Shown one piece after another: positions 1 to 36,118 of a DNA stretch of 36,118 nucleotides. The position numbers and the translations under genes were made by a program. The notes under the pieces were generated by a model. That model had not been told where the DNA came from, did no database searches, and saw nothing but the letters and a program-made list of their open reading frames with translations. This DNA is from a virus. How positions within the stretch are numbered: position 1 is the stretch's first letter; every line of letters starts with the position of its first letter. The DNA lies in IMG/VR virus record IMGVR_UViG_3300035688_000031, positions 1-36,118 of that record. The stretch is one strand, 5' to 3'.

Positions 1-169
1 AGGAGACGCCTTCTCCAGAATGAAGATAGCCAGACCTCAATAACGTTTCATGGAAGAAAACAGCCTCATCTTCTCCCATACATAACTGTCCACAGTTGGT
101 CCCATTCATGAAGACCGTAAACTTTGTGTGAGTACCATCAGCATAATCGGCTCTAAGATGGATCTTCAT
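1..169 (-). CDS. Hypothetical protein, 3' end cut by window
   Basis: This is a leftward reading frame that starts at ATG 169 and runs open through 56 codons to the window edge, so the C-terminus is missing. An AAAGGA ribosome site lies about 9 bases upstream of the ATG. The visible protein begins MKIHLRADYADGTHTKF and looks soluble. No known domain is recognised. It continues the leftward block that starts at the 6225-6253 promoter. The start is well supported by the ribosome site; the function is unknown. Confidence 0.6.
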   Translation of the reverse strand, partial: MKIHLRADYADGTHTKFTVFMNGTNCGQLCMGEDEAVFFHETLLRSGYLHSGEGVS

Positions 170-271
170 TTGTTTTTGTCCTTTCTTTTCATGTCATGTT
201 AGGAGACGCGCCCCACTAGACTTGGAGGGTAGAGCAGGGCGCGTCCAGCCGCACCATTCAGTCGCCACACA

Positions 272-601
272 TTACGACTGTCCTCCCTCGTTGTCGCACG
301 GAGGCGGAAGAGGAAAGGAAGATGCAGCATCCCCCGACGGAGTTTGATCGGGGGTCGATTCTTCGACACACGTTAACAATGCATTGTGGATGGTCGGCCG
401 GAGTTTTTTGTGTTCGACTATTATAGCAGCCACAAAGTCATCGAAGGCTTGGGGGGATCCACAGATTATATCGAACGTTGCATTATTCTCGCGGGGAAGA
501 GTAATTTCGAGACCAACGAATGGTCCCCAGGGCAGCGAGTCATACATACGACCGTTGATCTTCACATCTTCCGACACATGGTAGTTGCAAAGAAGTCCCA
601 T
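272..601 (-). CDS. Hypothetical protein, 109 aa
   Basis: The frame begins at ATG 601, with an AAAGGAGA ribosome site that lies inside the last codons of the upstream gene (604-789), so the two are probably translationally coupled. Residues 1-70 look like a small folded domain. Residues 75-109 are a low-complexity, Pro/Ser/Asp-rich tail (for example FPLPPPCDNEGG). No membrane segment or signal peptide is visible. I do not recognise the family. It is probably one of the small early proteins whose loss is tolerated in the laboratory, but that is only a general expectation from its position. Confidence 0.65.
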   Translation of the reverse strand: MGLLCNYHVSEDVKINGRMYDSLPWGPFVGLEITLPRENNATFDIICGSPQAFDDFVAAIIVEHKKLRPTIHNALLTCVEESTPDQTPSGDAASSFPLPPPCDNEGGQS

Positions 602-603
602 AA

Positions 604-789
604 TTAATCTCCTTTCACAGTTTCAGAAACAGTTAATGCTACTCCAAGGCCAAGGATGGGGTCATTCTGGTGGCGGAGCATGAAATTCCTCTCCGGACGA
701 GGTTTCAATGCTGTTACCTTGTCCCGATCTTTCTGACATTGAATACCGGGGGTTTCGAATGGCTCGTTGCATACTGCGCATTTCTTCAT
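604..789 (-). CDS. Small Cys-rich protein, 61 aa, possible zinc-binding
   Basis: The start at ATG 789 follows an AGGAGATA ribosome site and overlaps the stop of the upstream gene by four bases (ATGA). The N-terminus holds a knuckle-like C-x2-C pair at residues 4 and 7 and a third Cys at residue 18 (MKKCAVCNEPFETPGIQC), a pattern seen in incomplete zinc ribbons. The rest is basic and then aliphatic. With only three cysteines, metal binding is uncertain unless a His or a second molecule completes the site. The end of the gene carries the ribosome site of the next gene at 601. Function unknown. Confidence 0.6.
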   Translation of the reverse strand: MKKCAVCNEPFETPGIQCQKDRDKVTALKPRPERNFMLRHQNDPILGLGVALTVSETVKGD

Positions 790-1007
790 GATATATCTCC
801 TAGTTTTGACTCTACGTCGATTTTCGCTTGTGGATGCTCACACACTTCATAGCCAGAGAAGTCGTCTGTCCATACTGCGTCAACCGATACATAGTATGGG
901 CAGTCCTTTTGCTGGGCATAAGTACGATACGCGCACAGAGCAACCACTGCTAGTTTCCATGATGTCTTTTTCGTTTCGGTCTTCGCAACTTCGTCTTCTC
1001 TGTTCAC
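786..1007 (-). CDS. Small protein with C...QQ..C.YY...C.HPQ.K.D domain
   Basis: The frame begins at GTG 1007 behind a GGAGGAG ribosome site and encodes 73 residues. Residues 17-65 resemble the C-terminal part of the rightward gene at 7641-8048. Both share W-x-L-x-VVA-x-C, then QQ followed by C and YY, then a CxHPQxK[IV]D motif near the end (CEHPQAKIDV here, CGHPQTKVDI there). The conserved Cys and His residues suggest a small metal-binding or disulfide-stabilised fold. No family that I can name. The end overlaps the next gene by four bases, so the two are probably co-translated. Confidence 0.65.
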   Translation of the reverse strand: MNREDEVAKTETKKTSWKLAVVALCAYRTYAQQKDCPYYVSVDAVWTDDFSGYEVCEHPQAKIDVESKLGDIS

Positions 1008-1019
1008 ATTTCTCCTCCA

Positions 1020-1115
1020 TTATACTGATGTGTTCCACATTTTTCGCACTTTCAATTCGTGTGCCTTTATGTCATCTAACTCGACCTGGATATGTTGCAT
1101 GGCGCGAGTTATCAT
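1020..1115 (-). CDS. Possible 31-aa peptide
   Basis: A short leftward frame from ATG 1115 to TAA 1020 fills most of the gap between the helicase gene and the 786-1007 gene. A weak GGATGG site lies about 4 bases upstream. The peptide (MITRAMQHIQVELDDIKAHE...) has the charge pattern of an amphipathic helix. Its stop is followed directly by the ribosome site of the next gene, as in other tightly packed pairs here. It could equally be a chance frame in a 150-base spacer. Confidence 0.35.
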   Translation of the reverse strand: MITRAMQHIQVELDDIKAHELKVRKMWNTSV

Positions 1116-1167
1116 TATCCATCCGGGGTGAAACGACTCCAGGCGGATCTTGGCGTTGTAGAGACGG

Positions 1168-3945
1168 CTAGGCCACCATCGCCTTTAGTTTCTGTTCCAA
1201 ACTATCCTCGAAGTCCTGCCTTCTTTCCGGTGGCATGTCAAAAACCCACTCAACCCTATAATTGTGGAAGGCCATCCACTTTTCGTATTCTTCTATTGGC
1301 ACCTTGCTCTTGTTCGGATCGTATACGTAACCCCCAGCGAAGGCCACGGCGTGAGACCGCATCTTCGACTCGGTGTGGCGGATCGTGACAGACCCAGCAC
1401 CGGTTTGGGGTATGTGTTTCTCTTCCATGCTGACTTTGGCTATGTCAAGTTGGTTGTTATAGTCCTCCCATTCAACTGCCATCCAGGGTACAAATGCCTC
1501 CACAGCCGCACTGATCTGATTGTGCGTGCCACGATATGCCTTTGCGCTTCCTAACTTAACCGTCATATAACTCCGGACGACCTCCAAAGATTTGCCCGAA
1601 AGCATTGCAATAGTCGCGAGAGCGCATTCCCCTGGTCGTTGGCTTTGGTGCTCAATGATGACCGGGGCTTCTTGTTCTTGTTTGGCGTCAGGCATAATCT
1701 TACTGACATCGACACCCAAATGATGGAGGAAATGATAGCTCATGGAATTCCATGATCGAAGGGCTTCTAGCACCTTTTCGTCTATTGTGTCCTTCATCAC
1801 AAAGTCCACAATAGTCAAGTTGTCTCGCATTCCTATGCGGTGACACCTTTCTTGGGCTTGGTATCTGTCGGTTTTGACGAAGGAATTCGAGAAAAAGAAT
1901 TCATAATTGGCGCCCACCAAATTAATCGCATGAGCACCTACCGCACTGTTTATCACCAAGAATCTCAATGGAGATGCCAAGTCATTGAATCTCTGATTGA
2001 TATCCCACCTTTCCCTTCTTCTGCTGTCACACTTCGGGCATGACTCCCCGCCGTGCACAATGGCGACGGATTTCTCTCCGAATTCCTTTCGGATCGCATC
2101 ATGAAGAAGATGCAAGTCATTGGTGAAACGACTCCAGATAACTACCTTGTCCTCGTCAGCAAGGTCTTGAAGCATGTCAATGACCGCATCCAACTTGGGA
2201 TTCTCCGGCAAGTTTATCAAATTGTGATTGTCATCATATATCCACCCGTTGGCTGCTTCAGCTAGTTTAGCCATCATCGCGAACACATTGAGAAGAGTAA
2301 CACGGCCACCGCTGGCCGCTATGTCTCCTAACTCTGCCATGAGATAATTCTTCAGCGCTTCATACAACTTTGCTTGGACCTCTCCCATCTCTATGAGTCT
2401 GGTCTCATAGGTCTTCTCTGGCAGATCCAAACATTCATCCTTCTCGAACTTGACACTTACTTCTTCTAGACGATCCCGGAGTTCCTCGATAGTGAAATCG
2501 TGCGGCTCGCACGAAGAACCTCGAATCGTAAAATAGGCTTTCTTGAACTGCTCTAGGAGAGTCTCAAGAGAAAGTGGCGTTGCATCCCCTCTTTCATTGA
2601 AGACACTGTTAAAAGTCTTTCCCTTATTCAAGAACACGAAAGGAGGATGAATGTCGTACAGTTTGTTAGCGTTGATGGTCCCGGACATGCCTACAGTATA
2701 GGGCACGTCACGGAATGCCTTCAGGATATTTTGGGTACGTTGGGCTCCCGGATTTTTGATCTTGTGGATCTCGTCAATGACTACCATATCCCATGGCACT
2801 AATCCAAAGACTGCAGCCAGCGGCAGTTTATAGTTATTGCCATTGGCTTGAATCTCACTTTTCATCGCAAAAGCCTCGAAGTTAGTTATATAAATAACTC
2901 CGGGTTTCCGGTTGAGTATAATCTGCATGCGCTCAGAATAACTCCCGGTTATTATAGCATACTCTAGGTGAGGGGTATGTTTCTTCATTTCATTTAATGC
3001 CCAATTTTCACAGGCATTGTTCGGACATATCACCAGCACGTATTCCACTTCTTTTCTCTTGAGGCGTTGATCGATGACCATTAATGTGGAGAATGTCTTT
3101 CCCGTGCCCATCTTGCTTAGATTCATGTAATGGTTGAGCGTCATTCCTATTTTGTAGCTGATTTTTTGGTGAATCATTGGCTCGTCGGAGCTGACCACCT
3201 CATAATCAAAGTCTCCGTTAGAGATACCTTCATTACGATATCGCCTTACAGCGAGGAGTCTCTCCTGGATAGAAAGAATAAACGGAGTTAGCAATGAAAA
3301 GACTTGAGCACAGACTCCTTCCATATGGATGTCGAGACCGTTCGGAAAGGACCATTTAAGGTGGGAAACGTTGACGCTTTCTAACGTGGCTTGTTTGCGT
3401 CTCTTTATGACCTTTATCCTCTTCGCTCGGTATGCAACGATCCCTGCGATTGCTATGTCGATGTCGTTTATGATGTCATTAAAGGCATCATTAAGGGAAA
3501 CTTCGCCTTCGGATCTGATGTCTCCATCTTCTCCGGCATCTTTCTTAAAGGAATCGGTGATGGCCCGTTTTGCCCGGCTCATCATGGAAAACTCATCTTT
3601 AAGATGCTTCCTGATCCGCTTCGCGATATCCTCCACCAGGATTGGTTCTTCTACGTAGGTATAGGTGGTAGTGGTCTTGGTGGATGGTGTGGCGTCGATG
3701 GAATCGGCCCGGGCAAAGTTTTCGAAGACAGGGATCAGCGGATAAAGTAGATCCCCGTAGTCCGTGTAAGACATCCTTCCCAAAGCCTCCTTGGCGAGGT
3801 TCTCCCAACGGTAATGGTAGGTTGAGGAATAAGATCCGGGCAACCTCGGTGGTTGTTCCTTACTAAGGGTTAGTTTAAGATAGGTGTCATGATCTGTGAG
3901 CGTGGCATCCACGCTCACTCTATCTTCACCGGGTCTTTTCTTCAT
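1168..3945 (-). CDS. SNF2-family helicase fused to a C39-like peptidase domain
   Basis: A 925-residue superfamily 2 ATPase/translocase of the SNF2 type. Visible motifs are Walker A MGTGKT (279-284), DEIH (391-394), motif III SGT (421-423) and the SNF2 signature QERCHRIG (698-705). A possible zinc pair CPKC lies at 636-639. Residues about 1-240 are unassigned and highly charged. The unusual part is the C-terminus. Residues about 765-885 match the layout of C39-type papain-like peptidases: a Gln/Cys block QRPGECALATIAML with Cys774, then SHAV with His865, then VYDP with Asp876. SNF2 proteins in phages usually remodel DNA-protein complexes or aid replication and transcription. The peptidase role is inferred only from the C-H-D pattern; it could be a binding-only relative. 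The start ATG 3945 has a GAGGG site. The gene ends in TAG. Confidence 0.88.
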   Translation of the reverse strand: MKKRPGEDRVSVDATLTDHDTYLKLTLSKEQPPRLPGSYSSTYHYRWENLAKEALGRMSYTDYGDLLYPLIPVFENFARADSIDATPSTKTTTTYTYVEEPILVEDIAKRIRKHLKDEFSMMSRAKRAITDSFKKDAGEDGDIRSEGEVSLNDAFNDIINDIDIAIAGIVAYRAKRIKVIKRRKQATLESVNVSHLKWSFPNGLDIHMEGVCAQVFSLLTPFILSIQERLLAVRRYRNEGISNGDFDYEVVSSDEPMIHQKISYKIGMTLNHYMNLSKMGTGKTFSTLMVIDQRLKRKEVEYVLVICPNNACENWALNEMKKHTPHLEYAIITGSYSERMQIILNRKPGVIYITNFEAFAMKSEIQANGNNYKLPLAAVFGLVPWDMVVIDEIHKIKNPGAQRTQNILKAFRDVPYTVGMSGTINANKLYDIHPPFVFLNKGKTFNSVFNERGDATPLSLETLLEQFKKAYFTIRGSSCEPHDFTIEELRDRLEEVSVKFEKDECLDLPEKTYETRLIEMGEVQAKLYEALKNYLMAELGDIAASGGRVTLLNVFAMMAKLAEAANGWIYDDNHNLINLPENPKLDAVIDMLQDLADEDKVVIWSRFTNDLHLLHDAIRKEFGEKSVAIVHGGESCPKCDSRRRERWDINQRFNDLASPLRFLVINSAVGAHAINLVGANYEFFFSNSFVKTDRYQAQERCHRIGMRDNLTIVDFVMKDTIDEKVLEALRSWNSMSYHFLHHLGVDVSKIMPDAKQEQEAPVIIEHQSQRPGECALATIAMLSGKSLEVVRSYMTVKLGSAKAYRGTHNQISAAVEAFVPWMAVEWEDYNNQLDIAKVSMEEKHIPQTGAGSVTIRHTESKMRSHAVAFAGGYVYDPNKSKVPIEEYEKWMAFHNYRVEWVFDMPPERRQDFEDSLEQKLKAMVA

Positions 3946-3979
3946 TGTTATTGCCCTCTGTTATGTATGTGTATGCTCT

Positions 3980-4022
3980 TCGAATCACGCTAGAAGTGCA
4001 GTACTTTGGTATCGTGATTCGA
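3980..4022. repeat. Dispersed inverted-repeat element, copy A
   Basis: Perfect 10-bp arms TCGAATCACG (3980-3989) and CGTGATTCGA (4013-4022) flank a 23-base centre. The centre begins CTA and ends AT, so it looks like the CTAAT centre of the other copies (6763, 12037, 25474) with 18 bases inserted. It spans the boundary between the 3990-4169 gene and the helicase gene. Confidence 0.7.
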
Positions 4023-4169
4023 TTCTGTTTGGTTTACCAGATTCCGGATTGTTGCGATCTTCAGAATCGCAATGCCATAATCTATGCATGACATATGTAA
4101 GGTGGCTGACTGCACGGTAATCAGCATTTCAAGTTCATCCAACAATCTGTTGATCTTACCTTTGTCCAT
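3990..4169 (-). CDS. Hypothetical protein, 59 aa
   Basis: I chose ATG 4169 because a strong GGAGGGAGAG ribosome site lies about 7 bases upstream; the frame is open for 15 more codons upstream without a better site. The product (MDKGKINRLLDELEMLITVQ...) is predicted mostly helical, with leucine spacing that fits a short coiled coil. Its stop codon TAG lies inside the inverted-repeat element at 3980-4022. The gene sits between the zinc-finger protein gene and the helicase gene and may be co-expressed with both. No family recognised. Confidence 0.6.
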   Translation of the reverse strand: MDKGKINRLLDELEMLITVQSATLHMSCIDYGIAILKIATIRNLVNQTESNHDTKVLHF

Positions 4170-4191
4170 GTTAGTCTCTCCCTCCTTCGGT

Positions 4192-4980
4192 TCACTCCGA
4201 CTGCAAGGTGGCAATGATTGCGTTAAGTTCTTTTTCGAGCCGGGGATCTTTCTTCGAAAGTTTCAGGAGCTCCGTCAGGATGTCCTTCTTCTTTGTATTA
4301 GGCTCCTTCCGTTCTTTCTCCGCACTGATCTCTGCCTTTTCTTCTTGGGCATGCTGCCACTTGAACTTTAGCCGACTCGCATAGTTGGTGTCACAGAACT
4401 TACTACAGAACACCTCACATTCCCTTACCTTACTACCGACCCGCCCCATGCGGGTTGCAATTACCATTCCCGTTTCTTGCTTTACTTTGAGCGTGGCTTC
4501 GCCATGAAAAATCGCTTTATTTTTTAGGAGGACTTTTCTGCAGTTAGTGCATCTTACCCAATAGGTGGCATGGGCAGTGATCCTTTTACAGATGGCATCG
4601 TGTACACTGGCTAATTCCGGACAGGCTTCAAGGATCTCAGCGATTTTAGCCAGATCTCCGATTCGAATTCCGGTTAAGTGTATGTCTATGGATGGATTGG
4701 ATTTAAGGTCTGTGGGAGACTGCTCCCATGGAGTGCATTCACGATGGTAATCTAGCCCTCCATAGATTATGTGGTCGCCCGGGACGATTTCGAATCTACA
4801 ATCGACACACACCGGTTTCAATGCAGCGGTTTGTGTCGGATCTGCCATAGGTGTAGCAGCACTTCGCTCGGATTCGAGAATGGGGACGTGAATACTTGGT
4901 TTAGGTGTCTTAACTTCGGTAGGATCCCCGAAGAGATCATGCTGCTTTCTATGGTCACCAAACTGCTTTTCGTGTGACAT
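4192..4980 (-). CDS. Zinc-finger protein with LIM/HNH-like Cys pairs, 262 aa
   Basis: Two metal-binding-like clusters are visible. The first is Cys58-x2-Cys61 with His79-x2-Cys82 (CVDCRFEIVPGD...YHREC), which resembles half of a LIM or PARP-type finger. The second is Cys144-x2-Cys147 with Cys188, Cys192 and Cys196. The first 50 residues are polar and probably disordered, and the last 60 are a Lys/Glu-rich helix. No catalytic motif was found, so a DNA- or protein-binding accessory role is more likely than an enzyme. The start ATG 4980 has a GGAG site. Its own promoter (5052-5080) lies 72 bases upstream, so it can be transcribed separately from the 5269-6165 gene. Confidence 0.75.
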   Translation of the reverse strand: MSHEKQFGDHRKQHDLFGDPTEVKTPKPSIHVPILESERSAATPMADPTQTAALKPVCVDCRFEIVPGDHIIYGGLDYHRECTPWEQSPTDLKSNPSIDIHLTGIRIGDLAKIAEILEACPELASVHDAICKRITAHATYWVRCTNCRKVLLKNKAIFHGEATLKVKQETGMVIATRMGRVGSKVRECEVFCSKFCDTNYASRLKFKWQHAQEEKAEISAEKERKEPNTKKKDILTELLKLSKKDPRLEKELNAIIATLQSE

Positions 4981-5051
4981 TCCGCTTAACTCCTGTTTCT
5001 CCTGTAAGGCTCTGTGTGGGGGCCGGACAGGAAATACACGTTTATGCTAAC

Positions 5052-5080
5052 ATTTTAGCACCGATCTGGGTCAATGTCAA
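5052..5080 (-). promoter_or_regulatory. Sigma-70-like leftward promoter
   Basis: Reading leftward, TTGACA (5075-5080) and TAAAAT (5052-5057) are separated by 17 bases. A TG one base before the -10 gives an extended -10. It faces the zinc-finger gene at 4980 and lies just beyond the 3' end of the upstream gene. Confidence 0.7.
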
Positions 5081-5118
5081 CACAATTCTGTCTGTGTAAA
5101 CATAAGAAAACAAACGAG

Positions 5119-5268
5119 TTAGCACTTTTCAGAGGTTCCGGAACCTCCGGAGGTTCCGGAGGTTCCGGAGGCTGTGGCATCCTCTGCCGGCGACGGTGCC
5201 GGCGACGGTGCCGGCGGCTCTGCCGGAGCATCCTCTGGGAGGGCCGGTGGCTATGGCTCTGCCGGTGG
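5119..5268 (-). other. In-frame Pro/Ala/Ser-rich extension beyond amber stops
   Basis: Reading leftward past the TAG that ends the 5269-6165 gene, the same frame stays open to TAA 5119 except for a second TAG at 5251. The 18-base unit encoding PPAEP plus TAG occurs twice. The rest encodes PPALPEDAPAEPPAPSPAPS and then Gly/Thr/Ser repeats ending EKC. The composition continues the Pro-rich tail of the gene, so this is either a readthrough C-terminus or a decayed tail. The DNA also contains palindromic TTCCGGAA-type repeats. Confidence 0.5.
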
Positions 5269-6165
5269 CTATGGCTCTGCCGGTGGCGGTGGTTGTGATG
5301 GTGCTTTCGGTCTTGGAGGGAGACCGGTGATGGGCTCGCCGGCTTTCTTGGCTACCATGGTGGCATCGGTTGTGGTTGTGGATGTGGTGGTAGCAACCTT
5401 CTGGATTATATTTGACAGCGTCTTTTGTATATTGTCGTAATCTTTTTTCTCCTGTTCTTTGGCTTTTTCTGCGTTTACTTGTGAATACAATGCTCTTGCT
5501 AGTTCTTCATCTTTAGTTTCCTCTGGTGTTAACGCATCGAAATCGCGATCAAAAGCATCCTTGGAAAGTGTGGCCACTGATCCGGTAGCGGCTGCAGCCT
5601 CTGCTAAGTCCTTTAACTTACCTTCTGCCACTAGTCTCCTTGCCGCTTCCTTCAGTTTGCTTTTTGCAAGTAGTCTATTAGTATGAGTGCTAAGATGTGC
5701 CTGTGCGATATGTCTCCCTGCTTTCAGCACCTCCGAACCATATTTTGTCTCTTTTCCATCTTCTGTGATTGTTACATCCACCACCTTCAGTCCTGCTTCT
5801 ACGTCGTCAGCCAACTTAGTTATCATTGCATAGAATTCCTGTGCTGAAATCTTCTCTACCATGTTGCCTCTTGTGGGGAGGATCGTCTTTCCCGTTGAAA
5901 TCACGGCATTGTAATGTGTGTGGTAGACAACCATCCTTCTCCTCGTCAATGATACGCGGACTGACTGGCTATATCCCAAGATACTCCCCGGTTTGTCTGT
6001 AATATTGGCGACAGTGAGGGTTGCTTCGAGAACCTGATTTCCTTCTACTTCTTTCTTAGCGAGTGCCAGTAACTTCTCCCGATACTCCTTTTCGATGGCC
6101 CTCTTCCTTTCTTCTGTCCGGAATTTGTCTACATATGATGTGAGGTGTCTTGTCTTGCATAACAT
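5269..6165 (-). CDS. Hypothetical early protein with helical core and Pro-rich tail, 298 aa
   Basis: This is the first gene of the leftward block, about 60 bases from the promoter at 6225-6253. I start it at ATG 6165, which has a GGAGAAGGA ribosome site, rather than at a further upstream ATG with none. Residues 10-45 are Lys/Glu-rich and helical. Residues 45-140 look like a mixed folded domain. Residues 150-250 are Ala/Lys/Glu-rich helices. Residues 255-270 are Thr-rich (TTTSTTTT). The last 20 residues are Pro-rich (PPRPKAPSQPPPPAEP). No known domain is recognised. The stop is TAG, and the frame continues with matching composition beyond it (see 5119-5268). Being first in the operon suggests an early function such as host takeover or single-strand DNA handling, but nothing in the sequence proves this. 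Confidence 0.7.
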   Translation of the reverse strand: MLCKTRHLTSYVDKFRTEERKRAIEKEYREKLLALAKKEVEGNQVLEATLTVANITDKPGSILGYSQSVRVSLTRRRMVVYHTHYNAVISTGKTILPTRGNMVEKISAQEFYAMITKLADDVEAGLKVVDVTITEDGKETKYGSEVLKAGRHIAQAHLSTHTNRLLAKSKLKEAARRLVAEGKLKDLAEAAAATGSVATLSKDAFDRDFDALTPEETKDEELARALYSQVNAEKAKEQEKKDYDNIQKTLSNIIQKVATTTSTTTTDATMVAKKAGEPITGLPPRPKAPSQPPPPAEP

Positions 6166-6224
6166 GATGATCCTTCTCCCTTTTCTTAGGTTGTTAACCA
6201 CTATTATACCGCTCTACCAACTAT

Positions 6225-6253
6225 AGTATAACTCCCCAGCGAGTAAAAGTCAA
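6225..6253 (-). promoter_or_regulatory. Main leftward early promoter
   Basis: Leftward TTGACT (6248-6253) and TATACT (6225-6230) are spaced by 17 bases. A second TATAAT box lies 13 bases further on but lacks a matching -35. The promoter precedes the gene starting at 6165 and probably drives the whole leftward block. Confidence 0.8.
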
Positions 6254-6433
6254 CGGTTATAAGTTCAACGTTTCCAACGACTTGCGGAAAGGAGAGTTAA
6301 CTCCATTTTTAAGCCGGAAGGGGGTCTGGTACTGCAAAAAGGTTGACCGGAAAAAGAGGATACATAAAATTGTATGCTCTCTCCCAAGCATTGCAACATT
6401 GCAAAAGAAACATTCGCAAGAAAGTATGTATAG

Positions 6434-6479
<46 letters not shown>

Positions 6480-6760
6480 CAATCAATTTCACGATCAACA
6501 TGCTCAGCGAGAGGATGAGTGAAACTTGTTGGGATACCGTGTTCTCTCATCCTCTCACATCCTCTTTTTCGCAAACTTTCTTTTGCGGTGTCAGGGTCCC
6601 TCCCAACATAAAAAATGTTTTAACTCTCTTTTTCGTAAGTTACCGCGTTTGTTGAGGTTATGCTTAAATGGTGTAGTTATAACGGGGCTATCATAGAATT
6701 GATTGAGAGGTAAAGTTGAAGTTAATGGACCTAAGCTAGCAGGAGGTTTTCTGGTATAGG

Positions 6761-6841
6761 ATGTCGTTTCACGCTAATCGTGATTCGATAATGGTAGGAA
6801 TCCAGGCTCGCCACCTTGTAGGCTTCGGAAAGATGGCATAG
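6761..6841 (+). CDS. Possible 26-aa peptide over inverted-repeat copy B
   Basis: ATG 6761 opens a frame MSFHANRDSIMVGIQARHLV... that ends at TAG 6841. An AGGAGG site lies 13 bases upstream, which is longer than ideal. The first nine residues are encoded by the dispersed repeat element, and two other copies also follow an ATG in the same frame. This may be coincidence forced by the repeat sequence. Confidence 0.25.
   Translation: MSFHANRDSIMVGIQARHLVGFGKMA
6763..6788. repeat. Dispersed inverted-repeat element, copy B
   Basis: The 26-base sequence is identical to copy C at 12037-12062. Arms TCGTTTCACG and CGTGATTCGA flank CTAAT and pair at 8 of 10 positions. It is in the control region, about 300 bases before the rightward promoter. 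Confidence 0.85.
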
Positions 6842-6878
6842 GCTATGTTAATTAACCCGGGCAGTTCTGTAAAATGTT

Positions 6879-6926
6879 AGGATAATAGGATAATAGGATA
6901 ATAGGATAATAAGATAGTAGGATGGG
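6879..6926. repeat. 8-bp tandem array AGGATAAT
   Basis: Four exact copies of AGGATAAT are followed by two degenerate ones (AAGATAGT, AGGATGGG). Iteron-like spacing near a (TA)n tract fits an origin or a regulator-binding array. Confidence 0.85.
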
Positions 6927-6990
6927 ATTATAGGACGCTCCGGTAGGAGATGCTGTAGAACCTTTCGAAGGTTATATGGGATGTGACAGG

Positions 6991-7044
6991 GGAAGTGGGA
7001 GAGGGAGGGGAAGTGGGAGAGGGAGGGGAAGTGGGAGAGGGAGG
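6991..7044. repeat. 18-bp G-rich tandem repeat (x3), G-quadruplex-capable
   Basis: Three exact, consecutive copies of GGAAGTGGGAGAGGGAGG. The + strand has repeated runs of three or four G with short loops, which meets the usual G-quadruplex pattern. The block ends 42 bases before the -35 box of the rightward promoter. Confidence 0.85.
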
Positions 7045-7086
7045 ATATGAAAGGCTCCGATTTCTGCCACAAACGTGATTTTTGTC

Positions 7087-7116
7087 TTGACAAGGACTGT
7101 CTGTGTGTGGTAGAAT
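7087..7116 (+). promoter_or_regulatory. Rightward sigma-70-like promoter
   Basis: TTGACA (7087-7092) and TAGAAT (7111-7116) are spaced by 18 bases, with a TG one base before the -10 (extended -10). It precedes the gene at 7164 and probably drives the 7164-8828 block up to the terminator at 8881. Confidence 0.82.
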
Positions 7117-7163
7117 GAACGCTAGAATGAAGTTTAGAGACAAAAACCGAAAGGAGTATAACG

Positions 7164-7367
7164 GTGAGAGCAAATCCTACTAATTGGCCATGGTGTGACG
7201 TTTGTGGAACCAACATGTGCCGATTCAAGTACTTCTATGATGCTCGTCTTCGCATCCTAAGAAGATGGGCATGGTGTTGTAATAATTGTTTCCTTGCCTA
7301 CAACGGTAGGCTCGGAGTAGGGTCCGGACAGAAGTATAACAGCACGACAATGGAAAAGGTGGCATAG
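7164..7367 (+). CDS. Small zinc-ribbon-like protein, 67 aa
   Basis: The start is GTG 7164, with an AAAGGAG ribosome site 8 bases upstream. Cysteines at residues 11, 14, 19, 38, 39 and 42 form two close clusters (CDVCGTNMC and CCNNC) separated by a basic aromatic segment, as in small treble-clef or ribbon zinc proteins. Such small early proteins in phages often bind DNA or host RNA polymerase, but no specific family is recognised. It is the first gene behind the 7087-7116 promoter, and its TAG stop lies one base before the next start. Confidence 0.7.
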   Translation: MRANPTNWPWCDVCGTNMCRFKYFYDARLRILRRWAWCCNNCFLAYNGRLGVGSGQKYNSTTMEKVA

Positions 7368-7368
7368 C

Positions 7369-7590
7369 ATGAACAAAGAAGGTGCTAGTTCAAGAAGAGA
7401 CTCGGTTCAGGGAGAGGTTCTAAAGTGTGGGCATGGCCGTGGTCGTAGATGCTGTCTCATTGACAACATTGACAACATAGGTTATATAGGTTATGTTGTA
7501 ACAATGTTACAGCCGGCGTACAACAAGTACAAGCAACCTGTAACGTCATGTTACAACATACAGGCATTAAAAGCTACAGTTTATGCTTGA
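7369..7590 (+). CDS. Hypothetical small protein, 73 aa
   Basis: ATG 7369 lies one base beyond the preceding TAG, with an AAAGGTGG site about 6 bases upstream. The product has a basic Cys/His patch (KCGHGRGRRCC) and short repeats (DNIDNIGYIGY), with no known domain. Its 3' half contains two operator-like dyads and the -35 of an internal promoter, so this stretch may be mainly regulatory DNA with an overlapping frame. That lowers confidence that the whole protein is under selection. Confidence 0.45.
   Translation: MNKEGASSRRDSVQGEVLKCGHGRGRRCCLIDNIDNIGYIGYVVTMLQPAYNKYKQPVTSCYNIQALKATVYA
7497..7555. promoter_or_regulatory. Pair of TGTAAC dyads, operator-like
   Basis: Two dyads share half-sites TGTAAC and GTTACA: 7497-7511 with a 3-base centre and 7539-7555 with a 5-base centre. 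Their centres are 43 bases apart, about four helical turns. They lie just upstream of the promoter-like sequence at 7587-7615, where a repressor or activator could act. Confidence 0.5.
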
Positions 7591-7615
7591 CATTGCCGAC
7601 ATGTTGCAGTAGAGT
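7587..7615 (+). promoter_or_regulatory. Possible internal rightward promoter
   Basis: TTGACA (7587-7592) and TAGAGT (7610-7615) are spaced by 17 bases. The -35 is perfect and the -10 is weaker. It would serve the 7641 gene and its followers. Confidence 0.5.
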
Positions 7616-7640
7616 GATTGTAGCATACAGGAGGAAAAGG

Positions 7641-8048
7641 ATGGGACAAATTATTGACATCGGTTATTACATCGGTTACTTTAGGTTCGATAACGATGGT
7701 AGGTTGATGCATTCGTTCGAACCAGACTTCGAATGTGAGCAGCTCGCTAGTTTAATGCTTGGTAAGGTTGACGCCTTTCCCGATTTAGCAACCTACCTTG
7801 CGTCTATGACTGTAATCGCCGCGATCGAATACAGGAGGGAAGCACGGAAATGGGAATTGTACGTGGTAGCTGAATGCTTTGCTTATTTTCACGAAGATGG
7901 AGTACAACAGCGCTGTCTATACTATACACCTAACATCCATGGGGATTGCTGCCTACACTTCTCTCTAGACTCATACGGTAAGTGTGGGCATCCACAAACA
8001 AAGGTAGATATCTCAGCTGCAAACAGTACCATACGGAGCCAAAGATGA
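7641..8048 (+). CDS. Hypothetical protein, 135 aa, paralogous C-terminus to 786-1007
   Basis: ATG 7641 is chosen for its excellent AGGAGGAAAAGG ribosome site; the frame is open further upstream without one. Residues 1-65 are an unrecognised acidic domain. Residues 70-125 match the leftward 73-residue protein at 786-1007: WELYVVAEC, QQRCLYY and CGHPQTKVDI. The shared Cys/His pattern suggests a compact metal-binding or disulfide domain used twice by this phage on opposite transcripts. The stop TGA overlaps the ATG of the next gene. Function unknown. Confidence 0.75.
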   Translation: MGQIIDIGYYIGYFRFDNDGRLMHSFEPDFECEQLASLMLGKVDAFPDLATYLASMTVIAAIEYRREARKWELYVVAECFAYFHEDGVQQRCLYYTPNIHGDCCLHFSLDSYGKCGHPQTKVDISAANSTIRSQR

Positions 8049-8236
8049 TACAAGCACTTAAAGCATACAAACAAGCACAAGCTGACGCTGATCTTCTAGT
8101 CAAGCAGCCAGCAGCCGGCATCATGGAGATATATCCTCCATGGTTGCCGGTGCGACCGTTCTCTGTATGCTACACACTAGAGGAAATCCTGCATAGTGCA
8201 AGGTTCGGGCGCAATCAAGCGCATACAAAGGAGTAA
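8045..8236 (+). CDS. Hypothetical protein, 63 aa
   Basis: ATG 8045 overlaps the previous stop (ATGA) and has a GGAG site 8 bases upstream. The product (MIQALKAYKQAQADADLLVK...) starts with an Ala/Gln/Lys helix and continues into a Pro-rich central part (IYPPWLPVRPF). No domain is recognised. Its end carries the ribosome site of the 8241 gene, so the three genes 7641-8828 are likely translated as a coupled unit. Confidence 0.6.
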   Translation: MIQALKAYKQAQADADLLVKQPAAGIMEIYPPWLPVRPFSVCYTLEEILHSARFGRNQAHTKE

Positions 8237-8240
8237 CACG

Positions 8241-8828
8241 ATGAAACTGACTCAAGCAGTTAACACTTTTCTCAAATCCTTTCTGCCGGCTGAATGGGCT
8301 GTGCTGGCCCAGCGGGCTATGGAGATTAACCATGAACTACGTCTTGCAACAAAAGAAGAAGATGTGCGCATCGCTAGTCCTCGCGCAGATACTACGCATA
8401 GCAGTGATACTAACCAGTACGTTCCTGTGCGTGATAAGCGCTTGGCTGACGTACCCTTGGTATTGCGCCCGGTGACAGCCAAAGATAAACCACTAGGCTA
8501 TGCCGTGGTGCTCGACACGGACAAGGTCACTACCATGGCTGTATGCGAGCGCTACGCCGAAGTCTACATGGCCCGAGCATTAGGGAAGATATCGTGGGAC
8601 GCTCTTGCTGCTTCCCTTTTCGCTCGACAAAGTGGAGGGGACGCCAGAAACAACTATGCACAGAAACAACTTCGGAAGCTGCAGGGCGCCGAGGGATTGC
8701 TTAAGCTGGCGCAGCCATTCATCGGTCTGGCAGATGTAGTCTGGGAAGCTATCCGGCCTAGTATAACTGCCACGGATGAAACCTTAGCAGCAATCATCGA
8801 TGACCTTCGTATGGAGGCACAGGGTTAA
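8241..8828 (+). CDS. Hypothetical protein, 195 aa
   Basis: ATG 8241 follows a GGAG site placed within the preceding stop region. The product is soluble, with an N-terminal helix (residues 1-30), a polar linker (45-65), and a helical C-terminal half (90-195) ending in an acidic tail. The G+C content and smoother codon use differ somewhat from the small genes before it. No catalytic motif or family is recognised. It is the last gene before the strong terminator at 8881. Confidence 0.7.
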   Translation: MKLTQAVNTFLKSFLPAEWAVLAQRAMEINHELRLATKEEDVRIASPRADTTHSSDTNQYVPVRDKRLADVPLVLRPVTAKDKPLGYAVVLDTDKVTTMAVCERYAEVYMARALGKISWDALAASLFARQSGGDARNNYAQKQLRKLQGAEGLLKLAQPFIGLADVVWEAIRPSITATDETLAAIIDDLRMEAQG

Positions 8829-8844
8829 CCTACGCATCACAACC

Positions 8845-8870
8845 CGCATCACCGCACCGCATCACCGCAC
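8845..8870. repeat. 13-bp tandem duplication
   Basis: Two consecutive copies of CGCATCACCGCAC occur between the 8241-8828 gene and the terminator. They are probably neutral slippage products. Confidence 0.7.
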
Positions 8871-8880
8871 CGCACCACAA

Positions 8881-8926
8881 ATGCCCACCTAGCACATATG
8901 TGCTAGGTGGGCATCTTCTTTTTTCT
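8881..8926 (+). terminator. Strong rho-independent terminator
   Basis: A perfect 34-bp palindrome (8881-8914; each half ATGCCCACCTAGCACAT or its complement) is followed by CTTC and a run of six T. The stem is long and GC-rich near its base. It ends the rightward 7164-8828 transcript and insulates it from the late promoter at 9258. Confidence 0.93.
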
Positions 8927-8989
8927 ACCGTTGTAGGCCACTGGTAATGGTATATAACGTCATGTAGGCTATAAAAGGGGGATATGATA

Positions 8990-9130
8990 ATGAAAGTGAC
9001 TTTCGTGTGCGTACTAGAAAGCTCACGCAGGATTCGGACTCACCTCACACAAACCCAAAATCCTCATCACCAATCAATGCAACATTTCATACACATTCAC
9101 CGTACATCATACCTTATACATCCAACATAG
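8990..9130 (+). CDS. Possible 46-aa peptide
   Basis: ATG 8990 has a GGGGGA site about 7 bases upstream and opens a frame of 46 codons ending at TAG 9128-9130. The product is His/Thr-rich (MKVTFVCVLESSRRIRTH...), with no domain and unusual composition. No convincing promoter precedes it after the terminator. It may be chance; I list it because the ribosome site is good. Confidence 0.25.
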   Translation: MKVTFVCVLESSRRIRTHLTQTQNPHHQSMQHFIHIHRTSYLIHPT

Positions 9131-9257
9131 TCAAGGATGGAAAGGATGGAAAGGATGGCTATATTTGCACGTGCATCAAAAATCACGCTTCGCCTCCATC
9201 CTTCCATCCACACACAACAGGCCCATCACACACAACAGGCCCAATCAAAGATTTCTC
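9131..9257. repeat. Short direct repeats before the late promoter
   Basis: Three copies of a 9-base AAGGATGGA-type unit lie at 9133-9158. Two copies of an 18-base unit containing ACACAACAGGCCCA lie at 9208-9243. They precede the terminase promoter directly. Packaging sites (pac or cos) often lie near the small terminase gene and contain repeats, so this is a candidate; no direct proof is visible. Confidence 0.5.
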
Positions 9258-9287
9258 TTGACTCCGACTTCGCCAACGTGGTACAAT
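9258..9287 (+). promoter_or_regulatory. Rightward promoter of the late/terminase operon
   Basis: TTGACT (9258-9263) and TACAAT (9282-9287) are spaced by 18 bases, with a TG one base before the -10. It has the same layout as the 7087-7116 promoter. The start codon of the small terminase gene lies 21 bases downstream of the -10. Confidence 0.82.
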
Positions 9288-9307
9288 AGGGGCCAGGAAA
9301 AGTATAT

Positions 9308-10345
9308 ATGAAACGCATTCCATACATTGAGATCCCGCAGGCAGCCCTCAGACTGATCCGGCCCAGACACAGAGAAATTATGCGTAGGAAAATCTGTGGC
9401 CAGATAAACAGAGAGATCGCCGCCGAAATGTGCCTCTCCGAACATACCGTTAGTATCATCTGTGCCGCGCCACTCTTCGTCATCGAACTTAGGAAGATGG
9501 AGAAAGAAGTCCGAGCGAAGGCCATCGAGAAAGCCTCCGACATCTCCGAGCGTATCATAAAATTGCAAGGCCCGGCCCTTTCCGTCCTCGAAAATATCAT
9601 CCAGAGCAAAGAAGCGACCGAGAGGTTAAAGAGAGATGCTGCTAATGACATCCTCGGTTTAGGTGGAATTAAGAAAGGGAAACAGAACGAGGATGGAATG
9701 AGCGATTTTGCCCAGTTCATTTCGGATGCTTATATAGAGGCTAAAGCAACTGCTCTCAGCCGCCTTAATCAGGATTCCGAGATGCCAGGAGATCGGGCGT
9801 TAATAGCAACAGTGGACATCGAGGCTACTGACATAACAGAAGCTATAGATGGCACTTCCGGCCAGGCCCTATCCGTCGAGGATGCGGAGGACGTAGCCCT
9901 TACCTCCTTTAATATTCAACTTCCACCCGAGGAGATCACCGCCGATACTCCTCCACCATCCTATGTTGTTCGGGATGAGAACGGGACAATAATCCCGAAT
10001 GCCACCATCCCGAAAGAGAACGCGGCTAAAAATGCCATCACCCTCGATGGTTTTATCACTGGTAGTATAGCGTCCGTAACCGCCACGGACGAGGCTGCTC
10101 AGGCCGTCGCAGACATGGAGATCCAAACCGGAATTATTCTGAGCGATACGGTTAGAGAACAGTTATTCCGTCTTATCCGCAGGCAGGGAGTCGCAGCGCT
10201 TAAAGATGTGAAGAGAATGTTGATGGAACAGATACAGTCACCCACATCCACATCCACATCCACATCCAACGATGTGCGGGATACACCGTCACAGACCCAG
10301 ACCGTGCGGGATACACCGTCACAGACCCAGACCGTGCCGGTATAG
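9308..10345 (+). CDS. terS: Probable terminase small subunit
   Basis: Small terminase subunits bind the packaging site and load the large subunit. This assignment rests on position directly before the large terminase and on a helix-turn-helix at residues about 20-60 (NREIAAEMCLSEHTVSIIC). A long Lys/Glu coiled segment follows (60-115), as in oligomerising small terminases. At 345 residues it is longer than usual (about 150-200). The extra C-terminal half is acidic and ends in low-complexity repeats: a Thr/Ser run made by CCACAT-type hexamers and a 10-residue unit VRDTPSQTQT given twice by a 30-bp tandem repeat. The AGGAAAAG ribosome site supports ATG 9308. The gene ends TAG-TGA. A generic DNA-binding protein is the alternative. 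Confidence 0.72.
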   Translation: MKRIPYIEIPQAALRLIRPRHREIMRRKICGQINREIAAEMCLSEHTVSIICAAPLFVIELRKMEKEVRAKAIEKASDISERIIKLQGPALSVLENIIQSKEATERLKRDAANDILGLGGIKKGKQNEDGMSDFAQFISDAYIEAKATALSRLNQDSEMPGDRALIATVDIEATDITEAIDGTSGQALSVEDAEDVALTSFNIQLPPEEITADTPPPSYVVRDENGTIIPNATIPKENAAKNAITLDGFITGSIASVTATDEAAQAVADMEIQTGIILSDTVREQLFRLIRRQGVAALKDVKRMLMEQIQSPTSTSTSTSNDVRDTPSQTQTVRDTPSQTQTVPV

Positions 10346-10502
10346 TGAGTAACTGGCCATGTTATGACACGACATGACACGGTAAATAAAATGCACAGAA
10401 TACACAGGGTGTACAAAGTGCGCAGAATGCGTAGGATGAGCAGGATAGATAAGACAGGTAAGGTGGTGAGATGGATAAGATGGGTAAGATGGTAGGGCGA
10501 AA
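10346..10502. other. Purine-rich intergenic spacer
   Basis: This 157-base gap contains degenerate GATAAGA/GGTAAGAT-type repeats on the + strand and no promoter or reading frame I trust. It ends in the weak ribosome site of the large terminase gene. Confidence 0.5.
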
Positions 10503-12035
10503 ATGAATCCTCTCTCGCGCGATCAACTGAAGAAGTTCCTCAAACAGCAAGCCTCATATGTCTATGACATCAACAAATGGGCCTATGAGATGTTAAAGTT
10601 CGATCCGGACGTTTGGCAGAAGCAGGCCTTTAACAACGTTGCGGGCAAAAGTTTCTGTGCATGGTCCACCGGGACCGGTGTGGGCAAAACCGCAGCACTC
10701 GCAATCATAATCCTTCATCATCTAGTAACCCACCCCTTTCCAAAGATCCCATGCACCGCACCCACCCAGCATCAACTCTTTGATGCTCTGTGGGCCGAGA
10801 TTAGTAAGTGGATGAGACGCTCCGAGCTTCTCATGAATGCACTTAAATGGACACAGACGAAGGTGGCGTTGAGAGGACATGAAGAGGAATGGTTCGCTGT
10901 CGCACGGTCCAGTCGGCCAAAACCAGGGGAGATATCGGCTGAGGGACTCCAAGGTTTCCACAGTCAGAATCTCCTCTTCGTCGTCGATGAGGCATCCGCC
11001 GTGCCGGACCCAATTTTTGATGCCGTCGATGGTGCCTTCACAACTTCAGGAGCTAAAGCTGTCCTAGCAGGCAACCCAACGCGCAAATCCGGCTATTTCT
11101 ACAAAGTCATTACCGATCCTAGAATTGGTGCGATCTTCTCCATCATCTTCGTAGATGCAAGGACCGCGCGATACGTCACGCCTGAATCCATCGATCGGAT
11201 CAAGATTCTCTATGGTGAAGAGTCCGATACTTACAGGATCAAAGTACTCGGGCTTCCTCCTTTTGCAGAATCTGCCTCTTTATTCACCTCAGAACAACTA
11301 CTGGCCGCGCATGCCCGTATCCTCTCCGAAGACGAACTAGGATGCGCAGATGTGATCATGTCATGCGATCCAGCTCGTTTCGGTGACGACTACACACTCA
11401 TCTATGTCCGGAAGGGCAACAGGATCATAGAACGCCGGCCTCTTAAAGGAATGGATACTGTTGCTGTCGCCAGACTTCTCAAGACATTGTTCGATCATTA
11501 CCGTCCCAAATACATATTGGTGGATGTCATCGGTATCGGTGCGGGGGTTGTTGATTCTCTCAAGGATATCCTCGCCAATTCTGCGACTGAGGAATTTAAT
11601 AACGCTGACAGAGTTGTGGAGATAAATTCTTCAGCGTCACCTGTGGATGGTGAGATGTTCAGAAATATCCGGGCGGAGATGTTCTGGCATCTTCACAGTC
11701 GCATCAATGACATTTCCATTCCCCATGAAACCGCGTGGTTGGATGAGGAACTTCCTCACTTTAAGTATTTCTATGAGAAAAAGGGTCTCATCCAAATCAT
11801 TGAGAAGAAAGAGATCAAGAGCATTATTGGACGGTCGCCGGGTGATGCAGACGCTCTCGCTCTTGCCTACTATAACGAGGTATGTACTCTACCCCTTGTA
11901 GTCTCTCCTACTTACTTCAAGATCGGTAGGAGAGATGGTCCTGAACCCATAGGTGCTGTGGGAGTTCATGGTGGGGTGGTAGGTGCTCAACGGTATTCTG
12001 AGTTTGGCAGTACAAGACTCTCTCGTTTTGGATGA
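10503..12035 (+). CDS. terL: Terminase large subunit
   Basis: This is the DNA packaging motor and nuclease. The ATPase domain has Walker A STGTGVGKT (55-63) and Walker B LLFVVDEA (157-164, catalytic Glu163). The RNase H-like nuclease domain shows acidic residues at Asp289 (MSCDPARFGDD), Asp341 (YILVDVIGIG) and Asp448/Asp450 (GDADALALAYY), the expected triad layout. At 510 residues it has full family length. It follows the putative small subunit and precedes the portal by one structural gene, which fits a headful or cos packaging phage of siphovirus type. The stop TGA overlaps a possible short peptide start at 12032 and is followed at once by a copy of the dispersed inverted repeat. Confidence 0.95.
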   Translation: MNPLSRDQLKKFLKQQASYVYDINKWAYEMLKFDPDVWQKQAFNNVAGKSFCAWSTGTGVGKTAALAIIILHHLVTHPFPKIPCTAPTQHQLFDALWAEISKWMRRSELLMNALKWTQTKVALRGHEEEWFAVARSSRPKPGEISAEGLQGFHSQNLLFVVDEASAVPDPIFDAVDGAFTTSGAKAVLAGNPTRKSGYFYKVITDPRIGAIFSIIFVDARTARYVTPESIDRIKILYGEESDTYRIKVLGLPPFAESASLFTSEQLLAAHARILSEDELGCADVIMSCDPARFGDDYTLIYVRKGNRIIERRPLKGMDTVAVARLLKTLFDHYRPKYILVDVIGIGAGVVDSLKDILANSATEEFNNADRVVEINSSASPVDGEMFRNIRAEMFWHLHSRINDISIPHETAWLDEELPHFKYFYEKKGLIQIIEKKEIKSIIGRSPGDADALALAYYNEVCTLPLVVSPTYFKIGRRDGPEPIGAVGVHGGVVGAQRYSEFGSTRLSRFG

Positions 12036-12100
12036 GGTCGTTTCACGCTAATCGTGATTCGAAGACAAAGGTGAAGAATAACACAGAGACAGTTAGATAA
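12032..12100 (+). CDS. Possible 22-aa peptide over inverted-repeat copy C
   Basis: ATG 12032 overlaps the large terminase stop (ATGA). The frame MRSFHANRDSKTKVKNNTET... ends with TAA 12100, just before the AGAGGAG ribosome site of the next gene. Residues 3-10 repeat the SFHANRDS peptide of copy B. Translational coupling is possible, but the peptide may only mirror the repeat DNA. Confidence 0.3.
   Translation: MRSFHANRDSKTKVKNNTETVR
12037..12062. repeat. Dispersed inverted-repeat element, copy C
   Basis: Identical over 26 bases to copy B at 6763-6788. It lies one base after the terminase stop codon and 51 bases before the start of the 12113 gene. Confidence 0.85.
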
Positions 12101-12112
12101 AGAGGAGATGAA

Positions 12113-12571
12113 ATGAGGAAAGAAATTGCATTAACCGAATTTGTGCAAGGCATAGCCGATAAATACGGCAACGTAGAGCGCACTGCGAAAGTCTGCTTGA
12201 CCGCAACTCAAGTCAAGGCACTCTATAACACCCCACAGACACTGGTCGCGGCACCAGGAGCCACCAAGTACCATGTCATCGACAAGATCGTATGCGCTCT
12301 CGACTACAGTGGTGCGGTATTCACCGGCACGAACAATCTTGAATTCAGAGAGACCAATGGGGCAGGCACCAAAATCTCTGCCGATGTCACATATGCCTTC
12401 TTAAATACCGGCGCGGACATAGTCTGCGAGGTCTCTGGTATCGAGGCCCAGGTCACCCGGTTGTTGAACAAGGCGATTGTGGTCTGCGTACCGACGCAGA
12501 ATCCAGGTGGAGGTTCGGCCACATCCACACTCACAATCACCGTCTTTTATAGAGTGATGCGCCCGTTCTAG
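12113..12571 (+). CDS. Putative beta-rich virion protein (head spike/decoration type), 152 aa
   Basis: A strong AAAGAGGAGATGAA leader supports ATG 12113. The sequence has the pattern of a small all-beta phage structural protein. It begins LTATQVKALYNTPQTLVAAP, continues with alternating hydrophobic strands and a TGTNNLEFRETNG loop, and ends in STLTITVFYRVM. Such proteins are common near terminase and portal genes and are often predicted as trimeric jelly rolls on heads or fibres. No enzymatic motif or membrane segment is visible. The role is inferred from context and composition and the exact location in the virion is unknown. Confidence 0.6.
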   Translation: MRKEIALTEFVQGIADKYGNVERTAKVCLTATQVKALYNTPQTLVAAPGATKYHVIDKIVCALDYSGAVFTGTNNLEFRETNGAGTKISADVTYAFLNTGADIVCEVSGIEAQVTRLLNKAIVVCVPTQNPGGGSATSTLTITVFYRVMRPF

Positions 12572-12597
12572 CACCGGCACCGCCACGGCACGTTATG

Positions 12598-12648
12598 TCA
12601 CCGTAACCGAGTCTGAACCCAGCAAAGCGCCGGACTCGATTACGGTGA
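12598..12648 (+). promoter_or_regulatory. Hairpin enclosing the portal start
   Basis: Arms 12598-12613 and 12633-12648 pair over 16 bases with one mismatch around a 19-base loop. No T-run follows, so it is not a standard terminator. The 3' arm contains GTG 12645 and the first base of ATG 12648, so the folded RNA would hide that start codon and could limit portal synthesis. Confidence 0.55.
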
Positions 12649-14081
12649 TGGCAGGCAAAGAAATGGCAACCGCCTTTCAAATACAGGATGCGAAGGTTGT
12701 TCAACCGAATTTCTCCGAGATCGGTCGTTCTGGCTATAAAAGATTTGGGTGGGTCATCAACGAGGAGTTTCTCCCTTCACTCCGTGGCCTGCGGGGTATT
12801 CGTACCTATCGAGAGATGAGAGATAACGATCCCATCATCGGGGCCACGCTTTATGCCATCGAACAGGTTATCAACAAGGCAACATGGAGTATTAGAGCAG
12901 CCGGTTCCTCTGCTCTAGACAAAGAGGCAGCTAACTTTCTCCGATCGTGCATGCATGACATGGACCATACATGGTCGGATTTCATCTCCGAAGTCCTCTC
13001 TTTTCTTACTTATGGGTGGGCATGGCTTGAGATTCTTTTTAAGGTAAGGAAAGGATGGTCGAATAATCCTGATACGAGATCTAAAGAGAATGACGGGATG
13101 ATTGGATGGTGTGGCATCCACCGCCGCATGCAATCCTCCCTTAACCAATGGATTTTCGATGATGATCCGTCTCTCGGCGGAGTGAATCCTAACGCAACCG
13201 GCAGAATTGTAGCAATGGAGCAGATGGCCCCGCCAGATTACAAAGTCCGCCGCATCCCCTACGATAAGTCATTATTGTTCAGGGTCCAGATAGAAGGAAA
13301 TAATCCTGAGGGAAGATCCATTCTTAGGAATGCTTATCGACCGTGGTTCTTCAAGAAAAATATTGAAGAAATCGAGGCCATCGGTGTAGAGAGAGACCTT
13401 GTCGGTGTTCCCGTGATCACCCCACCCGAAGGATTTGACATAGATGCGCCCCAAAACGCCGGCACAAAAGCCGAGGTTACCAAGATTATTGCGAACTTAA
13501 GGCGGGATGAGCAAGAAGGGATCTGCCTTCCGGTAGGATGGACCATAGTTTTACTCCAAATCGGCTCATCCCGCCGCCAGTTCGACACAGACCGTATCAT
13601 AAACAGGCTAGACAAGCGCATCGCCGCGACGATGTTAGCCCAATTCATCATGTTGGGGATGGATAGAGTGGGTTCTTTTGCTCTTTCTCGTAACCAGAAT
13701 GATCTCTTTTTGGTCGCCGTACAAGCACTTCTCAAGAAAATCTCCGATACTTTGAATGAAGTGGCCATTCCACAACTTTTTCGTTATAATCAACAGTTTA
13801 TGGCACTAGGAAACAAACTTCCGAGGCTTACACCGCAAAAAGTGACCGATCCTAACTTAAACGACCTTAGCAACTACGTGAGCAGACTAGCTGGAAAGGG
13901 TTTCATCCTTCCTACAGAACATGTTCTTGAGGAGTTGAAGAGGGCAGCAGAACTTTCCTCGAAAGATATAGACCAGGTGGGTAATATAGAGGAGGATGTG
14001 GAGGATAAGTTGGTGGTTCTTCCGACTCCAAAACCACCTAAAGGTCAAAAAGTTCCTCCACCGAATCAAGAAGATGATTAG
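12648..14081 (+). CDS. Portal protein (DUF935/gp29-like)
   Basis: Portal proteins form the dodecameric ring through which DNA enters the head. This 477-residue protein matches the DUF935-type portal layout: YREMRDNDPIIGATLYAIE (about 55-75), a Trp-rich DFISEVLSFLTYGWAW segment, then IPYDKSLLFR and the characteristic GRSILRNAYRPWFFKK followed by IEAIGVERDLVGVPV. The C-terminal 60 residues are acidic and Pro-rich. The start is uncertain: GTG 12645, ATG 12648 and ATG 12663 are all possible and none has a strong ribosome site. The first two lie in or at the edge of a hairpin. The portal-to-capsid interval is unusually long because about 10 kb of fibre-like and glycan genes are inserted. Confidence 0.92.
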   Translation: MAGKEMATAFQIQDAKVVQPNFSEIGRSGYKRFGWVINEEFLPSLRGLRGIRTYREMRDNDPIIGATLYAIEQVINKATWSIRAAGSSALDKEAANFLRSCMHDMDHTWSDFISEVLSFLTYGWAWLEILFKVRKGWSNNPDTRSKENDGMIGWCGIHRRMQSSLNQWIFDDDPSLGGVNPNATGRIVAMEQMAPPDYKVRRIPYDKSLLFRVQIEGNNPEGRSILRNAYRPWFFKKNIEEIEAIGVERDLVGVPVITPPEGFDIDAPQNAGTKAEVTKIIANLRRDEQEGICLPVGWTIVLLQIGSSRRQFDTDRIINRLDKRIAATMLAQFIMLGMDRVGSFALSRNQNDLFLVAVQALLKKISDTLNEVAIPQLFRYNQQFMALGNKLPRLTPQKVTDPNLNDLSNYVSRLAGKGFILPTEHVLEELKRAAELSSKDIDQVGNIEEDVEDKLVVLPTPKPPKGQKVPPPNQEDD

Positions 14082-14110
14082 GATATGTCAGAAACCTGGA
14101 AACTTACGTT

Positions 14111-14440
14111 TTGGCGAAGAAACATCGTATGACCAACGTCTTCAAAATAGGTAAAGTGTTAGAAATCGACACGACGGTTGAAATCCGATATGTTGGTTGG
14201 CAGATCGGACAACGGCCTCACATTGCATGGCCGGGAGAGAAAAATCCGCCAATAACAGAGGGTTACCTTGCGAAGATGTTGTTGGTGGATAAGGTTGATA
14301 TCACATTACCATTTGACGATGATGTGATTAGTTCGTGTACAGTCAAACATCCCACACCGACCATTTTAAACTTGGCTTTTGAGAAAGTATCGATAATCCA
14401 GGCGGATTATGAAAAAGTGCATCCAGATGCCAAAGAATAA
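14111..14440 (+). CDS. Hypothetical virion-cluster protein, 109 aa
   Basis: The proposed start is TTG 14111, with a GGAAA-like site about 9 bases upstream; ATG 14129 is an alternative. The product is probably beta-rich ([20 protein letters not shown]) and has no recognised domain. It overlaps the following Ser-rich protein gene by 32 bases, so the two are probably coupled, and its position suggests a structural or assembly partner of that protein. A very short frame in the portal frame ([12 protein letters not shown]...) overlaps its start and is not counted as a gene. Confidence 0.55.
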
Positions 14441-16736
14441 AAATATAGGACCATTTCTGGCATTTAATGAAACGTGGTTCGCACGTAATCAACGGCCACT
14501 GTTAACGCTCGTGAACTGTCCGTTCACGCCTATCCGCCGCCTGATTCGTTATATACTCAGGATTGGATCTATAGACTGTGATCTTCGAAAGCAGATTTTT
14601 TATCTTGGTCCTAACAGGTTTACCATATCACTCGGAAACAATAAGTTTCAAACAGACTTTCGCACACATCCCAAGTACGCAAAACGTGTTTATTTCGCTG
14701 CTCGTCCGCTTTGGCATTTGCTTCATATGTGGGATTCGTTGTTGGCTGATCGGTGGCTGCCGGAATTGTCGTATGGATTTGCTGAACTGACAGTATATCC
14801 ACAAGCGGATGGAGGAGGGGCTAATGTAACGTGTGATGGTCCTATTCGTAATATTGTTGATCCTACTAATTGGGCAACTATTCACGATGCCAGCAGTGGA
14901 ACAAGTGCAGTTGTAACTAACATTATGGACTTCATCTGGATAGTAGGCGCTCAAACCGAAAATACTTATGATGATATATCCAGATTTTTCGCTTCATTTG
15001 ATACATCTACTTTGCCTTCCAATGCCGTAATCTCAATCGCTATTTTGTCATTATATGGTTATGGCAAGGCCAACGTTCTTGGAGGGTCGGCCCCATCACT
15101 TGATATCTATTTGTCAACTCAAACCAACGCAAATACTCTCGTAGTCGGCGATTTTTCTAAGTGTGGAACAACTTCTCAAACCGGATCCCCAATCACGTAT
15201 GCATCATTCAATACGTCAGCATATAACGGTTTCACCTTTAACGTTTATACTGGCATAGTTAAAGCGGGTATCTCCAAATTCTGCATTCGAGAGGCGACAA
15301 ATGATGCACCCTACATACAACCTACATGGGCATGGGGTCAGAACGGATTTACTATTTGTACTTCCGATTACACCGGCACGGGTTGCGATCCGAAACTCGT
15401 CGTAACTTACACCATTAGCAGTCCGTCGGCTTCTATTTCACCATCAGCGTCTATTTCACCTTCTGCTTCTATCTCGCCATCGAGATCGATTTCTGCTTCT
15501 ATTTCACCTTCAGCTTCTATTTCACCTTCAGGTTCGATCTCAGCATCTATAAGTCCTTCTGCTTCTATCTCCCCTTCGGCTTCTATTTCACCATCGGCAT
15601 CAGTATCGGCGAGTATCTCCCCTTCGGCTTCTATTTCACCATCGGCATCAGAATCAGCATCAGTATCACCATCTGCCTCAGAATCTCCTTCAGCCTCTGA
15701 ATCAGCTAGTATTTCACCTTCAGCCTCTGAATCGCCATCTGCTTCTATCTCTCCATCGGCTTCCGAATCAGCGAGTGTTTCTCCATCAGCATCTATCTCT
15801 CCTTCAGTTAGTGAGTCTGCATCTGTTTCTCCATCAGCATCTATAAGTCCATCTGCTTCTATCTCCCCGTCAGCATCAGAATCAGCATCGGTTTCACCGT
15901 CAGCATCAGAATCAGCGAGTGTTTCTCCTTCCGCTTCAGTTTCTCCTTCAGTTTCAATATCAGTCTCAATTTCTCCATCAGCATCTATAAGTCCATCGGC
16001 TAGTGAGTCAGTCTCAATCTCACCCTCTGCTTCCATAAGTCCGTCAGCATCAGAATCAGCGAGTGTTTCTCCTTCGGCATCGGTTTCTCCGTCGGGTTCA
16101 GAATCGGCATCTGTAAGTCCATCGGTTTCAGTTTCCCCGTCAGCATCAGAATCGGCTAGTATCAGTCCATCTGCCTCTATAAGCCCATCAGCATCAGAAT
16201 CAGCATCTATAAGCCCATCAGCATCAGAATCACCATCGGCATCAGAATCAGCATCAGTATCACCTTCAGCATCAGCATCGACTAGTGAATCACCATCAGC
16301 ATCTATAAGTCCCTCAATTTCTGTTTCTCCTTCCGCATCGGAATCAGCTTCTATAAGTCCCTCTGCCTCAGAATCTCCTTCAGCCTCTGAATCAGTTAGT
16401 ATTTCACCATCAGCTTCTATAAGTCCCTCTGCCTCAGAATCACCATCTGTTAGCGTCTCAGTATCTATTTCACCCTCTGCTTCCGTCTCTCTTTCGGCTT
16501 CGGTGTCGGCCTCCAAAAGCCCTTCTGCGAGCAAAAGCCCATCAGTATCTATAAGTCCTTCTGCTAGTGAAAGTTTCAGTGTCAGTCCATCATTTAGTGT
16601 GTCACCATCAATGAGTATTTCGCCATCATTTAGTGTATCGCCATCGGCATCAGTATCGGCGACAATAACATTTATATCATTGGCTTTTGTTTTGAAAAAA
16701 CCTACCATTACTTTCTCCTTAACTGGGGGTGATTAA
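14409..16736 (+). CDS. Ser-rich fibre-like protein with DNRLRE-like domain and SPSAS repeats, 775 aa
   Basis: Residues about 95-335 form a beta-rich domain ([31 protein letters not shown]) that resembles DNRLRE/jelly-roll modules found in fibre and adhesin proteins. Residues about 336-755 are more than 400 residues of the low-complexity unit S-P-S-A-S-x, alternating with E-S-A-S-V. The end ([17 protein letters not shown]) is hydrophobic. There is no transmembrane anchor at the start. The repeats are coded with mixed TCN and AGY serine codons. Such a domain is likely extended and a good acceptor for O-linked sugars, and the glycosyltransferase cassette starts just after the next gene. The start ATG 14409 has a poor AGGCGG site; ATG 14427 is possible. 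The exact virion role (head fibre or tail fibre) is not shown. Confidence 0.75.
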
Positions 16737-17908
16737 TGCCACGACTTTCACACAATGGATTAGAGGTGGAGTGGGGAGCATTCCCTGACATTACATCCAC
16801 CAACAGTTATGTGGATGTGGGAAAATGGACCACATCCTTCTTCCGTACCAAAGTACTGCACTTCTCGGTGGAGGCCGCGCCCTCACCTTCCATTTCACCC
16901 TCCGCCAGTATCAGTCCATCGGGAAGTATCTCGGCAAGCATTTCACCTTCGGCTTCAGTTTCTATCTCACCCTCTGCGAGTATTAGTCCATCGGAGAGCA
17001 TCTCGGCTTCGGCTTCAGAATCACCTTCAAAGTCACCTTCGGCTTCAGTCTCCAGGAGTCCCTCAGCATCTGTTAGCCCTTCAGCGAGTATGTCGCCTTC
17101 GGTTAGTATCAGCGCCTCCGTTTCACCATCGGCTTCTATCAGTCTTTCAGCGAGTGTTTCACCGTCGACTTCCAGAAGTCCTTCGGCCTCCATTAGTCCT
17201 TCGAGATCGGAATCCGCGAGTATTTCGCCTTCAAGTTCGATGTCGGCCTCTGTAAGTCCTTCGTCTTCGGAATCAGCAAGTATCTCACCTTCGGCTTCGG
17301 TATCACCGTCGGCATCCGAATCAGCCTCGGTTTCCCCATCAAGATCAGTTTCGGCTTCAGAATCACCCTCCGCATCAGGCTCATCGACGGCATCAGTTTC
17401 TATTTCGGCTTCAGAATCACCTTCTGCTTCTATTTCACCCTCGGCATCAGTATCACCTTCAGCATCAGCATCGACTAGTGAATCACCATCAGCATCAGAA
17501 TCCCCCTCCGCCTCAGAATCAGCAAGTATTTCACCTTCGGCTTCTGTAAGTCCCTCTGCTTCTGTCTCTCCTTCAACTTCGATGTCGGCCTCTAAAAGTC
17601 CCTCTGCGAGCAAAAGTCCATCAGCCTCCATCTCCCCCTCCGCATCTTGGAGTCCGTCCGGTTCGATGTCCCCCTCTCTCAGCCCATCACCGGCACCATC
17701 CACCGATCTTTGGATCAACGTGCTCGGTAGCATGGACGGAGGCGTCACTTATGACAGGGAAGTCGAAATGGGTTTCACCGTTACCACTGCCCTCGCCGTC
17801 GTTAAGTCTTATACTGATCCCTACACCAACCTGAAAGTGCAGGTAAAGTCAAAGGTCGTCGGGGAACACGGTATCTTATCCTGTAAGTATCTGGGAGTCT
17901 GGTTCTAA
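16736..17908 (+). CDS. Second SPSAS-linker virion protein, 390 aa
   Basis: The start ATG 16736 shares one base with the preceding stop (TAATG) and has a GGGGGTG site. A short N-terminal domain (1-49, [15 protein letters not shown]) is joined by about 270 residues of SPSAS-type repeats (50-320) to a C-terminal beta-rich domain (321-390, [20 protein letters not shown]). The repeat region thus forms a flexible stalk between two folded ends, which fits a spike or fibre subunit. The next gene, a glycosyltransferase, overlaps the stop by one base, so the stalk protein and the enzyme are translated together. Function is inferred from architecture. Confidence 0.72.
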
Positions 17909-18825
17909 TGAGTTACATTCCGGGTAAAGTATCGGTATTGATAGCATCCAGAAACGAATGCTATCTTCAATGCACGGTAGATGACATCTTTGCGAAGGCT
18001 GAGGGAGATGTAGAGGTCATCGTGGTTCTGGATGGATACTGGCCGGCACCGCCCCTCCACGACCATAAGAATCTGGTGATCATTCACAAACCGGTTTCTG
18101 TCGGTCTCAGACCGGCCATTAACGCCGCCGCAGCAGTTGCCACCGGCGAATTCGTGATGAAAACCGATGCCCATTGCATGTTTGGTCAGGGATTTGATAC
18201 CATTCTGAAGGCGGACTGTGAGGCTGATTGGTTGGTTGTGCCTCGTCGTGTCAGTTTAGATCCGGAAAAGTGGTGTGTAGCAGAAACCGGCAGATCCCCC
18301 GTCGATTACGAATACATCTCTTATCCTTACAAGGATTTCGTGGCCGGCACGAGAATGCCGAGTGTGAGGGTGGGGAATGTATGGAACGACCGGGCGCGCG
18401 AGCGCTTACACATCTCCATCGACGACGATATGTCGTTTCAGGGTTCATGTTGGTTCATGCACCGTGACTACTTTCGTGAAAAGATTGGTCCTCTTCAAAG
18501 TGAAGGTTGGGGTACATTCGTACTCGAACCTGAAGAGTTAGGTAACAAAGTGTGGTTGTCGGGTGGGCGTGTTATCATCAATAAGAAAACTCAGTACGCT
18601 CATTGGCACAAGGGGAAAAATGGCAGGGGTTACTTTATTGATAGACGCGGTCTTCTGCACGGCAGAGAATTCAACATCGATTATTGGATGAATAATAGGT
18701 GGTTGAAGGCTATTCACCCTTTTTCATGGCTTATAGACAAATTCTGGCCCGTTCCGACATGGCCGACAGATTGGAAGGAGATAGGTGACCCTCGATTACA
18801 TAAAACAGAAGTTCCCATTTCTTGA
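17908..18825 (+). CDS. GT-A family 2 glycosyltransferase with DxH motif
   Basis: This is a 305-residue nucleotide-sugar-dependent glycosyltransferase of GT-A fold. Visible parts are the nucleotide-binding start KVSVLIASRNE (7-17), VEVIVVLDGYW (35-45) and EFVMKTDAHC (81-90), where Asp87-x-His89 takes the place of the usual DxD metal site. A DxH site in this place is also known from polypeptide GalNAc-transferases, which modify Ser/Thr. A later GSCWFMHRDYF segment fits the acceptor side. It is paralogous to residues 1-330 of the 22530 protein. It starts in TAATG overlap with a Ser-rich stalk gene, which suggests that protein as substrate. The sugar and acceptor are not determined by the sequence. 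Confidence 0.85.
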   Translation: MSYIPGKVSVLIASRNECYLQCTVDDIFAKAEGDVEVIVVLDGYWPAPPLHDHKNLVIIHKPVSVGLRPAINAAAAVATGEFVMKTDAHCMFGQGFDTILKADCEADWLVVPRRVSLDPEKWCVAETGRSPVDYEYISYPYKDFVAGTRMPSVRVGNVWNDRARERLHISIDDDMSFQGSCWFMHRDYFREKIGPLQSEGWGTFVLEPEELGNKVWLSGGRVIINKKTQYAHWHKGKNGRGYFIDRRGLLHGREFNIDYWMNNRWLKAIHPFSWLIDKFWPVPTWPTDWKEIGDPRLHKTEVPIS

Positions 18826-19417
18826 CTTTAACCAGAAGAAGATGCCCATCTACATTAAAGAGATGGGAAGGTTGGAGTTAGCTACACTCTTCTGTGAGCT
18901 TGGTTTTAGAACAGGTGTCGAAATCGGCGTCGAGAGCGGCATGTATTCCGAGCACCTATGTCTAGCCAATCCAGGATTGCGTCTGTTTAGCATCGATCCC
19001 TACATGTATTATCCCGAACCGGACGTCGGTAGTCAGGATAAGCAGGACAAGTTCTATAAATGGGCTCAGGACAGACTCTCAAAGTTCAGGAACTGCACTT
19101 TGGTCAGAAACTTCAGCATGAATGCAGTTAAGGATTTTAATGATCACACCCTAGATTTTGTGTATATCGACGGCAACCATCACCTCAAATATGTCATCGA
19201 GGATATCTATGAATGGAGTAAAAAGATTAGGTCCGGCGGCATCCTTGCCGGTCACGATTACATCATTTTGAGGAACTGGAAAGAGACCCATGTGGTGGCC
19301 GCGGTGAATGCCTATACCACCGTATATAAGATCAGACCGTGGTTTCTTATTGGTGATAGAGGCAAGACGAATCCTAAAAGGGAAGGACGCAGATCCTTCT
19401 TTTGGATCATTCAGTGA
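18785..19417 (+). CDS. Class I SAM-dependent methyltransferase, 210 aa
   Basis: The start is GTG 18785, with an AAGGAG site four bases upstream, and overlaps the glycosyltransferase gene by 41 bases. SAM-binding motif I is EIGVESGMYSE (46-56), followed by the acidic ribose-binding position in FSIDPY (68-73), then FVYIDGNHH and GGILAGHDY. This layout fits the Methyltransf_24 group, which often modifies sugars. It is a close relative of the 20335-20973 protein. Placed between glycosyltransferases, it most likely methylates a sugar of the phage glycan, though a small-molecule or nucleotide target cannot be excluded. Confidence 0.85.
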   Translation: MTLDYIKQKFPFLDFNQKKMPIYIKEMGRLELATLFCELGFRTGVEIGVESGMYSEHLCLANPGLRLFSIDPYMYYPEPDVGSQDKQDKFYKWAQDRLSKFRNCTLVRNFSMNAVKDFNDHTLDFVYIDGNHHLKYVIEDIYEWSKKIRSGGILAGHDYIILRNWKETHVVAAVNAYTTVYKIRPWFLIGDRGKTNPKREGRRSFFWIIQ

Positions 19418-20163
19418 GAATTGACGTTTATACCATAATTCGCAATGAGGAGAAGATGTTGCCATATTTTCTCCGTCATTACTCTACATTTGCATCTCGG
19501 ATTCTGATCTTTGATGAACAAAGTACAGATCGCACCCGGGCCATCCTTAAAGAATACCCATTAACTGAGGTTCGGGATTGGGAGGGGAATGTCGATGACA
19601 AGGAGGTAGAAGGCATAGATGATGTGCTTTTTCGCCACTTCTACGACATGGAATATAGATCCCGTAGTCGTGGTGTAGCGGATTGGGTAATGTGTCCGGA
19701 TGTTGACGAGTTCATCTATCACCCTTACATCCTGGACATCCTCCAGGATTGTCTTAAGAGAGGTGTGAGTGTGATCCAATGTGAAGGTTATCAGATGATT
19801 TCTGATCATTTTCCTGTTAACGGTGGTCAGATCTACGATGGAGTTCGCACGGGCATTTACGATGCATGGCATAATAAGCCCATCATCTTCTCTCCCGATA
19901 TCGACATGAGTTTCAAGTTAGGTCGGCATGGCTTCAATCCAGACGATGGTACAAAATTAGCCGTAGATACACACATCAAACTCCTTCATTATCGTTATCT
20001 CGGCCGTGATTATTGTTTGGAACGCAACATGAGGAACATCGAGAGGATGTCTGATCGCAACAAGATCCACAAGTTAGGCAGACACAACCATCCGGAGAGT
20101 ACTTACTACGGTAGTTTGCCGTGGTTTGATCAAGTTAAAGATTATGCCACTGAGGTCATTTAA
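19414..20163 (+). CDS. Glycosyltransferase family 2-type with DVDEF motif, 249 aa
   Basis: The N-terminus RIDVYTIIRNEEKMLPYFLRH is typical of the Glyco_tranf_2_4/GT92-like group, and WVMCPDVDEF (91-100) is its metal-binding motif. A segment HIKLLHYRYLGRDY near the C-terminus fits the conserved acceptor-side Trp/His region of the family. The start is taken as GTG 19414, overlapping the methyltransferase stop (GTGA); TTG 19402 is an alternative. It lacks the Asp-x-His form seen in the 17908 and 22530 enzymes and probably adds a later sugar to the chain. Donor and linkage are unknown. Confidence 0.82.
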   Translation: MRIDVYTIIRNEEKMLPYFLRHYSTFASRILIFDEQSTDRTRAILKEYPLTEVRDWEGNVDDKEVEGIDDVLFRHFYDMEYRSRSRGVADWVMCPDVDEFIYHPYILDILQDCLKRGVSVIQCEGYQMISDHFPVNGGQIYDGVRTGIYDAWHNKPIIFSPDIDMSFKLGRHGFNPDDGTKLAVDTHIKLLHYRYLGRDYCLERNMRNIERMSDRNKIHKLGRHNHPESTYYGSLPWFDQVKDYATEVI

Positions 20164-20165
20164 AG

Positions 20166-20360
20166 ATGGACTTCATAACAGCCTTACAACGTGTCAAAGA
20201 GGGTGCCGCGATTGCCCGTGAACTCTGGGATAATGTGGCTACTTTCGTCGTTATACACGAAGGCATTTTATGTATAAGGATGAAAGATGAGATCTTCCAT
20301 CCGTGGACCGTTACAGAATCTGACATTTACGCACATGACTGGGTCGAACTTGACACTTAA
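20166..20360 (+). CDS. tad2: Tad2-like protein (DUF2829), putative anti-Thoeris
   Basis: A 64-residue protein with the DUF2829 pattern: an N-terminal MDFITALQRVKEGAAIAREL helix followed by W, a central strand with IRMKD, then HPWTVTESDIYAHDWVELD, where the W-T-x-S/E-D-x-x-A-x-DW ending is the family signature. Tad2 proteins of this family oligomerise and sequester the cyclic ADP-ribose signal of Thoeris immunity; other DUF2829 members may bind related nucleotides. At 64 residues it is shorter than typical members (about 80-90), mainly by a short central loop. It lies between a glycosyltransferase and a methyltransferase, overlapping the latter. The symbol is by family resemblance; binding activity is inferred. 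Confidence 0.72.
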   Translation: MDFITALQRVKEGAAIARELWDNVATFVVIHEGILCIRMKDEIFHPWTVTESDIYAHDWVELDT

Positions 20361-20973
20361 TCACATCCTAACCAGATTTGGAGTGGGTGGGCAGCCATCA
20401 CCGATATGTGTGCCTATCGGTAGGGATGGACTTGCATCTCTCTTCTGTGAATTGGGCTTCAAAGAAGGAGCGGAGATCGGTGTCGAGACTGGTGGTTATT
20501 CAGAGGTTCTTCTACGAGCAAATCCTGGCCTCAAGTTGTATTGTGTAGATCCATGGAAGGCTTACAGAGGTTATCGAGACCATGTTGATCAGAAGAAACT
20601 TGATCATTTTTATGGTGTGGCTAGTGCCAGGTTAGAACCTCTGGGTGGGGTTATCGTCAGAAAATTCAGTATGGATGCCGTCAAAGATTTCAAAGGTGGT
20701 TCTCTGGATTTTGTGTACATCGACGGCAACCACAACTTCTCTCATGTTGCGCAGGACATTCATGAATGGGGCAGGAAGGTCAAATCCGGCGGGATCGTTT
20801 CTGGTCATGATTATCAGAAGTTTAAACGACCCACCGAAGTCCATGTCATGTGTGTTGTGAATGGTTACACCTACAGTTACGGCATATCCCCGTGGTTTTT
20901 AACCACCAGCAAGGAAACAGTGGATGGAGTTGAGCAGCATACTCCAAAGTCTTATTTTTGGGTAAAAGCATGA
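20335..20973 (+). CDS. Class I SAM-dependent methyltransferase, 212 aa
   Basis: I start at ATG 20335, which overlaps the Tad2-like gene and gives a length matching the paralogue at 18785. Motif I is EIGVETGGYSE (47-57), then LYCVDPW, FVYIDGNHNF and GGIVSGHDY. It shares these blocks with the 18785 protein, so a duplication is likely, and the two may methylate different positions of the same glycan. No clear ribosome site precedes the ATG, which fits coupling from the overlapping gene. The stop overlaps the next start (ATGA). Target not determined. Confidence 0.84.
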   Translation: MTGSNLTLNHILTRFGVGGQPSPICVPIGRDGLASLFCELGFKEGAEIGVETGGYSEVLLRANPGLKLYCVDPWKAYRGYRDHVDQKKLDHFYGVASARLEPLGGVIVRKFSMDAVKDFKGGSLDFVYIDGNHNFSHVAQDIHEWGRKVKSGGIVSGHDYQKFKRPTEVHVMCVVNGYTYSYGISPWFLTTSKETVDGVEQHTPKSYFWVKA

Positions 20974-21635
20974 AGAACGTTGCTGTCATTACCGCTAATT
21001 TGGGCAATTTCGATCCGCCAGCCGCACACATTCTTAACCGTTCGGCCGATGTGGAATATTTTAGGTTTGACGACAACAACCTTGCTCCACGAAAGAATAG
21101 TATGTCTCCTCGCTTGCAGGCACACATCCCTAAATGCTTTGGATGGAGTCTCTGTCCAGGTTTTGATTATTATATTTGGGTGGATGCTTCTTGTGCTTTT
21201 CGTCATCCGGATTCCATAAGGTGGTTCCTTTCGAAATGTGAAGGCCACGATATTGCACTATTTGCCCATCCGAATCGCCATAGTATCGTGGAGGAAGCGG
21301 AGTTCATGCGGGCACAGATCGCAGTCGGTAACAAATATCTTACATCGAGATATGCCGGTGAAGACATAGACGGACAACTTGCAGAAATAAATTCCGATCC
21401 CGGTTATAAGGACGATACTTTATATGCGGCTACCGCTTTTATCTACCGCAATCTTAGTGTGGTTAGGGCGATGCTAAAGGAGTGGTGGTATTACTCCTCT
21501 CGTTATCATGTTAACGATCAACTTTCTCTCCCATATGTTGTATGGAAAAGTGGATGTAGAGTTAATGTGATTGCGGAGAATTATTTGAAGATCCCATATT
21601 TGACTTACATCCGTAACCAGAGTCGAAGCCAATGA
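20970..21635 (+). CDS. Putative glycosyltransferase, DUF616/TOD1-MUCI70-like, 221 aa
   Basis: The start ATG 20970 overlaps the previous stop (ATGA). The N-terminus MKNVAVITANLG and the central YIWVDASCAFRHPDS (WVDAS at 70-74) resemble the core of the DUF616/TOD1-MUCI70 group, whose members are predicted glycosyltransferases; the downstream LYAATAFIYRN and HVNDQLSLPYVVWK blocks also fit that group. Family assignment is by motif recall only. It is probably another sugar-adding enzyme of the cassette. An unrelated GT-A protein is the alternative. Confidence 0.68.
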   Translation: MKNVAVITANLGNFDPPAAHILNRSADVEYFRFDDNNLAPRKNSMSPRLQAHIPKCFGWSLCPGFDYYIWVDASCAFRHPDSIRWFLSKCEGHDIALFAHPNRHSIVEEAEFMRAQIAVGNKYLTSRYAGEDIDGQLAEINSDPGYKDDTLYAATAFIYRNLSVVRAMLKEWWYYSSRYHVNDQLSLPYVVWKSGCRVNVIAENYLKIPYLTYIRNQSRSQ

Positions 21636-22351
21636 AAGACATAACCATCATTTTTTATACGGCTAATGTCATCTCCGAAGGATTCGCGGCGGCCATCCGC
21701 GAACAGTTGGTGATAGCAGCCTGCGGGATCCCAATAATCAGTGTTTCACAAAAGCCCATGCCAAACTTTGGCCAGAACATCTGTGTAGGTGATATTGGTC
21801 GTTCGCACGTCAACATCTATAAGCAGGCACTAATTGGTGCTCAAGCCGCCACCACCACATCTTACGTGGCTATGTGTGAAGATGATGTCCTTTATCATCC
21901 CTCCCATTTTACCTGTCATCGTCCGGTCACTTTCGCCTATAACATGAACAAATGGACGGTGCATACGTGGGATAAGCATCCACGTTTCTCCCAGAAGCAT
22001 CGAGCGGTGTTTAGTCAGTGTATCGCACCGCGAGAAATGCTCATTCAGAACCTTACCGAGCGGTTCTCCAAGAATCTTTCTGAACACGATCTAAAAATAC
22101 ACTTTGCTGAACCCGGACGTTTCCATGATTCTTATCTCGGCATCACCTCAACTAAAGAGGAATTCTTTTCATCCCACCCTAATATTGTCTTCTTCCATGT
22201 CGATGCAATGGCAATGACGGAAGGACCAGGGAAAAAGCATGCTCATGTTGGGGAAATCGCAGAATCGGTAGAGCCGTGGGGCGCAGCACGGGATGTGCTC
22301 TTGAAATATGTGGGGGAAGAGGAAATAGCGAGACAGAAAGGGACACCATGA
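21632..22351 (+). CDS. Putative GT-A-type glycosyltransferase, 239 aa
   Basis: The N-terminus ITIIFYTANVISEGFAAAI is followed by YVAMCEDDVLYHPSHF (79-94), where Glu-Asp-Asp is a probable metal and nucleotide-sugar site. The same segment recurs in the second half of the 22530 protein (CEHDILYHPSHF), so the two are homologous. The start overlaps the previous stop by four bases, and its own stop overlaps the next ATG. It probably transfers one sugar in the cassette; donor and acceptor are unknown. No membrane segment is visible, so it acts in the cytoplasm. Confidence 0.75.
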   Translation: MKDITIIFYTANVISEGFAAAIREQLVIAACGIPIISVSQKPMPNFGQNICVGDIGRSHVNIYKQALIGAQAATTTSYVAMCEDDVLYHPSHFTCHRPVTFAYNMNKWTVHTWDKHPRFSQKHRAVFSQCIAPREMLIQNLTERFSKNLSEHDLKIHFAEPGRFHDSYLGITSTKEEFFSSHPNIVFFHVDAMAMTEGPGKKHAHVGEIAESVEPWGAARDVLLKYVGEEEIARQKGTP

Positions 22352-22530
22352 CTAAACGTATTGTGCGATGTATAGGTCGTAGGTATTTAGAGATCGAAAG
22401 GTTGCCAAACGGCCAGGTTTCGATCTCCATCATGTGGAAAGAGACGGAGAAGATAGCGACATTGGTCTTCGAGTCCGAAGAGATAAGGAAGATGTGGCCA
22501 TCAGCCAACACGATTCTTAAGGGAAAATAA
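22348..22530 (+). CDS. Hypothetical protein, 60 aa
   Basis: ATG 22348 overlaps the previous stop (ATGA) and has an AAAGGG site, and its own stop overlaps the start of the 22530 gene by one base. The product (MTKRIVRCIGRRYLEIERLP...) is basic and predicted beta then helix. It matches no family I know. Coupling on both sides says it is translated with the glycosyltransferases and may be a partner of one of them. Confidence 0.6.
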   Translation: MTKRIVRCIGRRYLEIERLPNGQVSISIMWKETEKIATLVFESEEIRKMWPSANTILKGK

Positions 22531-24176
22531 TGCCCCATAACCTATCCATCCTGATTCCCGCACGGAACGAGATGTTCCTCCCCAATACCATAGAGGACAT
22601 CCTCAAGAATATACGTGGAGATACTGAGATCATCGCGATCCTCGACGGGTCATGGCCGACCACGCCTATCGAAGATCATCCACAGGTCACCCTCGTCTAC
22701 CATCCTGTATCTATTGGACAACGTGCGGCCACTAACGAGGCAGCCAGGCTTTCGAATGCTGAATTTGTGATGAAGTGCGATGCGCATTGTGCATTCGATG
22801 AAGGTTTTGACATAAAACTCATGGAGGAATGTGAAAAGGATTGGACCGTCATTCCTAGGATGTATAACCTTCATGTGTTTGATTGGGTATGCACTTCATG
22901 TGGTCATAGAAAATATCAGGGACCAGAACCACCTAAATGCGAGAAGTGTGAAGGAATTGTTGTTCGTGACATGGTATGGAAACCCCGTTGGCGTAGGATG
23001 ACGGATTTCGCTCGTTTTGACCACGATCTCCACTTCCAATACTGGTCGGCTTATAAAGACCGGTCAGAGGCCCAGGGTGACATCGCAGATGTGATGTGCA
23101 GTGTGGGTGCATGTTGGTTCATGCGCCGAGATCGCTATTGGGAATTAGGAGGAACGGACGAAAAGCATGGAAGTTGGGGGCAGATGGGGGTGGAAATGGC
23201 CTGCAAGGCATGGCTCTCGGGCGGTCGCCAGGTGGTTAATAAAAAAACGTGGTTTTCCCATCTCTTCCGTACTCAACCGGGATTCAGTTTCCCCTATCAT
23301 CATACAGATGCGGCTACGGGCCAGGCCAGATCCTATTCTAAGAAGTTATGGATGGATAATACATGGCCTAAGGCCGTTCATAAACTAGAGTGGCTCATAA
23401 AGAAGTTTGCTCCCGTGCCAGACTGGCCAGAGTACAATACACCGACGCAGACAACACAAGGGCAGATGTCAAAGGGCATTGTTTATTACACCGACAACAG
23501 ACTCGATAAGGTCATGTTCAAGGGTGTCCAACGTCAGATCGTGCGTTGTGTCGATGGCCATTCTATTGTATCGGTGTCGTTGAAAGCCATCGATTTTGGT
23601 AAAAACATAGTGTTTGATGGTAAACGTGGTATTCTTACCATGTTCAAGCAGATACTCGTCGGTCTTGAGACTTCTGACGCCGACATTGTATTCCTGTGCG
23701 AACATGACATTCTTTATCATCCCTCCCACTTTAGGTTTGTCCCTCGGCGCCCTGACGCTTTCTATTATAATGAAAATACATGGAAGGTTGATGCCAAAAC
23801 CGGCCAGGCCCTCTTTTATTACACAAAGCAAACCTCCGGTCTTTGTGCTTACCGTACCTTATTGGTCGAGCATTACCAGAAGAGAGTGGCGAAGGTGGAG
23901 AGTGAGGGTTACAGCCATAATATGGGTTTTGAACCGGGATGCCATCGTCCTCCGCGAGGTGTGGATAATCATCCGGCAGAGAGGTGGATGTCGCCATATC
24001 CCAATATCGATCTCCGCCACGAGCATAACCTGACGCGGAGTAGATGGAACCAGGATCAATTTCATAATAAAAATGCATGTCTGGGATGGAAGATGGCGGA
24101 TGAAGTCCCTGGATGGGGCCAAACTAAGGGCAGGATAGACGCTCTCATTGTGGAACCGGAATATGTCGATGATTAA
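22530..24176 (+). CDS. Two-domain glycosyltransferase fusion with inserted zinc ribbon, 548 aa
   Basis: Residues 1-310 repeat the 17908 enzyme: NLSILIPARNE (4-14), EIIAILDGSW (33-42) and EFVMKCDAHC (78-87) with Asp84-x-His86. Inside this domain lies a zinc-ribbon-like insert with Cys121, Cys124, Cys137 and Cys140 (CTSCGHRKYQGPEPPKCEKC) that the 17908 protein lacks. Residues about 330-545 repeat the 21632 enzyme, with VFLCEHDILYHPSHF (Glu-His-Asp near 391). Each half is a full domain, so one polypeptide could add two sugars in turn. The fusion joins copies of two enzymes that are separate elsewhere in the same cassette. The start follows the previous gene by TAATG overlap. Substrate is inferred, not shown. 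Confidence 0.85.
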   Translation: MPHNLSILIPARNEMFLPNTIEDILKNIRGDTEIIAILDGSWPTTPIEDHPQVTLVYHPVSIGQRAATNEAARLSNAEFVMKCDAHCAFDEGFDIKLMEECEKDWTVIPRMYNLHVFDWVCTSCGHRKYQGPEPPKCEKCEGIVVRDMVWKPRWRRMTDFARFDHDLHFQYWSAYKDRSEAQGDIADVMCSVGACWFMRRDRYWELGGTDEKHGSWGQMGVEMACKAWLSGGRQVVNKKTWFSHLFRTQPGFSFPYHHTDAATGQARSYSKKLWMDNTWPKAVHKLEWLIKKFAPVPDWPEYNTPTQTTQGQMSKGIVYYTDNRLDKVMFKGVQRQIVRCVDGHSIVSVSLKAIDFGKNIVFDGKRGILTMFKQILVGLETSDADIVFLCEHDILYHPSHFRFVPRRPDAFYYNENTWKVDAKTGQALFYYTKQTSGLCAYRTLLVEHYQKRVAKVESEGYSHNMGFEPGCHRPPRGVDNHPAERWMSPYPNIDLRHEHNLTRSRWNQDQFHNKNACLGWKMADEVPGWGQTKGRIDALIVEPEYVDD

Positions 24177-24579
24177 AGAGATTAACGAAGGCAGTTCGGC
24201 GATCATTGAGATCGTCTTCACCGATGAAGATGATGCGCCAATCACACCTTCTGCCATCTATTACCGTGTAGATGATAAGGATGCTAGGGTGAACATCATC
24301 CCTGTTACGGCCGTGGACACGCCGACATCTACTGTTAGTATCGTTTTGCCGGTAACTGCCACGCGCATCTTGACTTCTACTCATGTGTTCGAATTTCGGA
24401 CTCTCACGGTTAATGTGGTATATGGAGATGAGTTACATCATACAGATGAATACACAATCAAAGTCAAGAATTTATACGGTGTGCCATTACCGGTTTCATC
24501 GCCATCATCTTCAGTTTCACCGTCTGTTAGTCCGTCGACGAGTGTGTCACCGTCATCGTCAGCATCAGCATCAACATAG
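24163..24579 (+). CDS. Ig-like virion protein with SPS-rich tail, 138 aa
   Basis: Residues 1-110 are beta-rich: INEGSSAIIEIVFTDEDDAP, YYRVDDKDA, TVSIVLP and HTDEYTIKVKNLYG. This is the pattern of Ig-like phage structural domains found on heads or tails. Residues 112-138 are a Ser/Pro-rich tail (SPSSSVSPSVSPSTS) of the type seen in three other virion proteins. The start is ATG 24163 or 24169, inside the end of the glycosyltransferase gene. The small size suggests a decoration subunit or an adaptor. It is the first structural gene after the glycan cassette, and its tail is a candidate acceptor for that cassette. Confidence 0.62.
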   Translation: MSMIKEINEGSSAIIEIVFTDEDDAPITPSAIYYRVDDKDARVNIIPVTAVDTPTSTVSIVLPVTATRILTSTHVFEFRTLTVNVVYGDELHHTDEYTIKVKNLYGVPLPVSSPSSSVSPSVSPSTSVSPSSSASAST

Positions 24580-24587
24580 GGGGTAAC

Positions 24588-25463
24588 ATGCCATATTCAA
24601 GTGTTAGTGAGTGTCCGCCGGCGGTGCAAAAACTGCCTGAAAAGAGTGCAAGGCAGTGGATGCACGTCTTTAACTCCGCATTCGAAAGGTGCACCACCGA
24701 AAAAATGGGCAATTGCGACGCATTTGCTGCCAGAAATGCTTGGGGAGTCGTCCATAAGTCTCTGGAAACCGAGGAAGGCATCATTTTTGCTACGCCCTAC
24801 ACGGACGGGGATGCTTTTATTGCGAATCTCGAAAAGTCCACCGCCGAGATTAACGACCTCCCGGATTCTGCCTTTGCCTACATCGAACCGGGCGGAAAGA
24901 AGGACGAGGGTGGTAAGACCATTCCCCGGTCCCTGCGTCATTTCCCCGTGCATGATCACAACCATGCACAGAACGCCTTGGCTCGTGCAAACCAATCTCC
25001 GTTCGGATCGAAGGCAATGCCGAAGATCCTTGCCGCCGCACGTCGTTTCGGGATCAAACTCGATCCCAGCAAATACAAAAAGAGTGATGTCGTTCTCGAT
25101 ACGGTGATCAAGTTCCTCCCGTTCGGAGATGCTCCACAAAACCTTTTCTATGGTGTGGTCTATGCCCCGGACGAAATCGATACGCAAGGGGATTTCGCAT
25201 CCGCCGACACCATCGAAAAGGCTGCCCACGACTTCCTTCCGAACGCGGTTATGAATCTTCACCACTCCAAAGATCTCCAAGATGTCCAGGTGGTTGAGAG
25301 CTTTATTGCCCCTGCTGATTATGAGATCAATGGGCAGGTCGTGACCAAAGGAAGTTGGATTCTGGTCTCACGTGTTCTGAATGAGGAGTTAAAGGACGCG
25401 ATTCTGAAGGGGGAGATTTCTGGGTACAGTCTGGAAGGTGGGGCTATCCGGACAGAGATGTGA
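24588..25463 (+). CDS. Capsid maturation protease, ChaB + XkdF-like (S78_2)
   Basis: Residues 1-55 match a ChaB-type module (MPYSSVSECPPAVQKLPEKS, then FNSAFERC). Residues about 90-150 resemble the DUF6582 segment (FAYIEPGGKKDEGGKTIPRS, LRHFPVHDHNHAQNALAR). Residues about 165-285 fit the XkdF-like prohead protease: FYGVVYAPDEIDTQGDFASA, NLHHSKD with a candidate catalytic His, ESFIAPADYEING, and GEISGYSLEGGA with a candidate catalytic Ser. Such proteases cleave scaffold and capsid proteins in the prohead. The frame ends at this motif, while the usual KKVSFV-x-RGAN block follows in the next gene, so the module seems split there. The gene precedes the scaffold-like and capsid genes as expected. 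Confidence 0.84.
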   Translation: MPYSSVSECPPAVQKLPEKSARQWMHVFNSAFERCTTEKMGNCDAFAARNAWGVVHKSLETEEGIIFATPYTDGDAFIANLEKSTAEINDLPDSAFAYIEPGGKKDEGGKTIPRSLRHFPVHDHNHAQNALARANQSPFGSKAMPKILAAARRFGIKLDPSKYKKSDVVLDTVIKFLPFGDAPQNLFYGVVYAPDEIDTQGDFASADTIEKAAHDFLPNAVMNLHHSKDLQDVQVVESFIAPADYEINGQVVTKGSWILVSRVLNEELKDAILKGEISGYSLEGGAIRTEM

Positions 25464-25471
25464 GGAGTAAG

Positions 25472-25513
25472 ATGTCGAATTACGCTAATCGTGAATCGAG
25501 GGTAACGCCATGA
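25472..25513 (+). CDS. Possible 13-aa peptide over inverted-repeat copy D
   Basis: ATG 25472 follows a GAGGAG site at short spacing and opens a 13-codon frame MSNYANRESRVTP whose TGA overlaps the next gene's ATG. It parallels the SFHANRDS peptides of copies B and C with D/E and FH/NY changes. It is very short, so chance or a purely DNA-level signal remains likely. Confidence 0.25.
   Translation: MSNYANRESRVTP
25474..25499. repeat. Dispersed inverted-repeat element, copy D
   Basis: The 26-base sequence matches copies B and C at 21 positions. Arms TCGAATTACG and CGTGAATCGA flank the same CTAAT centre and pair at 8 of 10 positions. It sits between the protease gene and the scaffold-like gene, 11 bases before the latter's start. 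Confidence 0.8.
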
Positions 25514-26313
25514 CAGCTTGTTTAGAAAATCTCATCGTGAAGAAGGTCTCGTTTGTACGACGCGGGGCCAATCGCAAACCTTTCTTTCTCGCGAAGTCAG
25601 CGGACTACGTAGAGAAAGATATTAACAACAATGATCATCAGGAGGCGCAGACGATGCGACCAACAATCAAGACCAAACTTGGTGAAATCCTGAAAACAGA
25701 GCGCGATCAGGCAAAGGTCTGCGCCTTGTTGAAGGCTGACACCGAATTGAAGGTAACAGATGATGAAATCACGCTTGTAAAAGATTTCATGAGTCTGCTA
25801 CCTCCGGTAGTTACACCCCCACCGGAAAGTGATCCCACCTTGGCTCGTCTCAAGAAGGCCGAAGAGGACAACACGACTCTCCGGGCTGACTTAGCCAAGA
25901 TGCAAGAAGCCACCCAACGTGCGGATATCCTTAAGTGGGTCGAGGAAGAGTGCCCATACCTCAACGTTGCTGCCACCGAAGCGGTCGACAAAATCATGAA
26001 GATGATGAAAGCCGACAAGGACATGGCAGAGGAGCTCAAGAAGTCCTACAAAACCACATCCGACGCTCTTCGTGATTCTGCTCTCTTCAAGAGATTCGGT
26101 TCCAGTGGAGACGCGGACTATTCGGATCACGATCCTGTCTCCGACGGTTACGTTGCTACCGTCGTAAAGAAGACACAGGAAGTCCACAAGACCAACACTG
26201 CTAGGAAAGCATCCGATGCAGTGATCGATGCAATCAAGTCCATTGGCGGTCGTCGGTATGCACAATATCGCAGTGACCATATCTATCGGGCCAAGACTGC
26301 CCGGACAGCTTAA
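25510..26313 (+). CDS. Putative scaffold protein with protease-tail-like N-terminus, 267 aa
   Basis: The N-terminus IVKKVSFVRRGANRKPFFLA is the block that usually follows an XkdF-like or HK97-like protease domain in the same chain, so this gene may be the separated end of the protease unit. The middle (100-200) is a Lys/Glu/Ala-rich coiled coil (ARLKKAEEDNTTLRADLAKM), as expected for a capsid scaffold. The end is basic. Position between protease and major capsid also fits a scaffold. ATG 25510 has a GAGGG site 8 bases away. The scaffold call is inference from position and coiled coil. Confidence 0.66.
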   Translation: MTACLENLIVKKVSFVRRGANRKPFFLAKSADYVEKDINNNDHQEAQTMRPTIKTKLGEILKTERDQAKVCALLKADTELKVTDDEITLVKDFMSLLPPVVTPPPESDPTLARLKKAEEDNTTLRADLAKMQEATQRADILKWVEEECPYLNVAATEAVDKIMKMMKADKDMAEELKKSYKTTSDALRDSALFKRFGSSGDADYSDHDPVSDGYVATVVKKTQEVHKTNTARKASDAVIDAIKSIGGRRYAQYRSDHIYRAKTARTA

Positions 26314-26359
26314 ACTCCGGCTGTCTCAACATTAACCAGTTTGTGTGGAGGAAGTAACA

Positions 26360-26755
26360 ATGGCAGGTTCAGGAATTCCACGTATGCCGGGCAGTTTTGC
26401 TGCAGCCGCCGACTATGCCACCACGGATAATAGGCATAAAGCAGTTTATCTGTCCGATGATTTTGAAATCACGGTCGCTTCTGCTGCCACCGATCCTGTA
26501 ATCGGTATCCTCGAGAACAAACCCGATGAGGGCGAAGCTGCCGAGGTTACCATGTTTGGTGAAACGGAAGGTAAGGCTGCCGACGCTATCACCGCCGGCA
26601 ATTTTCTGGTCGCAGATAGTGCCGGAGATCTTGTTCCTATCACAGTAACTGATGAAGGTACTGTCAATTACTACGTCGGTCGGGCGCTTCAGGATGCTGT
26701 GGACAACGACATCTTCAAACTTCTCGTATGCCCAGGCTATATCTGTGTGGCCTAA
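26360..26755 (+). CDS. Capsid decoration/stabilisation protein, DUF2190-like, 131 aa
   Basis: ATG 26360 has a strong GGAGGAAGTAAC leader. The sequence is small, Ala/Val/Asp-rich and beta-prone: AVYLSDDFEITVASAATDPV, VIGILENKPDEGEAAEV, GKAADAITAGNFLVADSAG. It closely recalls DUF2190-type capsid decoration proteins encoded just before major capsid genes. Such proteins cap the capsid three-fold axes and stabilise the expanded head. No Cys-rich or enzymatic motif is present. Confidence 0.7.
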   Translation: MAGSGIPRMPGSFAAAADYATTDNRHKAVYLSDDFEITVASAATDPVIGILENKPDEGEAAEVTMFGETEGKAADAITAGNFLVADSAGDLVPITVTDEGTVNYYVGRALQDAVDNDIFKLLVCPGYICVA

Positions 26756-26763
26756 CCAACAGT

Positions 26764-26788
26764 TGATCATCTGATCATCATTTGATCA
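26764..26788. repeat. Three TGATCA sites before the capsid gene
   Basis: TGATCA occurs at 26764, 26772 and 26783 in a 25-base stretch upstream of the major capsid ribosome site. It may be a protein-binding array or chance; each site is also a perfect 6-bp palindrome. Confidence 0.4.
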
Positions 26789-26814
26789 CCATTTAACAAA
26801 GGAGAAACAACGAA

Positions 26815-27753
26815 ATGCCAAGTCCAGATATCAATGATGCCCATGTAGACCAACTGTTGACCATCTTCAGCCATGCCTACACGCAGGAAGCAGAAAATTA
26901 CATCGCGGATAAGGTTTTTCCCGTCATCCCAGTCACGAAGAAATCCGCAAAAATCGGCATCTATACAAAGGCCGATTGGTTCATGGATGACGCAGGACTT
27001 CGCGCGCCTGCCACCGAATCCACCGAGACGGGGTATGCGACCGAATTCGATGACTACAATTGCGAGAACTATGCAGTGCACAAGAAGGTGCCGGATGAAG
27101 TCAGGGAGAATACGGATGAGCCCTTCAACCCCGATCTCTCTGCCACCTCAATTGTCACTGATCGACTTCTCATGAAACGAGAAGTTAAGTTCTCGACTGA
27201 TTTCATCAAGACCAGTTTCTGGGGAACCAGTACCGATTTGGTCGCTGCTCCTTGGGATGATTACGGTCTTTCCAATCCCATCATCGACGTAGATACCGCG
27301 AGAGATGTCGTCCACAGCACGACTGCTCGCGAGGTCAACACCGGTGTAATGGGACGGAAAGTCATTACCGCACTCCGCAATCACCCGGATCTGATCGAGA
27401 AAATCAAGTATACCCAAAGAGGTGTACTCACGATTGACTTGATCGCTGCCCTTCTCAACATCAACCGGCTCTTGATCGGAAACGCTATCTACAACACCGC
27501 GAAGAAGGGTCAGGCAGCTTCTTACAGTTACATCGTAGGGAACTCCGTTCTTCTGATGTATGTGACGCCGAGACCGGGGTTACTTGAACCGAGCGCCGGT
27601 TACATCTTCCACTGGAAGAATTTCGGCGCACTCTCCTACATTCGTAGGGTGAGAGATGACAAGAGGCGGTATGATATGATCGAGGGCAACACCTACTTCG
27701 ATCAGAAAGCAGTCGGGGTCGATCTCGGCTATTACTATTACAACGTAGTTTAA
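26815..27753 (+). CDS. Major capsid protein
   Basis: A 312-residue protein directly after the decoration protein and with one of the best ribosome sites in the window (AAAGGAG, 10 bases upstream), as expected for the most abundant virion protein. It begins with INDAHVDQLLTIFSHAY and YIADKVFPVIPVTKKSAKIG, the typical N-arm and E-loop start of one HK97-fold capsid group, then ENTDEPFNPDLSATSIVTDR, and ends in beta strands (GYIFHWKNFGALSYI). It lacks a cleavage-like long delta domain, so the separate scaffold-like gene may serve that role. Fold assignment is by context and motif recall, not by structure. Confidence 0.82.
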   Translation: MPSPDINDAHVDQLLTIFSHAYTQEAENYIADKVFPVIPVTKKSAKIGIYTKADWFMDDAGLRAPATESTETGYATEFDDYNCENYAVHKKVPDEVRENTDEPFNPDLSATSIVTDRLLMKREVKFSTDFIKTSFWGTSTDLVAAPWDDYGLSNPIIDVDTARDVVHSTTAREVNTGVMGRKVITALRNHPDLIEKIKYTQRGVLTIDLIAALLNINRLLIGNAIYNTAKKGQAASYSYIVGNSVLLMYVTPRPGLLEPSAGYIFHWKNFGALSYIRRVRDDKRRYDMIEGNTYFDQKAVGVDLGYYYYNVV

Positions 27754-27787
27754 TCCAGTCACAGAAACGAGAAAGGGAGAATAAATC

Positions 27788-28153
27788 ATGTCCGAAAAGT
27801 ATTTCGCTCGAATGCCCTTCACATACGCGCACCAACCTCTGGACCGCGGCGAGTTGGTTAATCTCAAAGGGTCACCAAGAGACAACCAACTCGTCGGTTT
27901 CAGTTACTTGGTCATCGTCGATCCGTCCATCCACGGCCGGCATCTCTGCCTAAATTGTGGACGGGCATTCGTTACCATGGCGTTTCTGGAAGGACATAAG
28001 AGGAAACCAGGCGGATGTCTGGCAAAGACGCAGGAGATTTCGAGGGACGAGACCGCATCCCTGCTCGGTATAGATGCCGGTAAGGTACAGGAATTAGGAA
28101 ACCCGGCACTTCTCAAAACCGGTGACATAGATCGTCCAGGGGAGGAAGGCTAA
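27788..28153 (+). CDS. Zinc-finger-containing head protein, 121 aa
   Basis: ATG 27788 follows an AAAGGGAG site. A C2HC-type pattern is clear: Cys54-x2-Cys57, His70, Cys77 (CLNCGRAFVTMAFLEGHKRK, then PGGC). The N-terminal 50 residues are beta-prone, and the C-terminal part is polar with a short helix. It lies between the major capsid and the head-tail connector genes, so a minor head or assembly role is likely, but no phage family with this arrangement is recognised. Confidence 0.66.
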   Translation: MSEKYFARMPFTYAHQPLDRGELVNLKGSPRDNQLVGFSYLVIVDPSIHGRHLCLNCGRAFVTMAFLEGHKRKPGGCLAKTQEISRDETASLLGIDAGKVQELGNPALLKTGDIDRPGEEG

Positions 28154-28155
28154 CC

Positions 28156-28566
28156 ATGCCACAGCAAAAGAAGGATTCTGCATCGGCATCTACATCTACC
28201 TCTACCTTCATACCGATGCCGATGCCGATGCCGATGCCGACGCCCATCCCCAGAATCCCGGTGTCATTTACAGGTTCGGATTCCTCAAACGTAGAGGTAG
28301 AGATCCATCCCCCACTAATGCGCAGTCAACTCCACCTTTTTCTTCGTAAGTTAGATAAGACCAACCTCTACTCCGATGAGGAGCTAACGTTGATCATCAC
28401 CAAAGTATGTGGCGATCAACGCCACGCCATCCAACGTCTCATCTCGGGCATGCACCAAAGGGCCTACATGAATAGAAAAGGTAGGGAGGCGACGAGGGCA
28501 CACTTTCTTCAACAACTTTTCGATTCGGGGAAGTTATTCTTGGCCGTCGAACAGGATATCGTATGA
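28156..28566 (+). CDS. Hypothetical protein with MPMPMP hexamer repeat, 136 aa
   Basis: The N-terminus is low-complexity: ASASTSTSTST followed by four Met-Pro repeats encoded by tandem CCGATG-type hexamers (28213-28240). Residues 45-136 look folded and helical (RSQLHLFLRKLDKTNLYSDE, QRLISGMHQRAYMN). Position before the head-tail connector suggests a neck or assembly protein. The start ATG 28156 follows the previous stop by two bases. No family recognised. Confidence 0.62.
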   Translation: MPQQKKDSASASTSTSTFIPMPMPMPMPTPIPRIPVSFTGSDSSNVEVEIHPPLMRSQLHLFLRKLDKTNLYSDEELTLIITKVCGDQRHAIQRLISGMHQRAYMNRKGREATRAHFLQQLFDSGKLFLAVEQDIV

Positions 28567-28970
28567 CCTTTACATATCTCGATCCACAAGGACGCGATCA
28601 GGATGCTGTTCGCTTCGAGATCGGTGACACGATTGAACGTGATCATCAAGTCGAGGACGAGGACATTCTGTATGCACTGGAAAAAGAGGGAGAGAATGTG
28701 TGCAGAGCAGCAGCCAGAATATGTGAGGCTCTGGCTGCTCGCTACGCAGCAAAGGAAGTATTCCGTGCTGGTACGTTTCAATCCCAGAAAACCTCTATAG
28801 CCACTAAATATCTGGCTCTTGCAAGAAGATTAAGGGCAAGGGCTATTGGCGCTGGTGCTTTTATCGTGCCTTCAATCTCCGTATCCACAAAAAGTTCCTA
28901 TGAAACCGACACCGACATCCCTCAACCAGCGTTCAAACGTGGATTGCACGATAATGAAGACGGTGACTGA
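28563..28970 (+). CDS. Head-tail connector/adaptor-like protein, 135 aa
   Basis: ATG 28563 overlaps the preceding stop. The pattern RFEIGDTIERDHQVEDEDIL followed by a helical Ala/Arg-rich segment (CRAAARICEALAARYAAKEV) and a SQKTSIATKYLALARRLRAR helix matches the gp6/gp15-type head-tail adaptor proteins that dock onto the portal. At 135 residues it is of normal length. A Ser/Thr-rich, acidic C-terminus is present. The next gene starts on the last base of its stop codon (TGATG). Confidence 0.7.
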   Translation: MTFTYLDPQGRDQDAVRFEIGDTIERDHQVEDEDILYALEKEGENVCRAAARICEALAARYAAKEVFRAGTFQSQKTSIATKYLALARRLRARAIGAGAFIVPSISVSTKSSYETDTDIPQPAFKRGLHDNEDGD

Positions 28971-29440
28971 TGCCGAAACGCAAAGACATTATAAGAACGA
29001 TCATAACCGCTATCAATGGCCTTGAGATTATCATCGATGGCGATGTGCATAAACTTGCGGTATATGATACACTCTTCGATCCAACGCGTGAAAGTCACCT
29101 TCCATGCGTGTATGTCGTGTCTGCTCCTGAAAGTATTGGGATTGATTTGTCTGGTACTCAAATGGATCGTATCCTCGAACTCGATATCGATGGATATACT
29201 AACTGCCACGGAGAAGAATTTGCGGACGCAGGTGACACAAGTTCTGTATTTGATTCGGTTGAAAATACAATTGAAGCAATCATCCAAAAACTTACCTCAC
29301 CTACCTGGATCGAAAACATCGCATGTGCGTTTTCGATAACAAAGATTGGTCCGGTGGTAGCAGAACATAGTGGTCCGGAACATCCTTATGGGATGATAAG
29401 AATCCATCTCACAGTCGAATATTTAGACGAGGGAATCTAA
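28970..29440 (+). CDS. Putative neck or tail-terminator protein, 156 aa
   Basis: The start ATG 28970 shares a base with the previous stop. The N-terminal helix RKDIIRTIITAINGLEIIID and the following mixed alpha-beta sequence (VHKLAVYDTLFDPTRESHLP, MDRILELDIDGYT), ending in MIRIHLTVEYLDEGI, fit the layout of minor tail terminator or tail completion proteins (phage lambda gpU type). No strong family motif supports one choice. It comes between connector and tail tube genes. Confidence 0.55.
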   Translation: MPKRKDIIRTIITAINGLEIIIDGDVHKLAVYDTLFDPTRESHLPCVYVVSAPESIGIDLSGTQMDRILELDIDGYTNCHGEEFADAGDTSSVFDSVENTIEAIIQKLTSPTWIENIACAFSITKIGPVVAEHSGPEHPYGMIRIHLTVEYLDEGI

Positions 29441-29962
29441 TTGCCTACATTTCCAGGCATATTGGTATTGGGTAAGGATTGGCAGAGAGCCATTGGTGAT
29501 TTTATTGTAGGATGGCTTTTTGAACTTGGTTCTGCGGTCGTCGAAGTTGCGAGGAAGTTGAAGCAACATCCTCAGGTAAGTATATGGCACTACGTAGCAG
29601 TCACTAATCTCTATATCAATGCTCAGGGACCGACAACTGATTATCCCCACCCGTACTTATGGATGTGGGCTTTCGACTTTACATACACGGTCCCGCCGAC
29701 TGGTTATTTACCTGAACCAGGCAAAAAAGCCATCCACATGACGAAATGGGAAGGCGAAAAATACGTGAAGGCTACGTATACCAACTATAAAGGCCAGACG
29801 AGGACAAGGATAGGCTTTCTGGATGAAGCTATGAGGCGTAGTTTTACGGAGACTCGTTTTCTCAATCTGGGATCTGGACTCGGGGCCATCATAGCTCACA
29901 GGTTGGCTGAGGATATAGCGGGGAACGCACGTCATGCCGGACTCAATGTCAGGATCGCCTAA
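29441..29962 (+). CDS. Head-tail joining or minor tail protein, 173 aa
   Basis: The start is TTG 29441, directly after the previous TAA, with a GAGGGAA site. The product has a helical N-terminal third (WQRAIGDFIVGWLFELGSAV) and a beta-rich middle with many Tyr/Trp. Its last 50 residues (RRSFTETRFLNLGSGLGAII, AHRLAEDIAGNARHAG) are helical. The position before the tail tube suggests a tail completion or joining role. No family recognised. Confidence 0.58.
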   Translation: MPTFPGILVLGKDWQRAIGDFIVGWLFELGSAVVEVARKLKQHPQVSIWHYVAVTNLYINAQGPTTDYPHPYLWMWAFDFTYTVPPTGYLPEPGKKAIHMTKWEGEKYVKATYTNYKGQTRTRIGFLDEAMRRSFTETRFLNLGSGLGAIIAHRLAEDIAGNARHAGLNVRIA

Positions 29963-30209
29963 ATCTGTAATCATAAGGCGTGTGGAGTATACCCTTCCGA
30001 TTACACACATTGTTATGGGTAGTCATGAGTGGAGTTTTCCATCTTTCATTCATTTTTTCGACATTCTTGAATCCGATCTACCCCGCATTTTGAGTAGTGG
30101 TGGTTTTGAGACAGATTTGTATGCTAAATTTGGGTTTGTGGTGAGATCCAAAAAGCCTGTTAGTGTTAGTACTGGTACTGGTAGTGGTACTGATAGTGGT
30201 AGTGGTTGA
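29934..30209 (+). CDS. Hypothetical small protein with Gly-Thr-Ser tail, 91 aa
   Basis: ATG 29934 overlaps the preceding gene by 29 bases; ATG 29946 is an alternative. Residues 1-70 contain aromatic and beta-prone stretches (RRVEYTLPITHIVMGSHEWS, FPSFIHFFDILESDLP). The last 20 residues are a low-complexity tail (SVSTGTGSGTDSGSG) encoded by hexamer repeats such as ACTGGT/AGTGGT. This is another example of a repeat-built tail in the virion region. No family recognised. Confidence 0.5.
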   Translation: MPDSMSGSPKSVIIRRVEYTLPITHIVMGSHEWSFPSFIHFFDILESDLPRILSSGGFETDLYAKFGFVVRSKKPVSVSTGTGSGTDSGSG

Positions 30210-30267
30210 TGTCAAACCGAGAAGGTTCGTGTAGCCTTACGGGAACTTCATCGTTGGAGAAAAGAAG

Positions 30268-31416
30268 ATGAGCATAAGACCGCAATGCAGCCGCATCGTC
30301 CTGTCTTACGATAGGGAAGTCGTCTATGGTTCCCCTATCGGCGATGCATATATCGATAAAAGATTCAATCCAACCGCACCGCCGATTATGGATCTTGTGC
30401 AAGCAAGAATCGACGATGCTGCAGACATAAAAGGATTTGAGTGGCCCTACGATACCGATTTGGATATCATCACAGCCCAGGATATTTCGATCCCCTTTTC
30501 CTTCCCCTGCTCTTCTCAGCTTGCGGGATTACTATTTGCGCTCGCAATGGGATCTATAGATTCGAGCTTTGCAGGCGATCCATATACCCATACGCTTAAA
30601 CCTCAGGATGCCTGCGCCGAGGACGTCCTTCCTTCGACTTCCATCGTCGTGGCGCTTATTGGAGATACGGGCACCTACTACTTGCTGAAGGGTGCCATGG
30701 TAGGGGATCTGAAACTCGTTCTGAATAGCGCCGGGAGGCTTATCATCTCCGGCACGTTCCACACCGATGGCACGATTACGCCGAAACCTGGGTTTACTTT
30801 GCCATCTACCCCCGTGGTTCAGGATTGGTTCACCGGCAGGCATGGTGATTTCCACATCGGAAATTATGGTGGCTCGCTGTCCTCGATCAAGACAAAGTTG
30901 AGAACCCTCGACTTCTCGATTGCCAACAACCTGGATCTTGCCGACGGCAGATCTAACGTTGTCAATGCCGGCATTTACCTATCCACCCTCAGATTCGGGG
31001 CCAGGGCTTACACTCTCACAGCTAAATTCGATGGCCATCCTTCCACGAATGATCAATTGTGGGAAGATCACCGTCTGGGAACGGTCAAGGATGTCCAGGT
31101 TCCCATAATCATCACCGCCAACGATAGTATCACGATTAGAATGAAGAAAGCGAAGATCGCGATCTGCAAAGCATCATTCGACGGTCTGAGAGATGTACTT
31201 GACGTTACGTTCAAGGCATTCTACGCCAATTCGGAAGCCGCGCCGGTCGTCGTTACTGTCGTGAACAATGTGCCAATATACCTCGGAAGTGAAGGAGCGA
31301 GTGCTTCAGTTTCACCCTCAGCTTCTATCAGTCCTTCTCAGAGTATGTCAGCGAGTGTTTCTCCATCAGCATCAGTGTCGGCATCAGTCTCGCCGTCGGC
31401 ATCAGCATCAGCATAG
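30268..31416 (+). CDS. Major tail tube protein with SPSAS C-terminal extension, 382 aa
   Basis: Position before the tail chaperones and composition support a tail tube subunit: beta-rich domains (EWPYDTDLDIITAQDISIPF, LKLVLNSAGRLIISGTFHTD, FDGLRDVLDVTFKAFY). A tube domain takes residues about 1-335, and the last 40 residues are SPSAS-type repeats ([19 protein letters not shown]). In a tube with several hundred copies, such tails would project as a dense outer coat. That makes this the most abundant carrier of the repeat in the virion. The stop is TAG, with a second in-frame TAG 6 codons later. Assignment as tube is inferred from order and size. Confidence 0.72.
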   Translation: MSIRPQCSRIVLSYDREVVYGSPIGDAYIDKRFNPTAPPIMDLVQARIDDAADIKGFEWPYDTDLDIITAQDISIPFSFPCSSQLAGLLFALAMGSIDSSFAGDPYTHTLKPQDACAEDVLPSTSIVVALIGDTGTYYLLKGAMVGDLKLVLNSAGRLIISGTFHTDGTITPKPGFTLPSTPVVQDWFTGRHGDFHIGNYGGSLSSIKTKLRTLDFSIANNLDLADGRSNVVNAGIYLSTLRFGARAYTLTAKFDGHPSTNDQLWEDHRLGTVKDVQVPIIITANDSITIRMKKAKIAICKASFDGLRDVLDVTFKAFYANSEAAPVVVTVVNNVPIYLGSEGASASVSPSASISPSQSMSASVSPSASVSASVSPSASASA

Positions 31417-31446
31417 TCCAGTCAATCAAAATAGGAAAGGGAGAAT

Positions 31447-31869
31447 ATGGGCTACAAGAAGTCAAAAGCATTCGAAGAGATAAGAATCCCCATGATCGTC
31501 AAAATGGTGGATGAGTCTATGCCGGCAGATAAGGATGGCAACTTTTCTCTCACTGAGGTAGAAGTTGCCCATATCTTCAAACTTCCAACACCGGAACTTC
31601 GACAAGAATGGCAACGTCGTCTTGTGAAGGTCAAAGGAAGAAAGGTCACTGGTGGTGCTACTTCCGATGCCAACTGGTTCCTTTGGCTTAACTGCATTCT
31701 CAAGGTGGAGGGTTATGACGACCTTCCAGATGGTCAGAATTGGAAGTCTTATTTCGAAGACTCCATCGGTCGCATCCATGTCGATAACGCTATTGGCATG
31801 TTGGTGGAAACTATCGGTTCCGAGGAGGTGGAACAGGAAAAAAAATTAGAGCAATCTTCCGCGCAATAA
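31447..31869 (+). CDS. Tail assembly chaperone (gpG-like)
   Basis: ATG 31447 has an AAAGGGAG site. This 140-residue protein lies just before the tape measure, with the usual acidic end (VEQEKKLEQSS). It is the first half of the gpG/gpGT pair known from lambda-type tails, in which the longer form is made by ribosomal frameshift. A slippery run at 31839-31845 occurs in its final codons in the correct frame. It probably keeps the tape measure soluble until tail tube assembly. Confidence 0.78.
   Translation: MGYKKSKAFEEIRIPMIVKMVDESMPADKDGNFSLTEVEVAHIFKLPTPELRQEWQRRLVKVKGRKVTGGATSDANWFLWLNCILKVEGYDDLPDGQNWKSYFEDSIGRIHVDNAIGMLVETIGSEEVEQEKKLEQSSAQ
31839..31845 (+). promoter_or_regulatory. Programmed -1 frameshift site A AAA AAA
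   Basis: In the gpG-like frame, codons GAA AAA AAA (31837-31845) hold a perfect A AAA AAA heptamer in an 8-A run. A slip by one base lets the ribosome re-read the last A and continue as ATT AGA GCA into the overlapping frame that stays open to 32267. This matches the known mechanism for tail chaperones. Confidence 0.85.
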
Positions 31870-32267
31870 TCTTGTTCTCCGATGAAGTTGACCCGTACGA
31901 AAATGATGAAATACGGGAGGAGATGAACAGGTTTCCTGAGGACCTCTCCGGTATGCTTGAGCCAGAACCGGAACCAGGACAGGAAGAATTCGGATCAACG
32001 AACGGGTACTTAAATGAAGTACTTGATTTCTATGACTGTGCAGATCTTCTCCCGTATGCCAACTATATTCTGTGGTTGGCATCACTCAAAGAAGCTATCG
32101 GTTATATCCCACCCGACTTTAACTTATCCTACATGGATATGAGGTGCTTAGTGGTTTTGCGAGAGGAAAGTGGTAAGAAGATGATGCATGATGCCTTGGA
32201 GGCTCGGGAGGCTAGCAGAAAGTCGGGATCCTCTTCTGTTCCGATCTCTCATGCTGTGAAAGGTTAA
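31845..32267 (+). CDS. Tail assembly chaperone, frameshift half (gpT-like)
   Basis: This frame has no good ribosome site of its own; the first start codon, TTG 31872, follows no purine-rich site. It is joined to the gpG-like frame by the slip at 31839-31845, giving a fusion of about 273 residues. The unique part is acidic at first (EEMNRFPEDLSGMLEPEPEP) and then helical (LLPYANYILWLASLKEAIGY). In lambda the T part binds the tail tube while G binds the tape measure. The next gene begins 4 bases beyond its stop. Confidence 0.8.
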   Translation: MRAIFRAIILFSDEVDPYENDEIREEMNRFPEDLSGMLEPEPEPGQEEFGSTNGYLNEVLDFYDCADLLPYANYILWLASLKEAIGYIPPDFNLSYMDMRCLVVLREESGKKMMHDALEAREASRKSGSSSVPISHAVKG

Positions 32268-32271
32268 AGAA

Positions 32272-35200
32272 ATGGGCGTTTCTTCACAGGTCGTTACGAT
32301 CACAGTTGTAGTGAAAACTATCGGGGCGAGTGGACTCGATAATGTGGAACAGAAGGGTAGGAAAGCTGCGAGTGGCCTTGATGCTATATCTTCAAGCTCC
32401 TCCCGTCTTGGGGGTGCTCTTGGTACGGTGCAAAAAGCCTTGATCTCTATGATCGGTGTAATGATCGCATGGACGGCGCTGATAACGATTCCCGAAGCGG
32501 TATTCATGGGTATAGAACGATTGATCGCGGCTGTTATAAAGGCGGGAGAGGAAATAAATAAGGCCACGTTGACCACTGCCGGACTACTTGCCTCATTTGC
32601 ATCCTTTGGCGACACAGCAGAAAAATCCTTCACGAATGCCTTCAATATAGCTAAGAAATTGCAGTTCACATTTGCAGAGTTAGCCGCAAGCTCCTTAGCA
32701 TCGGCACAAGACATCCAGAAAGGATTTCAGGTATTTGTTGCTAGAGGCGGACTGGGATTTTCTGACGATATCGAAAAGGCCGCGCGTACTGCTGGATTCC
32801 TGGTGAATGTAGTGGTGGCATTCACAGGGGAACTGCAAAAAGAAAGACAGATCTATACAGAGATTGATGCCCTCATGTCCGGTCAGGCCCGCGCTGGAGC
32901 CGTAGTTGCGCGATTGTTGAAAGCTCAAGTGGGAGATCTTAAGGAATACTTAAGTCTGCATAAGAGACAGGGGGATTTACTGGAAGATTTACAGAAAAGA
33001 TTTGGTGGCATTGAACAGGCCAGTGCAAGATTGGGATTGACGCTTACTGGTATGCTTACATCCATTCAAGGAACTGCCACCATTTTAAATGGCATGGCCT
33101 TTCAAAGTGGTGCTTTTCCAGAAATACAACGTTCATTGATGGGATGGCGTGAACTGTTGCAAGGCAGTGTGAAAGAACTGAGTACCATGACCAATATGAC
33201 ACAAGAGTTGTCACCTGATACTGAATCGGTCTTGAAATCCTTCTCTACATTCAATGCCGCAGTCATTGAGATAAACATCGCGGTTCAAGGTTTGATTTAT
33301 TCCCTCACCGGAGTCGAACGAGAAGCAGAAATTTTAGAGGGCGTAGCCGATCTCATTTTAAGAATCACAATCGGTGTGAATGCCTTGATAGCTGCCGGTG
33401 CAATGAGGCGAGCAGCCACTACACTTGAGGAGGAATTAAAAGGTGCCAAATCTATCACAGTAGGATTGGTGGAAGCTATTGGAACGTATATCGAAAGGGC
33501 AGACAAATTCGATGCGGTGGACAAGAGACTTCTGGCGGGGCTTGCAGAAAGATATAACGCCGTACATAATATGATGATAGCAATGAGGGAGGGTGGAGTA
33601 GTTGATGAAGCCAAAGTCAGAGAGCAACTAATGGGTCTGGGCAACGCCTTGAAGAATGCCGGCTTGGAAGAAAGTTGGGCTGAATCTATAGCCCGGGCAT
33701 GGGATGCTGGTTTAGCTAACGCGCTTATAAAAGTGAAACAAGTCATGGAGAGGGTAAAGCGCCAATTGGCGTCCGAGGATGTTAGGAACGCATTCGACCG
33801 TTTGTTCGCGGGTGAGGTTCCGAAGGAAACGGCAGCAGAGGCACGCATACGCAGGTTGTTGCAAGAAGCAAAGACCTACGGATATATACAAGCGGGCGGA
33901 GCAACACCGGAACAGATCCTTAAGATGCAAGATGGCGAGCGAATTCTGGCCTCGCTTATAAAAGGTTTTCAGGATCGAAGAAGGGATATCCTTAAGGTAC
34001 TTGATCAAATGGTGGAGGATGCCAAAGCGGCCTTTGATAAATGGAACACTGAATTGCTCCGTCGTCGAACTGCTATAAGAGAAATCGGAGATACTCTGGT
34101 TGATGCGCTAGAGAAAGCCACCAGGAGGGAGAACATCTTTGTTACGGCTGAGGCGGAAGTCAACAGGCTATACAGGGAGATGAATGAAAGGTTATCTACT
34201 GCAAAAGCGCCTCTTTGGAAGATCGTCGAACTACATTTCCAATGGCTTGCCGTGGCTAAGGCTATTAGGCAGAATGCTGTTTATGATGAACTAATACAAA
34301 GAAGCGGTGCTCTTGTTGATACTGCGCAAACCGCCATGATTCGCATGCGTGAGTTGAACGAGGAATTTGATTATGCCGCAACTCACGGCATGGATACTTC
34401 CAAGGCATTCGAGGCGGTACAGAGACAGTTAGCGCTTCTGCGAAATCTCGTGCCACAGGCCACCGAAATGTTGAGACAACTAGCGGATGCCGAGAGTGAT
34501 GCCAGTGACGTTGCGAAAGCTAAACTTACAGAGGCGATCAAACAGATGGTGGCTGCCTTCCGCGCGCTTGGATTGGAGATAAAGGCTGTCACAGGGTATT
34601 ATGATAAATTGATGAAGGCAATGGAGAATCTGTCTAATCATGCCCGTAATGATATGGTCAAGATTGTCCATGATGGTGGTAACATAGTAGATGTGACAAA
34701 GGCAATGGGCGAACAATTTATAGTTTTATTTGCTGAGCAGATTGGCGGAGCAATAACTGATCTCTTTCAAGCTCTCATGTTTGGCGATGATGCCGGCGCC
34801 AGCATGAAAAAATTTATTGGTCAGTTATTGATTATGACTGGGACGATGGCAGTTCAGTTAGGTATTATGTCACTTATAATGGGAACGATTCCATGGTTAG
34901 CGTGGACTACAAACGTGGCTGGCGCTATATTACTGATTGCCGCCGGTATAGCGGCGATTGCGGCCGGTGTGGCATTGGGTGGTGCAGGCGGTGGCCAGAA
35001 GACATCTGCGGCTTCAAGTGACACGTCTGGCGCCGCCCCAGAACAATCACGCACCGTTTATCTCAACCCCTACTCAACACAATCAGCCCAGAGCACGCTT
35101 CTTAAGAACGTATCTAAATCTCTCGATAATGTTGATGACACAATGAGGCGGTTCAACACGAAGTCTCCGGGCGTAGTGGTAGCCGAAGGCGCGGATGGTG

Positions 35201-35295
35201 CGCGTTCTCAGATTATTACAGCTACAAGAAGGGGTCTCGAGACTTCGCATGGCGAACGGATGATGATGAGCAAAGTAATTCTTGGGGAGACCTAA
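32272..35295 (+). CDS. Tail tape measure protein
   Basis: At 1007 residues this is the longest gene in the window, and it comes right after the chaperones. It is mostly helical, Ala/Lys/Glu-rich and has a hydrophobic stretch near residues 56-88 and a strong multi-pass-like hydrophobic block at about 850-905 (LIMTGTMAVQLGIMSLIMGT, AGAILLIAAGIAAIAAG), as expected for proteins that enter the host membrane. With about 1.5 angstrom of tail per residue, the usual rule gives a tail of about 150 nm. No peptidoglycan hydrolase motif was seen in it. The ribosome site is weak (GAAAGG before the start). Confidence 0.9.
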   Translation: MGVSSQVVTITVVVKTIGASGLDNVEQKGRKAASGLDAISSSSSRLGGALGTVQKALISMIGVMIAWTALITIPEAVFMGIERLIAAVIKAGEEINKATLTTAGLLASFASFGDTAEKSFTNAFNIAKKLQFTFAELAASSLASAQDIQKGFQVFVARGGLGFSDDIEKAARTAGFLVNVVVAFTGELQKERQIYTEIDALMSGQARAGAVVARLLKAQVGDLKEYLSLHKRQGDLLEDLQKRFGGIEQASARLGLTLTGMLTSIQGTATILNGMAFQSGAFPEIQRSLMGWRELLQGSVKELSTMTNMTQELSPDTESVLKSFSTFNAAVIEINIAVQGLIYSLTGVEREAEILEGVADLILRITIGVNALIAAGAMRRAATTLEEELKGAKSITVGLVEAIGTYIERADKFDAVDKRLLAGLAERYNAVHNMMIAMREGGVVDEAKVREQLMGLGNALKNAGLEESWAESIARAWDAGLANALIKVKQVMERVKRQLASEDVRNAFDRLFAGEVPKETAAEARIRRLLQEAKTYGYIQAGGATPEQILKMQDGERILASLIKGFQDRRRDILKVLDQMVEDAKAAFDKWNTELLRRRTAIREIGDTLVDALEKATRRENIFVTAEAEVNRLYREMNERLSTAKAPLWKIVELHFQWLAVAKAIRQNAVYDELIQRSGALVDTAQTAMIRMRELNEEFDYAATHGMDTSKAFEAVQRQLALLRNLVPQATEMLRQLADAESDASDVAKAKLTEAIKQMVAAFRALGLEIKAVTGYYDKLMKAMENLSNHARNDMVKIVHDGGNIVDVTKAMGEQFIVLFAEQIGGAITDLFQALMFGDDAGASMKKFIGQLLIMTGTMAVQLGIMSLIMGTIPWLAWTTNVAGAILLIAAGIAAIAAGVALGGAGGGQKTSAASSDTSGAAPEQSRTVYLNPYSTQSAQSTLLKNVSKSLDNVDDTMRRFNTKSPGVVVAEGADGARSQIITATRRGLETSHGERMMMSKVILGET

Positions 35296-35299
35296 GTCA

Positions 35300-35737
35300 A
35301 TGCCTACTGATACTTTCCCGGACATTCCGATTCGTTATTCCCTCACCCACGAGATAGAATTCTCTGGATATATCGCGGATATGGGAGATGGATTTGAGCA
35401 ACGTGTTAATAAGAATGTGGCGTGGACTCACGCTGATGGGGAGGGGAATGCAGGGGTTTCCTATAAGGGCCGCAATCATTTTACCATTACTTTGGACCAC
35501 CTCCAACACATTAATGAAGCTTCGCCTATCCATTCCGCCAATCTTCTTTGGAACTTTTACAAGGATAAACTGGGTTCGTTTGAGGCTTTCTTTTTTTATA
35601 ATCCTGTTGAGAATCCCACGAAGATCGGTACAGCGGGCAAATATCTGATGAGGTTTCTGGATAATAAACTCTCCCGAGAGTTATTTATCCTTAATCTATT
35701 TAGGGCTGGAATTGGACTAATCGAAGTAAGGTCATAA
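35300..35737 (+). CDS. Tail-tip protein (gpM or DUF2460-like position), 145 aa
   Basis: ATG 35300 has a GGGGAGAC site. The product resembles minor tail proteins that follow the tape measure: an N-terminal PIRYSLTHEIEFSGYIADMG, a middle GRNHFTITLDHLQH, and an aromatic C-terminal half (SFEAFFFYNPVENPTKIG, then YLMRFLDNKLSRELF) typical of distal-tail or gpM/DUF2460-type proteins. It joins the tube end to the hub. Exact family is uncertain, position is the main evidence. Confidence 0.68.
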   Translation: MPTDTFPDIPIRYSLTHEIEFSGYIADMGDGFEQRVNKNVAWTHADGEGNAGVSYKGRNHFTITLDHLQHINEASPIHSANLLWNFYKDKLGSFEAFFFYNPVENPTKIGTAGKYLMRFLDNKLSRELFILNLFRAGIGLIEVRS

Positions 35738-35738
35738 T

Positions 35739-36118
35739 ATGCCACGCGGAATTTCTCCTACTATCCTCGCTGCACTTGATTCCACCACTATATCCGGTCT
35801 CATTTACCTCTTGAATGTAACACTCCGCAGCGATACATATTATTGGGGAGAACGGGGACTTTCATACAATACCCATACATATGAGGCGCGAGTAAAGAAG
35901 ATTGACGGATTATCACAGAAAGCCGGCGAATCCGCGGATGTCACGATAACTTTCGCTAATGTGGATGGGTATTTTACAGCAGCAGAAAGGGCCGAGAGTT
36001 TCCTCGGAGCTAAAATCGAGATCCTTGAATATGTGGGATCTCTTGGGACTGCGTATGTAAAGTGGATTGGTTGGGCTGATGAATTTAAGAGTGTGAATGC
36101 ATTCGAGACTGTCCTCCC
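35739..36118 (+). CDS. Tail-tip/hub-linked protein, 5' part only
   Basis: ATG 35739 begins 2 bases after the previous stop, with a weak AGG site, and the frame is open for 126 codons to the window edge. The start (MPRGISPTILAALDSTTISG, then LIYLLNVTLRSDTYYWGERG) and the later ADVTITFANVDGYFTAAER resemble DUF2163/gpL-type baseplate or hub proteins of siphovirus tails, which may carry a metal or Fe-S site in a part beyond this window. The C-terminus is missing. Confidence 0.66.
   Translation, partial: MPRGISPTILAALDSTTISGLIYLLNVTLRSDTYYWGERGLSYNTHTYEARVKKIDGLSQKAGESADVTITFANVDGYFTAAERAESFLGAKIEILEYVGSLGTAYVKWIGWADEFKSVNAFETVL

Follow-up and report, generated by a model that had tools for sequence, protein, structure and literature searches.

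The gene described here encodes a protein that joins a complete SNF2 motor to a C39-like papain-fold domain. The window, the whole stretch of 36,118 nucleotides that was analysed, covers positions 1 to 36,118 of the IMG/VR virus record IMGVR_UViG_3300035688_000031, and the features of the gene within it are collected in Table 1. By profile and by model, a complete SNF2 motor, predicted to be a dsDNA translocase, spans residues 255-740, and residues from about 765 to 900 form a C39-like papain-fold domain; the identity of both domains is very probable. That the C39-like domain is an active enzyme (a protease or an amidase) we regard as probable. The explanation that best covers the whole, which we put forward tentatively, is a SNF2 dsDNA translocase with a C-terminally fused, flexibly linked C39-like cysteine peptidase that would act on DNA-bound proteins. 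A SNF2 motor and a papain-fold, C39-like peptidase in one protein appear to be new in that we have not found them together elsewhere; the parts, and the fusion of SNF2 to a zinc peptidase, are already known.

Table 1. Features of the SNF2-C39 gene (positions are those of the window, residues those of the encoded protein)
Feature	Residues	Positions	Strand	Basis or remark
ORF: N-terminal extension, SNF2 motor, linker and C39-like domain	925 aa	1168-3945	minus	uninterrupted frame
N-terminal extension, mostly helical, low confidence	1-254	3184-3945	minus	pLDDT mostly <55
SNF2/SWI2 superfamily-2 motor	255-740	1726-3183	minus	phrog_62, Pfam SNF2-rel, invariant motor residues, fold match
Motif I (Walker A), GTGKT	280-284	3094-3108	minus	
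Motif II, DEIH	391-394	2764-2775	minus	
Motif VI, QERCHRIG	698-705	1831-1854	minus	
Linker, predicted disordered	741-764	1654-1725	minus	pLDDT <50 across 735-771
C39-like papain-fold domain	765-900 (start approximate)	1246-1653	minus	alignment, model, fold search, hhalign
Gln767 and Gln769, candidates for oxyanion Gln	C-7 and C-5	1639-1647	minus	canonical position is C-6
Cys774, predicted nucleophile	GEC 772-774	1624-1626	minus	invariant in 16, starts helix, aligns with ComA Cys17
His865, predicted catalytic His	SHAV 864-867	1351-1353	minus	alignment; on strand in model
Asp876 (in YDP), third residue of the predicted triad	VYDP 874-877	1318-1320	minus	alignment; just after strand

The frame runs for 925 codons from an ATG without an internal stop, and a Shine-Dalgarno-like AGAGGG lies just 5' of the ATG. 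The first-pass annotation, made from the letters alone, had placed the ORF at exactly these positions without giving the strand. The gene sits in a left-hand block of minus-strand, non-structural genes with unassigned functions; from about 9.3 kb onwards, the plus strand encodes terminase, portal, head protease, major head protein and a tape-measure-like protein. A place among non-structural genes, on the strand opposite to the packaging, head and tail genes, is in keeping with an early function or one in replication. Among 50,697 phage records there is no near match to the first 25 kb of the window, and its head and terminase proteins have at most about 40% identity to known ones. In the virion gene region, long runs of Ser-Ala/Ile-Ser-Pro-Ser repeats occur in the proteins encoded at 14409-16736 and 16736-17908, and such runs are also found at the ends of those at 24148-24579 and 30268-31416 (all plus strand). 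By eye, glycosyltransferase- and methyltransferase-like proteins are clustered within the structural gene block (17908-24176, plus strand), perhaps with a role in virion glycosylation.

The motor matches phrog_62 with an E-value of 2e-85 in a profile search and the Pfam SNF2-rel domain with 2e-20. Motifs I, II and VI follow one another in the order of a SNF2/SWI2 superfamily-2 ATPase, and the motor residues of the window protein are common to 32 viral relatives in an alignment. A full-length model, calculated from an alignment of motor relatives only (C39 relatives were left out), is confident in this part, with pLDDT mostly 80-96 in the core. The model has the two-lobed SNF2 fold: the comparison with Snf2h and INO80 gives Z 24.5 over about 405 residues, and Z values for Snf2h, INO80, SWR1, Mot1 and ZorD range from about 21 to 24.5 (22 for ZorD). 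Profile and fold agree with the first-pass annotation, which had recognized a complete motor from the three motifs, and each motif stands where it was reported. PADLOC matches to the defence proteins ZorD and DpdE were discounted, as they are due solely to the common SNF2 motor. The 254-residue N-terminal extension is modelled as long helices at low confidence, and no relative of it was present among the ORFs fetched; by eye, it may include a HARP-like segment (RLPGSYSSTYHYRWENL). A flexible tether between the motor and the C39-like domain is supported by the low pLDDT values of the model between residues 735 and 771.

For the C-terminal domain, an AlphaFold2 model was calculated from a 16-row alignment of the window domain with 15 stand-alone phage proteins. 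The model has pTM 0.72; pLDDT is close to 90 over much of the core, and model residues 81-101 form an uncertain stretch. The top VIA-align matches are PCAT1 (Z 9.2, rmsd 4.0 over 129), YopQ (Z 9.1) and ComA (Z 8.9, rmsd 3.2 over 118); values near 9 are modest, but the list is uniform, as the matches listed are papain-fold enzymes throughout. Foldseek gives its best E-values for YopQ and LahT, and in a viral structure library the top match, with E 1.9e-4 and TM 0.63 on target, comes from Bacillus phage vB_BcoS-136 and is named 'Peptidase C39 domain-containing protein'. Because the Z values of PCAT1, YopQ and ComA are nearly tied, the nearest papain-fold branch, C39 or other, is left unsettled. 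The predicted layout has the C39-like order: the first core helix begins with Cys774, a strand carries His865 and Asp876 comes after the next strand; in LahT, Cys27 is on helix 1, His101 on strand 4 and Asp117 on strand 5 (PMC6363468). The C39-like reading had originally rested on a Q..GEC block, SHAV and VYDP within residues 765-885. All three are present at those sites and contain Cys774, His865 and Asp876, Gln767 and Gln769 precede the cysteine, and the predicted fold is papain-like, with PCAT1 and ComA among the best matches.

By sequence, the window domain alone matches phrog_3754 (E 0.011) and phrog_5845 (E 0.055) only weakly, over most of the family length, and the Pfam C39 models (PF03412) gave no match to it, leaving it outside the family profile cut-off. 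Peptidase_C39 (PF03412) is matched by two stand-alone phage relatives, with a best E-value of 2.3e-4. The stand-alone phage protein L003, which was found using a DNA pattern of Cys block, HAV and YDP, matches Peptidase_C39 with E 0.0028, under the cut-off. The L003 protein also resembled RIIA of Kuttervirus (E 0.3-6), a similarity dismissed as chance; the matching region is internal to RIIA, and no Cys-His-Asp set was seen there.

The stand-alone set was gathered using a DNA pattern taken from the window domain, His-Ala-Val/Ile..Gly..Tyr-Asp-Pro, which does not include the cysteine. This pattern matched 21 viral contigs, 15 of which encode a Cys block upstream at about the expected distance. 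In the resulting alignment the cysteine is invariant in the 15 stand-alone proteins and the window domain; the histidine and aspartate are likewise present throughout, their block being part of the collecting pattern. When the window domain is compared by hhalign with a profile of the 15 stand-alone proteins from which it was left out, the probability is 92.6, the E-value 4.4e-7 and the score 45.6 (best of 100 shuffles, 21.5), a score that is partly selected because the proteins were collected by the His/Asp pattern of the window domain. Used alone, the half before His865, which is free of pattern residues, scores 23.7 (best of 100 shuffles, 18.2), and when the whole domain is used with the pattern residues masked, its score is reached by one of 100 shuffles. 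On these profile comparisons, the window domain is homologous to the stand-alone phage C39-like proteins beyond chance. In hhalign, Cys774 is also aligned weakly with Cys17 of ComA (whose sequence was checked against 8hf4). Profile A3 reached no C39 chain among PDB sequences; the fold comparison alone reached C39.

Stand-alone phage C39-like proteins have been annotated before (PMC9915841, PMC6893657, PMC8790148, PMC10343443). Examples include the 'C39 family peptidase' of Pantoea phage Nufs112, Shewanella phage S0112 and cyanophage S-SRP02, as well as AUM59793 of Pseudomonas phage PMBT14, and the families are phrog_3754, phrog_5845 and phrog_31365. PMBT14 encodes its separate C39-like protein near its holin gene. 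The statement in the first-pass annotation that C39 domains normally process bacteriocin leaders is right for the transporter-linked ones; since stand-alone members occur in phages, a phage is no unusual place for a C39-like domain as such, and what is unusual is its fusion to SNF2. A helicase-family gene is also carried, kilobases away, by 10 of the 15 phages with a stand-alone C39-like gene, as judged with a broad model that also matches all 14 of 14 control genomes. In nine of the 15 viral contigs (L093, L095, L099, L102, L103, L105, L107, L108 and L109), the stand-alone C39-like gene is adjoined by a gene for a NYN-domain protein, a predicted RNase, with one gene between in L095; the two genes overlap in most of the nine, and the Pfam NYN match is above the cut-off in all nine. 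The gene that follows in L108 encodes a class II ribonucleotide reductase, of which L109 carries, by eye, a close homologue at the same place. We found no report of the C39-like and NYN gene pair in the literature searched, and no NYN gene is present in the window.

The fusion had been called odd from the outset, and the search in other phages agrees: it is seen in one contig only. No close relatives of the whole protein or of the C39-like domain were found in viral contigs, nor any of the C39-like domain in phages or plasmids. The fusion is absent from the 80 nearest viral helicases, all of which end 28-54 residues after motif VI, and was not found in the 50,697 phage records. A C39-like profile that does find the PMBT14 and Almagne proteins, both outside its building set, found no C39-like domain in 50 contigs of the nearest viral helicases. 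A motif scan of 84,980 bacterial and archaeal genomes returned four matches, none of them C39-like, and no description of SNF2 with a papain-fold peptidase was found in the literature covered, which was mostly open to read without subscription.

As for function, SNF2 motors strip or remodel DNA-bound proteins, Mot1 acting on TBP and RapA on RNA polymerase. In a comparable way, the motor described here would track along DNA and remodel bound protein, and the tethered domain, if catalytically active as a protease or amidase, would cut or otherwise act on the proteins that the motor meets. The most likely targets would be host proteins, such as RNA polymerase or its factors, nucleoid proteins or defence proteins, and the outcome could be to help take-over or to clear the template. 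An attack on host proteins has been suggested for phage peptidases of patchy occurrence (PMC7824862), and it is this proposal, together with the remodelling of DNA-bound protein by SNF2 motors, that leads us to favour a DNA-guided, tethered protease. That the tethered C39-like peptidase acts on DNA-bound proteins is nevertheless a guarded suggestion, somewhat short of an even chance. Against a coupled protease stand the weak sequence matches of the window domain to known families and the kilobases between C39-like and helicase genes in phages that carry both, and, with the fusion seen in one contig only, evolution offers no support for a link between the two activities. A narrower version, in which one polypeptide scans DNA as a translocase and proteolyses whatever blocks it (polymerase, nucleoid, defence or DNA-crosslinked protein), seems unlikely.

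The closest competitor, doubtful in itself and nearly as likely as a DNA-guided protease, is that the peptidase works in trans, with soluble host proteins as its targets, or is an amidase or deamidase; the fusion would then merely couple expression or localize the enzyme, and its substrates would not be presented by the DNA motor. The relatives are independent small phage proteins that do not adjoin a helicase gene, so elsewhere the C39-like domain works without a motor, and many of the papain-fold matches, being effectors or deubiquitinase-like enzymes, have soluble proteins as their targets. However, a long helicase fused in frame by a flexible tether would be a costly route to a free peptidase, and no clear internal start or release site was found in the ORF.

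It is improbable that the domain is catalytically silent and binds peptides or unfolded protein, as in HlyB. HlyB-type C39-like domains lack the cysteine yet bind substrate (PMC6363468), and two features of the window domain would suit such a role: the spacing between Cys and His differs from that in ComA, and the glutamines are at C-7 and C-5 rather than at C-6, near which several phage C39-like members have a Gln (in LahT, the oxyanion Gln21 is six residues before the nucleophile Cys27; PMC6363468). However, known silent domains have lost the cysteine, whereas here all three residues of the predicted triad are retained, as in all 15 relatives. We give only a slim chance to processing in cis, in which the protease would cut within its own chain and so free the motor and the peptidase. 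The linker is exposed in the model, and the zincin peptidases of polyvalent proteins have been proposed to process their own polypeptide (PMC5512222), but leader-like double-glycine sites are absent both from the protein and from the N-terminal regions of the window ORFs, and the linker has no GG or GA, a weak point since the cleavage specificity of phage C39-like enzymes may differ. Least probable is an artefact, in which two neighbouring genes were joined by misassembly or by a stop codon lost recently by accident: the evidence is a single metagenomic contig, the architecture was found in no relative and G+C content is slightly higher in the C-terminal part (0.51) than in the motor (0.45), but the frame is continuous over all its codons, no start or ribosome-binding site clearly marks a separate C39 gene and no long repeat was found at the junction.

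If the two activities are coupled as in the favoured reading, the protein would be a single-polypeptide, DNA-tracking cysteine protease. Elsewhere this task falls to proteases brought to DNA by recruitment, for example, the SPRTN/Wss1-type metalloproteases at DNA-protein crosslinks. Coupling would also provide a defined enzyme for finding out which proteins are cut by the C39-like proteins of many phages. Without such coupling, too, the gene places a C39-like domain in the context of phage DNA metabolism.

Among known systems, the stand-alone phage C39-like proteins share with the window domain the order of the Cys, His and Asp-Pro blocks, the small papain fold and the phage setting. They differ in being separate genes of 130-190 aa (aligned set) rather than the tail of a SNF2 motor, and identity to the window domain is only 15-21%. 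The C39 domains of ComA, PCAT1 and LahT resemble it in fold (Z about 9), with Cys at the start of the first helix and His and Asp on successive strands. Those exporter domains are N-terminal on ABC transporters and cut double-glycine leaders, an arrangement of family C39 that the window gene does not have: it lacks a transporter part, no leader-like substrate is encoded in the window and the Pfam model is not reached.

On the motor side, the phrog_62 helicases of Vibrio phage phiVC8, Pelagibacter phage HTVC023P and Pseudomonas phage PMBT14 share ECLDLP and the motif VI region with the window motor, at about 27-32% identity, but none has a C39-like domain. By eye, the helicases of the Pseudomonas phages PMBT14, Lebethron and Almagne (L112, 7755-9737; L113, 5842-7833; L114, 5755-7740; all plus strand) have a different C-terminal addition, a HTH-like segment and a Lys/Ala/Pro-rich, histone-H1-like tail, so that C-terminal additions of other kinds also occur in this helicase family. 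The nearest precedent for the combination is found in the polyvalent proteins of phages, plasmids and conjugative elements, in which a DarB-like SNF2 ATPase is fused to a zincin metallopeptidase; the peptidases reported there are of zincin, assemblin-like, DD and LonC types, with no mention of a papain-like one (PMC5512222). Like them, the window protein unites a SNF2 ATPase and a peptidase in one mobile-element protein. It is smaller than most and lacks their usual linked domains; the combination of domains resembles the polyvalent type in outline, and the peptidase is of a different type.
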